Shown: piece by piece, positions 1 to 64,000 of the stretch
Position numbering within the stretch: the first letter of the stretch is position 1
How the letters are laid out: each line of letters starts with the position of its first letter
Virus record (IMG/VR): IMGVR_UViG_3300040801_001687
Coordinates: 1-64,000 of that record
Reading direction: 5' to 3' (one strand)
Origin: a virus
DNA: 64,000 nt
Translations under genes and position numbers: made by a program
The notes under the pieces: model-generated
Database searches by the model: none
What the model saw: only the letters and a program-made list of their open reading frames with translations
What the model was told of the DNA's origin: nothing

Positions 1-1
1 A

Positions 2-64
2 AATGTAGAGACCATACCAATCACCTTCACACCTAAACAAAAAGGCTCCGATGAAGAGACTTAA
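2..64 (+). CDS. C-terminal end of an unidentified protein (5' end outside window)
   Basis: An open frame runs in from the left edge and stops at a TAA at 62-64, eight bases before a strong terminator hairpin. Only about 20 residues are visible, with a polar end (KQKGSDEET). Nothing can be said about its function. The case for a gene end is the terminator directly behind the stop. Confidence 0.5.
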   Translation, partial: NVETIPITFTPKQKGSDEET

Positions 65-71
65 TATTAAT

Positions 72-103
72 ACCCATAATTTTTATTGATTATGGGTTTT
101 TTA
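72..103 (+). terminator. Rho-independent terminator
   Basis: A perfect 9-bp stem (ACCCATAAT 72-80 with ATTATGGGT 89-97) and an 8-base loop are followed by a run of T. It closes the transcript entering from the left. Confidence 0.85.
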
Positions 104-127
104 TTTGAAATATTATTTCTATATTTG
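104..127 (+). promoter_or_regulatory. Bacteroidota-type promoter, -7 element TATATTTG
   Basis: TATATTTG at 120-127 matches the Bacteroidota -7 consensus TAnnTTTG and lies just after a terminator and about 23 bases before the ATG at 150. A TTTG at 104-107 is too close for the usual 19-21 base spacing, so the -33 element is uncertain. The leader that follows closely resembles the one at 63781-63821, before another gene, which supports a real promoter. Confidence 0.55.
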
Positions 128-149
128 ATTAAATCAAAAATCAATCATT

Positions 150-425
150 ATGAAAAATCAAAATGAATTAGGAATCGAAGAGGAATTAGGAATGAATATA
201 AAAGATTATTCATTCATTAATAATTATGATGAATCTATAGGGTTTATAGAAATGAATGAAGGGTTAGCATTCCATAAAGATATGGATTTAGTTGTAGATA
301 GGCTGAATAAATCATATGTAGATGAAGCAATAGAAGGTAAGGGTTGGGAAGATTGGGAATATGACCTAGAAGGGCATAAATATAATCTTAAGTATAAAGA
401 GGATTTAAAAGGGTATATAGAATAA
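150..425 (+). CDS. Small acidic hypothetical protein (91 aa)
   Basis: Not recognised. The product is acidic and rich in Glu, Asp and Tyr, without cysteine pairs, membrane segments or signal peptide. The ATG sits in the A-rich leader AATCAAAAATCAATCATT that recurs before other genes in this phage, so the start is well supported. A 12-base gap separates it from the next small gene, so the two are probably co-transcribed from the promoter near 120. Position and size fit an early host-interaction gene, but that is inference. Confidence 0.75.
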   Translation: MKNQNELGIEEELGMNIKDYSFINNYDESIGFIEMNEGLAFHKDMDLVVDRLNKSYVDEAIEGKGWEDWEYDLEGHKYNLKYKEDLKGYIE

Positions 426-437
426 AAATCAATAATT

Positions 438-767
438 ATGAAAACTTTCACAAAAGATGAATTTAACCAAAGGATAAAAGACCTTTGGGATGAAATGAAG
501 AAACCACACAATGAGATGGAGACACCTGCTGACCAGGTAAACTTTATATTGGAAGGGGAAATCATTGATGAAGCCGACAGGATAATGGGCGAAGGATATG
601 ATACATGGAACTTAATATCCATTATCATAAAGGATGCTAAACATCAAATCACATCAAGCGAATTATGCTCGATATTTGATGAAGGAAACCATTGCTTATC
701 CAATGGAACTATATTCTATGAGGATGAATATACCTACATACAATGGAGCAACAAAGGACACATTTAA
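438..767 (+). CDS. Hypothetical protein (109 aa)
   Basis: Not recognised. Soluble and acidic, with an amphipathic helical start (FTKDEFNQRIKDLWDEMK) and a more hydrophobic middle. No cysteine motif or signal peptide. It follows the 91-aa gene by 12 bases and is itself followed within 10 bases by a strong hairpin (776-800), so it is likely the last gene of a two-gene early unit. Confidence 0.75.
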   Translation: MKTFTKDEFNQRIKDLWDEMKKPHNEMETPADQVNFILEGEIIDEADRIMGEGYDTWNLISIIIKDAKHQITSSELCSIFDEGNHCLSNGTIFYEDEYTYIQWSNKGHI

Positions 768-775
768 ACCTTAAC

Positions 776-800
776 AGCCCTAAGGAATAACCTTAGGGCT
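776..800 (+). terminator. Strong hairpin after 438-767, probable terminator
   Basis: AGCCCTAAGG (776-785) and CCTTAGGGCT (791-800) pair perfectly over 10 bp around a 5-base loop. There is no long T run behind it, so it may be a weak terminator or an mRNA-stabilising structure. Confidence 0.6.
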
Positions 801-855
801 TAACTGTGTTAACCTATCAAAAGACTATTACCAAAAAACAAATAAAAAAAAAACA

Positions 856-1623
856 ATGAGTACTAAAGGAAAGAAGAAGGAGAAGATTAAAAGAATACCA
901 AGAATCGCAGGCCTTACACAAAAGATGAAAGCCATTCACCTACAGAAAAACAAAAACAAGAAAAAAAGATTAAAGACTTCACTAAGGAATGAACTACTCA
1001 GAAGATATATAACGGAAGGATATTGCATTAACGGGATAAGGATGAATGTAGAAGAGGTATCTTTTTATCTTGGAGTTAGTTTAAGGGATGTAGTAAAAGG
1101 AATTAGTGATACTATGGCCACACTTTCAGGGCTAACGAAAGATGGAGGAATGGAGGAGGCTTATAGGGCGTTGTTGGCGATGGGGATTCAAAACTCACTA
1201 GCCGACCGAGGCCTAATACTTAACCAGGCCCAAGACCTTTTAAGGAGCCAGGGCAATCGCTACCAGCCTTTTTTATCAACAGCCGTGAACCAATCTCTTA
1301 AAAACCTAATGGATAGCCAGAAGCCTATTTTAGAATTAATTAAGGCCTTAAACCCACAAGGAGGTATCACTATTAATAATAATAACCAACAAGCTCAAGG
1401 GCAATATATGACTACTGCCGATGCTGTTAAAATGATAGACAAGAACAGGGAAGGCCTTTTACAATCTCCTGAGGCCCAACACCAACTGGGTGAATCCTAT
1501 GGGGTAAACGACCTTCCCGAGGTAATAGCTACCAAACAACGGGGCTTTAGGCTAGAGGACGATGCCATAATGGTTAAACAGTCCAAACCCACAGAACATG
1601 AAACTAGAAGAGAAAACGAATAA
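856..1623 (+). CDS. Hypothetical DNA-binding-like protein, possible small terminase subunit
   Basis: 255 aa. The first 45 residues are very basic (many Lys/Arg). Residues about 55-85 include a segment that could form a helix-turn-helix (VEEVSFYLGVSLRDVV). The centre (about 95-165) is helical, and an Asn/Gln-rich linker (INNNNQQAQGQ) precedes a polar C-terminus. Small terminase subunits combine an N-terminal HTH with a central oligomerisation helix region, and no other candidate lies near the large terminase at 10060. However, a leftward gene block separates the two and no family signature is certain. It could equally be an early regulator. The gene is followed by a structured, non-coding stretch. 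Confidence 0.45.
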   Translation: MSTKGKKKEKIKRIPRIAGLTQKMKAIHLQKNKNKKKRLKTSLRNELLRRYITEGYCINGIRMNVEEVSFYLGVSLRDVVKGISDTMATLSGLTKDGGMEEAYRALLAMGIQNSLADRGLILNQAQDLLRSQGNRYQPFLSTAVNQSLKNLMDSQKPILELIKALNPQGGITINNNNQQAQGQYMTTADAVKMIDKNREGLLQSPEAQHQLGESYGVNDLPEVIATKQRGFRLEDDAIMVKQSKPTEHETRRENE

Positions 1624-1628
1624 CCTAT

Positions 1629-1709
1629 TACCCATACCTAATTACTTATATTCAACTTATCACTAAGGGGGAAATGCTCTTGATAATTTGTAGGTAGTAA
1701 GGTATGGGT
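1629..1709 (+). ncRNA. Candidate structured RNA or complex terminator
   Basis: ACCCATACC (1629-1637) pairs with GGTATGGGT (1701-1709). Directly inside, TTACT and AGTAA can extend the helix across a 3-base bulge, and an inner TATCA/TGATA helix is possible. The outer helix is followed by TTCTTT. It lies just behind the stop of 856-1623. No known riboswitch or RNA family was recognised. Confidence 0.35.
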
Positions 1710-1789
1710 TCTTTGTGTAGGTAGTTATTTCTTTTGTTTTGGGTACCTTAATGCCTTTACCTAAGAGTAGAAGGCCTCATACCTTAAAT

Positions 1790-1820
1790 CTTATACACTA
1801 TATATAATTACCATAGCAGG
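1790..1820 (+). repeat. Imperfect direct repeat, copy 1 (core CCATAGCAGG)
   Basis: CTTATACA followed by an AT-rich spacer and then TATATAATTaCCATAGCAGG. Copy 2 is at 2673-2707, also between small genes. The two share an 8-base left part and a nearly 20-base right part and differ in spacer length. Confidence 0.6.
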
Positions 1821-1916
1821 TATCAGGCTTTCATGGCCTACAACCTTTACATCTAGGCCTTGATGGCCAGGTGCCAACAATCAAAAATAAAAAGAATATG
1901 GCCAATGATTAAAATG

Positions 1917-1947
1917 TTGCAAATGGTTTTTATTGTTCCTAAATTTG
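1917..1947 (+). promoter_or_regulatory. Bacteroidota-type promoter before 1978-2259
   Basis: TTG (1917-1919), 20 bases, then TAAATTTG (1940-1947), matching TTG-N17-23-TAnnTTTG. Transcription would begin near 1953, which excludes the longer frame start at 1933 and supports the ATG at 1978. Confidence 0.65.
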
Positions 1948-1977
1948 AAATATCAATTAATCAAAAAATATATAGAT

Positions 1978-2259
1978 ATGAATTATTTAGATCAAATAGA
2001 AAGAATCGAGACTACAACGGAATTACTAAATTCCATACGAAAAGAAAAAGGCCTTCATCCAAAAGATTCTTATAAATTGGGATTTCTAAAAACCTTAATG
2101 CAAGGCTTTGATGATAGAGCCGATATTGAAAATATTCTAAAGGCTATAGATGAAATGCGAAAGGAATTTTCCTTATTACATAAATTGATGCTGATAGAGG
2201 ATTACGAAAGCTCAAATGAGATTACTGACGAAGATGCTAGTACTCTTAAAGAACTTTAA
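1978..2259 (+). CDS. Hypothetical helical protein (93 aa)
   Basis: Not recognised. Predominantly helical and acidic (MNYLDQIERIETTTELL; later SLLHKLMLIEDYESS). The frame is open from 1933, but the promoter element ends at 1947 and the ATG at 1978 is preceded by the ATCAATTAATCAAAAA-type leader shared with other genes, so the shorter start is chosen. It is followed after 40 bases by the next small gene and probably shares its transcript. Confidence 0.7.
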   Translation: MNYLDQIERIETTTELLNSIRKEKGLHPKDSYKLGFLKTLMQGFDDRADIENILKAIDEMRKEFSLLHKLMLIEDYESSNEITDEDASTLKEL

Positions 2260-2299
2260 TAAGGAAATCAATTAATCAATATACTAAAATCACTAGACA

Positions 2300-2581
2300 A
2301 TGGAAAATTCAAGAACACTAATTTTAAGAAACAGAAAGAAAGAAATTGCCCAAATTGCTAAAAGCCTAAACCCTAAGGCCTTACCCAAAGACCCTAGGCA
2401 CCTTAGATACCTTGCTTCCCTAAGGCTTACCCTTGGCATTAAGAAAGATGAGGTATCAGATGAAGCCTTAATGACCTTTATAAGAAGAAGCCATAAGGCT
2501 AAGGAAGAAATAAAGACTACACAGATATACAAAGGCCTTAGACATTTAACATCTAAAGACCTTATTGCCATGATTGATTGA
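2300..2581 (+). CDS. Small basic hypothetical protein (93 aa)
   Basis: Not recognised. Basic, with many Arg/Lys; the segment ALPKDPRHLRYLASLRLTLG and the later DEALMTFIRRSHKAKEE look helical and could contact nucleic acid. The gene is unusually dense in AGGCCT/CCTTAGG-type sequence compared with the rest of the window. A UUCG-loop terminator starts 15 bases after its stop. Confidence 0.7.
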   Translation: MENSRTLILRNRKKEIAQIAKSLNPKALPKDPRHLRYLASLRLTLGIKKDEVSDEALMTFIRRSHKAKEEIKTTQIYKGLRHLTSKDLIAMID

Positions 2582-2595
2582 TGGTTGATTGGATT

Positions 2596-2617
2596 GCCCT
2601 TCGGGGCTTTCTTTTTT
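2596..2617 (+). terminator. Rho-independent terminator with TTCG tetraloop
   Basis: GCCC-TTCG-GGGC (2596-2607) is followed by TTTCTTTTTT. A compact, exceptionally clear intrinsic terminator ending the 1978-2581 unit. Confidence 0.9.
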
Positions 2618-2672
2618 GATGTAAGTATTGGGCCTTAATGGCCTTAAACCTTAAAATGTTCCACTAGAATAC

Positions 2673-2707
2673 CTTATACAATACATATATATAATTGCCA
2701 TAGCAGG
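2673..2707 (+). repeat. Imperfect direct repeat, copy 2 (core CCATAGCAGG)
   Basis: CTTATACAATACA, then TATATAATTgCCATAGCAGG. Partner of 1790-1820. Both copies lie in non-coding DNA upstream of a host-type promoter (about 100-130 bases before it), so they may be a protein-binding site; function unknown. Confidence 0.6.
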
Positions 2708-2803
2708 CCCAATCCGCAGGTAGACTGGAATCTTTGGGGGAAATTTGGGGAAAAATGATGGATTTTTTGCCGAGAAAAAAGATAAAAAATAATTGCAGAA
2801 TAT

Positions 2804-2834
2804 TTTGCAGAATGATTTTTTATATATAGATTTG
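2804..2834 (+). promoter_or_regulatory. Bacteroidota consensus promoter before 2875-3384
   Basis: TTTG (2804-2807), exactly 19 bases, then TAGATTTG (2827-2834): a full match to TTTG-N19-21-TAnnTTTG. The predicted start near 2840 gives a leader of about 35 bases rich in ATCAAAA before the ATG at 2875. This is the clearest host-range clue in the window. Confidence 0.8.
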
Positions 2835-2874
2835 CATATATCAAAATCAATTAATTAATCAAAAATCAAAAATC

Positions 2875-3384
2875 ATGAAAAATCAAAATCAAAAAATCGA
2901 AGAGAAAAAAGGAAATCAATCAAAAGAAAATCAGATTGATAAAAAGAATTTGAATAATATCAAATTTGATTTAGGGAAAGGAAATTCTGAATTATGCAAT
3001 AAGGAAATGAAAATTTCCTTTAATAAAGGAATTTATAAGGATGAATTAATGAAAGAATTATCATCCGATGAGAGAAAGAAATTCCGAGGAAAGATAAGAA
3101 GAGATTTAAAGAGATTCATTTCCAATATATTAGGGAAAGATAGAAATGATTATGAAAGGATTTCTTCTTTATTTGCATTTATTTCTTTCTATCAAAAATA
3201 TTGGAGGATTCAAGATTTAAAGATTGAGAATTTTTCATCTTCAAGAAATGAAAAGGATTTAAAGGATTATAAGGATTTATTATCTTATATCGAATCATTG
3301 ATGCAAGGAAATAAAATAAATTCATTAGATGCAATGAAAGAGATATTAAATAATCAATTAAATGCAATGCAGGATAAAGGATAA
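2875..3384 (+). CDS. Hypothetical Lys/Asn-rich protein (169 aa)
   Basis: Not recognised. The first 50 residues are highly charged and low in complexity (Lys, Asn, Gln, Glu). Residues 60-165 look like a compact helical domain with several aromatic residues (LFAFISFYQKYWRIQ). It has its own strong promoter and its own terminator at 3410, so it is a monocistronic unit, probably expressed early and strongly. Its codons are more AT-rich than those of its left neighbours. Confidence 0.7.
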   Translation: MKNQNQKIEEKKGNQSKENQIDKKNLNNIKFDLGKGNSELCNKEMKISFNKGIYKDELMKELSSDERKKFRGKIRRDLKRFISNILGKDRNDYERISSLFAFISFYQKYWRIQDLKIENFSSSRNEKDLKDYKDLLSYIESLMQGNKINSLDAMKEILNNQLNAMQDKG

Positions 3385-3409
3385 TTAATTAATCCTTATT
3401 CATGAATAT

Positions 3410-3456
3410 ATGAGAAATCAGATGGATTATCCCCCATTCGATTTCTCATTTTTTTA
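3410..3456 (+). terminator. Rho-independent terminator
   Basis: ATGAGAAATC (3410-3419) pairs perfectly with GATTTCTCAT (3440-3449), with a T run to 3455. It ends the 2875-3384 transcript before the convergent leftward block. Confidence 0.85.
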
Positions 3457-3593
3457 TCCTCCTTCCACACCAAGCCCCTCTTGCACCACCCGGACCTCCC
3501 GTATGAGACCCAAAACCCATCAGGTATAGGCCCATAATTTAAAGAAGCCAACCCAAACACTCGGGGGTTCCCAGGCTATACTATAAAAACACA
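3457..3593. other. Short non-coding gap between convergent units
   Basis: No gene, promoter consensus or repeat recognised. The sequence is relatively C-rich on the plus strand compared with its surroundings. Confidence 0.6.
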
Positions 3594-3627
3594 TAAAAAA
3601 GGCCTATATAAAAAATATATAAGCCCT
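3594..3627 (-). terminator. Leftward terminator closing the minus-strand block
   Basis: On the minus strand GGCTTATATA pairs with TATATAGGCC (one U-G pair) and is followed by a run of seven T. It lies 20-50 bases after the stop of 3649-3915. Confidence 0.7.
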
Positions 3628-3648
3628 TTCCCATGATAGACCCAAGCC

Positions 3649-3915
3649 TTAATCCCCAGGCCCAGAAGCAGTACCTTCCTTAACCCCACCCTTAGCAGGT
3701 GTAATATCCAGGTAATACTCTTCACCTTCAATAAAAATATTAGATGCAAGAGTACCTTTACTTATATCTAATACCAAGTTACCCGAAGGTGTGTATTTAG
3801 AGAAACTATTATTCTCCTCATTACCATCAATTAAAGCTACAAATGAAGCCTGAATAATTTCATTCTCTTGCTCCATTAATCTTTGACATATAAATTTTGC
3901 TCTTACTGTACTCAT
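3649..3915 (-). CDS. Small conserved phage beta protein, paralogue A
   Basis: 88 aa. The pattern AKFICxR... NEENNSFSKYTPSGNLVLDI ... EEYYLDITPA resembles a small protein family of unknown role found in many tailed phages (from memory; not searched). It is paralogous to 4121-4396: both have an N-terminal Cys strand, a central polar loop and a GxEYYLxIxP C-terminus. Last gene of the leftward block, before its terminator. Confidence 0.7.
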   Translation of the reverse strand: MSTVRAKFICQRLMEQENEIIQASFVALIDGNEENNSFSKYTPSGNLVLDISKGTLASNIFIEGEEYYLDITPAKGGVKEGTASGPGD

Positions 3916-3917
3916 AA

Positions 3918-4109
3918 TTATATATGGGTTTTACTAAGCCCTCCCAAGGCCTTATTATCTTTATTAATTGGAAGCCTATCATAGCATTCCTTAGAACATA
4001 CTATAGGTTCTGTAGGTAATCCTAAACATCCACAATCTCTACCCGAGCAACACATCTTAGGTTCTTCTCCTTCAAACTCCTTACCACATACTTGACAATT
4101 TAATTTCAT
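3918..4109 (-). CDS. Small zinc-binding protein (63 aa)
   Basis: Nine cysteines in 45 residues: CQVC (5-8), CC and CxC in the centre, and CSKEC near 38-42. This is a treble-clef or zinc-ribbon-like arrangement. No other domain is present. It lies between the two paralogous beta proteins with gaps of only 2 and 11 bases, so all three are co-transcribed and may act together. Function unknown. Confidence 0.7.
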   Translation of the reverse strand: MKLNCQVCGKEFEGEEPKMCCSGRDCGCLGLPTEPIVCSKECYDRLPINKDNKALGGLSKTHI

Positions 4110-4120
4110 AACTTTTATCT

Positions 4121-4396
4121 TTATCCTGGCCTATTATCTAAATCCTCATCAAAGGGTGTACCCATTACTGCTGAATCTTTATTAAGGCCTCTACTATTAA
4201 CCGGGTCAATAGAAAGGTAATACTCTTGGCCTTCTTTAAAAGGTTCAATTCCAGCATTAGCATCTGATACTACTACTTGTAGGCTTAAGGGTTTAGATTC
4301 ATCCTTATTCTCATCAACAGGCCTAAATCTAAAAACAACAATCCCATATTGGGGCTCATCCTGTTTACTTACACATTCCATTTTAATCTTTTCCAT
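4121..4396 (-). CDS. Small conserved phage beta protein, paralogue B
   Basis: 91 aa. It aligns along its length with 3649-3915 (MECVSKQ, VVFRFRPVDENKDESKPLSL, FKEGQEYYLSIDPV). The two have diverged well beyond half of their residues, so the duplication is old. Same family caveat as for paralogue A: widespread small phage proteins of unknown function. Confidence 0.7.
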   Translation of the reverse strand: MEKIKMECVSKQDEPQYGIVVFRFRPVDENKDESKPLSLQVVVSDANAGIEPFKEGQEYYLSIDPVNSRGLNKDSAVMGTPFDEDLDNRPG

Positions 4397-4407
4397 AACT
4401 CTATAAT

Positions 4408-4719
4408 TTAAAATGCTTCTACTTTAAAGACCTTCTTTTTATATAAAGGCCTTAATGATACTTGGTTTTTCCTAAGGTGTAAGGTATCACCTTTATCATA
4501 ATAGGCCTCATAGTATCTTATATAATACTCTCTAGTGTTTTCAATATCTTTTAAATCATATCTTATCATTCTTTCCCCTTCTTTATGGACTTGAGTGATT
4601 AAATACTCCTTAGAGCATCCCGAAAGAGTGATTATCAATAAGATTATTAAGATAGTAAAAATAATTGCATCAAAGCGGGATTGGTTACCCTGTGGTCTAG
4701 TTCCGTTTCTATAGTTCAT
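4408..4719 (-). CDS. Putative lipoprotein (103 aa)
   Basis: A basic N-terminus is followed by a hydrophobic stretch at about 20-33 and a lipobox LSGC, so the mature protein would start at the Cys near residue 35 and be anchored by lipid. The mature part is about 69 residues, charged, with tandem Tyr (YYIRYYEAYY). Phage lipoproteins of this size include outer-membrane spanins and superinfection-exclusion proteins. Its place among small membrane proteins, far from the endolysin, favours exclusion or host-envelope action, but the sequence does not decide. Confidence 0.7.
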   Translation of the reverse strand: MNYRNGTRPQGNQSRFDAIIFTILIILLIITLSGCSKEYLITQVHKEGERMIRYDLKDIENTREYYIRYYEAYYDKGDTLHLRKNQVSLRPLYKKKVFKVEAF

Positions 4720-4880
4720 CTTTTTTTATCTTTAGGAAATAATAATGCTATGGGTTTACCCTTATCCCATAATACTCTACAGTTAAAGTGTCTTGATATA
4801 TACCAACCATTAAACTCCTTTAATTCATCGGGGTCCATGTAACCCTTAATAAAATTTATAATATCTTTTGACCTACTCAT
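4716..4880 (-). CDS. Very small hypothetical protein (54-55 aa)
   Basis: A short frame beginning MSRSKDIINFIKGYMD and ending near PIALLFPKDKKR. Its TGA overlaps the ATG of the lipoprotein gene (ATGA), and the next gene upstream stops 2 bases before its own start, so it fills the space exactly as the neighbours do. Soluble, with a basic C-terminus. No family recognised. Confidence 0.65.
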   Translation of the reverse strand: MSRSKDIINFIKGYMDPDELKEFNGWYISRHFNCRVLWDKGKPIALLFPKDKKR

Positions 4881-4882
4881 CT

Positions 4883-5140
4883 TTATCTGAAGTTGAAGTT
4901 ATAATAAATAATAGCTCCTAATAATATCCCAAAAACTATAGTCCAAATTATAAACATAACCCATAGAATATTATTTCTATACTCTAAGTGGGGTTTTCTT
5001 AATTTATTATCATTATAAAACCCTGACATCTTATCTGCCCATTCTTTTTCTTTCCAAGTCTTTATTATAGACTTACCTATTATAACAAATCCCATAATAA
5101 AGGGTATAGATAATAATGATATAAATATTAATAAAGCCAT
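4883..5140 (-). CDS. Small membrane protein, two transmembrane segments (85 aa)
   Basis: Hydrophobic segments at about 2-24 and 58-80 flank a charged loop of about 30 residues (KTWKEKEWADKMSGFYNDNK). The loop is Lys-rich and probably cytoplasmic, which would place both ends outside the cytoplasm. No signal peptidase site. It overlaps or abuts its neighbours tightly. Function unknown. Confidence 0.7.
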   Translation of the reverse strand: MALLIFISLLSIPFIMGFVIIGKSIIKTWKEKEWADKMSGFYNDNKLRKPHLEYRNNILWVMFIIWTIVFGILLGAIIYYNFNFR

Positions 5141-5142
5141 AA

Positions 5143-5658
5143 TTAAAACCTTTTAATATTTGATAAATCCTTAATACCTGACCAAATCCCCAATAATTCT
5201 ATATGGTGTCTTTCCTTTTCCAATATAAAGGTATCAAATATACTTTGGTATTTGGGTATAAAATATTCATTGACTTTACTAAATAAATTACTATAAATAT
5301 CATCAGCATATTCTATCTTATGGTGGCCATCTAATTTATCAATATTTTTATTAAACTCCAATTCAGGAAATATATCATTTAATTTATACCCATAATTTAC
5401 TTCTATGGGTTTTTTATAGGATATAACCTTATAATAAAAATTTGATACTACCATGGGGTTATATAATACAGATAAACCCAACCCATATTTAATATTATTC
5501 CTTATATCTAGTGAAGAGATAAATGATACTTCGGATAAATCCACATAATTATCATCTATTGTCACTAGGGAATCCCTTTTATTGCCTCTTTGAGATTCTA
5601 ATACTCCTTTGATTAATTGAAGTTGTTTAATAATCTCATTAGCTGTTAATTCTTTCAT
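5143..5658 (-). CDS. Hypothetical soluble protein (171 aa)
   Basis: Not recognised. Mixed alpha/beta, rich in Tyr, Asn and Ile, without Cys clusters, nucleotide-binding loop or membrane segment. The N-terminus is helical (TANEIIKQLQLIKGVLES). It overlaps the start of its upstream neighbour by 4 bases (ATGA type), so it belongs to the same leftward transcript. Confidence 0.7.
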   Translation of the reverse strand: MKELTANEIIKQLQLIKGVLESQRGNKRDSLVTIDDNYVDLSEVSFISSLDIRNNIKYGLGLSVLYNPMVVSNFYYKVISYKKPIEVNYGYKLNDIFPELEFNKNIDKLDGHHKIEYADDIYSNLFSKVNEYFIPKYQSIFDTFILEKERHHIELLGIWSGIKDLSNIKRF

Positions 5659-5846
5659 ATTCCAAAAATTAAAATGTAAGACATATACCCGGTTACAATT
5701 AAACCTAATATATTTAAAACTATATAATACCTAAAAGCTTCTTCAGTGTAGGTTTCTCTAAAAGTATAAAGGGTGGCTATATTAACTATGGATAAAATAA
5801 ACAATGCAACCATTAACCCAGTAAAAGTTGTTAATATCCAGCTCAT
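5655..5846 (-). CDS. Small membrane protein, two transmembrane segments (63 aa)
   Basis: Hydrophobic stretches at about 5-26 and 40-62, joined by a short loop (FRETYTEEAFRYY). It overlaps its neighbours on both sides by 4 bases. No family recognised. Confidence 0.7.
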   Translation of the reverse strand: MSWILTTFTGLMVALFILSIVNIATLYTFRETYTEEAFRYYIVLNILGLIVTGYMSYILIFGI

Positions 5847-6205
5847 AATTCTTCTGTTTGTTCTTCATCAGTTAAAACTCTAGTTACCCAAATATAATTA
5901 ACTTCTTTTTTATATTGGGTCTTTAATGTATACCTAAATAAATTTAAAGCATTCCAAAATATTATATTTTTATAATCTTTATCAAAAAACTCATTTATGT
6001 AGGCATACCTAAAACTAGGAGTGTATATTTGTCCTCTATCTATTCTTGAAGCAAAGGATAAAGCTATACCCTCATCAATATCTTCAATTTTATAAATACC
6101 CTCCACTGAAAGGTTTCCATGACCTTTAAATTTTTTGTGGAAGGTTTCATAGGTTTTCTTGTTTATGGGTATTATATCCCAACCGTTTAATTATATTGAT
6201 TCCAT
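5843..6205 (-). pseudogene. Hypothetical protein with an in-frame stop at codon 5; intact frame from GTG at 6106
   Basis: The frame from GTG at 6106 gives 87 aa (EGIYKIEDIDEGIALSF...). The same frame remains open upstream for 28 more codons with ordinary codon use (NKKTYETFHKKFKGHGNLS) and reaches ATG at 6205, but a TAA at 6191-6193 is the fifth codon. The gene is therefore either truncated at its N-terminus and restarting at GTG, read through at TAA, or affected by one sequencing error. No other gene in this block starts with GTG, which makes GTG as the original start less likely. Product unrecognised; no membrane segment. Confidence 0.55.
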
Positions 6206-6231
6206 ATTATTGTTTAAATGGTTAATAAAAT

Positions 6232-6261
6232 AAAACCCCCACAACTAAAGAGGGGTTTTTT
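6232..6261 (-). terminator. Terminator-like hairpin, symmetric
   Basis: AAAACCCC (6232-6239) pairs with GGGGTTTT (6252-6259), with T runs on both strands, so it can stop transcription in either direction. Confidence 0.65.
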
Positions 6262-6393
6262 AATTTCAAATTAATAGGTTATACTCAAAACCCAGTTATA
6301 AAGAACTCTTAGTTGATTTCTTTTGATATTCAAAAATAGTCAATTATATATTAAAATGCAACATTTATCTTATTGGCCAAGAAAATTGTAGAC

Positions 6394-6427
6394 ACAAAAA
6401 AAATCGGAAGGTAATCACTCCTTCCGA
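6394..6427 (-). terminator. Leftward terminator after 6552-6902
   Basis: On the minus strand TCGGAAGG, an 8-base loop and CCTTCCGA are followed by eight T. Perfect 8-bp stem. Confidence 0.85.
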
Positions 6428-6551
6428 CTCCAATTAATCAAATAATCATTAATCATTAATTAAAATTTACCGAGCATAAATTCAATAATAATGAAAGAAT
6501 CATAATTAAATAGTCACTTAGGTTAACTATTTTAATCACCACTAGCAAATC

Positions 6552-6902
6552 TTATGCTCCATAGTTACTCACCTCTTCCATTAAAAACTGATAATTTACT
6601 TTATCTTTGGGTAATTGGAATATAATATTAACATGGGTGGATAATTCTTTACCTGATTTAGAATGGTTATGGTGAACTTCCCACCTTTTATAATTAGGTA
6701 ATCGTTTAAAGAAAGAAGTAGCGGGGAAATACCTAAATTCATAGGGTTTTAAGAAAATCCTAATAAAGCAATACTTATCTCTATCAGAATTCATACCTAT
6801 ACCCCATTTATAATTATGCTTCCTTAGGAGGTTAATAAACTCCTTATTATTAGCTAAATCATGGCTAATGCTTTCTAAAGTTTTTTCTAGGTTGGGATTC
6901 AT
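6552..6902 (-). CDS. Hypothetical protein (116 aa)
   Basis: Not recognised. The N-terminus is helical (LEKTLESISHDLANNKEF). The rest is beta-rich with many aromatic and basic residues (FLKPYEFRYFPATSFFKR, WEVHHNH). One base is shared with its upstream neighbour's stop. Followed by a short gap and a strong terminator, so it ends its own leftward unit. Confidence 0.7.
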   Translation of the reverse strand: MNPNLEKTLESISHDLANNKEFINLLRKHNYKWGIGMNSDRDKYCFIRIFLKPYEFRYFPATSFFKRLPNYKRWEVHHNHSKSGKELSTHVNIIFQLPKDKVNYQFLMEEVSNYGA

Positions 6903-7396
6903 TATTCCGAGAATTTTGATATTAGATATCTTTTAAGCTCTATTCTATCCTCCTCTGAAAGGTATTCTTTAGATTTAGCCTTTAAATCTATATGAACAAT
7001 TTTATCTAAAGGTATTTCAGTACTTTCCAATAATTCTCTAGCCTCATCACTACCTTTTTCCTTGAATATTTGTACATACTTATTGGGTTTAATATATTCA
7101 GGAATAAATAAAACATCGGCTATATTACCTGAACTTAGCCTTACATTTTTAAATAGCCAATGAGAGGATAATTTAAAAGTAATATCATTATAGAAGCCCG
7201 ATTCACTGGATTTAGTTAAATCATTTCTTTTGGGTTTAATTATCTTATCGGGTAATATCCCATTAGCATCTTTTAATACTAATACCCAAAATTGGTTTTC
7301 ATTAATGTAATCGGCTTTATATTCCCATTTAGGCCAAAATTTAACGGATACCATTTTGATTATCCATAATTTGATTTTTTGAATAATTTTCTTCAT
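6902..7396 (-). CDS. Hypothetical protein with basic amphipathic N-terminus (164 aa)
   Basis: Not recognised. It begins KKIIQKIKLWIIKMVSVKFW, an amphipathic basic stretch that could associate with the membrane but is too charged for a normal signal peptide. The C-terminal 40 residues are helical and acidic (SKEYLSEEDRIELKRYLISK). Its tail-to-head contact with 6552-6902 indicates co-transcription. Confidence 0.7.
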   Translation of the reverse strand: MKKIIQKIKLWIIKMVSVKFWPKWEYKADYINENQFWVLVLKDANGILPDKIIKPKRNDLTKSSESGFYNDITFKLSSHWLFKNVRLSSGNIADVLFIPEYIKPNKYVQIFKEKGSDEARELLESTEIPLDKIVHIDLKAKSKEYLSEEDRIELKRYLISKFSE

Positions 7397-7430
7397 AGTT
7401 TTCGAGTTTAAATGAAAATAGTATTAATTA

Positions 7431-7601
7431 TTATTCTGAATACCTACCTCTAATAAAAGATACTAGATTTATACATCCAAGTAATAAACATAATCTCATA
7501 TAAACCCAAAATGGTAAACCCCAAATTGTAAAGAGAAAAGCAAATACCATTATAAAATGTAACCAATATAACCCTCTATTAAACTTTTGTAGGTCATTCA
7601 T
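7431..7601 (-). CDS. Very small membrane protein (56 aa)
   Basis: The frame from ATG at 7601 encodes MNDLQKFNRGLYWLHF and then two hydrophobic segments (about 14-32 and 34-50) and a basic end (IRGRYSE). It ends 35 bases before the start of 6902-7396 and is probably the first gene of that leftward unit. Two-segment mini proteins occur repeatedly in this block. Confidence 0.6.
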   Translation of the reverse strand: MNDLQKFNRGLYWLHFIMVFAFLFTIWGLPFWVYMRLCLLLGCINLVSFIRGRYSE

Positions 7602-7614
7602 ACAATACTTATTT
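7602..7614 (+). promoter_or_regulatory. Conserved element ACAATACTT (candidate phage promoter), copy 1
   Basis: ACAATACTTATTT at 7602-7614 lies 35-47 bases before the ATG of the methyltransferase gene. Fuller copies (ACAATACTTAATA) occur at 16868, 22673 and 23126, each 24-30 bases before a start codon. It does not match TAnnTTTG. Confidence 0.5.
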
Positions 7615-7648
7615 ATATTTCAAAAATTAAATAGTAACCCTTAAAAAA

Positions 7649-8641
7649 ATGAGTATATTAGCAATATGTGGAGGTAACGGAGTATTAGCTCACCCCTTCA
7701 AGAAACACTTAATAGGGAATATAGAGCCTAGAACTGTATTTCATACTCCTGACCACATCCAATGGAGGCTTAATTTTAATATCCCGTTTGATAAAGACCC
7801 TTTAGTTAGGTTTCCAAAATCAGATGTAAGTATTATAGTGGGAGCACCGGATTGTGGCCACTCTTCCGTATTAGCTTATTCAAGAGCTAAAAAACTATCG
7901 GACCCCAAATTAAACACATCCTTAAGTTTATACCTTGAAAACGTTGACTATTATAGGCCTGAAATCTTTATGATGGAGAACTTACCTAAGCTTTTAGAAT
8001 CCGATAAAACTATTATACCTTTTTTTGAATCACTAGGTTATAGGGTATTTATTTATGAGGAACCCGTATCGGCTTGGGGAAATTCTCAAATAAATAGAAA
8101 AAGGCTTATAATAATTGGTATATCTAAAAACCTTAAAAACAAAAAGAAATATTTTAGGTTACCAAAAGAAAGGTACCTTAAGAGCTCTGGTGAACTTATA
8201 GAAGGTTTGGGTAAAGAAGAGATACCTGAATTATGTCATGTAAGGGAATTAGATGATTGGAGGCTTCCAATGTATTATGGTGATGAGAGAAATATAAGTG
8301 TTAAGCAGGCTAGAAATTTATGGAAGCAGTATGGTACTAGAAAATGGCCAGTACCTAATTCAAAAATGAATAATCAACCAGGGGTATATAGAAACCTAGA
8401 TTCTGATTACCCAATGACTGTAAGAAAACAATCTAGGCAATTCAGAGAGGATGGATACCTTCTTACACCAAGGGAAATGGCTAGAATTCAAGGTGTACCT
8501 GATAATTTTAAATTACACTTTGAAGAAGATAGAAGGCTTTACTTTATTAATAAAGCTAGAGCAACTGTAACAAAATGTCCACCTTATCAAATAGGTGAGT
8601 GGTTTAATAAATGTTTAATTAAAATGAATTATTATGGATAA
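7649..8641 (+). CDS. DNA cytosine-C5 methyltransferase-like protein
   Basis: 330 aa. Family motifs in order: an N-terminal cofactor loop (LAICGGNG, 4-11) in place of DxFxGxGG; motif IV with the nucleophilic Cys, GAPDCGHSS (65-73, Cys 69); motif VI ENLPKL (110-115); motif VIII QINRKR (147-152); and motifs IX/X LTPREMARIQGVPDNF (272-287). Such enzymes transfer a methyl group from S-adenosylmethionine to cytosine C5 in a specific site. The target-recognition part (about 160-260) is short. PDCGH replaces the usual PPCQ, a departure from the norm. It could protect phage DNA from host restriction. First gene of a rightward unit that continues into the endolysin gene. Confidence 0.8.
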   Translation: MSILAICGGNGVLAHPFKKHLIGNIEPRTVFHTPDHIQWRLNFNIPFDKDPLVRFPKSDVSIIVGAPDCGHSSVLAYSRAKKLSDPKLNTSLSLYLENVDYYRPEIFMMENLPKLLESDKTIIPFFESLGYRVFIYEEPVSAWGNSQINRKRLIIIGISKNLKNKKKYFRLPKERYLKSSGELIEGLGKEEIPELCHVRELDDWRLPMYYGDERNISVKQARNLWKQYGTRKWPVPNSKMNNQPGVYRNLDSDYPMTVRKQSRQFREDGYLLTPREMARIQGVPDNFKLHFEEDRRLYFINKARATVTKCPPYQIGEWFNKCLIKMNYYG

Positions 8642-9221
8642 GTTAATATGGAAACCCCAAGACAGATGGTTTAAGAAAGACCCACAATTTATTATAGCTC
8701 ACTCTATTTCAGAGTATATAGTAGATGTAAGAGGGGATGTAGGAGAAAAGGGTAAAGTTTATCACTTTATAGAATTTTTACAAATTATAGGTTTAGGCTA
8801 TCACCAGTTTGTAGAAGATGAAGATGGCTCTAAATACAATGGCCAAGATTTAGACAGATTAGCATGGCATGCAGGTGTATCAGAGGTTAGAGGTGTTACT
8901 TCTTTAAATTTCAAAAGCCTTGGAATTTGTTTTGTTGTAAAAGGGGAATATAGTTATGGCCAATTTTTAAAGAAAATCAAATACCCTGATGCTTACAATG
9001 AAGGCCAATACTTATATGGAGCTAATTGGATAGCTAAACAATGTATAAGGTTAGGAATAACTGAAAAAGAGATTTATAGACATTCAGACGTAAGTGGTAA
9101 AGACATTAGACCTAAAGACCCTAAATATGACCCCGGTGATGGTTTTGACTATTACAGATTAAAATCAATGGTAGCCCATAATATTTACCAAATTAATAAC
9201 GGGACTCCCCCTACTAATTAA
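8634..9221 (+). CDS. Endolysin, N-acetylmuramoyl-L-alanine amidase (Amidase_2)
   Basis: 195 aa. The single catalytic domain resembles T7 lysozyme/AmpD: zinc ligands His 23 (FIIAHS), His 150 (YRHSDVSG) and Asp 166 in DPGDGF, plus the central AWHAG (77-81). These zinc amidases cut the bond between N-acetylmuramic acid and the peptide stem. There is no signal peptide or cell-wall-binding domain, so it needs a holin to reach the wall. It overlaps the methyltransferase gene by 8 bases. A long hairpin follows. Confidence 0.88.
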   Translation: MDKLIWKPQDRWFKKDPQFIIAHSISEYIVDVRGDVGEKGKVYHFIEFLQIIGLGYHQFVEDEDGSKYNGQDLDRLAWHAGVSEVRGVTSLNFKSLGICFVVKGEYSYGQFLKKIKYPDAYNEGQYLYGANWIAKQCIRLGITEKEIYRHSDVSGKDIRPKDPKYDPGDGFDYYRLKSMVAHNIYQINNGTPPTN

Positions 9222-9244
9222 TATAGATATACATAAAAAGGGGA

Positions 9245-9298
9245 TAGAAATATAATATATCCATCTCCCCCTAAGGGGGGATATATATATATTTCTTT
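9245..9298 (+). terminator. Long stem-loop after the endolysin gene
   Basis: AGAAATATA...TATCC on the left pairs with GGATATATATATTTCT on the right, capped by CCCCC-TAA-GGGGGG (9267-9280). The apex is strong and the lower stem is imperfect; the T content behind it is modest. Terminator or mRNA-processing structure. Confidence 0.55.
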
Positions 9299-9349
9299 CA
9301 CCCCTATTATATACCATATAGAAAAAAGAAAAAGATAAAAAGAAAAAAG

Positions 9350-10066
9350 ATGAAAACCTGGATTAACCCACAAAACGTATTATTGGCCATATTAATAATT
9401 ATGGTTACAATATTCTGGCTAGATAGAAAAGGCCAAGATGAGATTGCTAAAGAGTATTGGGAAAACCCAAACTTTAAAACCGATTCAATAAAGGTTTACA
9501 TTGATTATGATAAATTACCAAAACCCCAATATACTAATTATGTTCCCCCTGCAGTAAACATAAAATATATTGATCCCACAAAATCCTATAAGACGACGCA
9601 AGTTATAAAAAATGATTCTTTACTATTGATTATTGATTCCATGAGGGATGAGTTCACTAGAATCTCTCTTAGGTATCTCAAAAATAATCCTGAAGCATGG
9701 AAGATACTCTATGGAGAATTTAACTCAGATACAGTATCATTTGACATGGTAAACCTTGAGGGAAACACTATTACCGATAAGTATGCAGTTAACTTCAATA
9801 GGTTTAAATATCAATTAGTATACAATGAGGGAAGGCCAATTTTTAAAGCATCTTCACCTATTCAATCAGATTTTAATAACAAAGACCCATTATCACATGA
9901 ATTTTATGTAGCACCAGGGTATATGCTTTTAAGAAAAAGCCCTTCAGTAGGTCTTGATTATAACGCAAAGTGGAGGAATTTAAGATTTAGAGCTGATGGT
10001 ACTATTTCAATCGAAACAAATCCACAGTTATTCTTTAAAGTAGACGCAGGTTATAAAATATGGTAA
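9350..10066 (+). CDS. Membrane-anchored protein, possible unimolecular spanin
   Basis: 238 aa. One N-terminal transmembrane segment (about 9-24, LLAILIIMVTIFWL) follows a short N-terminus, then a long periplasmic-type region. The last third is beta-strand-like and ends in GYKIW, an aromatic-terminated strand like the C-terminal signal of outer-membrane barrel proteins. It lies next to the endolysin gene. An inner-membrane anchor plus an outer-membrane-seeking C-terminus would suit a spanin, which fuses both membranes at lysis. There is no lipobox, and the role is inferred. It could also be a structural protein. Confidence 0.55.
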   Translation: MKTWINPQNVLLAILIIMVTIFWLDRKGQDEIAKEYWENPNFKTDSIKVYIDYDKLPKPQYTNYVPPAVNIKYIDPTKSYKTTQVIKNDSLLLIIDSMRDEFTRISLRYLKNNPEAWKILYGEFNSDTVSFDMVNLEGNTITDKYAVNFNRFKYQLVYNEGRPIFKASSPIQSDFNNKDPLSHEFYVAPGYMLLRKSPSVGLDYNAKWRNLRFRADGTISIETNPQLFFKVDAGYKIW

Positions 10067-11637
10067 CAGGGGAAACTAATATATCAGATTCGAGAAAAGA
10101 AGCTAATAAGTTAATAAATGCCCCTTTAACGTCAGAACAATTTGACATACTGACTAAAGTTGCTTATGACCCTTTCTTCTTTTCAACCTTTATATATGTT
10201 ATTAATGCAGTACAAGGAAAAGTAAGGTTTGATTTATACCCTTATCAAAAATCAGTACTTTGGAGCTTTATACATAGGAGGTTTAATATAATCCTTAAAT
10301 TTCGTCAAGCTGGGATTACAGAGCTTATATCATTATTTTGTCTATGGTATGCAATGTTTCACCCGAATAAAAACATAAACATTATTTCCATTAAGGATAC
10401 CGTTGCTAAGAAGGTATTAAGGAAAATCAAGTTTATGTATAGAAACCTACCAGAATTTTTAAAGGTTCAAATAATTAATGGTAGAACTAAAGATTTAGGA
10501 ACTGCAAGCGAGATGGAATTTGCTAATGGTTCAATCATTACATCCATACCAACCACCGAGGAGGCTGGACGTTCTGAATCTTTATCTCTACTTGTAATTG
10601 ATGAAGCTGCTATAATTAGATGGGCAGACCAGATTTGGGCAGCAGCTTTCCCAACATTATCAACTGGTGGACGGGCTATACTTAACTCTACCCCGTACGG
10701 TATAGGTAACTTCTTTCACAAAAAATGGGTGGAAGCTTGTTCAGGGGGAAATGAATTTACACCCATTAGGCTTAAATGGAGAATGCACCCTGACAGAGAT
10801 ATTGAATGGTATAAGCAAATGTCTACTGCTTTGGGACCAAGAAGAACAGCTCAGGAAATTGATGGTGATTTCTTAACTTCGGGTGCATCAGTATTTGATT
10901 TAATGGATATAAGGGCAATAGAGGAGAACTTAGACCAATATATACCATTAAACCTTAGAAAAGACCCACTATTTTCTAAATTATTTAAAGGAGATATTAG
11001 GCAATTAAGTGATTTTTTACAGATATTTGATAAACCCAAAAAGAACAAGAAATACACAATTGGTTCAGATATTGCAACAGGACGTTCACGAGATTATTCC
11101 GCTTTTACAATAATGGACCAAGAAGGTGAAGAGGCCGGTTCTTTTAAAATGAAGCTTCCAGTTAATGAGCTATCATTATTACTTGCAAGGTTGGGTAATA
11201 TTTATAATAGAGCGACACTAGCACCAGAATCTAATGATATAGGTTTAGCCGTTTCTTCCAAATTACAAGAGGATGGTTACTCTAATCTTCATTACTCTGT
11301 TAAGTTAATAAAGCAGAAAAGAGAGAAAAGACCTAAAGAAGAAAAAATTCCAGGTTGGTATACTACTTCTAAAAATAGACCCATAATTATAAATGAGTTA
11401 GAGGAAGATATTAGATTAGGTAATATAAATATTAAAGATGAAGCTTTTGTACAAGAGGCTTATACTTTTATATATGATGATAAAAATAAACCCATAGCAA
11501 TGGGGAAAGGGAGCGGAAGTTCTGACTCCTTAGCGGATGATGATGATGCTTATGTAGATGATGCCATATTAGGTAAAGCTATCACAAATCACGTAAGAAA
11601 GATAAAACAAAGAGGATTAATAGTTCTACCACAATGA
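10060..11637 (+). CDS. terL: Terminase large subunit (ATPase-nuclease)
   Basis: 525 aa, normal length. The N-terminal ATPase has an aberrant Walker A (FRQAGIT, 81-87) without the usual Lys before Thr, and a Walker B LLVIDEA (177-183). The C-terminal RNase H-like nuclease shows GSDIATG (Asp 337), LAPESNDIG (Glu 390) and an acidic cluster near 490-500. The protein cuts concatemeric DNA and drives it into the prohead through the portal. It overlaps the preceding gene by 7 bases and the portal gene by 4. Confidence 0.93.
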   Translation: MVTGETNISDSRKEANKLINAPLTSEQFDILTKVAYDPFFFSTFIYVINAVQGKVRFDLYPYQKSVLWSFIHRRFNIILKFRQAGITELISLFCLWYAMFHPNKNINIISIKDTVAKKVLRKIKFMYRNLPEFLKVQIINGRTKDLGTASEMEFANGSIITSIPTTEEAGRSESLSLLVIDEAAIIRWADQIWAAAFPTLSTGGRAILNSTPYGIGNFFHKKWVEACSGGNEFTPIRLKWRMHPDRDIEWYKQMSTALGPRRTAQEIDGDFLTSGASVFDLMDIRAIEENLDQYIPLNLRKDPLFSKLFKGDIRQLSDFLQIFDKPKKNKKYTIGSDIATGRSRDYSAFTIMDQEGEEAGSFKMKLPVNELSLLLARLGNIYNRATLAPESNDIGLAVSSKLQEDGYSNLHYSVKLIKQKREKRPKEEKIPGWYTTSKNRPIIINELEEDIRLGNINIKDEAFVQEAYTFIYDDKNKPIAMGKGSGSSDSLADDDDAYVDDAILGKAITNHVRKIKQRGLIVLPQ

Positions 11638-13175
11638 AGTTATTATATACAGATTACGAAAAAGACCAGAAAGAAAAAGAAGCCCTTATTAAAGAGGTTA
11701 GAGAACTTAAGTCTAAAATCGTTGAAGTTGAGAAAAAGAAAGTAGTTGTTAATACTACTCCATCTGTTTCAAGAGATAATGGTAAGGATTTTCTAAAAAA
11801 CCTTGAGGCTTCTCTTAAAGTTGTTACACCTGAATTTGATTTTGGAGTAATTCCAGTTATTAGAAAGCTTTCAAAAATTAACCCTGATGTTAACCAAGCT
11901 TTAAATGACTTTATTAAGTTAGCTAATACAGGCCATAAAATTAAATTCGATGATTCAGTATCAGGTGAGAAAATGGAGGAGGTAAGAAATTACCTTACCG
12001 AAGAAGCTAAAAATTGGCATACTGGAGCAGCTGGGATGAATGGTATAGTTAATAAGATGTTTAGGCAGATGCAAGTAGGGGGAGCTTTATCGAATGAGTG
12101 GATTCCTAATATGAGCCTTGATGGTATAGAAGAGATTAGGTTTTTAAATCCTGAAAATGTTCGATTTATTGTTGAAAAGAAAAGGTCTAAATACCACCCC
12201 TATCAACAATTACACCATACTCCTTTAAATAATAAACAAGGATTTCAAAACCTAAGAAGATTAAACACTAACCAATATAAGTACTATGCTTTAAATGGTG
12301 ATACAGATTTACCTTATGGTATCCCCCCTTATATTGCTGCATTAGAGCCCATATCTACTCAACGTAAAATGGTAGATAATATAAACTTTATTATTGAAAT
12401 GATGGGTATATTGGGTTACATAGATGCTAAAATTGATAAACCAGACCAACAAGCAGATGAAAATGATGAAGCTTACGAAAAGAGGTTAAATAAATTATTA
12501 ACCGATTTTAAAGATAGAGTTAAAGAGGGAGTAAGAGATGGTATTAGTGTTGGATTTATGGACGACCATGAATTTGATTTTAAACAAACTGCTAAAGATG
12601 CTAGGGGAGTTAAAGATTTATTTGACCAAAACGAGTTATTAATTGCAGGGGGATTAAATTATGATGCTATATTTATGGGTAAACCCGGTTCTACTGAAAC
12701 CCTGGTTACTGTAATGTTTACTAAAATGATTTCCTCATTAACTAACATCCAAAATATAGTTAAGGAGAATTTAGAGTTTGGTTATAAGTTAGCATTAACC
12801 TTAAAGGGTTTTAAATTTAAATCTTTACATGTAGAGTTTAACAAATCCACAGTTACCGATAATCTTAAATATCAACAAGCTAAAGAGATTCTAACTAGAA
12901 ACCTAGAAACTCATTTCAAATACGGTTTAATATCATTACAACAATTTGCGGATGAGTTAGGTTATGAATCACCTGACCAGAAAGAACCTAGAATATCTTT
13001 AGAAGGTGCACCTGATGCAATGGGTGATGCTAAAAAGAAAGAGGATAGAGAAAAGGATAAGGATAAGTCAGATAGAAAAAGCCGAGATAAATCAAACCCC
13101 CAAGGCACTGTCAAAAGACAGAATAAACAAGACTTTAGTATAATTGATAAGAACACAATAGCTTTAGACAATTAA
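11634..13175 (+). CDS. Portal protein
   Basis: 513 aa. Placed between terminase and protease and of typical portal length. An N-terminal coiled coil (about 5-38, Lys/Glu-rich) is followed by the alpha/beta wing and a long helical stem region (about 230-330). The C-terminal 40 residues are a highly charged Lys/Asp tail. The portal forms the dodecameric ring at one vertex through which DNA enters and to which the neck attaches. Assignment rests on order, length and the conserved pattern around IPPYIAALEPI. Confidence 0.88.
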   Translation: MKLLYTDYEKDQKEKEALIKEVRELKSKIVEVEKKKVVVNTTPSVSRDNGKDFLKNLEASLKVVTPEFDFGVIPVIRKLSKINPDVNQALNDFIKLANTGHKIKFDDSVSGEKMEEVRNYLTEEAKNWHTGAAGMNGIVNKMFRQMQVGGALSNEWIPNMSLDGIEEIRFLNPENVRFIVEKKRSKYHPYQQLHHTPLNNKQGFQNLRRLNTNQYKYYALNGDTDLPYGIPPYIAALEPISTQRKMVDNINFIIEMMGILGYIDAKIDKPDQQADENDEAYEKRLNKLLTDFKDRVKEGVRDGISVGFMDDHEFDFKQTAKDARGVKDLFDQNELLIAGGLNYDAIFMGKPGSTETLVTVMFTKMISSLTNIQNIVKENLEFGYKLALTLKGFKFKSLHVEFNKSTVTDNLKYQQAKEILTRNLETHFKYGLISLQQFADELGYESPDQKEPRISLEGAPDAMGDAKKKEDREKDKDKSDRKSRDKSNPQGTVKRQNKQDFSIIDKNTIALDN

Positions 13176-13186
13176 AATAAATAAAT

Positions 13187-14743
13187 ATGCCAGTATCAAA
13201 AGAAACATTTTCATTGGGCCATTCTCTTATTTCAAATAAGATGCCTAAAGGAGTTGCTTTGGATAAACTAGATGAAATAGAAAAGGAGATTAATAGGGAA
13301 ATGGATTTGGAATCCCTAGGCCTATTTAATACTTCCTCACCTGATTTCAATAAGTTTTATCCAAACTTAAGCCCCGAAGATTTAGTACCACAAGATAAGG
13401 ATTTTGCTTACCCCTTATTTAGAGCTTTATCAAAAGTAATTGTAAATAAGTACGGGCCAATTGATTTTTCTAAACCTGGAGTATTAGAGGCTTCAACTAA
13501 AAAATTATCAGGCCAATCTGTTTACACCAACCATGAGGTTATTACTGGGAATGAGGTTGGTTCTATTTCAGAAGTATTTTTTGAACAAGAGAAAAAGATA
13601 AACGGAGTAACTATACCTGCAGGTATTAATGTAAGATTAAAACTTGATGGAAAGGCTAACCCCAAATTAGTAAGGGGTATTATGATGGACCCCCCTTCAG
13701 TACACTCAGTTTCAGTAACTGTAATGTTTGTTTGGGAAAAGTCACATGATATGACTGATGAAGAATTCTACACAAGATTAGGAACTTATAGTGATAAAGG
13801 GGAGTTAGTAAGACGTGTAGTGAAAGAAGTATTCTCCTATGATGAGATTTCACTTGTTCCTCATGGGGCTGACCCATTCGCTCAAAAAATCAATGAAAAG
13901 ACTGGAAATATAACTAATCCTGAATATGCTGATAATAGGTATAGTTTTAGTGAGGAAGATTTTAAAGAGATGGCTCACCACTTTGATTGGAAATGTGGTA
14001 ATGTTGAAGAGTTATCACTTTCAGTAAATAAGACAATACCCAATGATAATAATAAAGAAAGTTTTAACAATAAATTAACAACTATGAATGAAGAGTATTT
14101 GAAATTTTTAAGAAATCAACTTAAGCTTTCTGATGATACTCCTGAAGCCCAAGTAATGGAAAAGCTTAAAGCAGGGTTACCTGACCTTTTGGCTTCTTCT
14201 GATAAAGTAGGGACTTTAGAGAGCGAACTCACAGAAGCCAAAGATGATTTAAAGAAACTCCAAGAAAAATACCCCGAAGGTACTATAGTCTTAGGAGAGA
14301 CGGAAAAGGAACAGTTAAATGAATACAAAACTGTTAAACCCATAGCTGATGCAGCTTTAGAGGCTACTAGAAGTGAAGCTTTAAAACTTTACCACTTATC
14401 ATGTGGTGGAGCAGACAAAGCAGACACTGCAATGACTGAACTTATTGCTAAAGCAAATTTTGAAACTATCACTGCTTTACAAAAGCAATATAGAAATCAG
14501 GTAGAAAAAGAATTCACTGCTACTTGTAAAGATTGTAACTCTACTAATATTAGTAGAATGTCAACTGCAGATAGAGAGACTGGGATTGCTAACCCTAATG
14601 ATGATGGAAACTCTAATGGGGGTGATAAGGATAAATCCAAAGAAACATTTACTGAAAAATCATTAGGTGAGGCTATGGATGATATTATGAAAAAGAAATC
14701 CAAAGGTATTTCTGCTCATATAAGCGAAGAGGATAATAAATAA
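13187..14743 (+). CDS. Prohead protease fused to scaffold
   Basis: 518 aa. Residues 1-235 resemble a capsid maturation serine protease: His 116 (SVYTNHE), the Ser-rich strand SVHSVSVTVM (171-180) and SYDEISLVPHGADP (217-230). Residues 300-400 are a charged coiled coil typical of scaffold, and the tail is polar with a CKDC motif. An in-frame ATG at 14084 (residue 300) lies after AT-rich sequence exactly at the domain border and could give a free scaffold product, as in phages with nested protease/scaffold genes. That second start is inferred. Confidence 0.82.
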   Translation: MPVSKETFSLGHSLISNKMPKGVALDKLDEIEKEINREMDLESLGLFNTSSPDFNKFYPNLSPEDLVPQDKDFAYPLFRALSKVIVNKYGPIDFSKPGVLEASTKKLSGQSVYTNHEVITGNEVGSISEVFFEQEKKINGVTIPAGINVRLKLDGKANPKLVRGIMMDPPSVHSVSVTVMFVWEKSHDMTDEEFYTRLGTYSDKGELVRRVVKEVFSYDEISLVPHGADPFAQKINEKTGNITNPEYADNRYSFSEEDFKEMAHHFDWKCGNVEELSLSVNKTIPNDNNKESFNNKLTTMNEEYLKFLRNQLKLSDDTPEAQVMEKLKAGLPDLLASSDKVGTLESELTEAKDDLKKLQEKYPEGTIVLGETEKEQLNEYKTVKPIADAALEATRSEALKLYHLSCGGADKADTAMTELIAKANFETITALQKQYRNQVEKEFTATCKDCNSTNISRMSTADRETGIANPNDDGNSNGGDKDKSKETFTEKSLGEAMDDIMKKKSKGISAHISEEDNK

Positions 14744-14769
14744 ATAAATAACTTTAAATTAAATAGATT

Positions 14770-15216
14770 ATGCCAAGTACTATAGGAGAAAAGACTCCAA
14801 ACGCTATATTTCTCAATGACCCTGAAGCTCACAAGCTTCATTTGGAATTTGAGGTAGCCACAGGACAATCCGTTCAATTTGGTGGACCAGTAGTATTGAA
14901 TACTAATGGTACCATTCAAAATGCACCTGCTGGAGTTGCAAGAAACTTAAATTTAGGTTATGCAATTCAAAGTGGAGCTGCTGGAGAAAGAGTTACAGTT
15001 GCCGTAAGAGGTTATGCTGTTGTAAGGGGGATTGCTGCTGCTGATGGCCAAACTGCTGGGTCAGTAGAGGCTGGAGCTGTAAGTACAGACCCTGCTAGAA
15101 GAACATATGCAGCTGTTACAGGAGCAAGCCCTGAAGCACAGAATACCAGAGCTGTTGGATTTCAATTAACAGCTACCGCAGACACTGGTGATGAAATTGA
15201 TGTTTGCGTATTGTAA
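14770..15216 (+). CDS. Capsid decoration (cement) protein
   Basis: 148 aa, rich in Ala, Gly, Val and Thr, all beta-like, without Trp. Position directly before the major capsid gene and a pattern with GAAGERVTVAVRGYA fit small capsid-stabilising proteins of the DUF2190 type, which sit on the outside of the expanded shell. Unusually high GC and Ala content for this genome, as is common in highly expressed virion proteins. The TAA is followed by an A-rich leader to the capsid gene. Confidence 0.75.
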   Translation: MPSTIGEKTPNAIFLNDPEAHKLHLEFEVATGQSVQFGGPVVLNTNGTIQNAPAGVARNLNLGYAIQSGAAGERVTVAVRGYAVVRGIAAADGQTAGSVEAGAVSTDPARRTYAAVTGASPEAQNTRAVGFQLTATADTGDEIDVCVL

Positions 15217-15244
15217 GTTTTGAACTTTTAATAATAAATTATAT

Positions 15245-16345
15245 ATGAATTTAGCACAAGCAAAGAAATCAAAATACGCAAAGGACTTAAAAGAATCTGT
15301 CCTTTCTTGCGAATCCATGAGAAAGAACAAAGATAACCCGGTAGACGTATCTATTGGTGAATTTGTTAACTCTCGATGGGGAATCAGTATGGAGGGGTTA
15401 TATGAGGACCTAGGACTTAATGCTGGTATTGATACAATCCAAAACATCTTCACATTGCCGGATGAGAGTAATAGATGGTTAATACCTGAAATTATTAGAG
15501 ATGCTTTGAGATTGGGTTTAAGAAAGTCACCTATTTGGGCTGATATAATTGCTGCGGAGCAAACAATTGCAAACCCTTCAGTAATTATGCCACACCTTAA
15601 TATGTCGGATGCTGCTCCAAGATATGTAGGTGAAGGTGAGACTATTTCTAAAGGAGCTATCAGCTTCGGGGAGAAAACCTTGAAAATCCGTAAAATGGGT
15701 AGAGGTATTAGAATTCCTTATGAAGTAGCTCAATATGTTACAATCAATGTAATGTCAATCTTTTTACAAGATTTTGGGGTTAAGTTAAACCATGGTATTG
15801 ATGCATTAATGATTGATGTATTAATTAATGGTGAGCAAGCTGACGGTTCTGAATCTGCACCGATTGTTGGAGTAGGAACTAGTGGAACTTTTGGTTACCG
15901 TGATTTATTAAAAGTTTGGATTAGAATGGCTAGAATTGGTAGAACTCCTTTCGGTATTATCGGGGGTGAGGAAGCTGCTATTGATACTTTATTCTTGGAT
16001 GAGTTTAAAAAGAGAGAGTCTGGAACAGTTGAGAAACAATTAAACTTGAGAACTCCAGTTCCCCAATCATCTGCTTATTACATCCACGGAAGTATGCCAG
16101 ACGACCAACAAATGGTAATAGATAGAACTTCTGCTATTATCAAATACAATGCTCAACCTCTATTAGTAGAATCTGATAAGATTGTATCGAATCAAACTTT
16201 AGAAACTTATGCTTCTTTAACTACTGGTTTTGGTATTTTATATAGAGATGCTCGAGTTATCATTGACTCTTCATTAGAGTTTGCTTCAAATGGATTCCCT
16301 GCCTATATGGATGTTGACCCATTAGAGCAAATTGAAATTAGCTAA
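15245..16345 (+). CDS. Major capsid protein, HK97 fold
   Basis: 366 aa. Helical N-terminus (about 1-60), an E-loop region around 115-150 (YVGEGETISKGAISFGEKTLKIRK broken over a hairpin), the long spine helix (about 165-195) and a beta-rich P/A domain to the end (SLTTGFGILYRDARVIID). This is the order expected of the HK97 fold. It follows protease/scaffold and cement genes. No obvious protease cleavage site could be assigned at the N-terminus. Confidence 0.88.
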   Translation: MNLAQAKKSKYAKDLKESVLSCESMRKNKDNPVDVSIGEFVNSRWGISMEGLYEDLGLNAGIDTIQNIFTLPDESNRWLIPEIIRDALRLGLRKSPIWADIIAAEQTIANPSVIMPHLNMSDAAPRYVGEGETISKGAISFGEKTLKIRKMGRGIRIPYEVAQYVTINVMSIFLQDFGVKLNHGIDALMIDVLINGEQADGSESAPIVGVGTSGTFGYRDLLKVWIRMARIGRTPFGIIGGEEAAIDTLFLDEFKKRESGTVEKQLNLRTPVPQSSAYYIHGSMPDDQQMVIDRTSAIIKYNAQPLLVESDKIVSNQTLETYASLTTGFGILYRDARVIIDSSLEFASNGFPAYMDVDPLEQIEIS

Positions 16346-16374
16346 ATAAATCTTAAATTATAAAATATAAAACC

Positions 16375-16809
16375 ATGGGAAAGAAAGGTAAAAAAAGATA
16401 CTTTGTATTGGGAAAGAAAGCTTCGGTATTCTTTGACCCGGTTACAAGATTAAAAGTAACCTCCACAGATACTTCAAAACCGGATGAGACTGATGCTCCT
16501 CTATCTAAGAGGGTTAAGATGGCATTAGAGGCGGGACATATCAAGAGTTTAGACGGTCCTACCGATGCTCCTGAAACCGATACTTCGGAAGATAAAGATG
16601 ATACTCCTAAAGAGTTAACAGTGGAGGCTTTGAAATCAGTTAAAGCTAAGGATTTAGCAAAGGCTCATTCAGGTGAAGAGTTCATGACTTTCTATAAAGA
16701 AAATTATGAGGTTTCAGAAGAGGATGAGAAGGCTTTTGAAAAAATGAACAAAACCGCAAAAGCTAAATTCTTACAAGATGCTGAAGAAGAAGGCGAAGAT
16801 GATGAGTAA
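16375..16809 (+). CDS. Acidic head-associated protein (144 aa)
   Basis: Begins with a basic stretch (GKKGKKRYFVLGKKASVFF) and then becomes very acidic, ending EEEGEDDE. A helical segment, LTVEALKSVKAKDLAKAHS, near 80-98 resembles SAP/Rho-N-like helical motifs. It lies between the capsid gene and a terminator, so it is the last gene of the head operon. A role in head completion or as a capsid vertex accessory is guessed from position only. Confidence 0.65.
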   Translation: MGKKGKKRYFVLGKKASVFFDPVTRLKVTSTDTSKPDETDAPLSKRVKMALEAGHIKSLDGPTDAPETDTSEDKDDTPKELTVEALKSVKAKDLAKAHSGEEFMTFYKENYEVSEEDEKAFEKMNKTAKAKFLQDAEEEGEDDE

Positions 16810-16836
16810 TATTTCATAATTAGATATATAATTTAG

Positions 16837-16862
16837 AACCCCAACAATAGTTGGGGTTTTAT
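16837..16862 (+). terminator. Rho-independent terminator ending the head operon
   Basis: AACCCCAAC (16837-16845), loop AATA, GTTGGGGTT (16850-16858), then TTATTTT. Perfect 9-bp stem. Confidence 0.9.
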
Positions 16863-16867
16863 TTTGT

Positions 16868-16880
16868 ACAATACTTAATA
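16868..16880 (+). promoter_or_regulatory. Conserved element ACAATACTTAATA (candidate phage promoter), copy 2
   Basis: Lies 6 bases behind a strong terminator and 24 bases before the ATG at 16905. A promoter is needed here to restart transcription, which makes this copy the best argument for promoter function. Confidence 0.6.
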
Positions 16881-16904
16881 CTTATATTCAAAAGGATTAT
16901 TTAA

Positions 16905-17765
16905 ATGGAAACCTATAAAACAAAAGACTTTGATTTTATCGTAATTGAAAACTCAATTATAGATAAATCATTCTATCCAATAAACCCCGATGGAACACCT
17001 TACTCTATGTCGGGCTCTTCAGTGTCAATGAAGATATACACTGACCCTGTAACTTCTATGGGCTTAACTTTAAATGGAACAGATGATACAGTTGGTACTG
17101 TTAGGTTAGATTCTTCAATAACCTCCACTCTTCAAACTTTGGAATATTCTATTGTAGAGACTAAAACTAATGGGGAGATAATAACCCTTTTCCAAGGTAC
17201 TATATCTATACAATCGGAATCTCAATTTACCACATCAGTTAATTCTTTAATAGAAGGGTTAAAACCTGATGGTATTAATTTAGACCCTAATTTTAAAAAC
17301 CAACAAATTACTTATTGGAGATTATACCTTCAACCTTTAACTACTCCTCCAATAGATGATGAAAATTTAAATAGCGATGAAAACTGGCCCCCTCTAGTAA
17401 ACTTTCTTATTGCTTATTTAGTCATTTATGATTTCTTAAAGAAATATGCTAGAAAAGCATTTTCTGATATGTTTGGAAATGGAGCTGCTGATACTGAAGG
17501 AGCTCAAATAAAGAAGATAGAAACTGGCCCCACTAATGTGGAATACTTTGATTCGGCTTCAGCCTTACAAAATGTATTTAAAACTAATACCCAAGGAATG
17601 TCACCTTTTGATAAGTTGGCAGAAGAAGCTTGTATGCTTTCAAAAAGGTTGAGGATATACTTACCAATATGTGGACATTTAAGTCACAACCCAGTAATTC
17701 CCCACAAGGTTGGACGACCTCCAATTAAAGATGCTATAACTATTCTAAATAAATACTATGGGTAA
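16905..17765 (+). CDS. Head-tail connector with N-terminal beta domain
   Basis: 286 aa. Residues 1-110 form a beta domain (KDFDFIVIENS..., NPDGTPYSMSGSSVSM) resembling the N-terminal domain of BppU-type baseplate/fibre proteins. Residues 135-286 are helical (LVNFLIAYLVIYDFLKKYA; AEEACMLSKRLRIYLP) and look like a head-tail adaptor. Such a fusion is unusual. Position after the head operon and before neck proteins supports a connector at the portal. It overlaps the next gene by 8 bases. Confidence 0.6.
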   Translation: METYKTKDFDFIVIENSIIDKSFYPINPDGTPYSMSGSSVSMKIYTDPVTSMGLTLNGTDDTVGTVRLDSSITSTLQTLEYSIVETKTNGEIITLFQGTISIQSESQFTTSVNSLIEGLKPDGINLDPNFKNQQITYWRLYLQPLTTPPIDDENLNSDENWPPLVNFLIAYLVIYDFLKKYARKAFSDMFGNGAADTEGAQIKKIETGPTNVEYFDSASALQNVFKTNTQGMSPFDKLAEEACMLSKRLRIYLPICGHLSHNPVIPHKVGRPPIKDAITILNKYYG

Positions 17766-18225
17766 TATCGGAAAAGCTCGTTGGAATAAGTATAAAAACC
17801 TTATAAATAAAATTCATAAGGAGTTTAACCAGGACACCTTAACTTGGAGGAAACATACTCCACAAGGTGTAACTCAATTTAATGAAGGTATTGAGAATAA
17901 TTATGAAGATTTTGAATTAAAAATTCTTATTGGTTATAACTCTTATAGAACATGGCCAATAACAAAACATAATCAGGATACTGGAGAAATAGATAACCAA
18001 AATTTAGTGGTATATATTAATGTTAGCTATCTAAAAGAGTTGGGATATACTGACCAACATGGGTATTTTCAATTTAATCCCGCTAATGATAAATTTATAC
18101 ATAGGGGTATAATCTATAAGGGTGAAGGGGATACATTTTTATCTCAAGCAAGTGATGAGCCTTTATTATTTATATTGGTATTGAGAAGAGAAGAGGAGAT
18201 AACAGGTAAGAGTAGATTTAACTAA
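17758..18225 (+). CDS. Probable head closure / neck protein
   Basis: 155 aa. A basic helical start (KARWNKYKNLINKIHKEFN) is followed by a beta-barrel-like body (TWRKHTPQGVTQF, NLVVYINVSYLKELG, PANDKFIHRGIIYKGEGDTF). The final pattern of a small barrel that ends in a loop carrying 'G-I-I-Y-K-G-E' resembles head-tail stoppers. Assigned mainly by order between connector and gpG-like protein. Confidence 0.6.
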   Translation: MGNIGKARWNKYKNLINKIHKEFNQDTLTWRKHTPQGVTQFNEGIENNYEDFELKILIGYNSYRTWPITKHNQDTGEIDNQNLVVYINVSYLKELGYTDQHGYFQFNPANDKFIHRGIIYKGEGDTFLSQASDEPLLFILVLRREEEITGKSRFN

Positions 18226-18227
18226 AA

Positions 18228-18719
18228 ATGATAGGGGTTAGTTTTATAGGTGATTGGACTGGGGTTCAAGCAGGATTAACTGCTTTACCCCAGATATTAA
18301 AATCTTCAGCTGACTGGGGAAATAGAAAAGCTGCAGAAAAACTAGTTAAAATTGCCAAAGCTCACATTGATAACCAAGATTTGGGATGGCCTGCTTTATC
18401 ATCAAGTAGTAATTCAGGTGACCCACGAATCCTAGTAGACACTGAAGATATGAGAAACTCCATAAAGGCATGGAGACAAAATTATAAATATTATGCGGGT
18501 ATTCCAATGAATGCTCACAACTCAAGAGGTATTAGAATAGCTGACATTGCTATTATGCACGAGTTTGGATATGGAAATATGCCCCAAAGGTCTTTATGGG
18601 GACCATCTATCCAAGACCTAGGGGGAAGAAAGGGTATACAGAAGATTGTTTCAGATGCAATTTATAATAAAATTAAATTCCTAAGAACTAAAGGTATTCA
18701 AGTAGACTATAGATTATGA
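18228..18719 (+). CDS. Tail completion / virion morphogenesis protein (gpG- or gp10-like)
   Basis: 163 aa. A helical N-terminal half (RKAAEKLVKIAKAHID) is followed by RILVDTEDMRNSI and the IAIMHEFGYGNMPQRSLW motif. These match the neck/tail-completion family of Mu gpG and HK97 gp10 (pattern L-x-dTG-x-l-x-x-S-i ... HEfG...iPaRpf). Such proteins connect neck and tail. It overlaps the next gene by 4 bases. Confidence 0.8.
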   Translation: MIGVSFIGDWTGVQAGLTALPQILKSSADWGNRKAAEKLVKIAKAHIDNQDLGWPALSSSSNSGDPRILVDTEDMRNSIKAWRQNYKYYAGIPMNAHNSRGIRIADIAIMHEFGYGNMPQRSLWGPSIQDLGGRKGIQKIVSDAIYNKIKFLRTKGIQVDYRL

Positions 18720-20788
18720 GAGAGATTTTAGACACTCAAAAACTTGTGGAAAGAACTTTCGAGAATGAGGTTTATAAAATCTTGTTAGGGGAGGGGTGGA
18801 TTCCTAATAGGTTAAATTATACAAATGATTACCAAGGCTATATTGATGAAAAAAATCAGATAGCTAATAATAGAGGTTTTGCTGTAGAGGTTTTTGGACA
18901 TGGCTCAGCAAGGGATAGAGAGATAAAAGAAGTTCCAAGAATAGTTATAACGGGTTCAGGTTTTTATACTGGAAGTGTAGGAGATAATTTTCCAGGTTCA
19001 ATAGAAAGTAACAATGACGGTACTTTTAGAAAACAAAGGTATAAAGGTACATCTTCAACCTATAGAATAGAGGTTACCCTAATTTCACAAACTTCTACTC
19101 AAGATAGAATTTTGGAGCAGGTTAGACAAGCAGCTTTACCCAATTTAACATTTTTAGGATTTTATAATAACCCCGAAAGTAGGTTTGTAATTACTTATGG
19201 GTTTGTTAAGGAGAACAGTGATTATAATCATAGGATTATAGAAAGAACTTATATATATGAAGCCTTAGATGTAGAGGAACAAGGACAAGATGTAGTAGAT
19301 TCTAACATATCTAAAATCAGAGAAATTGATACAGGTATTGGGGAGGATAATTTAATAATTAAAGCTAAGGCTAAATTATTAATTAACACCGAAAACCTAA
19401 CCATACAAGAAAAAACTATTTCTTTAGAGATATCTAAAGGCCCATCAGTTAACCTTAACATATCTAAAGAATCATTAACATTAACCGAGAAATCAATCTC
19501 GTTTAGTATTAATAATCAATTAGTAAACCTTAATATTATTAAGGAATCATTAACTTTAGAAGAAAAGCCATTAACTTTTAGTATTAATAATCAATTAATA
19601 AATCTAAACCTAAATAAAGAATCCCTAACCTTAGAAGAAAAAATATTAACCCTTGTTGTAAATAACCAAATACAAGAAATTAACTTAAATAAGGAATCTT
19701 TAATTTTATCCGAAAATATTATAGTTGTTGAATCCCCTATAGGTGTAAATAATAATATTATAACTAATGATGGAGGTGAATTACTAGGGGGTTATACTCT
19801 ATCTAATTCTCCTTCATTAGAGAATAACCAACCACCTTTAGTAGATAATATTACCTTTAGTGGAACAGAATCAGAAGGTGAAGATTTAACTGTTACTGTT
19901 ATTTGGGAAAAGAATACTCAAGCTAATGAAGGAACCCACGAATTAAAAATTTATAGGCATTCCGATATAAACGGTTCTGGTAGAGTTTTAGCATCAACAT
20001 TAACAACAAGTACTACAACATATTTAGGGGATAATAAATACTCAACTGAATTTACTTATACATTAGTACTTGGGGATGTTAGTAAGTATTTAGCATTTGA
20101 GGCTATAGTAAAAGTAACCGGAGTTGAAAATACAGACTCTTTACCTAACAGCTCTGATTTTACAGAATTAATATCTAGTACCTCATTTAACCCTGCTAAC
20201 CTGGGGGCTGGAACTTCTAATGTATCTTTAAGAAATATAGGAGTTCCAGGTAATTGGAATAGCGACCCTAATCCAGTTTGGGTAAATGAGGGTAGTACTA
20301 CAAACGCAACAGTAGGTACAGGAAAACCTGTTTGGAATGATGTTGACCAAAGAATGGAGTTTACAAAAGCTTCTTTACACCAACTATTAGTAGCTAAAGG
20401 AACAATATCAGAACCTTGTGAAATATGGATTAAGGGTAAATTTGATATTACTGATGTAATGGTAATGTTTGGGTTTAGTTCATCCATAGAATTTAGGAAA
20501 TCTGCCTCTAGCTTTAGAATGAATGGGCAAAATATAGCCCCGGCTGATTTAAATGAACATTTGTTCAGGTTTAGACTTAACGGAGTAAACAGTTTTCTAA
20601 AAATAGATAGTGATACTCCTATAACCTTTGATTCAACTAGTTCTACTTTGGGTTCAGGAGATTTAGAGTTAGGAGCTAATAATAGTGGAAATTACTTAGA
20701 AGGTTTTATTAAGAATTTTCACCTATATAATTTTTTAGTTGAAAATCAAGATGAGACGGATATGAACTCTTATTTTAACGTAACTTAA
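18716..20788 (+). CDS. Tail-terminator-like domain fused to tandem repeats and a lectin-like domain
   Basis: 690 aa. Residues 1-195 look like a tail terminator or neck protein by place and style (TSSTYRIEVTLISQTSTQDR). Residues about 222-340 hold four to five repeats of about 25 residues with consensus NLNxxKESLTLEEKxLTFSI (repeat starts at 246, 271 and 296). Residues 370-470 look Ig-like. Residues about 520-690 look like a LamG/concanavalin beta-sandwich (FRMNGQNIAP, LRFRLNGVNSFLKI). A neck protein carrying an adhesin-type tail is unusual and suggests a neck appendage. It could alternatively be a fibre protein whose N-terminus binds the neck. Confidence 0.65.
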   Translation: MREILDTQKLVERTFENEVYKILLGEGWIPNRLNYTNDYQGYIDEKNQIANNRGFAVEVFGHGSARDREIKEVPRIVITGSGFYTGSVGDNFPGSIESNNDGTFRKQRYKGTSSTYRIEVTLISQTSTQDRILEQVRQAALPNLTFLGFYNNPESRFVITYGFVKENSDYNHRIIERTYIYEALDVEEQGQDVVDSNISKIREIDTGIGEDNLIIKAKAKLLINTENLTIQEKTISLEISKGPSVNLNISKESLTLTEKSISFSINNQLVNLNIIKESLTLEEKPLTFSINNQLINLNLNKESLTLEEKILTLVVNNQIQEINLNKESLILSENIIVVESPIGVNNNIITNDGGELLGGYTLSNSPSLENNQPPLVDNITFSGTESEGEDLTVTVIWEKNTQANEGTHELKIYRHSDINGSGRVLASTLTTSTTTYLGDNKYSTEFTYTLVLGDVSKYLAFEAIVKVTGVENTDSLPNSSDFTELISSTSFNPANLGAGTSNVSLRNIGVPGNWNSDPNPVWVNEGSTTNATVGTGKPVWNDVDQRMEFTKASLHQLLVAKGTISEPCEIWIKGKFDITDVMVMFGFSSSIEFRKSASSFRMNGQNIAPADLNEHLFRFRLNGVNSFLKIDSDTPITFDSTSSTLGSGDLELGANNSGNYLEGFIKNFHLYNFLVENQDETDMNSYFNVT
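19379..19735 (+). repeat. In-frame tandem repeats of about 75 bp
   Basis: Units begin near 19379, 19451, 19526, 19601 and 19679. The middle three are most alike (KESLTLxEKxxxFSINNQL). The units are in frame, so copy-number change by recombination would lengthen or shorten the protein without breaking it. Confidence 0.75.
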
Positions 20789-20790
20789 TT

Positions 20791-22671
20791 ATGGCTAATA
20801 GAGTAGTAACAAATGAAACTTCCGAAAGAACTACTTACAATAACCCTATTGTAAATGGGAGGCGTATTGTTAATGGGGATATAATTATAGATACCTTTAC
20901 TAATGAAAGTAAAAACGTTATATTCTATACAGATTCTGAAACAGTGTTTTCAGGAGCTAGGTTAGGAGCTACAATTTGGATTAAAAACCCTAATGGTAAT
21001 CCTATATCAGCTTTTTGGTTAAGAACTACAGATGATTTAGAGTGGGCAATTAGTGATGTAAATAATCCAGTTGTTATAACTGCTTTAGAAGGTCAAGTTA
21101 TATTTAGAAAGATACCCAATAATGATAACCCTTACAATATTAATATTACTAACCTAGCTTATGTATCTCTTTGGGGAGAGACAGAATCCCACCCAGGTAT
21201 GAGGAATGGTTGGGGTCCTTTTAAACACGGTACTTTTGGAATACAAGTTGATAGGTGGGGAAACCCTGAACCGGGTCAAAATAATTTTACAATAGGTGGA
21301 GACTTTTTAAGTGGTATAGAAGTAATAGGGGTAGAATCAATCCATGGTTTTGCTAGGTATAGAAGTGAACCCACTGCTCCAGGTTTAGAAAGTAGAAGGG
21401 TTGATTATTTTAGATTAAAGAGAAGCTTTCTTCATACTGGGGAAACAGGGGAAGGGATATATATAGGGTCTACTAAAGCTCCTCCTTATGCATTATTTGA
21501 AAATGTATTAATTGAAGATGTTCTTTGCACTAGAGCAGCTGCAGAAGGATTTCAAATGCAACATATGGTAACTGGTTCAAGAACTGGAATTATAAGAAAT
21601 ACTATATGGCATGCTAATGGAGCTGATTGGAAAGCAGCCTTTCAAAACTTTCAATCAGCAGGTTTACAGTTATCCTACGATGAGGGTGATATATTATTTG
21701 AAAATTCTATTGTAGATGGTTGGGGTAGTAATGGTTTAACTTTATTTAAAGCTGATGAAGGTTTATTAGTTAATAATAAAAAAGTAAGGTTTAGGAATGT
21801 ACTTTGGTTAAATGGGAGAAATAGGGGTATATATTTCAATGCCAACGATGATGCTATACCAATTGAATTTAATCAGTGTGAGTTTGGGGAGATGGTAGAT
21901 AATTGGGAAGAGACTTACCCTAATGAGGTTGCAGCAGACCACCATATGGATGTAGCTAATGACATTGACCTTATTTTAAAATATTGTAAATATAGAAACA
22001 ATAAAACCTTTTACACAGGAACTTATCAAGGTAATGTTAAAGAAGTTGAGAATAATGGGTTTCCAACTCAAGAGTACCCAGAGTATTTAAACTCAGACCC
22101 CATATCCCAAGATACTGAAAAATATGAGGTTTGGCATGAAGAGTATGCAGACTGGACTGTTAACCAAGGGCATGCTGCTAACACAAAAATTGAATTTAAC
22201 CAAGGGGATACTGTATTTAATACCCAAGATAAAAGATTTTACAGGTGTCTAATAACTCATACAAGTTCAGCTTCAACACGACCTGATTTAGATAATACTA
22301 ATTGGTTATTACTAACTTGGGATAAAACTAATGGGGTTGCTAATGATAAACCCGGTTGGGATTTTAATAACCCACAAAGTATATACCCACCTGATGATTA
22401 TAGGTTAGCTATAGGTAATACTCATAATACTTTAGGAAGGGGGTTAAGTAGTAACCCAACCCCCTACACTTTCTATAATTGGCAATATAGTGAAGATGAT
22501 GGTTCTAATAATCCCGATGGAATTTGGGTTAATATAGCGGATATAGAATCTAAAAAATTAAACTATACTCCACCTACTGGGTTGAATAGACATTATAGGA
22601 GAGTAGTAACAGTTAAAAATACAACAGGTCAAGAAATAGAGAGTATATCAAATACTATTCAAGTTATTTAA
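20791..22671 (+). CDS. Tail spike with right-handed beta-helix and carbohydrate-binding-like domain
   Basis: 626 aa. Residues about 30-430 have the strand-turn rhythm of a parallel beta-helix (pectate-lyase-like): short hydrophobic strands, Asn at turns, repeated motifs such as RNTIWHANG and FENSIVDGWGSNGLTLF. Residues about 445-515 (YADWTVNQG, KIEFNQGDTVFNTQDKRFY) resemble a CBM5/12-type module, and the end looks Ig-like. Beta-helix spikes bind and often degrade surface polysaccharide. No catalytic residues could be assigned. Placed between neck and sheath genes. Confidence 0.75.
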   Translation: MANRVVTNETSERTTYNNPIVNGRRIVNGDIIIDTFTNESKNVIFYTDSETVFSGARLGATIWIKNPNGNPISAFWLRTTDDLEWAISDVNNPVVITALEGQVIFRKIPNNDNPYNINITNLAYVSLWGETESHPGMRNGWGPFKHGTFGIQVDRWGNPEPGQNNFTIGGDFLSGIEVIGVESIHGFARYRSEPTAPGLESRRVDYFRLKRSFLHTGETGEGIYIGSTKAPPYALFENVLIEDVLCTRAAAEGFQMQHMVTGSRTGIIRNTIWHANGADWKAAFQNFQSAGLQLSYDEGDILFENSIVDGWGSNGLTLFKADEGLLVNNKKVRFRNVLWLNGRNRGIYFNANDDAIPIEFNQCEFGEMVDNWEETYPNEVAADHHMDVANDIDLILKYCKYRNNKTFYTGTYQGNVKEVENNGFPTQEYPEYLNSDPISQDTEKYEVWHEEYADWTVNQGHAANTKIEFNQGDTVFNTQDKRFYRCLITHTSSASTRPDLDNTNWLLLTWDKTNGVANDKPGWDFNNPQSIYPPDDYRLAIGNTHNTLGRGLSSNPTPYTFYNWQYSEDDGSNNPDGIWVNIADIESKKLNYTPPTGLNRHYRRVVTVKNTTGQEIESISNTIQVI

Positions 22672-22672
22672 A

Positions 22673-22685
22673 ACAATACTTAATA
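22673..22685 (+). promoter_or_regulatory. Conserved element ACAATACTTAATA (candidate phage promoter), copy 3
   Basis: Directly after the stop of the spike gene and 24 bases before the ATG at 22710. Confidence 0.55.
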
Positions 22686-22709
22686 TTATTAAAAATAAAT
22701 TATATAGAT

Positions 22710-23123
22710 ATGCCAGTACTTAATGCTTTTAAAAGAAGAATGTTCGATAGCCAATTGGCTTTAGGGGATTTAAAAATGATGTTATTGGATGATAACCATT
22801 CAACAGATATAGACACTCAAGAGTTTATTGATGATATTTCTGCTAATGAGGTATCATCTTCCGGCTATACCGCAGGGGGAGTAACTTTAGCCAACCCTAA
22901 TGTAGTAGTTGATAATGCTAATGACGAAGCCTCGATTGATGCTGACAATGTTTCTTTAGTGGGTATAACTGCTACCGTAAGATATCTAGCTTTCTATGTT
23001 GACACGGGAACTCCTGGTACTTCTCCTATTATAAACATCTATGATTTAACTACTAACCAAGTTTTGAATAACCAAGATTTGGATATTAATTTTGAATCTA
23101 CTGGTATAATAGGTTTAGCATAA
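22710..23123 (+). CDS. Small structural protein, conserved phage family
   Basis: 137 aa. LGDLKMMLLDD, then DIDTQEFIDDISANEVSSSG and YTAGGVTLANPNV, then DNANDEASIDADNV. This sequence pattern recurs in small virion proteins of many phages (family name not recalled; not searched). Beta-rich, probably a trimeric decoration or tail-associated protein. It has its own upstream element and is followed at once by another copy before the sheath gene. Confidence 0.7.
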   Translation: MPVLNAFKRRMFDSQLALGDLKMMLLDDNHSTDIDTQEFIDDISANEVSSSGYTAGGVTLANPNVVVDNANDEASIDADNVSLVGITATVRYLAFYVDTGTPGTSPIINIYDLTTNQVLNNQDLDINFESTGIIGLA

Positions 23124-23125
23124 AA

Positions 23126-23138
23126 ACAATACTTAATA
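23126..23138 (+). promoter_or_regulatory. Conserved element ACAATACTTAATA (candidate phage promoter), copy 4
   Basis: Directly after the stop of 22710-23123 and 28 bases before the ATG of the sheath gene, which needs very high expression. Confidence 0.6.
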
Positions 23139-23166
23139 TTTCTAATATAAATAAATGTAATTAATT

Positions 23167-24723
23167 ATGCCAAATTCTGCAAAAGTTAAATTTAATGAAA
23201 TTGACCTTTCTTCTTTTATTGATTCACTAATAGGGGGTATAGCTGCAGTTTCATTACAAACCCTAAGAGGCCCTTATGGACATGATGGTTCTGTAATTGC
23301 TACTTGGCCTGAGTTTGTAAAGAAATATGGGGGAGAGGTTGAAGGTTTAGAAGGTGCATCTTTAGTAAAGAGAGCATTTTCTTATGGTTGTGCATTAAGG
23401 GTAAATAAGGTTGGTAATTATACTGACCCGGCAGATGCTGGAACTCTTACTGCTGAAAAAGCAGCTTTTGATGCTGCTCTGGGTTCTAATGCTGTTGATA
23501 CAGAGGATTATTTTGAAGTAGTTCCAAAATATGCCGGAGCTGACTATAATAACTTAGTAGTTCAAATATTAGAGGCTTCCAATGGAGATGCTGATGCCTT
23601 TGATTTAGTTGTATCACACCTTAATGAGCCATCTTTGGGAGAAATTTATCAAAACTTAAAAATTGAGGGTACTCCTACTATTGCTGAATCCGATTATCTT
23701 AACAGAGTAAAATCTGGTTCAGCTCTTATAGATATTAACTATTTGGATTGCTCTGGATTATCAGGACAATTAAGACCCGATGATGGTACATATTCAGCAA
23801 CAACTGGTTCTAATGGTGACCCAGTAACAGCAGCGGACTATGAAGGCGATGAAGCCGGGGGTACTGGAGTATATGCTTTTGACCAATACAGTGATTTTGA
23901 GGTTATAGCTTCTTTAGATAATTCAGATACTTCGGTATTACAAGCATATTCAGCTTACACTGACAGTAGACAAGATTCAGTAACATTTGCACACCTTAAG
24001 AATACTTCTAATACTGTAACTAAATTAATTACTGAAAGAGGGGATACAAATATAGATTCTCGATTCACTGCTTTCTTTGCGGGGGGTTTAGAAATCCCTG
24101 ACCCATTCCTAGAAAATACTCAAAAAGAAATTTCTGAATTAGGGGATGTATTGGGGTTAGCAATGTTCTCTTCAAGAGAATTTGGCCCATGGTGGAGTTT
24201 TGCTGGAACCCAAAGGGGGGTAATAAGAAATGCCTCTGATGTAGTTAATAATTTCTATGGGGCTAACACTATTAAGTTAGACCAACTTGCTCAAAGACAA
24301 ATTAACGTAGTAGTTAATCAAAACGGTAGAATCTATATTAAAGGAAATTTTTCTGCCCAAATGGCTTCTTCAAGAAAAAGCTTTTTAAATGTGGTTAAAT
24401 TAATTATATTTATTAAGAAATCACTAAGGCCTAATATGGAACTTTATTTAGAAGAACCGAATGACTTTAGAACCTTCTTACAAATATACAACGAAGTGGA
24501 ACCGTTTTTATCATCTTTAGTAGGGGGAGAAAAAAGAGCTTTAGTTGATTATGAGTGGAGGGGTGACCAATTTGCTACAAAGGATTCTGAGTTAGTGATT
24601 AATAATAGAGCTGATTTAGACCAAGGTAAATATAGAGTTCAACTTTGGTTAAAAGAAGTAGTCTCTTTACAAGAGTTTACTATTGATATTATCTCTGCAC
24701 CATCCGGCGTATCTTTTGAATAA
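23167..24723 (+). CDS. Contractile tail sheath protein
   Basis: 518 aa. The C-terminal domain shows the sheath pattern: FGPWWSFAGTQRGVIRNA, LDQLAQRQINVVVNQNGRIY, LNVVKLIIFIKKSLRP. The final region QGKYRVQLWLKEVVSLQEFTI matches the donor-strand part of sheath proteins. The N-terminal third (SLQTLRGPYGHDG) is also typical. The sheath contracts and drives the tube through the envelope. It is followed by the tube gene, as in P2-, Mu- and T4-type tails. Confidence 0.92.
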   Translation: MPNSAKVKFNEIDLSSFIDSLIGGIAAVSLQTLRGPYGHDGSVIATWPEFVKKYGGEVEGLEGASLVKRAFSYGCALRVNKVGNYTDPADAGTLTAEKAAFDAALGSNAVDTEDYFEVVPKYAGADYNNLVVQILEASNGDADAFDLVVSHLNEPSLGEIYQNLKIEGTPTIAESDYLNRVKSGSALIDINYLDCSGLSGQLRPDDGTYSATTGSNGDPVTAADYEGDEAGGTGVYAFDQYSDFEVIASLDNSDTSVLQAYSAYTDSRQDSVTFAHLKNTSNTVTKLITERGDTNIDSRFTAFFAGGLEIPDPFLENTQKEISELGDVLGLAMFSSREFGPWWSFAGTQRGVIRNASDVVNNFYGANTIKLDQLAQRQINVVVNQNGRIYIKGNFSAQMASSRKSFLNVVKLIIFIKKSLRPNMELYLEEPNDFRTFLQIYNEVEPFLSSLVGGEKRALVDYEWRGDQFATKDSELVINNRADLDQGKYRVQLWLKEVVSLQEFTIDIISAPSGVSFE

Positions 24724-24743
24724 ACTTAAATAAAATATAGATT

Positions 24744-25199
24744 ATGGCTAACGTATCAAATCCACATAAAAAGTTTCAATTTAGTATAGCTATATTGGGC
24801 ATGAATCCATTTCTTGCTCAAAAAGTTACTACTGCGGAAAGAGATTTAGACCAGGTGGAACATGGAGAAGGAAACCATGTTATTAAAACAGCTGGTATGG
24901 TAAAATTAGGAAACATAATGGTAGAAAAGATTTCATCTGCCGATGGGCCTGATAGATTATTTTGGGATTGGATTGCTTCAATTCAAAATGAATTTATAGG
25001 TGGGGGTTTAATTCCTGACAATTATAAATTCCCAATACAAATACAGAAATATGCCACTGATGGTCTTACTGTAATTGCAACCTGGAACTATATAGGATGT
25101 TGGGTAAAGAAAATCAATGGGGTGGAACTCGACAGAGTATCATCTGAAAATACCATTGAGAGTTTGGAGTTATCAGTAGATAGACAAGCTTATTTATAA
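24744..25199 (+). CDS. Tail tube protein
   Basis: 151 aa, typical length. The pattern RDLDQVEHGEGNHVIKTAG ... KISSADGPDRLFWDWI ... NGVELDRVSSENTIESLEL matches the T4 gp19-like tube fold. The tube lies inside the sheath and forms the DNA channel. It is followed within 25 bases by a terminator, so sheath and tube can be expressed at a higher level than the genes behind them. Confidence 0.9.
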   Translation: MANVSNPHKKFQFSIAILGMNPFLAQKVTTAERDLDQVEHGEGNHVIKTAGMVKLGNIMVEKISSADGPDRLFWDWIASIQNEFIGGGLIPDNYKFPIQIQKYATDGLTVIATWNYIGCWVKKINGVELDRVSSENTIESLELSVDRQAYL

Positions 25200-25220
25200 A
25201 ACTAAAATTTACTATTTGAA

Positions 25221-25255
25221 AGAGCTATCGGATTTAATCTAATAGCTCTTTTTTG
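25221..25255 (+). terminator. Rho-independent terminator after the tube gene
   Basis: AGAGCTAT (25221-25228) and ATAGCTCT (25242-25249) with a T run to 25254. Probably a partial stop that lowers expression of the downstream genes, since no new promoter consensus was found before 25280. Confidence 0.8.
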
Positions 25256-25279
25256 TTTAACCCTTAAATAATTAAAACA

Positions 25280-26059
25280 ATGTCAGAAAAAATTGTAAGG
25301 GATGTGGCTAATGATGGATATCAGCTTACACCTAATACAGAAACTTTTAAATTACCTGATGGTAGAATGATTACCATTAGAGAGAGAAATGGTGAGGATG
25401 AGGATATTCTTTCCAAGGTACAGAATAATGATGATGGTAGTGCCTTTGATAAATTTCTTTATAATATTATAGAGGATTTAGATAATCAAGGTAAACCCAC
25501 TAGAGCCCAAATATCTTCTTTTAAGAATCGTTCAAAATATTACATTTTATATAAATCAAGGATTCAAGCTTTGGGTGATGAGATGGAGTTTGAACATACC
25601 TTTGAAAATGGTGATAAGTTTGAATTTACCGAAGATTTAAAAATCTTTGATTTTGACTGGGAAAAGAAAGATTTAGAAGATAGAGAAGAATTTCAAATAG
25701 AACCTTATAAAGAGGCAGGAGATTCATTCTCATTTACATTATCTAGTGGATTAACTTGTAAAATGGATTATCTGACTTCAGCAATGGAATCCACAACGCT
25801 AGCAAAGGATATATCACAGCTTAGCATCAATGAGAAACTAAGGATAAGAAACTTTAGAGTTGCTGATAAAGGGGGAGACTTTGTTCCGGTAGTAAACTTT
25901 AAAATGTTTCCTACTAGATTGATGCAAGAAATAAGAAAATACCTTAAAGAGTATGATTCAGAGTTTACATTAACAACAAGTTTAAAGCATCCTTCAAAAC
26001 CAATTCGAGAGGAGGTGTCATTGTTTATGTACTCGGATTTTTTCTTCCCAAAGGTTTAG
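25280..26059 (+). CDS. Tail assembly chaperone (short form)
   Basis: 259 aa. Residues 20-60 (FKLPDGRMITIRERNGEDEDIL) resemble the N-terminus of tail/baseplate assembly proteins that act on tail initiators. The gene lies between tube and tape measure, the standard place of the tail assembly chaperone, which coats the tape measure during tail building and is absent from the virion. The last codons carry two slippery heptamers (T TTT TTC and C CCA AAG), and the -1 frame behind them stays open to the tape measure start, so a longer fusion is likely (see 26048-26217). Confidence 0.7.
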   Translation: MSEKIVRDVANDGYQLTPNTETFKLPDGRMITIRERNGEDEDILSKVQNNDDGSAFDKFLYNIIEDLDNQGKPTRAQISSFKNRSKYYILYKSRIQALGDEMEFEHTFENGDKFEFTEDLKIFDFDWEKKDLEDREEFQIEPYKEAGDSFSFTLSSGLTCKMDYLTSAMESTTLAKDISQLSINEKLRIRNFRVADKGGDFVPVVNFKMFPTRLMQEIRKYLKEYDSEFTLTTSLKHPSKPIREEVSLFMYSDFFFPKV

Positions 26060-26083
26060 GTGAATTCTTTTACCAGCCTTTGG
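26038..26083 (+). promoter_or_regulatory. Programmed -1 ribosomal frameshift site with stem-loop
   Basis: TTTTTTC at 26038-26044 is in the correct register (T TTT TTC) for -1 slippage; CCCAAAG at 26047-26053 is also in register. CCAAAGG (26048-26054) pairs perfectly with CCTTTGG (26077-26083), forming a stem 3 bases behind the first heptamer. The 0-frame stop is at 26057-26059. Confidence 0.75.
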
Positions 26084-26217
26084 AATACCAATATTTTTAT
26101 GTATGCCAGGCAAAATTTAATTTTAGTGAATATGAATTTAGAAGGCTTCCAACTTCAAGGAGGTTAGTATATTTAAATATTGCTAAAAATTATGCTGAAA
26201 AGATGGAAAATATATGA
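26048..26217 (+). CDS. Frameshift extension of the tail assembly chaperone (long form)
   Basis: The -1 frame continues for about 56 codons past the slippery site (GLGEFFYQPLEYQYFYV ... KNYAEKMENI) and stops at TGA 26215-26217, overlapping the tape measure ATG at 26214 in the ATGA pattern. The segment has no ATG start of its own near the boundary and is rich in aromatic residues. The organisation equals the G/GT proteins of lambda and the E/E' proteins of P2, in which the long form links the chaperone to the tape measure. The extension would be made only by frameshifting. Confidence 0.75.
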
Positions 26218-28319
26218 TTAATTTAGGTTCTAACGTAATGGGTATCGGTCTTTCAATAGTTTTGAGAGACCGTTTTACTGCGCAAGCTAATCGAGTAGCT
26301 GCATCAATGGGTATAATGAATAAACAAGCCCGTACTTTGCAAGCTTCTCTAGGTGCTACTCAAATAATGGGCTTTGGGTTAGCAGCGGGGGGTTTATTAA
26401 TGGCTCGTTCTTTTAAGAAGGCTGTTGATATATCTTCTGACTTTCATTACACATTAAAAGGTGTACAAGCAGTTTCCCAAGCTACTACAGAAGAACTTAA
26501 TCAAATAGAGGCTTCAGCTTTAAGGATAGGTAAATCCACTATATTTACTGCAAGGGAAGTAGGTTCTGCAATGCATTATTTGGGTGTTGCAGGTATGAAC
26601 GCTAAACAAATATTAGGTTCAATTGATGCTACTGCTTTATTAGGAGCGGCAACAGACACTAAAATTGGGGGTCAAGGGGGAACAGCTGATATTCTAACTA
26701 ATATAATGACCCCCTTTGGTTTAGCTGCTAATCAATCTATGAGGCTTGCGGATATTCTTGCTAGGGGTACAACTCGTGCAAATATTGAAATGCATGATTT
26801 AGGCCAATCCATGAAGTATGTGGCTAATGCTGCAAAACAAGTGGGGGTAGATGTAGAAGAAGCTACTGCAATGGTTACAGTATTAGGTAATGCAGGTATT
26901 AGAGGAGGTATGGCAGGTAGAGGACTTGCTAACGTATTAACATATATGTCTAGGATTCAATCCGAGTGGAGAACTCCAAAACAAGCCGAAATGCTTAAAT
27001 CCATAGGAATGAACCCATCGGATTTAAGAGATTCACAAGGGGAGCTTAGAGATATGGCTGGCTTACTTGATGTCTTTAGACAAAAGATGAGACACTTACC
27101 TGGAACTGAAAGGTTAGCTATACTATCAGGAGTATTAAATATTAGAGGTGCTAGAGCATTTATGCCTTTGTTTGAAGAAGGTACTAAACTGGGTTTGGGC
27201 TTTGCTGAAATGTTAACTTTATTAAGAGATGGCTCACAAGGAGCAGCAGAGGAGATTGCTAGAATGAGATTAGATAACCTTAAGGGTGATATTATTATAT
27301 TAAAATCAGCATGGGAGGCATTTAAGATTGCTCAGGGTTCTGCATTAGAAGGAACTTTAAGATTTATTACACAGGGATTAACTAAAGTAGTTAACCTAAT
27401 GACTAGGGTTGCAGAACATCCAATAGGTAAAGCTTTAATGGTATTAGGTTCTGTATTTGCAATTGCTACTTTGGGTTTAGGAGCTTTCTTAGTACTATTC
27501 TCAACCTTTGGGTTAATGATTACTACTTCAAGAACTTCCCTCAAATCAATGAGGGCTGCATTAGTTTGGACTTGGAATTCAGGTACTGCTGCTGTGGCTA
27601 GATATATTGCTGCTGCTCAAGGTGCTAGTTTTGTGGGTCCCGGTGGAAGTTTTGTTCAAAAAGGTAAAAAAGGTTTCCAATCAATTAACAAACCCAATAC
27701 ATTAATGGGAAGCTCATGGATTGCATCTAAGTTAGGATTGGGTGAGAAAGCTAAAGGAGCTACTCAAGCGGGAACTAAAGGAATGAAAGGATTCATTTCA
27801 TCATTAACTAAATCCAGTGGACTACTGGGGAAATTAGGAAGAGTTTTAAAATTAGTATTAGGACCTATTGGTTGGATTATAGGTTTAGCCGTTTCTTTTA
27901 TGGGTCTTAAAAATATAGTTAATCTATTGGTATGGGGTTTAGGAAAATTCCTACACTCTATTATGTTTATCTATGATTATATAAAAGGAGTATTTACTCA
28001 GGGGGATTTATCAGGTAGAAGGGCTAGAGAAAATTGGAATAAAAGGTCTAATAAATTAAATAAAGCTACAGGTTTAGATTTAAATGCTGGAGTATTGGGT
28101 TGGGGACAACCTGCTTCACCTGGAGTTTCTAAATCTCAAAAAGAATATGAGAAGAAGGAGATGGGTAGAATGATAGAAACCCTAGGAAAGATGGCTGGTA
28201 AAGAAACTAAAGTATCAGCTTCTAATGTAAACCTTGATGGAAAAAAAGTGGGTGAGATAATATTTGAAAATGAGGAGTATTCAAGTTTAAAGGATTTTTT
28301 AAATAACACAAGTCAATAA
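26214..28319 (+). CDS. Tail tape measure protein
   Basis: 701 aa. The N-terminal half has the TP901-type core (DISSDFHYTLKGVQAVSQA, STIFTAREVGSAMHYLGVAGM, GRGLANVLTYMSRI). Hydrophobic segments near 395-425 and 540-565 resemble the membrane-active part of tape measures. Length sets tail length: about 700 residues at roughly 1.5 angstrom each suggests a tail near 100 nm. Starts inside the chaperone extension. Confidence 0.9.
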   Translation: MINLGSNVMGIGLSIVLRDRFTAQANRVAASMGIMNKQARTLQASLGATQIMGFGLAAGGLLMARSFKKAVDISSDFHYTLKGVQAVSQATTEELNQIEASALRIGKSTIFTAREVGSAMHYLGVAGMNAKQILGSIDATALLGAATDTKIGGQGGTADILTNIMTPFGLAANQSMRLADILARGTTRANIEMHDLGQSMKYVANAAKQVGVDVEEATAMVTVLGNAGIRGGMAGRGLANVLTYMSRIQSEWRTPKQAEMLKSIGMNPSDLRDSQGELRDMAGLLDVFRQKMRHLPGTERLAILSGVLNIRGARAFMPLFEEGTKLGLGFAEMLTLLRDGSQGAAEEIARMRLDNLKGDIIILKSAWEAFKIAQGSALEGTLRFITQGLTKVVNLMTRVAEHPIGKALMVLGSVFAIATLGLGAFLVLFSTFGLMITTSRTSLKSMRAALVWTWNSGTAAVARYIAAAQGASFVGPGGSFVQKGKKGFQSINKPNTLMGSSWIASKLGLGEKAKGATQAGTKGMKGFISSLTKSSGLLGKLGRVLKLVLGPIGWIIGLAVSFMGLKNIVNLLVWGLGKFLHSIMFIYDYIKGVFTQGDLSGRRARENWNKRSNKLNKATGLDLNAGVLGWGQPASPGVSKSQKEYEKKEMGRMIETLGKMAGKETKVSASNVNLDGKKVGEIIFENEEYSSLKDFLNNTSQ

Positions 28320-28320
28320 T

Positions 28321-28941
28321 ATGCCATTCTTTGAAGAACTAAGAGATTTAACAACCCCAAATAGGTTTGGGAGTAGGGGTCGTAATGAAAGGGAAAAAGG
28401 TTTTAATAACACCTCCACTATTTACAACCCCCATGAATTAGCTATTGTAAGAGTTGATGAGAGGGAGAAAAAAGTAGAAACCTTAAAAATTCAAGTTGTT
28501 CCAAAAGAATTAGATTATCAGCCTTCTTCTAATTGGGCAGTAATTCCAAGCGTAGGAAGAAACAACCCATTCTACAATTACACAGGAGGGGAAGATACTT
28601 TAAAATTTACTTTAGATTGGTTTTGTAATGATGAAAGAAGAACTGATGTAATACAATCCTGCAGGTGGTTAGAATCCCTTTCTAAAGCGGATGGGTATAA
28701 TACAGAACCCCCAAGAGTAATATTACAATTTGGTAGGTTATTTAGATTTGAGAAGTGGATTATAGAATCAGCCCCTTATAAATTATCATTATTTAATAGA
28801 GAATATTCAATGCTTCCAGGTCAAGCTTACCAGGAAGTAACTCTTAAAAGGGTAACAGGTTTTAACCTGGGTATTAAAGATATGAGAACAGTTTGGGGTG
28901 CAAAAGGAGAAAGAACAAATGACACAAGTAATTTCTATTAA
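28321..28941 (+). CDS. Baseplate hub-associated protein (CIS tube-protein-like)
   Basis: 206 aa. VVPKELDYQPSSNWAVIPS, then GEDTLKFTLDWFC, RWLESLSKADG and PPRVILQFG form the pattern of the N-terminal domain of contractile-injection tube/adaptor proteins (P2 gpX- and Afp7-like): a tube-fold protein that joins the tube to the hub. In those systems it carries a LysM domain at its C-terminus; here LysM is encoded by the next, overlapping gene. Confidence 0.65.
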   Translation: MPFFEELRDLTTPNRFGSRGRNEREKGFNNTSTIYNPHELAIVRVDEREKKVETLKIQVVPKELDYQPSSNWAVIPSVGRNNPFYNYTGGEDTLKFTLDWFCNDERRTDVIQSCRWLESLSKADGYNTEPPRVILQFGRLFRFEKWIIESAPYKLSLFNREYSMLPGQAYQEVTLKRVTGFNLGIKDMRTVWGAKGERTNDTSNFY

Positions 28942-29245
28942 CAGACAGAATCTAAGGCTACCTAAAGAGAACTTATACTCTAACGGTTATATAGTGGACT
29001 TAGGAGAAGAAGGCATGCTTTTAAAAAGGGATAGGTTAATTTATAACTTTAAATCCGAAAGAGATGTAAGACATAGAGTAACTGCTGGGGAAACTCTTAG
29101 CTCTTTAGCGTATAGATATTATAATAATTCTTTATCATGGTTTATATTAGCTGATGTTAACAATATATACAACCCCTTTAATTTAACTCCAGGCTCTATA
29201 TTACTAATACCTGATATTGATATAATTGAAAACCTTAGAAGATGA
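28919..29245 (+). CDS. LysM-domain baseplate protein
   Basis: About 108 aa. Residues about 48-95 are a LysM domain (HRVTAGETLSSLAYRYYNN, then LADVNNIYNPFNLTPGSILLIP). LysM here most likely holds hub and tube-adaptor together, as in P2 gpX-type proteins, rather than binding free peptidoglycan. The frame is open from 28898, but the start at 28919 (overlap 23 bases) gives a more usual N-terminus. It looks like a split-off LysM half of the preceding gene. Confidence 0.75.
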   Translation: MTQVISINRQNLRLPKENLYSNGYIVDLGEEGMLLKRDRLIYNFKSERDVRHRVTAGETLSSLAYRYYNNSLSWFILADVNNIYNPFNLTPGSILLIPDIDIIENLRR

Positions 29246-30804
29246 GTGATATAAAAAAACAAGGTTATGCTGGTATATTTATTAGAGTATTCAATGCTAA
29301 TAACTCTGAACTTATCCAAGGTGTTACCTCTATAAAATATACTCATTCTGAAAGAGCAGATGATGCCTCTACTATAACCATAAAAAGTAAAGAAGTTGGT
29401 ATAGTGGATTCTCCTGATATTCAGGAAAACAAGATGTTGAATTTAGTTTTTGGTTACACTAGTGGAGAGAAACAAAAAAGACAAGTTTGGATTTGGGATA
29501 TACAAACTGAATTCACTACGGAAGGTGTAACACTAAGGATAGAGGCTTATTGTAAAGCTGCTTACTTATTATTAGATTCATCTAAGGATGTATGGAATAA
29601 TACTAACCTAGAAGATATGGCAAGACAAATTGCTGATTCAAGTGGGTTAGAATTTGAAAATGAATTCGATGAGGCTTATGTAGATTTTGCAAAGGGTTCA
29701 GAATTTGATGAAGAGACTAACCAATTTACTCAGGCTAGGGATACAACTTCAAGACCTAGAGTATATAGGTGGAAAAACCAACAGGTTGTTGCAGCTAATC
29801 GTTCCAAAGCTCGTATACTTCAGGATATGAAAGAAAAAGAACCAACTCCTGATGTTGTTATAGAGGGTAGGGATGATAAACTAATACTAAGAAGAAGAAA
29901 TTTAAAACAAAGCCCTTATAAATCATTAGTATGGAGAGGGGAACCAGGAAATTTTTTACAATTTGAACCCCGTTCTAATTTAAGGTTAAATAAAAAATAT
30001 GGTATTAGTAATTCGGTATCTACTTGGGATGAGGAGAATAAAGAATACACTCAAGGCTCTGTAGGTAAACCCCAAACTGGTATAACCTCTTTGGGAGATA
30101 ATGAGGAAGTAACTTGGGGTCAACAAAAGGCCGAAGATATACAATCAGCTTTAAATGAAGATATATTAACCGGGTCACCTTATACAGTTGATGGGGTATA
30201 TGTAGAGGAGGAAATTGATGAAAAGGATGAAAACGGTAACCCCATAATAAAGAGAAGGTTTAATAAAAAACTAGAGATTGGGGATAATGCTTTTGTAGGT
30301 TGGGTAAAAAGGGGTACTAGAAAATCTAATTTAGTATTAGATAAAAAATTTATTACTGTAGAAACTGATGTAACCGGAAGAATAGAACAAAGGGGTTTTG
30401 ATGTTATACCCATAACTAAAGAAAATTTACCCACTGGAGATGGAACACCAGAAGAAGAAGCAGGAGCGGGAGCAAATAGAAAAGCTAGAAATGAGTTAGA
30501 TTTATATGAGGCTAATATCATGGTATTGGGTGACCCCGATTTAGTATCAGGTAAAATAGTAAATATAAAAGGTACAGGAGTTAAGTACTCAGGTAATTGG
30601 TATATAAAGTCTGCTACCCACGAATTGGAAACAGAAAGTGGTTACATTACTAGATTATTAGTATGTAGAAACTCATTAAATAGTTTAGATAATGAAAACC
30701 CTTTAAAATTAAAAACATCTCAAATTAATATAGAATCCAATAATGGTATATTAACTGAAGATGGGACTATTAACCTATTAAACGTACCAGTTAGAAATGA
30801 TTAA
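29242..30804 (+). CDS. Baseplate hub protein (gpD / VgrG-type)
   Basis: 520 aa. The N-terminal region (FIRVFNANNSELIQGVTSIKYTHSERADDASTI broken by loops) and later YCKAAYLLLDSSKDVW, EDMARQIADSSGL match the late-control gpD/T4 gp27 family. The C-terminus GKIVNIKGTGVKYSGNWYI is the barrel that meets the spike. The hub is a trimer at the centre of the baseplate. It overlaps neighbours by 4 and 8 bases. Confidence 0.82.
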   Translation: MSDIKKQGYAGIFIRVFNANNSELIQGVTSIKYTHSERADDASTITIKSKEVGIVDSPDIQENKMLNLVFGYTSGEKQKRQVWIWDIQTEFTTEGVTLRIEAYCKAAYLLLDSSKDVWNNTNLEDMARQIADSSGLEFENEFDEAYVDFAKGSEFDEETNQFTQARDTTSRPRVYRWKNQQVVAANRSKARILQDMKEKEPTPDVVIEGRDDKLILRRRNLKQSPYKSLVWRGEPGNFLQFEPRSNLRLNKKYGISNSVSTWDEENKEYTQGSVGKPQTGITSLGDNEEVTWGQQKAEDIQSALNEDILTGSPYTVDGVYVEEEIDEKDENGNPIIKRRFNKKLEIGDNAFVGWVKRGTRKSNLVLDKKFITVETDVTGRIEQRGFDVIPITKENLPTGDGTPEEEAGAGANRKARNELDLYEANIMVLGDPDLVSGKIVNIKGTGVKYSGNWYIKSATHELETESGYITRLLVCRNSLNSLDNENPLKLKTSQINIESNNGILTEDGTINLLNVPVRND

Positions 30805-31513
30805 AAACATAGCTAAAGTATTTAGGGATTTAAGTTTATATGGGTTAGAGAAGTTAGGGTTGTACTACTCTAAGTATAGAGCTTTTGTTTATGATAGAGA
30901 CGACCCAAAGGGTTATGGGAGATTAAGAGTTCAAGTTCCCGAAGTATTTGGGGATATGGTTTTAGATTATTGGGCTTGGCCTGCTTCTAATTATTCAGGA
31001 ATAGGTTATGGAGCTCAAGTGATACCTCAAAATAATGATATGGTATGGGTTGAATTTGAAAAAGGAAATCCAAGAAAACCCCTTTGGAATTATGGGTACC
31101 ATTCAAAAGGAGAAAAACCTGATGATTTAAAAGACCCAAATAAGTATTGGTTTAGAACTCCAAAAGGTTTACATATTGAGTTTGATGATAATCTTTTAAA
31201 GACCAAGATTACAACACCAAATGGGTATATATTTGAAATGGATGAAGATTCTGAAACCATAAAAGTTAGTGGGGGAGTTATCTCATTAAACGGAGACGGG
31301 GAAGGGGGTTTAGTTTTATCACAAGAGGTATCAGATAAGTTTAATGATTTAGAATCAGAAATAAATGAATTAAAAACTATATTTACATCTTGGGTAGTGG
31401 CTCCAACTGATGGGGGTTTAGCTTTAAAAACTTTAGTAACTAATTGGGCTTCAGGACAATTAACACCTTCTCAAAAAGGAGAGTTTGAAAATGACAATGT
31501 AAAACATGGATAG
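30797..31513 (+). CDS. Baseplate spike protein with OB-fold (gpV / gp5-type)
   Basis: 238 aa. An OB-fold domain at about 25-105 (FVYDRDDPKGYGRLRVQVPE, QNNDMVWVEFEKGNPRKPLW) is followed by a short triple-beta-helix-like stretch (KYWFRTPKGLHIEFDD, TPNGYIFEMDEDSETIKVSG) and a helical end. This is the layout of phage spike proteins, which puncture the outer membrane after contraction. No separate PAAR tip gene was found. Confidence 0.85.
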   Translation: MIKNIAKVFRDLSLYGLEKLGLYYSKYRAFVYDRDDPKGYGRLRVQVPEVFGDMVLDYWAWPASNYSGIGYGAQVIPQNNDMVWVEFEKGNPRKPLWNYGYHSKGEKPDDLKDPNKYWFRTPKGLHIEFDDNLLKTKITTPNGYIFEMDEDSETIKVSGGVISLNGDGEGGLVLSQEVSDKFNDLESEINELKTIFTSWVVAPTDGGLALKTLVTNWASGQLTPSQKGEFENDNVKHG

Positions 31514-31898
31514 TATTAATAAATTTATAGGTACAGGAATATCTTTCCCAATAATACTTCAAGGTGGTAAGCCAGTTATATCTTCGGGTTCAGAGCTTAT
31601 TAGTTCCTCTATAAAGATAATACTATCTTGGACAGTGGGGACAAGGTTAATGAATTCTTCTTTTGGTTCCTTAGTGGATGATTTAATAGAGGAACCCAAT
31701 GATAGCTTTATAAGGGGTTTATTAGAAGAGTTAATTTTTGATTCTTTAAGTACCTTTGAAAAAAGAATTACGGTTTTAGATATTAATGTATCTAAAATAG
31801 AAAATGAAAAATTAGAAGTTTTTGTGTTGTATAGAATTAAAGGCTCTAGGATTGAGGACTCATTAACTTTTCCATATTATAAAACTTTATCGAATTAA
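31506..31898 (+). CDS. Baseplate wedge protein, gp25-like
   Basis: 130 aa. ELISSSIKIILSWTVGTRLMNSSFGS matches the gp25/gpW signature (I-x-x-I-L-x-T-x-x-G-x-R-x-x-x-x-x-x-G), although the usual Pro and Glu-Pro-Arg core is only partly kept (RLMNSSFGS). The family forms the wedge core and contacts the sheath. Overlaps the spike gene by 8 bases. Confidence 0.85.
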   Translation: MDSINKFIGTGISFPIILQGGKPVISSGSELISSSIKIILSWTVGTRLMNSSFGSLVDDLIEEPNDSFIRGLLEELIFDSLSTFEKRITVLDINVSKIENEKLEVFVLYRIKGSRIEDSLTFPYYKTLSN

Positions 31899-31900
31899 TT

Positions 31901-33604
31901 ATGGCTAATGTAAAAAATAATTGGGTAGGCTTTTTAGATAGGTCTTATCAGCAAATAAAGAATGCTCTTCTATCCCGAGTTACTATAAGTAACCCCGAGT
32001 TGACAGACCATAGCCCATCAAATCCTTTTGTTATAATAATTGATATGTTTGCTGCAATAGCAGAGATGCTCAACTATTATATTGATAATGTTGCAAAGGA
32101 ATCATTTTTTGCTACTGCTAGTAGAAGAAGTTCCATAATTAATCATTCTACTGGACTTGACTATAGAATTAAAGCTAGAAGTCCTGAATCAGTAGATGTA
32201 GTACTAACTTTCGATAGTCCAGGTGGAGCAAATTTTAGTATATTAAGTAACACCTCCATAAATTCAAATGATGGGTATACTTTTAGAACTTTAGAGGACC
32301 ATGATGTATTAGCTGCAGATACCTTTGCAAATATACCTTTTGTACAAGTTGATTTAATAAGTAGAACACTAGGTTCTTCTAATGGTGCTTCCAATCAAAA
32401 ATTCCAAATAAGCGATAAGTATGTACATAAAACTATGGAGATAACCATAGCTGGTCAAGATTATTTTGAAGTAAATACTTTTGCTAATTCTAATCAAGAG
32501 GATAGGCATTATGTAGTGGATATAGATACTGATGGTTTTGCTTATGTAAGATTTGGAGATGGTAAAAAGGGAGTAGTTCCCCAAAATGGTGAGGATATAA
32601 TAGCTAATTACCAAGACACTGAAGCGGGGGACAATAAAATTGATGCTAATGATTTAGATATAAATACATTAACCTTAAACTTAAGTCAAAATTTAGTAAC
32701 AGTAGATACTGCAAATAACCCAACATCTTCATCGGGGGGAGCATTTTTTGAATCAACTGAAGATATTAGGGACAATGCAATGAGAAGCCTAAGAACTTTG
32801 GATAGAGCTGTAAATGTTCAAGACCATGTAGATATTATTAATGCTTTACCTGGGATAAGGGATACTGCTATAAACTTCTGTTGTGGGGAAGATATAAATT
32901 TATACATTGTACCCCAAGGGGGTGGCTTAGCTCAACAATCATTAATTAATCAGGCTCAAGAAGAAATTAATGATAAGTCAATGGTTTTAGTAAACCCAAT
33001 AGTTAGAGCAGCTGGAGAGAGTAGGTTATTCATTAGAATGAAAGTTTATGCTAGACCTAGAAAATCCTTAATAGATGTAAAACAAACAGTAGAACAAGCT
33101 TTACTAGATTACCAGGATTCATCTGATATAAAAATAAATAGTAATATAAGGTTATCTGATATTCAAGCCTTAATAGATAATTTACCTTCTGTTGATTATT
33201 TGGATATAACAGAACTCTGGGTAGAACCTTATGCTAGACCCATAGGTCACAACAATCAATTAAATTGGACTAGGATAGGGGGTAAAGCTATGGACCAAAT
33301 AAGGGATTGGAGATTGGAAGTTGACTCAAATGGTGATTTTCTAGTATACATGGACAATGTTTTACAAGAGATATTAGAAGTAGGCCAAGAGTGGAACAGC
33401 CCACTAGGTAGTACAAATAACCCATATTTTACAATAACTATAAACTCTGGTTCTTATAACGTAGGGGATAGGTGGGAATTTAAAACTTACCCTTATTTAC
33501 AAAATGTATCTTTAAGGGATTTCACAATTGTAAAGATGGATTTAAACTTTATAAAGGTATCTGTAGTTTCTAGTCAAAACCAAGAAAGTTCTTCATCATG
33601 TTAA
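31901..33604 (+). CDS. Baseplate J-like wedge protein
   Basis: 567 aa. The N-terminus IDMFAAIAEMLNYYIDNVAKESFFATASRR-type pattern (about 45-75) and the repeated 'R...IDYRI' style fit gpJ/T4 gp6 proteins. The centre (about 185-230) contains YVVDIDTDGFAYVRFGDGKKG, a hallmark of these wedges (vrFGdG), and the C-terminal half has a helical and an alpha/beta domain. The protein links wedge arms around the hub. Confidence 0.88.
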   Translation: MANVKNNWVGFLDRSYQQIKNALLSRVTISNPELTDHSPSNPFVIIIDMFAAIAEMLNYYIDNVAKESFFATASRRSSIINHSTGLDYRIKARSPESVDVVLTFDSPGGANFSILSNTSINSNDGYTFRTLEDHDVLAADTFANIPFVQVDLISRTLGSSNGASNQKFQISDKYVHKTMEITIAGQDYFEVNTFANSNQEDRHYVVDIDTDGFAYVRFGDGKKGVVPQNGEDIIANYQDTEAGDNKIDANDLDINTLTLNLSQNLVTVDTANNPTSSSGGAFFESTEDIRDNAMRSLRTLDRAVNVQDHVDIINALPGIRDTAINFCCGEDINLYIVPQGGGLAQQSLINQAQEEINDKSMVLVNPIVRAAGESRLFIRMKVYARPRKSLIDVKQTVEQALLDYQDSSDIKINSNIRLSDIQALIDNLPSVDYLDITELWVEPYARPIGHNNQLNWTRIGGKAMDQIRDWRLEVDSNGDFLVYMDNVLQEILEVGQEWNSPLGSTNNPYFTITINSGSYNVGDRWEFKTYPYLQNVSLRDFTIVKMDLNFIKVSVVSSQNQESSSSC

Positions 33605-34383
33605 CAACCTATAAAGAATATTTATCTCAAAAACTATTACCTAGTTATTTTACATCAGAGGATAGCTATAAGGATTCTAATGGTAAAGGTTTTCTTCAAA
33701 GGTTTTTAGAGATATTTGGAGAGGAACTAGACGATTATAGTGATGAGGCTATAAATGAATTGGAGAGTTTAGCTAACCCTTTATTGTTAAGCGATATAGA
33801 ATTTTTAAATTATAAAGCTTTTAGAAGTGGGGATTTAAATTTAACCTCACTTCTTTTAAGTACTGGGGAGTATCAAAACCTATTAACCTATATATTTACA
33901 ATCTATAAAGTAAAAGGAACTAAAAAATCCTATGAGGCTCTTTTAGCATTACTTAATATAACTGAAGTATCTTTTCAAAGATATCCAACACCTGATATAA
34001 GGTATGATGTTGAGGGGATAAATTATGATGATAACCAAGTAAGATACGATGATTCAATTTGTATAACCTGTTTTGAATATGATTTAATAATTACAGGAAC
34101 AGAGTCTATAAGCTCATTGTTTTATAGTAATGTAATTAAATTAGTTAAATTAGTAGAACCCATAAATGCTAAATTAATAAAAATTATATATAATGGAACT
34201 GAACTATCAGAAGCTCCAATCACGGTATATGTAGATGAGAATGGAGATTTAGTATATGATAATACAAATGACCCTGGTTTAATATTATCATTGGACGATA
34301 ATGGAAATTTAATTATTTCAGGGCCTAGTGAGGACAACTATTTTGTTGACGACCAAGGTAATTTAATCTATATAAATGACTAA
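33598..34383 (+). CDS. Baseplate wedge / tail protein I-like
   Basis: 261 aa. An N-terminal helical half (GFLQRFLEIFGEELDDYSDEAINELESL; LLSDIEFLNYKA) is followed by TIYKVKGTKKSYEALLALLNI, the pattern of P2 gpI/T4 gp53-region proteins (the helix after KGTkks is characteristic). The C-terminal 60 residues form repeated short strands (VDENGDLVYD, LDDNGNLIIS, VDDQGNLIYI) that probably hold the fibre. The order J-I-fibre is that of P2-type baseplates. Confidence 0.75.
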   Translation: MLTTYKEYLSQKLLPSYFTSEDSYKDSNGKGFLQRFLEIFGEELDDYSDEAINELESLANPLLLSDIEFLNYKAFRSGDLNLTSLLLSTGEYQNLLTYIFTIYKVKGTKKSYEALLALLNITEVSFQRYPTPDIRYDVEGINYDDNQVRYDDSICITCFEYDLIITGTESISSLFYSNVIKLVKLVEPINAKLIKIIYNGTELSEAPITVYVDENGDLVYDNTNDPGLILSLDDNGNLIISGPSEDNYFVDDQGNLIYIND

Positions 34384-34385
34384 AT

Positions 34386-35969
34386 ATGATTAATGTAGGA
34401 AATGTAGTTGGTTTAATTAAGTCAGTAAACCCACCATCAAAGACTTATGTACTATGGGGTAAGATATTAAATCCATCTTTCCCCAATGTTGTAGATATAC
34501 TATACTACGACAACCTGGGTGGGGAATGGATAAGTATAACTGACCCAACTCTACAATATTGGTTAAAACCTGTTATCCAAGTTTTAGGAGCCCCACCTAG
34601 TAGCCCTAGTGAAAGAGATAGGTACCTAATAACTGATACAGGTGCATCTGGTGACTTTGTTAATAAAGAGGACCAAATAGCTACATATATAACTGGGGAA
34701 TGGCAATACGCTATACCAAGAGATGGTTATATAATTACTGTTAGAAATCAAGCTAATAAACTTTATGAGTATGTAGGAGAATATGGGAACGGAGGTGAAT
34801 GGACTATAAATGATTTTCAAGTACCCATATCACCTGATGATTATATACCTAATGTAGAAAAGGGTTTACCCGAGGGAGTAGCTACTTTAGATGAATTGGG
34901 TTGGATTCCAATAAATCAAATAAATTCAGAAACCTTACCTTATGATACAGACTACCCAAGCCTATGGCCAAGTGGTAATCCGTCTACTATTGTTAATGCT
35001 TTAGAAGAGTTAATACAAATTATAGGTAATCAAGCTGATTTAAGTGGTTATGTTCAAAGTGTAAATGGAGAAGGACCAGACCCCTCTGGTAATGTTGATA
35101 TAGATACCAGCTCCGAAGAAGAGATAACAGTTAATGTTGATATACCAGAAGCGGGCTACCAAAGTGGTGATGTTATACCCCAAGGTACTTCATTTACTGA
35201 TTTTCTTAAAAACTTTTTAACTAAAGTAAAAAATCCTACTTTTTTAAACCCAAGTTTTAATTTAGTAAGAGATTACCCTGACCAATTACAAGTGATTGGA
35301 GCTCTAGTAGAAGTTAAGGTTATATTTAATTTTAACAGAGGACAGATAAGAGGGGACCTAGTGAATGGAGTTTGGGATGCTAATGAAGTTCAAGGGGAAA
35401 GAGCAGGAGAAGCTACTAGCTATGATATAATGGGACAAATAAGAACTGTGGGAGTAGATGCAGACCCTAACGAATATATAGATACTATAGAAATCCAGAG
35501 TGGTGATAATGATTTCACTGGAGAAGTTACTTACTTAGAAGGGCCCCAACCTTATAACTCAGACCAAGTTGATTTTGATTCACCTTATCCGGCTGGAACT
35601 TCTCCACAAGAGGTTGCTTCTGTTATAGGGGTATACCCTTTATTTGCTTCTACAGTTGATATTACAGTTGACACAGAACAACCTTTATATAATATGTTTA
35701 ATGTAAATTCAATAGAACTAGATTTAGTAGCTGAATCAGGTGGAGAAAAACAATTCTTCGAGATTCCACAGGCTTGGTTGGATGTAAACCCAATAGCTGC
35801 TATACAATTTTTTAATCCGGTTTCAAATCAATTTGACCCGACCAATCAACTATCAACCTTTATACAAGAATTTTTTACAAAAACTATAGAAGGTAACGTA
35901 GTTGATTACGTAAGATACAGAAATTCCTCAGCTGATAGAGGAGCTTTAACAATAAAATTAATATTCTAA
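34386..35969 (+). CDS. Baseplate-attached fibre or fibre-connector protein
   Basis: 527 aa. Residues about 60-140 (LGAPPSSPSERDRYLITD, YAIPRDGYIITVRNQANKLYEY) match a domain often found at the start of phage fibres (DUF2793-like). Around 215-235 the segment YVQSVNGEGPDPSGNVDID is the typical fibre linker. The C-terminal 270 residues are beta-rich without a recognised fold. The gene begins the fibre block. Confidence 0.6.
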   Translation: MINVGNVVGLIKSVNPPSKTYVLWGKILNPSFPNVVDILYYDNLGGEWISITDPTLQYWLKPVIQVLGAPPSSPSERDRYLITDTGASGDFVNKEDQIATYITGEWQYAIPRDGYIITVRNQANKLYEYVGEYGNGGEWTINDFQVPISPDDYIPNVEKGLPEGVATLDELGWIPINQINSETLPYDTDYPSLWPSGNPSTIVNALEELIQIIGNQADLSGYVQSVNGEGPDPSGNVDIDTSSEEEITVNVDIPEAGYQSGDVIPQGTSFTDFLKNFLTKVKNPTFLNPSFNLVRDYPDQLQVIGALVEVKVIFNFNRGQIRGDLVNGVWDANEVQGERAGEATSYDIMGQIRTVGVDADPNEYIDTIEIQSGDNDFTGEVTYLEGPQPYNSDQVDFDSPYPAGTSPQEVASVIGVYPLFASTVDITVDTEQPLYNMFNVNSIELDLVAESGGEKQFFEIPQAWLDVNPIAAIQFFNPVSNQFDPTNQLSTFIQEFFTKTIEGNVVDYVRYRNSSADRGALTIKLIF

Positions 35970-35972
35970 GTT

Positions 35973-38924
35973 ATGGCCAGACAACAAGGAACATTTCCAA
36001 TTAGTGCAAACTACGAAGTAAGGATAAAAGGAACATTTGATGCAAGGCAACTTGTGGATGATGTAGCCGACTTATACAACTTTAATAGTGCAAACTATAT
36101 ACCTTATGGGTTTACTGTATCAGTTAAAGGTTTAGCTGATTCAGCCACTAGGGGTATATATATGTGTATAGATGAGAACAACTTATCACTTCCAGCCTCA
36201 TGGATAAAAATTACTGGAACAGGAGGGGGAGCCTCTAATTGGGGGGATTTAGCGGGTAATGTTGAGGACCAAACCGATTTAGTTAATTACATAGATTCTA
36301 AAACTACTTTACAAAATGTATTAGAACAAGGTTCTGATTACTTAGGCAGTAATAATATAGACATAACTGTAGAAGATGTTACAAACCCTTTAACTGATTA
36401 TGTTTCTTTTACTATAGAAGGTGACCCGGTAAACTCTAGTGGTTTTGTTAAAAGAGTTGGTGTAGGAGGAGGGGATTATAAAGAAAGCTCTATATTAGTA
36501 TCTGATGGGGTTGCAAATTTAAGTGTATTTACTAGTGATAATGGTTCAGGGTCTTTTGGAAGTACCTTTGTTAGAGCCTCCGATGATGAGGGAATTGTTT
36601 TATTAGACGGTATAAACTCGATAGGTGCTAGGTATACTTCTGATTATTCTGCTAATAATACTGGAGCTAATTATAACCCAAGATGGATACCCGATTTAGA
36701 GTATGTGAATTCCATATCAGATTTACAAGGGACTATAGAGGCCGGAGGTTTTTACTCGGGAACTGATTCTGTAATTATAGCAGTCCAAGACCAAGTAGAT
36801 ACAGGTAGGGAATCAACTTTTTATTTAGGTAATGGTGCTTTATATTATTTATCTTCCAAAAAAGGAATAAGCTCACAAACTAACTATAGAGAAAGTATAT
36901 TAACTTTTGACCCCACCCGAATACAATATACTATATTAAAGGGTAATGGTACTTCTAGTGATAGAGCCGGGTTACATATTCAAACTATGGGTTCTCAATA
37001 TGAGGACGGAATTGTAATAGTAGATGATATATACAACCAAGGGGTATTATATGATAAAGATTTTTCAGCTAATAACCTGGGAGTTAATGAGAATGATAGG
37101 TGGATACCTGATGTAGCAGGAGTTAAATCTTTAATATCTACTTACTCAGGGGGAGGGGGAAGTTCTACCTGGGGCTCTATTACAGGAACAATAACAGACC
37201 AAACAGATTTAACTGGTTATATAGACGACCAAATACCCGAAGGTACAAACGGTGTTGAGTTTTTAAACGGTTCTTATCAATTGTCGGGAGAATCCGATTT
37301 AACTAAAAGTGTACTTTTGGGTGGAGGATATAGTTATACATTTGATTTTGGAGGAGCATTTTCAGGGTTTGGAGATTTATATAGTCCTTTTGCTGAATTT
37401 GGAATAATGTCATTGAACACACAAATATATAATGAAAATTATGATGGTTTAAGAATAACAGATTCAATACAACATTTATCAGGAATTAATCTACAATTAA
37501 GAAATAATAATGGTACTCTAAGAATATTAGATTTAGGGCAAGGAGGAAATGATGATGATAAATCAATATTTAAAAATGATGGGGGAGATGTATATATTAG
37601 AGGACATCAAGCTCTTGCTCTTTATAGAGGAGGAGGAGACTTCTTCGATGATACAGGACTATTATTTGCTTCTTCTCCTAGTACTTCTGCTTCCCAAGGA
37701 ATAGAAATAGGAAATGTATTTTATCAAAATATTAGATTTAAAAGTGGTTTAAGTTATAGTAATCCTTTAGATGTAGTTCCTAAAACTTATATAGATAGTA
37801 ATTTTGCTTTACAATCTTCTCTATCTGATTACTTAACTGTATCTCAATATAATAGTGAAAGACATTTTAAAGGTACTTATACTTCTTTAGCTAATCTTAC
37901 AACTGCTGAACCAACTGCAAATGCGGGTGATTTTGCAAATATAGATGCAGGAGTTGGAAGTACAGTTCAAAGAGCTATATGGGATAATGATGATAGTGAG
38001 TGGGTTATAAGTGCTAGTGGAGGAGGTAGTGTAGAATCAGTTAATGGACAAATTCCTGATGGTTCAGGTAATGTATTATTAAATTTAACTCATATTAGTG
38101 ATACTGATTTTACATCTTTAACTAATGGAGATTTAATAAAATATAATGGCACTAATTTTGTAAATGTACCTGATACAGATTATGCCAGACCTTTAGATAA
38201 ATCCACGAGTGAAGCACTACCAACAAGTATTGATTTTAGTTTAGCAGCTTTTCAACCTAAATCACTTTCAGGTACTCTTAACATTACAGCTATTACAAAC
38301 CCCCAATTAGGTACCATAGTATTACCTGTAACAGGGGGAAGTGATATAACTATAGATACTGGATTAATACCTGCTGAAAGAATTAGGGGAGCATTTAATA
38401 GTTCTAAATCAACCAATGTTTTAAAAATAACTTGTTATGATGCTTCAGCCCCTTCTTATTTTGCAGTATGGGAATTAGAAGGAGGAGGTACAGGGGGAGG
38501 TACTAGTTTAATTGAGTATGAGAAAAATACTAGTTTAACTGTTACTGGAACAGTTGCAGATATAACGAGTTTAGATGCTTCCCCTATTGATATTAGTAGT
38601 GAAGGGGTAACTGTTAATGAGACTACAGGTGTAATCACGTTAGCAGCTAACGGTAATTATAATCTTAGTATAAGTGCTAATTATTTAGCTACTAGTGGTA
38701 CTGATAGAAGTACTATAGATGTTTTGTTAACTCAAGCAGATAATACAGAAATATGGAAAGCTCATAACTATATAAGAGCAAGTGGAGACAGAAGTACTTT
38801 ATCTTTCTCTAAAACTGTAATGGTTGGAGGAACTGATTTAGATGTAAAATTTAGACATGTACTCTCTAAAGGTACAATGCCAATTGATTTAGAAAGTGCT
38901 TTAATAAAAATACAGAAAATATAA
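35973..38924 (+). CDS. Large tail fibre protein (983 aa)
   Basis: Repeated fibre-shaft motifs: SNWGDLAGNVEDQTDLVNYI near 88-108 and STWGSITGTITDQTDLTGYI near 394-414. A module of about 150 residues ending SANN-G-N---RWIPD occurs twice. A distal part (about 430-640) has another composition, followed by ERHFKGTYTSLANLTTAEP and the VESVNGQIPDGSGNV linker. The last 145 residues look like a C1q/TNF-type jelly-roll (TVNETTGVITLAANGNYNL), a common receptor-binding tip. Trimeric fibre; likely a host-range determinant. Confidence 0.8.
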   Translation: MARQQGTFPISANYEVRIKGTFDARQLVDDVADLYNFNSANYIPYGFTVSVKGLADSATRGIYMCIDENNLSLPASWIKITGTGGGASNWGDLAGNVEDQTDLVNYIDSKTTLQNVLEQGSDYLGSNNIDITVEDVTNPLTDYVSFTIEGDPVNSSGFVKRVGVGGGDYKESSILVSDGVANLSVFTSDNGSGSFGSTFVRASDDEGIVLLDGINSIGARYTSDYSANNTGANYNPRWIPDLEYVNSISDLQGTIEAGGFYSGTDSVIIAVQDQVDTGRESTFYLGNGALYYLSSKKGISSQTNYRESILTFDPTRIQYTILKGNGTSSDRAGLHIQTMGSQYEDGIVIVDDIYNQGVLYDKDFSANNLGVNENDRWIPDVAGVKSLISTYSGGGGSSTWGSITGTITDQTDLTGYIDDQIPEGTNGVEFLNGSYQLSGESDLTKSVLLGGGYSYTFDFGGAFSGFGDLYSPFAEFGIMSLNTQIYNENYDGLRITDSIQHLSGINLQLRNNNGTLRILDLGQGGNDDDKSIFKNDGGDVYIRGHQALALYRGGGDFFDDTGLLFASSPSTSASQGIEIGNVFYQNIRFKSGLSYSNPLDVVPKTYIDSNFALQSSLSDYLTVSQYNSERHFKGTYTSLANLTTAEPTANAGDFANIDAGVGSTVQRAIWDNDDSEWVISASGGGSVESVNGQIPDGSGNVLLNLTHISDTDFTSLTNGDLIKYNGTNFVNVPDTDYARPLDKSTSEALPTSIDFSLAAFQPKSLSGTLNITAITNPQLGTIVLPVTGGSDITIDTGLIPAERIRGAFNSSKSTNVLKITCYDASAPSYFAVWELEGGGTGGGTSLIEYEKNTSLTVTGTVADITSLDASPIDISSEGVTVNETTGVITLAANGNYNLSISANYLATSGTDRSTIDVLLTQADNTEIWKAHNYIRASGDRSTLSFSKTVMVGGTDLDVKFRHVLSKGTMPIDLESALIKIQKI

Positions 38925-39982
38925 TGGCAGCTACTCACACTAAAGATTTAACAACATTTGATTTACCTGCATGGGTTTATAAACCCGATGGTTATGAAAA
39001 TGCAGACCCTTTAAGTTATCCTGTACTTGTATTTTTGCATGGTAACGGTATTCAAGGTAGTGGCATTGATGCAATGCTAACTGCTGATGCACCAACCCCA
39101 TGTACAGAGATTGATGATAAAATTAATACCGTTGATTGGCCTTATAATTTTATTGTTATATGCCCTTATAAGGATACTGGAGATTGGTTTCCTAACCCTG
39201 TTTATAACCTTATGCAAAGTATAGTAGATAATGCTAGTGCATACAAAATAGATATTAATAAAATAGCTTTAACAGGTTTATCTTTAGGGGGTATAGGTAT
39301 TTCTCAATGGATTCAAGACCCAGTTGCCAACAATAGGTATGTAAGTATAAAGGCTGCATTTCCCATTGCCGGGGGTAGTCAATCGGGTGCTGATGTTGCA
39401 CAGGATGCTGTAGATAGAAATATATTAGTTAAGGGGTGGTACGGTGAAAATGACCCAAGCTCATTTGCTAACCCTAGAATGATTAATGATAGAGATGAGA
39501 TGAATGCTATTGAAGCAGGGTATTACGAACTGTTTGAAATAGCTGGAGGAACTCATAGTTCTTCAACTTGGGGAAAGGTTTATAATAGGCAAGATGCTAA
39601 TGCTGTTAGTTATGATATATACAATTATCTTGAAGGTTTATCCAACCCACCCGACACTACTCCACCTACAATTCCCAACAATTTATTAAGTAGTAATATA
39701 GAAAAACACTCCTTTGAGGTTAGTTGGGATGCTTCTACTGATGCTGAAAATTCGGTAGACTACTATAATATCTATTTAGATGATATACTAATAGGAGATA
39801 CTACTTTATTAAACTTTAATTTTGGGTATAGGCTAGCTCCTAATACTGAATATAAAGTAGAAATATCTGCAGTAGATACACTGGGTAATGAGAGTAATTT
39901 AAGCACAGCCTTATTTGTTACAACCCTTGAAGATTTAGCCTCTGTTAACATGGGGGGATTTTCTAAAGAAACTCTTTTATAA
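38924..39982 (+). CDS. Alpha/beta-hydrolase (esterase) fused to fibronectin III domain
   Basis: 352 aa. Residues 1-240: alpha/beta-hydrolase with HGNG oxyanion loop (39-42), nucleophile Ser 120 in GLSLGG, acid Asp 177 (GENDPSS) and His 211 (GGTHSSS), resembling feruloyl/acetyl-xylan-esterase or depolymerase-type enzymes. Residues about 247-338: a fibronectin III domain (FEVSWDASTDAENSVDYYNIY). There is no signal peptide. The ATG overlaps the fibre stop, and the place within the fibre block suggests a virion-bound enzyme that removes ester groups (for example acetyl) from surface polysaccharide. Substrate not known. Confidence 0.75.
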   Translation: MAATHTKDLTTFDLPAWVYKPDGYENADPLSYPVLVFLHGNGIQGSGIDAMLTADAPTPCTEIDDKINTVDWPYNFIVICPYKDTGDWFPNPVYNLMQSIVDNASAYKIDINKIALTGLSLGGIGISQWIQDPVANNRYVSIKAAFPIAGGSQSGADVAQDAVDRNILVKGWYGENDPSSFANPRMINDRDEMNAIEAGYYELFEIAGGTHSSSTWGKVYNRQDANAVSYDIYNYLEGLSNPPDTTPPTIPNNLLSSNIEKHSFEVSWDASTDAENSVDYYNIYLDDILIGDTTLLNFNFGYRLAPNTEYKVEISAVDTLGNESNLSTALFVTTLEDLASVNMGGFSKETLL

Positions 39983-40019
39983 ATTAACTATTATAATAGA
40001 ATAAAAAACATAAATAATT

Positions 40020-40304
40020 ATGACTAAAGAAACACAATCAAAAAAGAACCTTGATTTTCCTATAAGGGATTTAGAAGGTGGAGTTTACAGAGGTATAGAG
40101 AGTTGCTCTAAATTCATAGCCGAAAGAATTGCCTCAACCGATAGTAAACAAGACTTCTTTAAGATATTTAATATATCTAAGGAGCTTTATGAGAAAGGGG
40201 AATTATCAAACCCCGAAGATGAAGCCAAACTTTTAGATGAAATAAAAAAGTTAAGGCTTCCAGTAATTGTTAAAGGTCAAATTTTAGAAACTTTAAACTC
40301 ATAA
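40020..40304 (+). CDS. Small phage protein, paralogue 1 (94 aa)
   Basis: IRDLEGG ... ISKELYEKGELSNPEDEAKLLDEIKK ... IVKGQILETL aligns with the next gene (FKDLKGS ... WVKSLQSGESITLDNSDLQKFKNIV ... IAKAQIFEAL). This short helical type is common beside lysis or tail-fibre genes of phages and has no known function. Start at 40020 after an A-rich leader; it abuts paralogue 2. Confidence 0.7.
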   Translation: MTKETQSKKNLDFPIRDLEGGVYRGIESCSKFIAERIASTDSKQDFFKIFNISKELYEKGELSNPEDEAKLLDEIKKLRLPVIVKGQILETLNS

Positions 40305-40306
40305 AC

Positions 40307-40621
40307 ATGAAGGTATTTAATCTTAATTTCAAATTTAAAGATTTAAAAGGTAGTGAATTGGATGTTGCTCCAGCTAACCAAGTAGTTGCAAACCACTTAT
40401 CAGAATATATACCAGATGCTCAAGAAGAAGATTTAATCCTAAAATACTATGGATGGGTCAAATCTTTACAATCAGGTGAATCTATTACTTTAGATAATTC
40501 AGATTTACAAAAATTTAAAAATATAGTACGGGATAAGTTAAGTCTTACAAATATTGCTAAAGCTCAAATATTTGAGGCCTTGGAGAAAAATTTAAAGGAC
40601 ACCCTAAAAGAAGATAAATAA
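40307..40621 (+). CDS. Small phage protein, paralogue 2 (104 aa)
   Basis: Paralogue of 40020-40304: a beta start (FNLNFKFKDLKGSEL), then helices, with the same C-terminal KAQIFEAL motif. The two-gene arrangement suggests that they act as a pair, perhaps a heteromer. Helical content and position resemble small tail-assembly or lysis-timing proteins, but no function is established. Confidence 0.7.
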   Translation: MKVFNLNFKFKDLKGSELDVAPANQVVANHLSEYIPDAQEEDLILKYYGWVKSLQSGESITLDNSDLQKFKNIVRDKLSLTNIAKAQIFEALEKNLKDTLKEDK

Positions 40622-40651
40622 TCTAACTCTTAATCCAAAATATAAAGTCCA

Positions 40652-41050
40652 ATGGTGCATTTATTATTAATTCTATTCCTTCAAGTAAAAGAAATCATAA
40701 AGGATGATGATACTTTTTTTAAAGCACTAGAATCAGAGGATTTTATATTTTGGTTTTTTGGGGCTTTTATTATATCATACCTAGATTTTAAGGAATATAA
40801 AAACAACCTAGAAGAAGAAGGTAAACCTTTTGTATGGAAAACCTTTTGGTCAGAAAATATAGAGGATACTCTATGGGCTTATTTGGGCTCATTTGTTGTA
40901 CTTATAATTTATGGTATAACCGGTAATATTTTAATTTTAAAAGGGGTAATAAACCAGGATAACTCTTTTGAAGTTTATACACCTTTCATTATAGGTTTAC
41001 TTGGAAGCTGGGCTATTGAAAAATTAGTTTATAAATATAAAAAGAAATGA
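40652..41050 (+). CDS. Holin-like membrane protein (132 aa)
   Basis: Three hydrophobic segments (about 32-46, 76-98 and 108-125), with a charged loop (DFKEYKNNLEEEGKPF) after the first and a very basic C-terminus (YKYKKK). This layout is that of class I-type holins, which form the lesion letting the endolysin reach the wall. The endolysin gene is far away (8634), which is not unusual in large phages. It overlaps the next gene by 4 bases. Function inferred from topology. Confidence 0.55.
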   Translation: MVHLLLILFLQVKEIIKDDDTFFKALESEDFIFWFFGAFIISYLDFKEYKNNLEEEGKPFVWKTFWSENIEDTLWAYLGSFVVLIIYGITGNILILKGVINQDNSFEVYTPFIIGLLGSWAIEKLVYKYKKK

Positions 41051-42720
41051 CACAAACTAGATACCATAGTTATTTAAGACCCCTAGATTCTTTTGATGAG
41101 AATTCAAGAATATCAGGTATAGCTGCTAAAGGAGTTATTTGTGGGTTTGATACTTACTTACCTTCCCCATCAAGTAGAAATTTTTCAATATCACATTTAG
41201 CTTCGGGAATTAAAAAAGGAACAAAGGATAATTTAACATTATCAGACCCCCAAGGTTGTGTAATATCTCCTCACGGGGTTGTAGTATATGAAGATGAAGC
41301 TATACAATTAACTTTATCTGATAATTCCACTAACTCAAACAGAAGAGTTTACCTTGTAATAATGGAACACCAATGGGTATCATCTGAAAATGGTTCCCCC
41401 GCTACATACTCTTTAGTAGTTGGGCCTTCTAATGGAAGTATACCTGTGATACCAAACCCTGAAAGACAAGTATTAATAGCTACTATAGAACAACCCGCCA
41501 ATTCTACAAATGCTTCCGAAGCAGTATATTATAGAGCTAACCCAAAACTAATGGGGGGTAATGAAGTATTTTCTTATTTAAACGATGGAGTAAATTTACC
41601 TAGTATAACTCCATTAGAAGGTAGGTTAGATAATATAACAAAATCAGGTTTATACTATGTGGGAAATAATTCAAATATACCTGATAGGCCAGGAGGAAAT
41701 ACTGAAGATAGAGGCTTTTTAATGGTACTTATAAATGGCAACTATGTTCATCAATTTTATTTATCGAGTAGAAGTGGAAGGGTTTATGTAAGAGGGGGAG
41801 GAATGACAAACAATGCGGGTAATGTAGCTTATACTAAATGGGGCTCATTAAATAATGTTGAAATTGATTCCGATGTTACTGAATTATTTGATATAATAGG
41901 TGATAGAGAATACAACAGTAACCTCCTAACTGATGGAGTTACAATAACTGCATCTTTAAATACATTAGCCGATGAGTTAGATACTGCTTTAGATGATATA
42001 GTTAGCCTTCAAACCGGTAAAGCTGATAAAAGTATAGAAGTAATTGGTGACGGAGCTCTAACCGGGGGAGGAAGTTTAAGCCAAAATAGATTTATAAGTA
42101 TTAAACCGGGTGGAGTTACTGGGGCTATGATTGATAGTAAAACTATCTCAGCTTCAAATATTGCTGACTTTTCTATAAGCTCTTTAAATTTAGGTGATTT
42201 TATAGTTACCCATAATAAATTAGGCCCCAATGCAGTAGAGAATGATAATATTGATGCGGGAGCTGTGGATACTGGGGAATTAGCAAACTTTGCAGTTACT
42301 AATACTAAATTGGGTGATAATTCTATATCTAATATAAAAATTCAAGATGGAGCAGTAGGAACTTCTAAATTAGCTATAGGAGGTTGGACTACTTCAGGGG
42401 TTAGTTCCAATTGGACTACATCCGGCAGTGGAACTGATGAAGGCTTTAGGTATAGAAAAAATGTAAATGAGGTTGTAGAATTTAAGGGGTTAGTTTGGAG
42501 AAACACCGGAACAACAGTTGATTTTTTTTTAACTTTACCCGTATCTTATAGGCCTTCGGGAGACAGGTATTTACCTATATTAGATTATGCCGGGGACCCA
42601 ATATATTTATTTGTGGATGCTTCAACTGGTAGGTGTACTATATACCCAATAAGGAGTGGAGCAGCAACCTCACCTTCTACTAATAATGGAGCTTATGTTG
42701 AAACTGTAATGCCTTTATAA
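41047..42720 (+). CDS. Tail fibre / collar-type structural protein
   Basis: 557 aa. The N-terminal 170 residues are beta-rich (VISPHGVVVYEDEAIQL, RRVYLVIMEHQW). Residues about 365-445 contain short repeats of the type 'dGAVgTxxLadfaVTntKLgdnSIsn' (NKLGPNAVENDN, NTKLGDNSISN, TSKLAIGG), common in shaft regions of phage fibres. The C-terminal 90 residues form a compact beta head (EVVEFKGLVWR, FFLTLPVSYRPSG). Likely the last structural gene. Confidence 0.7.
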   Translation: MTQTRYHSYLRPLDSFDENSRISGIAAKGVICGFDTYLPSPSSRNFSISHLASGIKKGTKDNLTLSDPQGCVISPHGVVVYEDEAIQLTLSDNSTNSNRRVYLVIMEHQWVSSENGSPATYSLVVGPSNGSIPVIPNPERQVLIATIEQPANSTNASEAVYYRANPKLMGGNEVFSYLNDGVNLPSITPLEGRLDNITKSGLYYVGNNSNIPDRPGGNTEDRGFLMVLINGNYVHQFYLSSRSGRVYVRGGGMTNNAGNVAYTKWGSLNNVEIDSDVTELFDIIGDREYNSNLLTDGVTITASLNTLADELDTALDDIVSLQTGKADKSIEVIGDGALTGGGSLSQNRFISIKPGGVTGAMIDSKTISASNIADFSISSLNLGDFIVTHNKLGPNAVENDNIDAGAVDTGELANFAVTNTKLGDNSISNIKIQDGAVGTSKLAIGGWTTSGVSSNWTTSGSGTDEGFRYRKNVNEVVEFKGLVWRNTGTTVDFFLTLPVSYRPSGDRYLPILDYAGDPIYLFVDASTGRCTIYPIRSGAATSPSTNNGAYVETVMPL

Positions 42721-42723
42721 ATT

Positions 42724-43302
42724 ATGGAAAGTCCTTTAGAGATGGTAATTTATGGAGTAGGGGGTTTATTAAGTAAAGTAACCTTCGATTACATAAAGAA
42801 AAAGATAAATATAAATAACTCATTTAGAAATATATTATTAGCCATAAAAGAGGTTTATGGTAATATGTCAAATTTAGCTGCAGTAACTGGAGCTTATAGA
42901 GTAGTTATATATAAAGGGGAAAATGGAGGGGGAGTACCTAAACTGGGAAACTCTTTATACTCTTCGGCTATATATGAGATTTACAAAGATTCACCTATTA
43001 AGGTATTTTGGCAAAGACAACCAATGGATGCTAAGTATACTGAAAATCTATTGCAAGTATATTCTAATAAGTTTCTATTAATAATCACTAGAAATCTTCC
43101 AAAATGTCAACAAAGAACTCTTTATGATGCAGAAGGGATAAGGAGAGTAGAGATGCATAAGATAAGAGTTGATAAGACCAGATTTATATACCTGGAATTA
43201 CAATTTACAGATGAGGATGAATTAAACCCAAAAATAGAACACGTAAAAAGGGCATCTATAAATACCCTTATTAACCTATTTGATAAAAATTCTTTAGACT
43301 GA
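42724..43302 (+). CDS. Hypothetical protein with N-terminal amphipathic segment (192 aa)
   Basis: Not recognised. The first 25 residues are hydrophobic (EMVIYGVGGLLSKVTFDYI) and may associate with the membrane. The rest is alpha/beta (LLAIKEVYGNMSNLAAVTGAYRVVIYKG ... RRVEMHKIRVDKTRFIYLELQF), faintly like GAF/PAS-type sensor folds. It is convergent with the sigma-like gene and overlaps it by 9 bases; no terminator was seen between the two. Confidence 0.65.
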   Translation: MESPLEMVIYGVGGLLSKVTFDYIKKKININNSFRNILLAIKEVYGNMSNLAAVTGAYRVVIYKGENGGGVPKLGNSLYSSAIYEIYKDSPIKVFWQRQPMDAKYTENLLQVYSNKFLLIITRNLPKCQQRTLYDAEGIRRVEMHKIRVDKTRFIYLELQFTDEDELNPKIEHVKRASINTLINLFDKNSLD

Positions 43303-43947
43303 TACTGGGTTTTTTCTAAAATGTTCTTGGGCTTCTAAAATCATTTGCTTTATCTCTCTTCTATAACAATTGATTATTTTAATGGATTCTTTTGAAGTAT
43401 CCATTCCAAAGAAATCGGCTATAATCTCGGAAGGAATTTTTGAGGTTGTAGCTTTATTGTGTTTGGATAATTTATTTAGTATAAATGGGGGTGGGTTTAA
43501 TTCAAGTTTTAATACCTCATAAGCTTGTTCAGATAAATTATCCTTCATAAAATTCATGCAGGTATCTAAAAAGATAGAATTTTCATCTATGGGTTCATCT
43601 TCAAATTCTAATTCTTTATAACCATAGGCTTCTGATATATCTATAGTATCATTTATTTGGTTCTTTTGAGAATAGATACTTCTTAATATTCTTTGTTTAA
43701 AGAATTGAAGTCCCGAAATAATATGCCCTTTAAGAACCTCCTCATCATGTTTATCACAATATCTATTAAAGATAAATATTATCTTAACATCGAACCAAGA
43801 TAATATTTCCTCATAATCCACTCCTAATCTTCTACAATCAATTTGATGGGCTAATTTTCTTTTAAGAGATTGAGTATTCTTATATATGTTCATGAATACC
43901 TCATTATTAAACTCTTCCTTCATTGGGGTTAATCTGTGCTCTTCCAT
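43294..43947 (-). CDS. Sigma-factor-like transcription protein
   Basis: 217 aa. Residues about 45-100 look like a sigma region 2 (YEEILSWFDVKIIFIFNRYC, ISGLQFFKQRILRSIYSQ): helices with aromatic and basic residues suited to opening a -10 element. Residues about 140-205 look like region 4 (LSEQAYEVLKLELNPPP ... IADFFGMDTSKESIKII ... RREIKQMI), an HTH. The overall style is like T4 gp55 or short sigma-70/ECF proteins. It would redirect host RNA polymerase to phage promoters. Single leftward gene between structural and replication blocks, with its own host-type promoter (43987-44018). Confidence 0.65.
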   Translation of the reverse strand: MEEHRLTPMKEEFNNEVFMNIYKNTQSLKRKLAHQIDCRRLGVDYEEILSWFDVKIIFIFNRYCDKHDEEVLKGHIISGLQFFKQRILRSIYSQKNQINDTIDISEAYGYKELEFEDEPIDENSIFLDTCMNFMKDNLSEQAYEVLKLELNPPPFILNKLSKHNKATTSKIPSEIIADFFGMDTSKESIKIINCYRREIKQMILEAQEHFRKNPVSV

Positions 43948-43986
43948 AATTTTAAAGATTTTACTATTATTAAATGATTATTTCAT

Positions 43987-44018
43987 CAAATAAAGATATA
44001 AATTTTCTAATTTCCAAA
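43987..44018 (-). promoter_or_regulatory. Bacteroidota-type promoter for the sigma-like gene
   Basis: On the minus strand: TTTG, exactly 20 bases, then TTTATTTG (one mismatch to TAnnTTTG), with a start expected about 30 bases before the ATG at 43947. Confidence 0.6.
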
Positions 44019-44035
44019 TAATTTTTATAAAGTTA

Positions 44036-44068
44036 TTGATTTTCAGTCAGTTATAAAGTTTTACTTTT
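44036..44068 (+). promoter_or_regulatory. Possible host-type promoter for the replication block
   Basis: TTG (44036-44038), 22 bases, then TACTTTTA (44061-44068), one mismatch to TAnnTTTG, ending 21 bases before the ATG at 44090. Divergent from the sigma-gene promoter. Confidence 0.4.
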
Positions 44069-44089
44069 ATATATAAATAATATTAAACC

Positions 44090-45508
44090 ATGAGTAATGA
44101 TAAGTTTGATTTTGATATAGATTTTCAATGGCAAATAATAAAATATACTCTAAAAGATAAGTCAGGATATAAACTTCTTAGACTTTATAAACACTCTTAT
44201 TTTGAAATAGACGACCAACAAATTGTAGCCCATGCAATAGAGAGGTACTTTAGAAGAAAACAGTCAATTCCTAAATCAGCTTCTATTCTTAACCAAGAGA
44301 TAAACCAATTATTTAGAACTAAAAACTATGCTAAATCCTTTCTACAACCTGATAGGGATAGAGTAAAAAGAAAAACTAAAAAATTATATAAGTCAGTTTT
44401 AAAAGATGCCGATGAAATTTATGAACAGTGTAAACTATTTGCATCTTATATAGAATTAAAGAAAACTTTGGAAGAGGTTGATTTAAAAGACTTCTCTAAA
44501 TACTCGGGTTACTCTAAAAAAATACAGAAAGCAGTTAACATAGGAATGGAGCTTGATGATAAAAGGGGTAGCTTTATTGTATCCGGTGCAAAGACCCGAA
44601 TTTTAGAAAGACATCAACAAGAAGAGACTATACCTACACCTTACCGTCAAATTAATAAACTCACTAATGCTAATGGTTATACTAAAGGAAGTATTATAGT
44701 TCTTGTAGATAAACCTAAGATGGGTAAAACCCTATCCATGGTCAATTTTGCAAGGGATTATATGAGCCGTAAGGGTAAGTATAAATCCAATAAAAAAGTT
44801 ATCTACTTTGATTTAGAGAACGGTGAAACCTCAATAAATATAAGAATAGACCAAGGGGTTTTAAATAAATCTAAAAAAGATATCATATCAGGCCAATATG
44901 ATTCTCTATTAATAAAACAATATAGAAAATATAAGAGGCTTGGGGGTGAGATTTATGTTATAAGAATGCAAAATGGTTCTACTGTTAATGATTTTCAAAA
45001 AGAACTAGACGACCTATATAATGAGTTTGGTTTAAAATTTGAAGTAGCAATAATTGATTACATCGGAATTATGGGTACCACTACTGGAAAGAAAGATGAT
45101 AATGAGAGAATCAGTGATGCCTATTTAGATGTTAAGAACTGGGCTAAACAAAATGACTTAGATGCAGTTATAACGGGACACCATGTTAAAAGGGAGGGAT
45201 ACAAAAGAAGGTACACTAAATACAGAACAGAAGATTTAGCTAAGTGTATTGATATCGAAAGGCATGTAGACACTTTATATGGGATTCAACAAAACCCCGA
45301 AGAGTTTTCAAACAATATAATTAGATTAGAGACAATGGCCCAAAGAGATGGGTTAAACGGTAAAGCTTTATTCCATGTAAACCAATCATATCAAAAAATA
45401 AAAGAATTTACTAAGGAGGAGATAGAAGCTTATGATGAGTTCTATAAGGATTACTCAGAGGATGAAGGAACTTCACCCAAAAGAAAACCATCAGAAGATT
45501 TAGATTAA
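44090..45508 (+). CDS. Replicative DNA helicase, DnaB/gp41-like
   Basis: 472 aa. Residues 1-160 form a helical N-terminal domain. The RecA-type core has Walker A DKPKMGKT (207-214), the FDLENGETSINIRI element (240-253) and Walker B VAIIDYIGIMG (319-329), then TGHHVKREG (a DnaB-like H4 region) and the C-terminal TMAQRDG. DnaB-type hexamers unwind DNA 5'-3' at the fork. The C-terminus is acidic. It is followed after one base by the primase gene, as expected of a helicase-primase pair. Confidence 0.88.
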   Translation: MSNDKFDFDIDFQWQIIKYTLKDKSGYKLLRLYKHSYFEIDDQQIVAHAIERYFRRKQSIPKSASILNQEINQLFRTKNYAKSFLQPDRDRVKRKTKKLYKSVLKDADEIYEQCKLFASYIELKKTLEEVDLKDFSKYSGYSKKIQKAVNIGMELDDKRGSFIVSGAKTRILERHQQEETIPTPYRQINKLTNANGYTKGSIIVLVDKPKMGKTLSMVNFARDYMSRKGKYKSNKKVIYFDLENGETSINIRIDQGVLNKSKKDIISGQYDSLLIKQYRKYKRLGGEIYVIRMQNGSTVNDFQKELDDLYNEFGLKFEVAIIDYIGIMGTTTGKKDDNERISDAYLDVKNWAKQNDLDAVITGHHVKREGYKRRYTKYRTEDLAKCIDIERHVDTLYGIQQNPEEFSNNIIRLETMAQRDGLNGKALFHVNQSYQKIKEFTKEEIEAYDEFYKDYSEDEGTSPKRKPSEDLD

Positions 45509-45509
45509 T

Positions 45510-46487
45510 ATGAAGGCATTTCAAAGAGAGACTACCGAGAAACTTACTACATACTTTATTGAGAAGCTAGAGTGTACTCCAGCATCTACAGGTTGGCTTA
45601 GAAGAGGTACTTGCCCCTCTTGTGAAGAGAGTATGAAGTTTGGAGTTAACCTTTGGCTTAATAGAACAAATTGTTTTAAATGTGGTTATCATCCAAAGCC
45701 CATAAACCTTCTCATGGATTTAGAAGGTTTAGAAACAATGCCCGCCTTCTATAATTTTATAGGTACTTTTGAATCCACTGATGTATTAGATAAACCTGTA
45801 GAGCTTCTACAACAGAAGTTTGGAAAATTACCGGAGAGTTATAAGCTTATAATATTTGGGGAATCGACATTCGGTAAGTTAGCTAGAAAATACATGAAAG
45901 GTAGGGGGTATGATATAGATGAACTTGCTTTAAAAGGAGTAGGTTATTGTACTAAGGGGCCCTATAAGGGTAGAATAATAACTCCTTTTTATGAAAACGG
46001 TAGAGTGGTATATTTTAATGCAAGAAAATTTATAGATGTAGGAGAGAAGCATAAAAACCCTTCAATTAATGAGTTTGGGGTTGGTAAATCCTTATTAATA
46101 TACAATGTGGATGCTTTATGGTTATACAATAGGACCTATCTAGTTGAATCCGCCACTAATGCTTTAACATTAGGGGATAGAGCAATAGCTACTGGGGGTA
46201 AAAAATTATCAAATTATCAGGTATCTAAAATAATAAAATCCCCATGTAAAGAAGTTAGTATAGTTTTAGATAAAGATGCCTGGTGGGAAGCATTACAATT
46301 AGGTTTAAAGTTATCACCCCATAAAAGGGTTAGGTTAATAGAGATGCCTGATGATAGAGATGTAAACGAGTTAGGAAAAAAGAAAAGCCTTAAGTTAATT
46401 AAGAAATCAAAAGTATTATCTTATAAAGAGATATATAAACTATTTATTAATACGGAAAAACCCGAACATTATTTACCTACAGTATGA
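45510..46487 (+). CDS. DNA primase, zinc-finger plus TOPRIM
   Basis: 325 aa. N-terminal zinc ribbon with Cys 35, 38, 55 and 58 (CPSC...CFKC) that reads the priming site. The TOPRIM catalytic core has Glu 213 (LVESATNAL) and DKD (254-256) with metal-binding acidic residues, and later PDDRDVNE. Short compared with DnaG (about 600 aa); it lacks a helicase-binding C-terminal domain. Lies directly after the helicase and makes RNA primers for the lagging strand. Confidence 0.87.
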   Translation: MKAFQRETTEKLTTYFIEKLECTPASTGWLRRGTCPSCEESMKFGVNLWLNRTNCFKCGYHPKPINLLMDLEGLETMPAFYNFIGTFESTDVLDKPVELLQQKFGKLPESYKLIIFGESTFGKLARKYMKGRGYDIDELALKGVGYCTKGPYKGRIITPFYENGRVVYFNARKFIDVGEKHKNPSINEFGVGKSLLIYNVDALWLYNRTYLVESATNALTLGDRAIATGGKKLSNYQVSKIIKSPCKEVSIVLDKDAWWEALQLGLKLSPHKRVRLIEMPDDRDVNELGKKKSLKLIKKSKVLSYKEIYKLFINTEKPEHYLPTV

Positions 46488-47329
46488 GGAAAGCATCAAT
46501 ACATATTACTTTAGATACTTTGGAATCCATATTAGATAAATGGTTCGACGGAGACACTGATACAGAAGCTCTAGTAGAGTTCATTGCTAAGAGTGGAAAG
46601 TCTAAATCACTTTCTCATAGATTGATACTAGACTCCTTAGATAAGAAAACTGAAAAGAAAGTAAAGAACACTTTAAAATACTCATCCAAATCGGACTCAG
46701 TTCTATTTGCTAACACCTTAATAAATGTTAGAAGAAAACTAAAACATAGGGGTATATCCTTAATAAAGGAATCTTCTAAAGATTGGGAATTTATAAGGCA
46801 GGGTTCAGAATTAGCATTCTCATTCTGTAAAGATTTTAACCTTTCTAAAAAAGAAGGTTTTAAAGTTTATATAGAGAATGCCTTAAGGTTAATGGTTAGA
46901 TTTAACCTTAGACAATTAAACTCTAAACATGAACAGATATGTGAAAGATATGAGGCTATGGATAATATGACCAATGACCCTAATAAAGAAATAACTGAAA
47001 AGGCCTATGAAGTTTATATAGAAAGAGTTTATTCTAAAACTGGTATGGCCCCTAAATATAAAGAGAAACAGCCAGAGAAATATTTAAACTTTATAAAAGT
47101 AGGAGCAACATGTAAGGAGTTGGGTATTAACCCAAAGGATTTTATAGTAGGTAACTTTGAATCTTTAGAATGGACCTCTTCAATCCCTATGCCTGAACAA
47201 CTGGTTACAGATAATGCGGTTAACAGAGTTATCAAATGGGCTGCTGAAAATGAAGTAAGGATAGGTAAAACTTCTACTGTAGATAAATCTAAATCATTAC
47301 AAGATATACTTAAAAAAGCAAGGGGATGA
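46484..47329 (+). CDS. Hypothetical replication-linked protein (281 aa)
   Basis: Not recognised. Entirely helical, Lys-rich, with an acidic start (LESILDKWFDGDTDTEAL) and no catalytic motif. It overlaps primase and UvsW-like helicase genes by 4 bases on each side, so it is made together with the fork proteins. A helicase loader or primosome part is possible by position (T4 gp59 and T7-type loaders are helical), but there is no sequence proof. Confidence 0.6.
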   Translation: MRKASIHITLDTLESILDKWFDGDTDTEALVEFIAKSGKSKSLSHRLILDSLDKKTEKKVKNTLKYSSKSDSVLFANTLINVRRKLKHRGISLIKESSKDWEFIRQGSELAFSFCKDFNLSKKEGFKVYIENALRLMVRFNLRQLNSKHEQICERYEAMDNMTNDPNKEITEKAYEVYIERVYSKTGMAPKYKEKQPEKYLNFIKVGATCKELGINPKDFIVGNFESLEWTSSIPMPEQLVTDNAVNRVIKWAAENEVRIGKTSTVDKSKSLQDILKKARG

Positions 47330-48759
47330 GATTAATATTAGACAATAACCAATCGAAGATAGAGTGCACAGCTAAAGAACTTATTAAGATAAGGAAGTAT
47401 AATATGTTTTCTTTTAAATCACCAGGTGCTTTCTTCTCTACAGCATTTAGGAAAAGACACTGGGATGGTATGATAAGATTTGTTACAGAAAATGGTTATA
47501 TTCCTACAGGTAAGGTTCCCCAACTATTAGAGTATGTAGATGAAAAAATGGATTCCAGTATTGATATAATTGATACTAGAGAAGATGTAAAGGTAAGAAA
47601 AAAGGTACCCAATAAATTAAAAGATTTAACTTTAAGACCTAACCAAAGAAACTTAATAAAACAAATAGTTGATAATAAGTTAGATGATGGTACTCCATTT
47701 CCAAGGGGTATACTTAAAGCTGCAACCAATGCGGGTAAAACTTTAGTATCTGCTGGAATATATAAAACTATAAAAGAGCCTACTTTATTTTTAATTAATT
47801 CAAAGGACTTATTTCAAGAAGCCCTAATGGAATTACCCAAGTACATGGACGGGGATGAGTTTGGTTGGATAAGTTCTGATAAGGGTATAAAGTGGGCTCC
47901 CTTTATGATAGTAATGGTAAAGACTGGGCTTAATAAGATAGATGAAATCCATAATGATATAGCTAAATATAGAGTTCTTTTAGTTGATGAGTGTGATTTA
48001 TCTACTTCTGATACCTATAAAAACTTTATCAAATATACCTACAGATGTTATTGGAAAATAGGAATGTCGGGTTCAGCCCTTGTGGATAAAAGAAAATCCA
48101 AACTACAAAAGAATGAAACTATAAGGGCTCAATTCGGTGAAGTACTAGGAGAGATAACAAACAAAGAGCAAATAGATAAAGGTTATTCAGCTAAGGTAAT
48201 TGTAAATATTTGGAAAGGAAATACCGAGGTTAAAATAAAAGGTGACTTTCCACAAGAATATTTAAGGGGTATAATTGAGAGTCCCGAAAGAAATAAAAAA
48301 GTTATAAAGAGATTAAAGACTCATATAAGGAAGCAGAGATTACCCATCCTAATTCTAGTAAAGAATCATGCTCATATAAAGAAGTTATTTCCAAAGATAG
48401 AAAAAGTTGCTAGAAAGAATGGATTAAAAGCCGACTGGGTTCACCATAAAAAGAAAGGAAGATTCGATATATCTAAGAAATTTAAGGATGGTAACTTAGA
48501 TATACTTTTGGGTTCTTATATTTTAAAGAGGGGTAAAAACTTTCCACTAATGAGGGCTTTAATAAATGCCTCTGGTGGAGACTCAATGGAAAACACCTTA
48601 CAAATACTGGGTAGAGCAACAAGGGCTCATGAATCAAAGACAAAAACATACCTAGATGATTTTCATGATGAAGGGGTCTATTTAAAAAGACATGCTAACA
48701 GAAGGTACAGAGTATATAGAGATGAAAAACTAAGGGTTATTAGAAGGTATAAAGATTAA
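47326..48759 (+). CDS. uvsW: SF2 helicase, UvsW-like
   Basis: 477 aa. An N-terminal 95-residue domain (FRKRHWDGMIRF) is followed by Q-like LRPNQRNLIKQIV (103-115), Walker A AATNAGKT (132-139), DECD box (221-224), SGSA (motif III) and ILKRGKNFPLMRALINASGG and QILGRATRAHE (motifs V and VI). This order matches T4 UvsW, a branch-migrating helicase that unwinds R-loops and recombination intermediates and thereby switches origin-based to recombination-based replication. Confidence 0.85.
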   Translation: MRLILDNNQSKIECTAKELIKIRKYNMFSFKSPGAFFSTAFRKRHWDGMIRFVTENGYIPTGKVPQLLEYVDEKMDSSIDIIDTREDVKVRKKVPNKLKDLTLRPNQRNLIKQIVDNKLDDGTPFPRGILKAATNAGKTLVSAGIYKTIKEPTLFLINSKDLFQEALMELPKYMDGDEFGWISSDKGIKWAPFMIVMVKTGLNKIDEIHNDIAKYRVLLVDECDLSTSDTYKNFIKYTYRCYWKIGMSGSALVDKRKSKLQKNETIRAQFGEVLGEITNKEQIDKGYSAKVIVNIWKGNTEVKIKGDFPQEYLRGIIESPERNKKVIKRLKTHIRKQRLPILILVKNHAHIKKLFPKIEKVARKNGLKADWVHHKKKGRFDISKKFKDGNLDILLGSYILKRGKNFPLMRALINASGGDSMENTLQILGRATRAHESKTKTYLDDFHDEGVYLKRHANRRYRVYRDEKLRVIRRYKD

Positions 48760-48772
48760 ACTATTATCAGAT

Positions 48773-49237
48773 ATGAAAAGAAAAGCGAGAGATAAAGAAG
48801 TAAAAAATAAACATGATGTTTCCAAACCTATATCTATTGATATATTCGGAACAGAGGACGACCCCTGTTTCGGAAAACACTATTCTGAAAAAGCAGATGA
48901 GTGTAGTATGTGTGGAGATTCAGAATTATGTTTTATAATCAAATCTCAAAAACAACACAAGGTTAGAGAGTTTGAAGAAGAAGAGGCTAATTTTAAAGAT
49001 TTGGAAGAGCCTTTCTTTAATCTAGTTAAGCTAGAGGAATATTTAATTAAGAAACTAAAACCGAATAACAAATTGTTAATTACTTCAGTTTACTCTAAAG
49101 TGAATAAAAGATTTAATAAATTGGGTCAAGTTTCAAAGAAAGAAGTTAAGTCTGCTGTATTAAAGGTAGTTAAGAACTCTAAAAAAATAGTACTTTACAA
49201 AAATAGAGGAGTTAGAAAAATAAAACTTAAACAATGA
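48773..49237 (+). CDS. Small zinc-motif protein (154 aa)
   Basis: Residues about 20-60 carry DPCFGKHYSEKADECSMCGD and SELCFI: Cys 33, 46, 49 and 54 or so form a zinc site. The DPCFG...CxxCGDSelC pattern recurs in other phage and plasmid replication regions. The C-terminal 60 residues are helical and basic (NKRFNKLGQVSKKEVKSAVLK) and could bind DNA. Lies among replication genes. Function unknown. Confidence 0.65.
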   Translation: MKRKARDKEVKNKHDVSKPISIDIFGTEDDPCFGKHYSEKADECSMCGDSELCFIIKSQKQHKVREFEEEEANFKDLEEPFFNLVKLEEYLIKKLKPNNKLLITSVYSKVNKRFNKLGQVSKKEVKSAVLKVVKNSKKIVLYKNRGVRKIKLKQ

Positions 49238-49929
49238 GAAAACAAGATTATTTTCAAAAAGGAGAGATTACTAATGCTATTATAGAGTTATCTAAAATAA
49301 GGGTATACCAAGAAGGTAACTTAAATAGTGAGCTACGGCTTATATTAGAGGCCTTTATAAAAAAGTCAGTAAAATTTAATAACACTTACCAAGAAGCTAT
49401 TGAATTTATTAATAGTGTTAATTTTCTTGAACTGGAGAATCAGGTTAAGGTATTTAATAAGATAAAACAATTAAACCTTCAATTTAAAGCTATTATTATA
49501 GATTTATTTTCAATATTCGGTTTAACTAATAAGAACTCTGATGATTTAATAATACCTATTAAAAAACACCTAGATGGTGCAGGTATAACTTCAACATTCT
49601 ACTTCCCAGGTGATGTATTAAAAACAATGATAACCTATATTAATTACATCCAACTAAATGATGAGAGGACTAGGTTACCCAAAACAAAATTATATAAATT
49701 TGATGTGGGGGATGAACCTTTCGGATTTACTAGGTTAAGTGAAGAGGTGTTAATGATAAATAATGGTTTGTTTTTAGAAATAATTCAATCAGTATACCTT
49801 ATGATTGATAAGGAGGAGCAAGTTGTTTATAAAGAGGATTTAACTGCTGACCTATTATTTAGAATTTCAGAATTTTTAAGCTTTAATGATTTTGATAATT
49901 TAAAACTTTATAACCTAATAAGGAAATGA
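49234..49929 (+). CDS. Hypothetical protein (231 aa)
   Basis: Not recognised. Helical, rich in Leu/Ile/Asn; contains a short beta region near 115-150. No nucleotide-binding loop or cysteine. Overlaps both neighbours by 4 bases, so it belongs to the transcript that includes the TS-fold enzymes, and it may support them, but this cannot be seen in the sequence. Confidence 0.6.
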   Translation: MRKQDYFQKGEITNAIIELSKIRVYQEGNLNSELRLILEAFIKKSVKFNNTYQEAIEFINSVNFLELENQVKVFNKIKQLNLQFKAIIIDLFSIFGLTNKNSDDLIIPIKKHLDGAGITSTFYFPGDVLKTMITYINYIQLNDERTRLPKTKLYKFDVGDEPFGFTRLSEEVLMINNGLFLEIIQSVYLMIDKEEQVVYKEDLTADLLFRISEFLSFNDFDNLKLYNLIRK

Positions 49930-50849
49930 ATAAAATTACAGACAGTGATTCAGGAATAGTAACCACATTAAAATACCCTAATCTACAAAAAGGTTGGGAG
50001 GGTATTAATGAATTTCTATTTTTAGAGGCTGATAGAATAGCTGAAAATTCAGGGGGAGTCCATGGACCAGAGATGGTATCCTATAATAATTTTGTAGTTA
50101 TGGATAAAGCTTGGGTAGACCCTGAGTTTAATTTCGGAAAGGTATTAGGGTATTCAATAGCTAAATGGTCAGCCTTAGTAAATAATTATGTAGACTTTTA
50201 TTACCTTGATTTATTAAGAGCTGAAATAAGCAGAAGAGTTAAATCAAAAGCAAGAGCCTATAACTATACTTACCACTTTGATAATAAACATGGGGGAGGT
50301 AAAGACTGCTTAGTTGCAATCACTTTTACAAAAAGGATGTTCTCAAGGCGACCAGTTGTAGTATTTCAAATAAGAACTTCTGAAGTAACTAAAAGGTTAC
50401 TCTTTGATTTCTTACTAGTACAGAGGATAACAGAGTATATTTATGGACATAATGATGTGGAAGTGCACTTTTTTGCTCCATCCTATTATGTTACACGGGA
50501 ATCATTTGTAATGTATAATAATGTAAAATCAATAAAGAAGCTTTACAAAAACCATATTAGGAAAAATGGTAAACCTTTACCTGATAATCAGAAGTTTCAA
50601 AAGAAAGTAAAAGAAACCTTTAAAGAATACATGAACCACCCTGACCCCATGAGTGTAATGTATAGAGTTAACAGACGCTCAATGATGCAAATCCAAAAGG
50701 ATGAAAATGGGGAACCTATATCAGGTGTTAAAGATTTATTTGCTAAGGATTTAAAACTTAGAGAAGAGAATGATAACTTACCTAAAGATGTAATATCACC
50801 ATCAAAGGTAAGGGGTTATAAAAGAATCCAAAAAAACAAAAAGAAATGA
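49926..50849 (+). CDS. Divergent thymidylate-synthase-fold protein 1
   Basis: 307 aa. The region about 125-200 aligns with the thymidylate synthase core: KDCLVAITF has the catalytic-type Cys 128; RTSEVTKRLLFDF (150-162) matches RSxDxxxGLPFNI, with Asp 161 where TS has the Asn that selects dUMP; and HFFAPSYYVTRES stands for the last strand. The N-terminal half is helical and lacks clear folate-site motifs, so it may be non-catalytic or act on another substrate. It overlaps the second TS-fold gene by 4 bases. The assignment is from motif alignment by eye. Confidence 0.65.
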   Translation: MNKITDSDSGIVTTLKYPNLQKGWEGINEFLFLEADRIAENSGGVHGPEMVSYNNFVVMDKAWVDPEFNFGKVLGYSIAKWSALVNNYVDFYYLDLLRAEISRRVKSKARAYNYTYHFDNKHGGGKDCLVAITFTKRMFSRRPVVVFQIRTSEVTKRLLFDFLLVQRITEYIYGHNDVEVHFFAPSYYVTRESFVMYNNVKSIKKLYKNHIRKNGKPLPDNQKFQKKVKETFKEYMNHPDPMSVMYRVNRRSMMQIQKDENGEPISGVKDLFAKDLKLREENDNLPKDVISPSKVRGYKRIQKNKKK

Positions 50850-51616
50850 ATACTATAATAAAAAACCAACAGAAACAACTATACCATGTTGGCCAAAAAT
50901 ACTCAGTAGAGAAATGGCAGGGGGTGGATTCACCTGATGATATGATTGAATTGTTAAACCAAAGGGTAGTTATAGATACTTCTTTATTGAAAAATAAGTT
51001 AGAAGAGGAAATAAAACCCCACTTACCTTGGGCTGAACTTCAATTCCAAGAAAGGGTATCGGGTAAACCCTTAAACCCCGGTGAATCTTATAAAGAATGG
51101 CCTTTTTATAAACACAAAAAAGAGGATGATAAATTTAGAAATACAGAAGAAGGCCAATTCAGTCACACCTATATGGAGAGGTTTTGGCCAAAGCAAGCCC
51201 CCATGTTTAATGGTAGAATTAATGCAGATATAAATATAGGTATAAGGTATGGATATGGGGACCTTGATGATTTAATTCAACTACTAATGGACCAACCCCA
51301 TACAAGGCAAGCTTTCTTACCTATCTGGTTTCCCGAAGATTTAAAGGCATCAAATTTAGGTGATAGAGTTCCATGTTCATTGGGTTATGATTTCATTATA
51401 AGAAACAATAGACTTCACATGGTTTATTATATGAGGTCATGCGATGCCCTTAGACATTTTAGAGATGATATTTATATAGCCATTAGGTTGATGCAATGGG
51501 TATGCCAAGAGTTAAATATGTTACATGACATAGATACTGGGATGTTCACTATGTATATTAAGAATTTCCACTGTTTCTATAAAGAAAGAGAAAGTTTACT
51601 ATCAGATAAATTTTAA
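50846..51616 (+). CDS. Thymidylate synthase family enzyme, probable dCMP-type
   Basis: 256 aa. TRQAFLPIWFPEDL (153-166), VPCSLGYDF with catalytic Cys 177, YYMRSCDALRHFRDDIYIA (194-212) and TMYIKNFHCFYKE (235-247) reproduce the TS signature. Asp 208 replaces the Asn (E. coli Asn 177) that binds the dUMP base; Asp at this point marks dCMP-using enzymes such as T4 dCMP hydroxymethylase. Products could be 5-hydroxymethyl-dCMP or 5-methyl-dCMP. Shares the transcript with its paralogue and a dCMP deaminase. Confidence 0.78.
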   Translation: MNTIIKNQQKQLYHVGQKYSVEKWQGVDSPDDMIELLNQRVVIDTSLLKNKLEEEIKPHLPWAELQFQERVSGKPLNPGESYKEWPFYKHKKEDDKFRNTEEGQFSHTYMERFWPKQAPMFNGRINADINIGIRYGYGDLDDLIQLLMDQPHTRQAFLPIWFPEDLKASNLGDRVPCSLGYDFIIRNNRLHMVYYMRSCDALRHFRDDIYIAIRLMQWVCQELNMLHDIDTGMFTMYIKNFHCFYKERESLLSDKF

Positions 51617-51641
51617 AAGGAGAGGTAGACTATTAAAAATT

Positions 51642-52082
51642 ATGGAAAGGATTAATAGAAACGAACTTAATTTAAGAATTGCCTACCTTATATCCCAAAG
51701 AGCTACTTGTCAAAGGTTGGGGGTGGGAGCAATAATCACTAGGGATAATCGAATAGTTGCAACGGGTTATAATGGACCGGTTAAAGGTTCTCCTCATTGC
51801 TCTATACTGGGATGTGATACTTCGGAACACTGCCAACATGCAGTTCATGCAGAAGCTAATGCAATTTATTTTGCAGCAAGGTATGGAGTATCACTTGAGG
51901 GGTGTACTTTATATGTAACCCATTCCCCTTGTAGAAAATGTGCAGAGGCTATAGTAAATGCAGGCATAGACTCAGTTATATATGATATACAATTTAGGGA
52001 CACCTCTTCACTTAAATTTTTAACAAGTAATGGGGTAGGAGTTTCACAACATATACTAAATAATAATGAAGAAAAGTTATAA
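51642..52082 (+). CDS. dCMP deaminase
   Basis: 146 aa. Zinc motifs HAE (69-71) and PCRKC (96-100) with a Gly/Asn-rich start ATGYNGPVKGSPHC (40-53). Converts dCMP to dUMP, feeding dTTP synthesis; T4-type enzymes are regulated by dCTP and dTTP. Additional Cys/His (CSILGCDTSEHC) fit the second zinc site of phage-type deaminases. The 17-base overlap with the polymerase gene shows tight coupling. Confidence 0.9.
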   Translation: MERINRNELNLRIAYLISQRATCQRLGVGAIITRDNRIVATGYNGPVKGSPHCSILGCDTSEHCQHAVHAEANAIYFAARYGVSLEGCTLYVTHSPCRKCAEAIVNAGIDSVIYDIQFRDTSSLKFLTSNGVGVSQHILNNNEEKL

Positions 52083-54294
52083 GATAGTTACAACTTTTGC
52101 TGAAATAGAAAATGTAATCAAATGGTGTCAGGAAACTAGATACTGTTCCTTTGATTATGAGACTAGAGCTCATGGACCTTTAGGACCTTCTTATAAAGGA
52201 AAGAATTCAGACAATCCCGCAGGGCCCCAATTTAAAGAAGATAAACCTACAATCCTAGGTATATCTTTTCAAATTGGGTTTGCTTATGTAATACCCCTAT
52301 TTCATTTAGAGTCACCTTTTTCTAATAGAGAGGTATTAAAGATATTCACGATGTTATCTCAAGGTATATTTGAGAATAAAGAAATAATTAAGATAGCCCA
52401 TAACTTTAAATTTGAATACAAATGGTCTACAAGATATGGTTGTAAATTCAATGGTAGAATATTTGATACCATGCTTGCTAAATATTTATTAGATGAGGAA
52501 AGACCACATGGTCTAAAAGATTTAGTAGCTCTTAAATTTCCAGAGTATGCCGAATACGATGATGAGGTAGAGGAATGCGTAAAGAAAGGTGGGGGTTGGC
52601 ATTCAGTTCCTTTAGATACTCTTTCTGAATACTGTGCATTAGATTGCGATATGACCTTAAGGCTAATGATTATACTTGAGGAGAAGCTAATGGATATGGG
52701 TTTTTATTTATTATTTAGAAACATGACTATGATGCAGACCAGGGTATTGGCTGAATCAGAAATTCAGGGTTTTATAATTGATAAGGATTACTTATATGAT
52801 TTGGAAGAGAAAGAGGCTAAGAAGATTGAGGAAACCGAAGAAGCTTTACAAGGGCATAAGAAAATTAGAAAATTCTTAAAACAAAGAAAGAAAGACCACA
52901 TTAAAAAATTAATAGAGAATACTCAAGATGAGATTAGAAAGATAAGGTCAGGGGAAATTGAGTATGCTAATATAGATAGAGCAATACAAAATAGGGAGGA
53001 GAAGGTTAGTAGATACCTAGCAGGAGAGCTAGTGACCAATAAAGAGAAAATTGAAGATAGAGTTAACTTTAATTCTACTCCTCAACTACGAGAGTTATTA
53101 TTTACATCTAAAGCAGGTTTTAAATTTGGTATAGTAAAATATACTTTAGATAAAAAGAAACAACCTACTGAAAACCCTTCAACTGATGAAGATGTATTAT
53201 TAGAACTTGAACTTAAAGATAAGTCGGGTTTTATATCTAACCTTTTAAAGCTTAGGGGTTTAAATAAGATTTATTCTACCTATATAAAAGGGCCAATGAA
53301 AAGGATAAACCATAAAGGTAGACTAAATACTGACTACCTTATACATGGAACGGTAACAGGAAGGCTATCATCAAAGAATCCAAATTTACAAAACATTCCA
53401 AGAGGTACAACTTCTAATATAATCAAAAGGATGTTTATTCCACCTAAAGACCACCTTATTTTAGAAGTCGACTATGGACAGGCAGAATTAAGGGTAGTGG
53501 CTGAAATATCAAATGATAAAACCATGATTGAATTATTTGATAAAGGCTATAATATTCACGTTGCTACTGCTTGTAAAGCTAATGATTGTATAGAAGATTA
53601 TGACCATATAAAGAAGGTTGTACTAAAAGATGAAAACCATCCTGACAATTTATTTTGGACCAAACAAAAGAAAAGGGCTAAGGTTATTAATTTTGGTATT
53701 ATCTATGGACAGACACCTAAAATGCTTGCTGAATCACTATCATTACCTGGGGACCCGGTAACGGAAGAAGAGGCTAGACAATTTAGAGAGGAATGGTTGA
53801 ACTTATACCCAGGTGTTAAGAGATGGTTTAAGAAACAAGAAAGGTTTTTAAAGAAACATGGATACGTTAAAAATATATTTGGAAGAAAGAGAAGGCTTCC
53901 AGGTATATGGGATTCTCAAATAGGAGTACAGAATAAGGCTATAAGGGATTGTATTAATGCTCCTATTCAGGGGGCTTCATCTGATATGACCCAATTCTCA
54001 TCTGTAGTTATAAGGGAGCAGGTTATAAAGAATGAAATTATAATGAGTGATTATGCTGAATTTAGAAACCAATTATACACAGTACATGATTCACTAGGTT
54101 TTTACATACAACCTAAATATATACATACTGTAGTTCCCCAATTAAAGGCAATATGTGAGAATCCACAAACCCAAAAATACTTTGGATTTCAAATGAAAAA
54201 AGTAAGAATGAAAGTATCAGCGGAGATAGGATTAAATTGGGGAGAATTAAAGGACTACAATAAGGAAGAAGATTACCAAAAATGGATTAGTTAA
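52066..54294 (+). CDS. DNA polymerase, family A
   Basis: 742 aa. 3'-5' exonuclease: Asp 30/Glu 32 (FDYET), HNFKFEYKW (about 111-119) and YCALDCDMT (about 188-196). Polymerase: motif A EVDYGQAELR (about 466-475), motif B KRAKVINFGIIYG (about 534-546) and motif C VHDS (about 671-674). Proofreading is therefore expected to be active. Residues 245-300 form a charged coiled insertion. The replicative polymerase of the phage; T4-type phages use family B, so this is a different replisome core with a T4-like recombination set. Confidence 0.93.
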   Translation: MKKSYKIVTTFAEIENVIKWCQETRYCSFDYETRAHGPLGPSYKGKNSDNPAGPQFKEDKPTILGISFQIGFAYVIPLFHLESPFSNREVLKIFTMLSQGIFENKEIIKIAHNFKFEYKWSTRYGCKFNGRIFDTMLAKYLLDEERPHGLKDLVALKFPEYAEYDDEVEECVKKGGGWHSVPLDTLSEYCALDCDMTLRLMIILEEKLMDMGFYLLFRNMTMMQTRVLAESEIQGFIIDKDYLYDLEEKEAKKIEETEEALQGHKKIRKFLKQRKKDHIKKLIENTQDEIRKIRSGEIEYANIDRAIQNREEKVSRYLAGELVTNKEKIEDRVNFNSTPQLRELLFTSKAGFKFGIVKYTLDKKKQPTENPSTDEDVLLELELKDKSGFISNLLKLRGLNKIYSTYIKGPMKRINHKGRLNTDYLIHGTVTGRLSSKNPNLQNIPRGTTSNIIKRMFIPPKDHLILEVDYGQAELRVVAEISNDKTMIELFDKGYNIHVATACKANDCIEDYDHIKKVVLKDENHPDNLFWTKQKKRAKVINFGIIYGQTPKMLAESLSLPGDPVTEEEARQFREEWLNLYPGVKRWFKKQERFLKKHGYVKNIFGRKRRLPGIWDSQIGVQNKAIRDCINAPIQGASSDMTQFSSVVIREQVIKNEIIMSDYAEFRNQLYTVHDSLGFYIQPKYIHTVVPQLKAICENPQTQKYFGFQMKKVRMKVSAEIGLNWGELKDYNKEEDYQKWIS

Positions 54295-54312
54295 ACTTTA
54301 AACAATAGAAAA

Positions 54313-54924
54313 ATGAAAATTGCATTTACAGGGAGTTCAGGCTCAGGAAAGACTACACTTGCTACTTGGTTAGCAGAGGAGAAAGATTTAACATTTATAC
54401 CAGGTTCATCAGGTGGATTGAAAACTGATGAGGATAGAAAGTTTTTAAAAGAAAATTTTGGATTTGAAGGGGGTAAAGGCCATGCAAATGTTATACAACA
54501 ATCTCATATTAACCCCGAATTGGGTTACTATATCCAATCTACAGTACGTAGAAGAAGGGCTGAATTAATTAGAAACAACGATGATTTTGTAACTGACAGA
54601 AGCCCTTTAGATAATTGGGTATACTTTATATTACAAGCATCTACTTATCAGAGCCAAGAGAATTGTAATAACTTTCTTGTAAAGGTTACAGAGATGTTTA
54701 AAGATTTGGATGCAGTTATATATGTACCTTCAATGTTTTCTAATATTGAAAACAACGGTTCAAGAGTTTCCAATGTATATTTTCAACAAGCAGTAGATGC
54801 TTATTTTGAATTATGCTTTAGAAATTTCCAAAGAAGTTTAGCTGCTGACTATGGTACTAAATTTTTAAGGATTCCTATGGTAGACCTTCAGTTAAGAAAG
54901 GATTATATCATTAATAACCTTTAA
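54313..54924 (+). CDS. P-loop deoxynucleotide or nucleoside kinase
   Basis: 203 aa. GSSGSGKTT (7-15) is a P-loop. A DRS motif (TDRSPLDN, about 97-104) and an Arg-rich lid region (STVRRRRAEL) follow. These match dNMP/deoxynucleoside kinase-type enzymes and phage AAA_28-like kinases. By place beside TS-fold, deaminase and polymerase genes it probably phosphorylates deoxynucleotides, possibly a modified dCMP. Substrate not deducible. Confidence 0.7.
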   Translation: MKIAFTGSSGSGKTTLATWLAEEKDLTFIPGSSGGLKTDEDRKFLKENFGFEGGKGHANVIQQSHINPELGYYIQSTVRRRRAELIRNNDDFVTDRSPLDNWVYFILQASTYQSQENCNNFLVKVTEMFKDLDAVIYVPSMFSNIENNGSRVSNVYFQQAVDAYFELCFRNFQRSLAADYGTKFLRIPMVDLQLRKDYIINNL

Positions 54925-54938
54925 TACTATTATCCGAT

Positions 54939-55379
54939 ATGGGAAAATTATCAAAATACTCATCAAAATCCTCTATAATGGATGTTAAAATCAAGTACGG
55001 TAAGGAAGTATTTGAATTTAACCTTAATGATGAGTTAAAGATTTCGGATTCTAATAGGGATAATGAGATTAGAAACCATCCAAGAAGTTATGCTTTTCTA
55101 TGTATGTTAAGTGTAAAACTTAAAACTATAGTAAAGGAACTTCACCAAGAATCTAAAAGGGTTTATGCTAAAAGGATGGCTTATCTTAGAGAAAAGGCTC
55201 CTTCAGTTAAAGAAGCTGAAATAAAAATAAGGTATGATAAAAAATACCTTAAGGCTTTAGATGATGTAACTAATGCTGAAGAGTTAAAGGATATAGTTGA
55301 TGTATCAGTAAGGGCCTTTGAAGAAAGGAAAGATTTATTACAAACTTTATCTGCAAATACACGAAGAGAAAATAAATAA
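54939..55379 (+). CDS. Possible UvsY-like recombination mediator
   Basis: 146 aa, all-helical after a short beta start. The segment RNHPRSYAFLCMLSVKLKTIVKELHQ and the charged REKAPSVKEAEIKIRYDKKYLK resemble the size and helix pattern of T4 UvsY (137 aa), which loads UvsX onto SSB-coated DNA. It lies directly before the SSB and UvsX genes, the expected partners. Sequence identity to UvsY cannot be shown by eye, so this is a context-based call. Confidence 0.5.
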   Translation: MGKLSKYSSKSSIMDVKIKYGKEVFEFNLNDELKISDSNRDNEIRNHPRSYAFLCMLSVKLKTIVKELHQESKRVYAKRMAYLREKAPSVKEAEIKIRYDKKYLKALDDVTNAEELKDIVDVSVRAFEERKDLLQTLSANTRRENK

Positions 55380-55400
55380 ACAATTTAAATTTCAAATTTT

Positions 55401-56156
55401 ATGCCAACTAAAGAACAGATTAAAAAATTAAAAGCTAGAAAGAAAAAGCTTAAAGAGAAATCAGAAGGTGGAGCATTTATATTCTTCAAAGCTGATGAGA
55501 CTCAGAGGTTAAGAGTTCTTCCAGTGCCGGAAGATGAGGAGTTTGGTTTAGAAATAATCCAATTCTATTTAGGTAATGATATTAAAGGGGTTATTTCACC
55601 TGCTACTTTTGGAGAGCCTTGTGCAATAATGGAAACCTTTGAAAAATTAAATGCTGGAGATGAGGACGATAAAGAGTTAGCTGCTACATTTAAACCTAAA
55701 TCTAAATACGTAATTCCAGTTGTAAAGTATAAAGATATAAAAGGAAAAGAGGTTGACCATCAAATAGGGGAAAGGTTAGCAATGCTTACATCGGGTCAAT
55801 ACCAAGACCTAGTAGATTACTTTTTAGATGAGGAGAAGGGGGACTTCACTAACCCAAAAACGGGTTATGATATTAAATTTAGTAGAACGGGGTCAGGTCA
55901 ATTTGATACTGAATATTCTACAATGGATTGTAAACCTACTAAATTGGATAAAAAATACATTAAGAAGATTTATGACCCCGAAGAGATGCTCAGAAAAGAG
56001 ATGCCTTCATATGAAGATACCGAAGAGCTTATAAATAAATTCTTAGGGTTAGATGATGAAGATGAATCACTAAAGAAGAAGAAAAAGAAGAAGTCTAGTA
56101 AGAAAACTTCTACTAAAAAGAAATCTTCTAAGAAAAAGAAAAAATCTGACTTATGA
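55401..56156 (+). CDS. Single-stranded DNA-binding protein (gp32-like) with Lys-rich tail
   Basis: 251 aa. The start is basic and helical (KLKARKKKLKEKS), then GGAFIFFKADETQRLRVLPVP, the usual opening of phage OB-fold SSBs, and a beta-rich core to about residue 175. An acidic stretch (LGLDDEDES, about 215-223) is followed by 28 residues that are more than half Lys (224-251). Phage SSBs normally end in an acidic tail that binds partner proteins, so a final basic tail is unusual. Overlaps the UvsX gene by 4 bases. Confidence 0.75.
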   Translation: MPTKEQIKKLKARKKKLKEKSEGGAFIFFKADETQRLRVLPVPEDEEFGLEIIQFYLGNDIKGVISPATFGEPCAIMETFEKLNAGDEDDKELAATFKPKSKYVIPVVKYKDIKGKEVDHQIGERLAMLTSGQYQDLVDYFLDEEKGDFTNPKTGYDIKFSRTGSGQFDTEYSTMDCKPTKLDKKYIKKIYDPEEMLRKEMPSYEDTEELINKFLGLDDEDESLKKKKKKKSSKKTSTKKKSSKKKKKSDL

Positions 56157-57283
56157 GTTCAAAAGGTATAAAATTACTTTCTGACTCAGCTATTAGGAAA
56201 AAATACCCTAACTCTTATAGAGCGGATACCATTATATCAGAGGAGGAAACTATATGGCTACCCTCAAGTTGTTTACCATTAAATAATCAACTTGGGGGTG
56301 GCATCCCTTACGGAAAAATCCTTGAGTTGTTTGGTTATGAGTCTACTGGGAAATCAATTCTAGCTTTAGATTTTGCTAAATCTACACAGAAGCTTGGGGG
56401 TATAGTTCTTTGGGATGATGCAGAAGGGGCTTTCACTAAATATTGGGCTGAAGCTAATGGAGTAGACCCAAGTATGGTAGAAGTTTATCCTGAAAATGAT
56501 GTAGAAGGTTATTCCGATTGGCAAAGGGATATGATTATTTATCACAGAGCTAAGTTAACTAACAATGAACCCATATTATTAGTATGTGATTCTATTGCTG
56601 CTCTTGAATGCCTTGCTAATATAGATGCTACTCAAACAGATTCTAAAGCTGAAATGGGTAATAGAGCAAAGGCTATATATAAGATGTATAGAATTAGAAA
56701 TAACCTTTATGCTAAATATGGGGTATGTGTTATAATGATTAACCAGGTTAGAGATAAGGTAGGGGCTTCAATGTTTGAAGCAGCAACTACTACACCAGGG
56801 GGTCAGTCTACTAAATTCTATGCTTCACAAAGAGTAGGTTTATCAGGCTCTTCAATGATTAAAGGTAGATTAGTTAAAGGAGAGTTTAAAGAGGATAAAA
56901 CTAAAGGTCACAGAATAGGTAGAAACATATATGTGAAGATTGATAAAAATAAGGTAGCCCCACCTAGGGATAATATTAAAACCCAAGTATACTTTACAAA
57001 TGAAAGGTATGGGTATGTGGGTTATTCAAGATATCATGGGTTAGCTGATATCCTAGTAGAAAAAGGAAAACTTAAAAAGAAGGGTTCTTATTATAAATTG
57101 GATGGAGAGAGTATAGCTCAAGGTGAGGACCAATTTATTAACCTAATGATGGAAGATAAAGACTTTAGAAAGAGGATGATTAAAGCTTCTGGTATAAATA
57201 CTATATCCAAAACAAGAAAAGTTATTAATTCAATTTCTAATAATCTTTATCCGGTAAAACTTAAAGGAGGGGAAGATGAGTAG
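56153..57283 (+). CDS. uvsX: UvsX/RecA-like recombinase
   Basis: 376 aa. Walker A GYESTGKS (61-68), the DDAEGAF segment (RecA MAW-like), Walker B PILLVCDSIA (about 134-143) and CVIMINQVRD (about 188-198) with L2-like loop ATTTPGGQSTKF. Catalyses strand exchange, for recombination-dependent replication and repair. Follows the SSB and the mediator candidate; overlaps the flap nuclease gene by 8 bases. Confidence 0.9.
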   Translation: MSSKGIKLLSDSAIRKKYPNSYRADTIISEEETIWLPSSCLPLNNQLGGGIPYGKILELFGYESTGKSILALDFAKSTQKLGGIVLWDDAEGAFTKYWAEANGVDPSMVEVYPENDVEGYSDWQRDMIIYHRAKLTNNEPILLVCDSIAALECLANIDATQTDSKAEMGNRAKAIYKMYRIRNNLYAKYGVCVIMINQVRDKVGASMFEAATTTPGGQSTKFYASQRVGLSGSSMIKGRLVKGEFKEDKTKGHRIGRNIYVKIDKNKVAPPRDNIKTQVYFTNERYGYVGYSRYHGLADILVEKGKLKKKGSYYKLDGESIAQGEDQFINLMMEDKDFRKRMIKASGINTISKTRKVINSISNNLYPVKLKGGEDE

Positions 57284-58178
57284 GTTATTATTAATAGATT
57301 CTAACAATAGATGTTGGGCCTCATATCATGCATATAGTAGGCTTTCATATAAAGGTGAATCAGTTTCTATACTATATGGGTTGCCTTCGATTGTTAGTTC
57401 TACTATTAAAAAACTTAATGCTGATAAAACTATAATGGTTTGGGATGGTAAACATGATTCGGAAAGAGTAAAAATACACCCGAATTATAAAGAGAGGGAT
57501 AAAAAGAGTTTAGTGGATTATGAAAGCTTTATGGAGCAAAAGTCTACAGTATACTCTATGGTTAGGTTTTTAGGAATACCCCAAGCCCTTAACGCTACGA
57601 TGGAAGCTGATGATTTAATTTATTCTTTGGTTAGAAAAAACCTTAAGAAGTATGATGAGATAACTATTGTATCGGGTGATAAGGATTTTAACCAATTAGT
57701 AAGACCCTATTCTAAAAAGAAGGGTACTGCTGCAGTTAATATTTTTAATGACTCCAAGAAGTTAACTCTTGACCATAAAAATATGGAAACCCAATTTGGT
57801 TACACTCCTAAACAGACGGTGGATTATCTTTCATTAGTAGGTGATAAATCGGATAACATACCGGGGTATCCAGGTATAGGTGATAAAAGGGCTAGAGATT
57901 TGTTATCAAAATATGGGAGTGTAGCGGGATTCTTGAAATCAAGTGATTCTCACAATCAAATTAATAAGGAGAAGCTACTAGAAGTCATGGAGATTAATCG
58001 TATACTGATTGATTTAAGATACTTCCATAAGACTTTTATAAAAGGGAATCCAAAAAAGAAAATAAAGTGGATAAACAATGAAGAGAACCCCGAAAAGGAT
58101 ATAAAGAAATTTAAAAAATTATGTGCTAAGTATGGGATGAAAAAATTAATGGGTAAATCATTTTTAAATACATTTTAA
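57276..58178 (+). CDS. 5'-3' exonuclease / flap endonuclease (RNase H-type, T4/T5 family)
   Basis: 300 aa. LLLIDSNNRCW (3-13), MVWDGKHDSERVKIHPNYK (about 51-69), MEADDLIYS (about 108-116), VSGDKDFNQL (about 130-139) and LVGDKSDNIPGYPGIGDKRARDLL (about 190-213, spaced helix-hairpin-helix region). All acidic metal-binding motifs of the PIN/FEN family are present. Removes RNA primers and flaps on the lagging strand. Confidence 0.9.
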   Translation: MSRLLLIDSNNRCWASYHAYSRLSYKGESVSILYGLPSIVSSTIKKLNADKTIMVWDGKHDSERVKIHPNYKERDKKSLVDYESFMEQKSTVYSMVRFLGIPQALNATMEADDLIYSLVRKNLKKYDEITIVSGDKDFNQLVRPYSKKKGTAAVNIFNDSKKLTLDHKNMETQFGYTPKQTVDYLSLVGDKSDNIPGYPGIGDKRARDLLSKYGSVAGFLKSSDSHNQINKEKLLEVMEINRILIDLRYFHKTFIKGNPKKKIKWINNEENPEKDIKKFKKLCAKYGMKKLMGKSFLNTF

Positions 58179-58179
58179 T

Positions 58180-58671
58180 ATGGGTAAAAAATATAAAAAA
58201 TTCAATCCAGTAAAAAAGGTAGCAGAGTTTCATAAGGTATCAGGTAATTCAATATTACCTAAACCAGAAATTCCTAAAGCCGAAAGGTTAAAACTAAGAG
58301 TAATACTTATTCAGGAGGAACTGGATGAATTAAAGGAGGCTATAGAACAAAACGATTTTGTTGAGATGGCTGATGCTCTTACAGATATTCTTTATGTAAC
58401 TATAGGTTCTTTCTTAGAGTTAGGGTTAGGGAAGATAACCCATAAGTTATTTAAAGAAGTTCATAGGTCTAATATGACTAAATTTTGTGATACTGAAGAA
58501 CAAGCAAAGGCTCAGGTTAATTGGTATATGCAGAATAAAGGTATAGTTGCTGACTACTATGAGAAAGGGGGTAAGTGGATTCTATTTAACACTGCCACTG
58601 AAAAAACAATAAAGAGGCGGGACTATTCACGACCTGATTTAAAATCAATAATTCAAAAGGCCTCTAAATAA
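58180..58671 (+). CDS. MazG-like nucleotide pyrophosphohydrolase
   Basis: 163 aa. The helical core QEELDELKEAIEQ (about 47-59) and EMADALTDILYV (about 64-75) gives the EExxE...ExxD metal-binding pattern of all-alpha NTP pyrophosphatases. Phage versions hydrolyse dNTPs or (p)ppGpp-related alarmones. The stop lies inside the hairpin at 58660, so translation and termination overlap. Confidence 0.82.
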   Translation: MGKKYKKFNPVKKVAEFHKVSGNSILPKPEIPKAERLKLRVILIQEELDELKEAIEQNDFVEMADALTDILYVTIGSFLELGLGKITHKLFKEVHRSNMTKFCDTEEQAKAQVNWYMQNKGIVADYYEKGGKWILFNTATEKTIKRRDYSRPDLKSIIQKASK

Positions 58672-58682
58672 GAGGCTTTTTT
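58660..58682 (+). terminator. Rho-independent terminator overlapping the MazG stop
   Basis: GCCTCT (58660-58665), loop AAATA, AGAGGC (58671-58676) and seven T. The stop TAA (58669-58671) lies in the loop, so ribosomes ending there may influence hairpin formation. Confidence 0.75.
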
Positions 58683-58702
58683 TATCACTTAAGTAGTCTA
58701 CC

Positions 58703-59668
58703 ATGAAAAAGAAAGTAATATTTATAGCATTTTCAGATATACAAATAGAAGATTGGAAACAATATTCCAAAGACCACTCAAGGCTTTATGATAATGAGAA
58801 GATACTTAAAAAGATATACGAGAAGGCCGAAAAATATAAATGTCCTGTTCTATTTGGGGGTGATTTGTTTGATAATCCTTATGGCCTATCTAACAGAGTC
58901 CTTAATGAGATGGCCAAATGGTTTAAGAAATTTAAAAGGCCGATTTATGCAATATCTGGAAACCATGACCAACAAGAGAAAAATACCTTAACTAATAAAA
59001 GCCCCACCTATATGGATTTCATGTCCATAGCTTTTGATAATTTTGTAAACTTAGATAATGGGTATCACCTATTTGCTAAAAATGAAACTATTGTTGCTGG
59101 TATACCATATTATGCCTCCTCTAAAGATTTAATTGAGGCTATAAAGACAATGAATAAGAAATTAAAAAGAAGGCCAGAAAGAAAGATTCTCCTATTACAT
59201 ACACATTTACCTGGTGCTAAAGAACCTTCTGGCCTACAATTGGAATCAGATTTACCCTCCACAATATATAGACATCTAAAAGGTTATGATTTAGTTTTAT
59301 CGGGTCACATTCATAAACCCCAAAAGATATTTAAGAACACGTTAAATATGGGAGCTACCCATAACCAAAGGACTTCAGATGAAGGGTGTAAAATGGGTTT
59401 TTGGTTAATTTATGATGATTTAACTTATAAGTTTATAGATGCTAAGGCCCCAATGTTTAAATATATAGAAGAAGATGAAGAACCCGAAGATGATTACAAT
59501 TTCTATATTAGGGTATCGAAAGAAGAGGAGTATGAGGAAACAGAAGAGGTATCGGTTAATTTTAAACCAAATTCAAAACCGGAAACTCTTGCAAAAGAAT
59601 ACCTCAAAGCCAAAAATATAAAATCAAAGGCTAAATTAAAAACACTTAAAAAATATCTAAAACTATGA
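58703..59668 (+). CDS. sbcD: SbcD/Mre11-like exonuclease subunit (T4 gp47-type)
   Basis: 321 aa. Phosphoesterase motifs: FSDIQIEDW (10-18), GGDLFDNP (about 52-59), SGNHDQQE (about 90-97), LLHTHLPG and LSGHIHKPQ. The first motif reads DIQ rather than the usual DxH, so one metal ligand appears to be Gln; a real change or an alternative ligand (Asp 17) is possible. Works with SbcC in end resection. Overlaps the SbcC gene by 4 bases. Confidence 0.87.
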   Translation: MKKKVIFIAFSDIQIEDWKQYSKDHSRLYDNEKILKKIYEKAEKYKCPVLFGGDLFDNPYGLSNRVLNEMAKWFKKFKRPIYAISGNHDQQEKNTLTNKSPTYMDFMSIAFDNFVNLDNGYHLFAKNETIVAGIPYYASSKDLIEAIKTMNKKLKRRPERKILLLHTHLPGAKEPSGLQLESDLPSTIYRHLKGYDLVLSGHIHKPQKIFKNTLNMGATHNQRTSDEGCKMGFWLIYDDLTYKFIDAKAPMFKYIEEDEEPEDDYNFYIRVSKEEEYEETEEVSVNFKPNSKPETLAKEYLKAKNIKSKAKLKTLKKYLKL

Positions 59669-61533
59669 TAAAGTTTAAAGAGATAGAAGTTATCGGGTTT
59701 GGTTCAATCAAAGGACCTTTTAAATACCGATTAGATAAAAAGGGAATCAATATTATATCAGGTAAAAATGGTTCGGGAAAGACTACTTGGTTATCAGCTT
59801 TTTCATGGTGCTTATTTGGAAAAACTTTAAAAGGAGGCTCATCCATTACCATGTGGGAGCACCTAAGAGATAAGGGTTATAAAGGAGCTAAGGTAACTAA
59901 TACTTTCCAGGCCAATGGAAAAGAGTGTATAGTTATTAGGTGTAAAGATTATAAAGGAAAAATAGAGAATATAAAAGGAGCCTCTAAGTTATTTCTTTAC
60001 ATTGATGGAAAATACCAAGAGAAGTTAAGAAATGTTAAAGATGTACAAGATAAAATAATAGAGTTACTGGGTATGAGTTTTAAATTATTTAAGAACTCTA
60101 TTTTATTTGGTCAAAAGGTTACTAGGTTATTATCTGAAAAAGGTGATGAGCAAAAAAGGATATTTGATGAGGCATTTGCTACTGGATTTATTAATCAGGC
60201 TAAAATAGATGCTAAAAATGAATTGGATAAACTATACTCTGAAAGCTCTTCATTGGCTGTAGAAGTGAATCAATTAGAGGATAAACTTTCTGAACTAAAT
60301 AATAAGGAAGAGGAGCTAAGAGAACTCCAAAAGAATTTTACTATAGAGAAACAGGAAAACCTTAAATCTATAAGAGAAGAAATAAAAACCAAGAAAGAAA
60401 AAATAAAAGAGGTAAAAAATCAAATAAAAGAAAAGAAAGAATTTAAGGCTAAAAGAGTAGAAGTAGAAAATAAATTAATAGAACTTTTTAAAAAAATTGA
60501 TAGCCTTAAAGATGAAGAAAATGAACACTTTAAATTAGACCTACATATTGATGGCCAAAAATCTGAAATAGAATCATTAATGGTTAAATTAAAAAAGGAG
60601 CAGGCCAAATCTTTAAATAAGGTTAAGAAATGTGATAAGTGTGGCTCTGTATTAAATAAAGAGCAGGCCAAAAAACAAAAGAAAGAAACTCAAAAAAATA
60701 TTAAAGATTATAAAAAAGAAATAGAAACTTTACAATCCAAGTTAAATGGGGATGAGTTAAGGCTATCAGAGTTACAATCTAGTATAGATAATTTAGAATC
60801 ACTAAAGAAAGAGAAGAGAGATTTATCCAATAAACTAGATAATGTAAATAGGCATATAGATAAACTACCTTCTAAAGATTATCTTAAATCTTTAAAAGAA
60901 GATTTATCAAACACCAAAGAGAGGTTAAAATTAGAAAAGGGAAGAGAGTTTAGCTATGATTTCACTAAATTACATAAAGAAAGGGATGTTATAAAAAACA
61001 AACTTAAAAAATTAGAACCCGATGTTAAAAAACTTGATAAAAAAATAAAGGTACATGAATGGGTAATATCTGATGCATTGTCTAATAAGGGTCTAAAGGC
61101 ATATATATTTAAAAATATGATTACTAATATAAATAAAATGCTACGATACTATGACAGACATTTGGGTTTTCAGGTTAAATTTGAAATAGACCTAGATTCA
61201 GGTAATAAATCATTTGGAGCATCCATTTATAAAGAAGGGGGTCAAGTTAGTTATGATGATTTATCAGGTGGCCAACAACAATTAGTAGATGTATCATTAG
61301 CATTTGCAGTGAATGATGTATATAATGAGGTTAATCCAGTTAATATATTGGGTTTAGATGAATTATTTGAATCATTGGATGAATCTAATATTGCCATAGT
61401 TTCAGATATACTCTACAAAAAATCTCAAAATTTAGCTATACACCTTATCACACATAGAAAGGAATTTATATCTTCAAGAGTGGTTAATAAAATCGAAATG
61501 GTTAATAGCAGTGGTATATCCAGTGTTGTCTAA
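59665..61533 (+). CDS. sbcC: SbcC/Rad50-like ATPase subunit (T4 gp46-type)
   Basis: 622 aa. Walker A GKNGSGKTT (33-41), two long coiled-coil arms (about 180-320 and 330-460) split by a zinc hook CDKC (about 323-326), ABC signature LSGGQQQLVD (about 533-542) and Walker B NILGLDELFE (about 561-570). All catalytic elements are present. With SbcD it resects double-strand ends to feed UvsX. Confidence 0.93.
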   Translation: MIKFKEIEVIGFGSIKGPFKYRLDKKGINIISGKNGSGKTTWLSAFSWCLFGKTLKGGSSITMWEHLRDKGYKGAKVTNTFQANGKECIVIRCKDYKGKIENIKGASKLFLYIDGKYQEKLRNVKDVQDKIIELLGMSFKLFKNSILFGQKVTRLLSEKGDEQKRIFDEAFATGFINQAKIDAKNELDKLYSESSSLAVEVNQLEDKLSELNNKEEELRELQKNFTIEKQENLKSIREEIKTKKEKIKEVKNQIKEKKEFKAKRVEVENKLIELFKKIDSLKDEENEHFKLDLHIDGQKSEIESLMVKLKKEQAKSLNKVKKCDKCGSVLNKEQAKKQKKETQKNIKDYKKEIETLQSKLNGDELRLSELQSSIDNLESLKKEKRDLSNKLDNVNRHIDKLPSKDYLKSLKEDLSNTKERLKLEKGREFSYDFTKLHKERDVIKNKLKKLEPDVKKLDKKIKVHEWVISDALSNKGLKAYIFKNMITNINKMLRYYDRHLGFQVKFEIDLDSGNKSFGASIYKEGGQVSYDDLSGGQQQLVDVSLAFAVNDVYNEVNPVNILGLDELFESLDESNIAIVSDILYKKSQNLAIHLITHRKEFISSRVVNKIEMVNSSGISSVV

Positions 61534-61562
61534 TTTGTACTATTAAGTATAAATATAAAACG

Positions 61563-62108
61563 ATGGCGATTAACCAAAGAAGAAAAGGTAAAAAAGGAGA
61601 ACAGAAGGCTATAAACTTCTTTAAACAATGGACTGGGATGGATTTTAAAAAATCCCCAGCTTCAGGGGGATTAAGAGGTCACGTTGTGGAATATACGGTA
61701 GGAGATATTATATGCGTAGAAAAGAATTATGTATTTCCTATATCTGTAGAATGTAAATTTTATGCCGATATAAACTTTGCTCATCTCCTATATGATGTAA
61801 ATTCTGAAATTTTTAAATATTGGGACCAATGCCTGGAAGATGCAGAGAGAGCTGAAAAATTCCCCTTACTTATGATGAGATATAATCGCCTTCCCGCTGA
61901 CTTCTTCTTTATTGTGATGCTTTACAAAGACTACAGGTTATTAAAAGATAAAGGCCTTAGAATAAGGGGTAGAAGGTTTTTAGTTCATAACCCCGAAGGA
62001 GGAAACCTATTAATAACTAACACAGAAGAACTAGAGAAGTTAAATTGGAAGAGAGTTGAAAAAGTTTTAATGAAAAACCTAAAAAAGAGATGGCAAAAGA
62101 ACCGATAG
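61563..62108 (+). CDS. Holliday-junction-resolvase-like nuclease (PD-(D/E)xK)
   Basis: 181 aa. RRKGKKGEQKAINFF with Glu 13, VGDIIC with Asp 48 and VECKFY with Glu 63 and Lys 65 form the PD-(D/E)xK catalytic set in the order of Hjc/RecU-type resolvases, including the basic N-terminus. The helical C-terminus is basic (WKRVEKVLMKNLKKRW). T4-type recombination needs such a nuclease to resolve branches before packaging. Exact substrate uncertain (could also be a VRR-NUC-type nuclease). Confidence 0.7.
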   Translation: MAINQRRKGKKGEQKAINFFKQWTGMDFKKSPASGGLRGHVVEYTVGDIICVEKNYVFPISVECKFYADINFAHLLYDVNSEIFKYWDQCLEDAERAEKFPLLMMRYNRLPADFFFIVMLYKDYRLLKDKGLRIRGRRFLVHNPEGGNLLITNTEELEKLNWKRVEKVLMKNLKKRWQKNR

Positions 62109-62791
62109 TTTGGATATGTGCCTATATATCTTCTAAGTATCTTAACAAATTAAATGCTGATATAAGAAAGCATAAAAAGTATTTGGGAGTAAGAACTTTT
62201 ATACCTATTATAAGGGTATTAAAGAAGAGGTATAAAGGTAATGAGTATTTTGAAGATGTACCTTTTTTATTTAATTACGGTTTTTTTAGAGTTCCCAAAT
62301 ATTTTATAACAAATCCCCATTTTTTGGATGCCATGAAAGAGGATATATCTTGTATATATTCATGGGTATTTGATAGAGCTAGAGAGAATAGGGGTGAATT
62401 TAAAAAAGGTAATAAATCATATCTTTACAACCCTAAGGGTATATCCATAGTTAGCCAATCTGAATTGTTATTAGTTAAAAGAATGCAGGGTTATAAATCC
62501 ATATTTACTAAGAAAGATGTAGATAATTTATATCCAGGTAAAGTGGTTATATTAAAAGGGTATCCATTTGATGATTTAGAAGCAGAGGTTGTAAAAATAC
62601 ATTCCAAAGCTAAAAAAGTAGAGGTTAGGTTATTGGTATCAAATAATATAAGCAGGGTAACTGTATCTTTTGAAAATATATTTTTTACAATGTACCAATC
62701 TAATTATATGAACACTCCAATGAAAGAACAGTCATTGGAAGAGTTTAAAGAGAAGTCAGGTAATATAAGTAACCTAATGAGAGATGAGTAA
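62090..62791 (+). CDS. NusG-like transcription elongation / antitermination factor
   Basis: 233 aa. Residues 5-85 resemble an NGN domain (VWICAYISSKYLNKLNADI, RTFIPIIRVLKKRYKG, DVPFLFNYGFFRVP), which binds the RNA polymerase clamp. Residues about 145-205 form a KOW domain (LYPGKVVILKGYPFDDLEAEVVKI). Bacterial NusG-type and RfaH-type proteins make polymerase processive. A phage copy could carry polymerase through the many intrinsic terminators or act on selected operons. It overlaps both neighbours (19 and 8 bases). Confidence 0.72.
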   Translation: MAKEPIVWICAYISSKYLNKLNADIRKHKKYLGVRTFIPIIRVLKKRYKGNEYFEDVPFLFNYGFFRVPKYFITNPHFLDAMKEDISCIYSWVFDRARENRGEFKKGNKSYLYNPKGISIVSQSELLLVKRMQGYKSIFTKKDVDNLYPGKVVILKGYPFDDLEAEVVKIHSKAKKVEVRLLVSNNISRVTVSFENIFFTMYQSNYMNTPMKEQSLEEFKEKSGNISNLMRDE

Positions 62792-63776
62792 TATTAATGA
62801 TAAAGCCTGGAAGTTATTAAGTGAAGATGAGCAATTAGCTGTTACCTTAAAATATGGCCATAATAAGTCTACATGGGAAGCAGGTGAAATAATGAACAAA
62901 TCCCATTATAAGTTTTTAGAGATAGAGGCTAGAGGTAAAAAATTTCTTCAGTTATTTACTGAACACTATGAGTTTTATGAAACCTTAATACCTCCTTACA
63001 TTAAAATGGACATTAGAGTAAGAAAATATTTTAGGGCTACTATAGAGAAGAGATTAAAGCCCAAAGAAATAGTAGAGGATTTAGATGATACAATTTTCAA
63101 TATCAAATCCATGAGGGAAGAGCTTATTTCAAAGGAAATAGAGAAGCTAGTGAACTCAAAGAGTGCAGTTGATAAGAACTTAGCAAATGTTATACTTGAT
63201 TTCGATAGATGGAACAATTATAGAATATTACCTTCTGATATTCAAGAACCTTCAGCATTCAAAAGAAGAAACAAAAACAACGATAAAAATAATATAAAAC
63301 ATTTAACCTCAATGAATACCTTTACTGTTGAGAAGATAGTGGAGAGGTATAAATTTGAGGCCAAGTCCAATAATTCAAAAGAACTATTTGTACCTATATT
63401 TTCAAGGTTTATAATACCCGAAGAATCTATATTACCTATAAGAAATGATAACGATATTATAAAAGAACTTTCAAAAATAGGTTTCTTTATATTTACAAAT
63501 ATGGAACATGCCCAAAACCTATATAATTTAATATATAATTATGACATTAACCAGAAAAAAAGTTGTAAGGAAGGTCAGAAGTTTTGGCCTAAATATAGAC
63601 TAATAACTAGAAGAGCTATTAATCACAATATGATTAGAAAAAGAATAGCTTCACGTAAATTCTTAGAATCAGCTTTAAAGGATATGGATTTAAACTATTT
63701 AAACCCCAAGGATAGGGATTCCAATAACCCAAGAAGAAAACGAAGAAAAAATATAGATTTAGGTTTAGATAAATAG
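62784..63776 (+). CDS. Hypothetical protein with HTH-like N-terminus (330 aa)
   Basis: Not recognised. The first 55 residues (LLSEDEQLAVTLKYGHNKSTWEAGEIMNKS, shown only for its spacing, about 8-37) resemble a sigma region-4-type helix-turn-helix. The rest is helical and rich in Lys, Asn and Arg with a very basic C-terminus (NNPRRKRRKNI). It directly follows the NusG-like gene. A transcription or DNA-binding role is plausible but unproven. Confidence 0.55.
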   Translation: MSNINDKAWKLLSEDEQLAVTLKYGHNKSTWEAGEIMNKSHYKFLEIEARGKKFLQLFTEHYEFYETLIPPYIKMDIRVRKYFRATIEKRLKPKEIVEDLDDTIFNIKSMREELISKEIEKLVNSKSAVDKNLANVILDFDRWNNYRILPSDIQEPSAFKRRNKNNDKNNIKHLTSMNTFTVEKIVERYKFEAKSNNSKELFVPIFSRFIIPEESILPIRNDNDIIKELSKIGFFIFTNMEHAQNLYNLIYNYDINQKKSCKEGQKFWPKYRLITRRAINHNMIRKRIASRKFLESALKDMDLNYLNPKDRDSNNPRRKRRKNIDLGLDK

Positions 63777-63788
63777 AAAAATTATATC

Positions 63789-63796
63789 TATATTTG
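63789..63796 (+). promoter_or_regulatory. Bacteroidota-type -7 element TATATTTG before 63822
   Basis: TATATTTG matches TAnnTTTG and is followed by the leader GATAAATCAAATAATCAAT, nearly identical in arrangement to 128-149. No clear -33 TTTG at the usual distance. Confidence 0.55.
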
Positions 63797-63821
63797 GATA
63801 AATCAAATAATCAATATTCCA

Positions 63822-64000
63822 ATGGCAAAGAAACACGATTCTAAAAAAGCTAAATCTCAATCTATCTATGATAAGATTGGAAACATGAGAGTAGTTGAAC
63901 TACAAGCCTCTTGTATTATGAGAGGATTAGACTTTACCGATGTAGTTGAATGGGACTTCGGGAAATTAGCCTCATGGCTTATCAAAAACTATGACAAAGA
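63822..64000 (+). CDS. N-terminal part of a hypothetical basic protein (3' end outside window)
   Basis: The frame from ATG 63822 reads MAKKHDSKKAKSQSIYDKIG and stays open to the edge (about 59 residues visible, ending WLIKNYDK). The start is Lys/Ser-rich and basic, followed by a mixed segment (LQASCIMRGLDFTDVVEWDF) with a helical look. No family recognised. It has its own host-type promoter, so a new early-type unit starts here. Confidence 0.65.
   Translation, partial: MAKKHDSKKAKSQSIYDKIGNMRVVELQASCIMRGLDFTDVVEWDFGKLASWLIKNYDK

Follow-up and report, generated by a model that had tools for sequence, protein, structure and literature searches.

Two adjacent genes of a phage encode proteins with the thymidylate synthase (TS) fold, here called P1 and P2 (Table 1). 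Both lie in the window, i.e., the whole 64,000-nucleotide stretch of IMG/VR record IMGVR_UViG_3300040801_001687 that was analyzed. P2 is a dCMP-type TS relative, and P1 belongs to a second TS-fold family, unrecognizable by sequence, that accompanies such enzymes in more than 100 sequenced phages and many metagenomic ones. We propose that P1 and P2 constitute a two-component TS-superfamily system making a C5-modified dCMP before DNA synthesis, a reading of the sequences to which we give about an even chance. Within it, the role of P2 as a putative dCMP modifier is well supported by homology. P2 probably resembles 5-hydroxymethylases of the folate type, and P1 is best read as a diverged TS-fold protein that serves either as a partner of P2 or as the enzyme of a second step. 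To our knowledge, TS-superfamily enzymes have been described as single-gene homodimers, and the side-by-side pair suggests an unrecognized two-part machine for modified DNA building blocks.

The tandem arrangement with a 4-base overlap that had been read from the DNA was borne out when the coordinates and frames of both open reading frames (ORFs) were verified. The two Asp residues singled out in the original prediction are also where it had placed them: Asp208 of P2 is the last residue of RSCDALRHFRDD and occupies the position of Asn177 in Escherichia coli TS, and Asp161 of P1 is the last residue of RTSEVTKRLLFD and aligns to Asp208 of P2. Upstream, a 231-amino-acid (aa) ORF (window positions 49234 to 49929) has a 4-base overlap with the start of P1 and no Pfam or PHROG match.

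Table 1. Features of the P1/P2 locus, with window coordinates and, for single codons, conservation among relatives
Feature	Position	Strand	Description
P1	49926..50849	+	307 aa; divergent TS-fold protein; alpha subfamily of a new family that takes in both PHROG_34294 and PHROG_13667
P1 Tyr88 codon	50187..50189	+	166/166
P1 Cys128 codon	50307..50309	+	Aligned to TS nucleophile Cys146 and P2 Cys177; 166/166
P1 Arg150 codon	50373..50375	+	Aligned to TS Arg166 and P2 Arg197; 166/166
P1 Asp161 codon	50406..50408	+	Aligned to TS Asn177, P2 Asp208, and T4 Asp179; 166/166
P2	50846..51616	+	256 aa; TS-superfamily enzyme whose base-reading residue is Asp; TS C-terminal tail absent
P2 Arg154 codon	51305..51307	+	Aligned to trans phosphate-binding Arg126 of TS; 117/117
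P2 Arg174 codon	51365..51367	+	Three before Cys177, at the position of Asp145 in T4 dCMP hydroxymethylase; 116/117
P2 Cys177 codon	51374..51376	+	TS nucleophile; 116/117
P2 Asp200 codon	51443..51445	+	Aligned to pterin-binding Asp169 of TS; 116/117
P2 Asp208 codon	51467..51469	+	Asn177 position; Asp in 116/117
dCMP deaminase	51642..52082	+	PF00383, 5e-24; PHROG_174, 5.6e-50
Family A DNA polymerase (PolA)	52066..54294	+	PF00476, 9.6e-81
Probable dNMP kinase	54313..54924	+	PHROG_2107 thymidylate kinase, 5e-12; AAA_28
Nucleotide pyrophosphohydrolase (PRA-PH/MazG type), candidate dCTPase	58180..58671	+	PF01503, 9e-16; PHROG_671, 1e-28

P2 matched PF00303 (E = 4.7e-9; 36.2 bits against a cutoff of 24.3) and PHROG_160, annotated as thymidylate synthase (3.6e-29). 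Foldseek returned 396 matches at an E value of ≤0.001, with AfhB (9iqu) the best (E = 1.8e-13) and many TS structures scoring nearly as high. By sequence, the best PDB match of the P2 family profile was 1njc, the N229D mutant of L. casei TS with bound dCMP, and that of the single P2 sequence was MilA. Like ThyA, P2 combines the TS fold with the catalytic Cys and counterparts of Arg166, the pterin Asp, and His207; Arg197 and His242 are also kept among the 117 relatives, and Gln155 stands at the Arg127 position. In contrast to ThyA, and to canonical dTMP-forming TS as characterized by Asn177 plus the C-terminal tail, P2 lacks Asn177, His147, and that tail: the chains of the P2 family end about 10 to 40 residues past His242, and nearly all P2s checked carry Ser or Thr at position 178, which corresponds to His147 of E. 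coli TS. Asp at position 177 has been linked independently to contigs with modified cytosine, and position 147 ranks at the top together with 177 (PMC8670742).

These features bear on the most conventional explanation, namely, that the pair is an ordinary dTMP module in which P2 is a TS and P1 is unrelated, which we regard as highly improbable. Databases do name P2 relatives thymidylate synthase, and such relatives lie near dUTPase, kinase, and deaminase genes. However, Asp rather than Asn occupies position 177 in all but one of the P2s, the TS tail is missing, and P1 has the TS fold. Moreover, a gut phage (L043:2667-6349) carries four consecutive TS-fold genes (P1, a canonical ThyA of the His147/Asn177 type, P1, and P2), and P2 is therefore not needed there for dTMP. 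On the strength of Asp177, the absent tail, and this ThyA neighbor, P2 was ruled out as an ordinary TS.

The comparison with dCMP-modifying enzymes is less uniform. T4 dCMP hydroxymethylase (gp42) shares with P2 the TS fold, the nucleophilic Cys, Asp in place of Asn177, and the absence of the TS C-terminal tail, with T4 Cys148 and Asp179 represented in P2 by Cys177 and Asp208. The T4 signature includes Asp145 three residues before the Cys and Ser94 two before Tyr96 (PMC6400193); P2 has neither the Asp/Glu nor the Ser/Thr that such a signature calls for but Arg174 and His107, respectively. Unlike P2, which is accompanied by the second TS-fold gene P1, gp42 is the product of one gene; it forms a homodimer with Arg123/Arg124 where P2 has Arg-Gln. 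With Arg174 in place of Asp145, P2 was not accepted as a T4-type hydroxymethylase by signature.

AfhB and the nearly identical RB69 5-hydroxy-dCMP synthase (9iqu and 9iqc) resemble the pair in belonging to the TS superfamily and in using dCMP. P2, with or without P1, could accordingly be a flavin-dependent 5-hydroxy-dCMP synthase of this kind instead of a folate enzyme; AfhB is its best Foldseek match, so that the reaction may be a 5-hydroxylation, and the Mosigvirus 5-hodCMP synthase is itself a TS-superfamily member (PMC13390438). We nevertheless consider this quite unlikely, since many TS structures match almost equally well and since these single-gene enzymes replace the pterin Asp with Asn and carry Glu three residues before the Cys, at sites where P2 has Asp200 and Arg174, although that Asn and Glu are features of the enzymes rather than proven determinants. 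With Arg174/His107 set against T4 and Asp200/Arg174 set against RB69, P2 thus matches neither enzyme at these sites.

P1, by contrast with P2, matched nothing above the cutoff in Pfam, PF00303 included, and nothing in NCBIfam or, by sequence, in the PDB; its sole family match in the PHROG search was PHROG_34294, of unknown function. Its AF2 model, built from 38 natural sequences (pLDDT 90.6; pTM 0.87), adopts the TS fold, and the nearest PDB structures are CMP/dCMP hydroxymethylases. The top match was the CMP hydroxymethylase MilA (E = 7e-5); the flavin dCMP hydroxylase AfhB, 9iqu, ranked third (2e-4; TMt 0.55), and T4 gp42 was also matched (4.5e-4), each with a probability of 1.00. MilA (5jnh and 5b6d) likewise has an Asp for cytosine (Asp186) but differs from the pair in being a one-gene ribonucleotide enzyme of antibiotic synthesis with Asp three residues before the Cys. 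TM-scores against TS-superfamily structures were modest (about 0.4 to 0.55 by target length among the top PDB matches), indicating that P1, as modeled, is a divergent member of the superfamily. Among viral predicted structures (BFVD), two uncharacterized proteins and a hypothetical protein of phage PMBT14 ranked first, followed by TS and dCMP hydroxymethylases.

Profile evidence also connects the two proteins. Profile-profile alignment of P1 with P2 gave P values of 3e-4 to 7e-4, compared with 0.05 to 0.79 for 12 neighboring gene families used as controls, and brought Cys128/Cys177, Arg150/Arg197, and Asp161/Asp208 into register. Searched against 1,013 ORFs, a P1 profile made from the alpha and beta subfamilies only recovered all 66 gamma ORFs and found three P2 proteins at an E value of <0.01, with the best unrelated ORF at an E of 4. 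The TS fold claimed for both proteins in the original prediction is therefore upheld, for P2 by the Pfam, PHROG, and Foldseek matches and for P1 by the model and profiles; fold, profile, and residue evidence together rule out P1 as a non-TS protein.

The P1 relatives collected (n = 166) come from IMG/VR, from contigs of GTDB, and from phage records and fall into three subfamilies: alpha, including the window P1 and gut phages with two P1 copies (L001 to L003); beta, from phages of Serratia, Pseudomonas, Brevundimonas, and Yersinia; and gamma, from phages of Gordonia, Mycobacterium, Streptomyces, and others. The beta and gamma subfamilies rule out a restriction of P1 to the window lineage. Homologues of P1 are nearly always annotated as hypothetical proteins. 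The name “pyrimidine hmase synthase” already given to those in PP693299 and MW202455 looks like an automatic label, and for the homologous PHROG_34294 and PHROG_13667, neither a function nor pairing with P2 is recorded.

Only four P1 columns are invariant (Tyr88, Cys128, Arg150, and Asp161); Tyr88 is a possible counterpart of E. coli Tyr94 or Glu58, and position 80 is Lys or Arg in every relative. Outside the Cys, Arg, and Asp, the ThyA pocket is mostly lost. The pterin Asp is not kept (Glu, Tyr, or Asp at position 153), and the family has no conserved counterparts of the sugar-binding His207/Tyr209. Arg110 of the window P1 precedes the pre-Cys strand, but its position is not conserved across P1s, leaving the family without a conserved counterpart of trans Arg126/127. 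Asp161 in every P1 together with Asp208 in 116 of 117 P2s is more than chance.

P1 has lost the residues for the sugar and the pterin as well as the trans arginines, which may suggest that it is a catalytically dead subunit, either sensing nucleotides or acting as a scaffold, with the task of regulating P2 or anchoring it to the replisome or a nucleotide synthesis complex. A variable C-terminal extension, occasional duplication of P1, and the one-way dependence described below fit such a role. It is somewhat unlikely in our estimation, as the nucleophilic Cys is present in all 166 P1s, although pseudoenzymes tend to lose such a residue. Conservation points away from the earlier suggestion that one subunit of a heteromer is catalytic, with Cys, Arg, and Asp kept in both P1 and P2.

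The two genes are linked. Wherever both were placed (164 loci), P2 is the downstream gene, and a P2 also follows P1 at every complete P1 locus checked, including those of Gordonia, Mycobacterium (Muddy), Serratia, and Pseudomonas phages. By approximate gaps (start sites were assigned mechanically), the ORFs overlap in 65 of the 164 loci, by exactly 4 bases in 46 of these, and lie more than 60 bases apart in 82. An annotated phage collection held 106 P1 records (85 gamma, 18 beta, and 3 alpha) and 106 P2 records, and the two sets of counts match exactly for each genus, a comparison made genus by genus rather than record by record. Distances among P1s track those among P2s (Mantel r = 0.59; permuted maximum, 0.05). 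About ten contigs from three or four P2 clusters, which may be fragments, carry P2 but not P1, while no secure P1 without P2 was found, lone P1s being confined to the vicinity of contig ends or a 9-kb fragment. Dependence therefore looks one-way, of P1 on P2 and not the reverse, and strict mutual dependence is ruled out by the P2-only contigs. No natural P1-P2 fusion was found in the survey of pair loci. Some loci depart from the simple pair: at L132:1492-3759, P1 precedes two P2-like genes, of which the first encodes Asn at position 208, and a second P1-family ORF lies 3' of P2 at L104:4742-5482, L127:4074-4871, and L134:4029-4562.

The pair is thus a widespread, mostly unannotated module, present in the cultured phages Muddy (where the P1 homologue is gene 47), Azira, PMBT14, and Serbin, and is not unique to the window phage. 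This qualifies the earlier remark that no tandem pair of this kind had been described: no described pair or two-component TS was found in the literature searched, which is no proof because subscription papers and preprints were mostly outside it, but the arrangement itself extends far beyond this phage.

Replacement of dCTP in T4 uses gp1, gp56, gp42, and cd, and gp42, like the P1/P2 locus, acts with kinase, dCTPase, and deaminase genes. The dCMP deaminase, dNMP kinase, pyrophosphohydrolase, and PolA genes found near the pair fit this logic by analogy and would suit the making of a modified dCMP before incorporation, as originally proposed. In distant phages (Serbin, PMBT14, Zuko, and Azira), a similar order recurs: kinase, pyrophosphohydrolase or dUTPase, P1, P2, dCMP deaminase, and PolA. 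In contigs that had been selected for modified cytosine, PF01503, PF00383, and PF14437 are found together with TS (PMC8670742). Counting against the proposed system, no sugar transferase was recognized in the ORFs scanned.

In the two-component system that we propose, Cys177 of P2 would attack C6 of dCMP and Asp208 would read the cytosine and protonate N3, with the phosphate held by Arg197 and the trans Arg154. Because the pterin Asp200 is kept, the one-carbon donor would be methylene-tetrahydrofolate, and because the TS C-terminal tail is missing, transfer of a hydroxymethyl rather than a methyl group would be expected; since Arg174 occupies the T4 Asp145 position, the product may be other than 5-hm-dCMP. 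P1 would still form a Cys adduct and read cytosine via Cys128, Arg150, Asp161, and Tyr88. Lacking a conserved trans arginine and the sugar-binding His/Tyr, it most likely works together with P2, either as a heteromer in which Arg154 of P2 would complete the P1 site or by acting on the product of P2. Such a loan of Arg154 would explain both the lost arginines of P1 and the one-way dependence, yet neighbors whose adjacency is conserved need not bind one another. The kinase would convert the modified dCMP into its triphosphate for incorporation by PolA, and dCTP and dCMP would be drained by the pyrophosphohydrolase and deaminase. If a new DNA base is made in this way, it would bear on the resistance of phage DNA to host nucleases.

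Alternatively, P1 could be a separate, cofactor-poor second-step enzyme that re-forms a Cys-C6 adduct on the P2 product (e.g., 5-hm-dCMP) and expels the hydroxyl as water, giving an exocyclic methylene to which another nucleophile adds, so that a hypermodified dCMP results. The residues that covalent catalysis on cytosine calls for (Tyr, Cys, Arg, and Asp) are just those that P1 retains; it has not kept the pterin Asp, and it depends on P2 and not the reverse. We rate this as unlikely, however, as we know of no TS-fold enzyme that carries out such a reaction. We also speculate, again as an unlikely reading, that an active P1 exchanges the C5 substituent on the nucleotide of P2 by folate-free Cys-C6 catalysis, with the trans arginine of P2 completing its site; many phages, mycobacteriophage Muddy among them, would then have an undescribed modified dCMP in their DNA.

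Elsewhere in the window, a homologue of C5-cytosine DNA methylases is encoded at positions 7649 to 8641 on the plus strand (PF00145; 9.7e-21). Its motif IV is atypical, reading GAPDCGHSS in place of G-x-P-C-Q (a host C5 methylase used for comparison has GGVPCPP). The P[DE]CG motif is also found in other P1/P2 phages and in P2 phages without P1 (L205, L207, L210, and L212 to L214). A C5 methylase homologue sits oddly with a genome in which all cytosine is already C5 substituted, and from its motif, the substrate of this protein may be an already C5-substituted cytosine. In a further contig (L105:278-2581), a P2 gene without P1 lies next to a gene for a 768-aa protein in which a PECG-type C5 methylase-like domain is fused to an NPPY-type methylase. 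A protein consisting mostly of Asp-Glu repeats with a Lys-rich tail is encoded at L048:4098-4571 (genome C1, 65097 to 65570).
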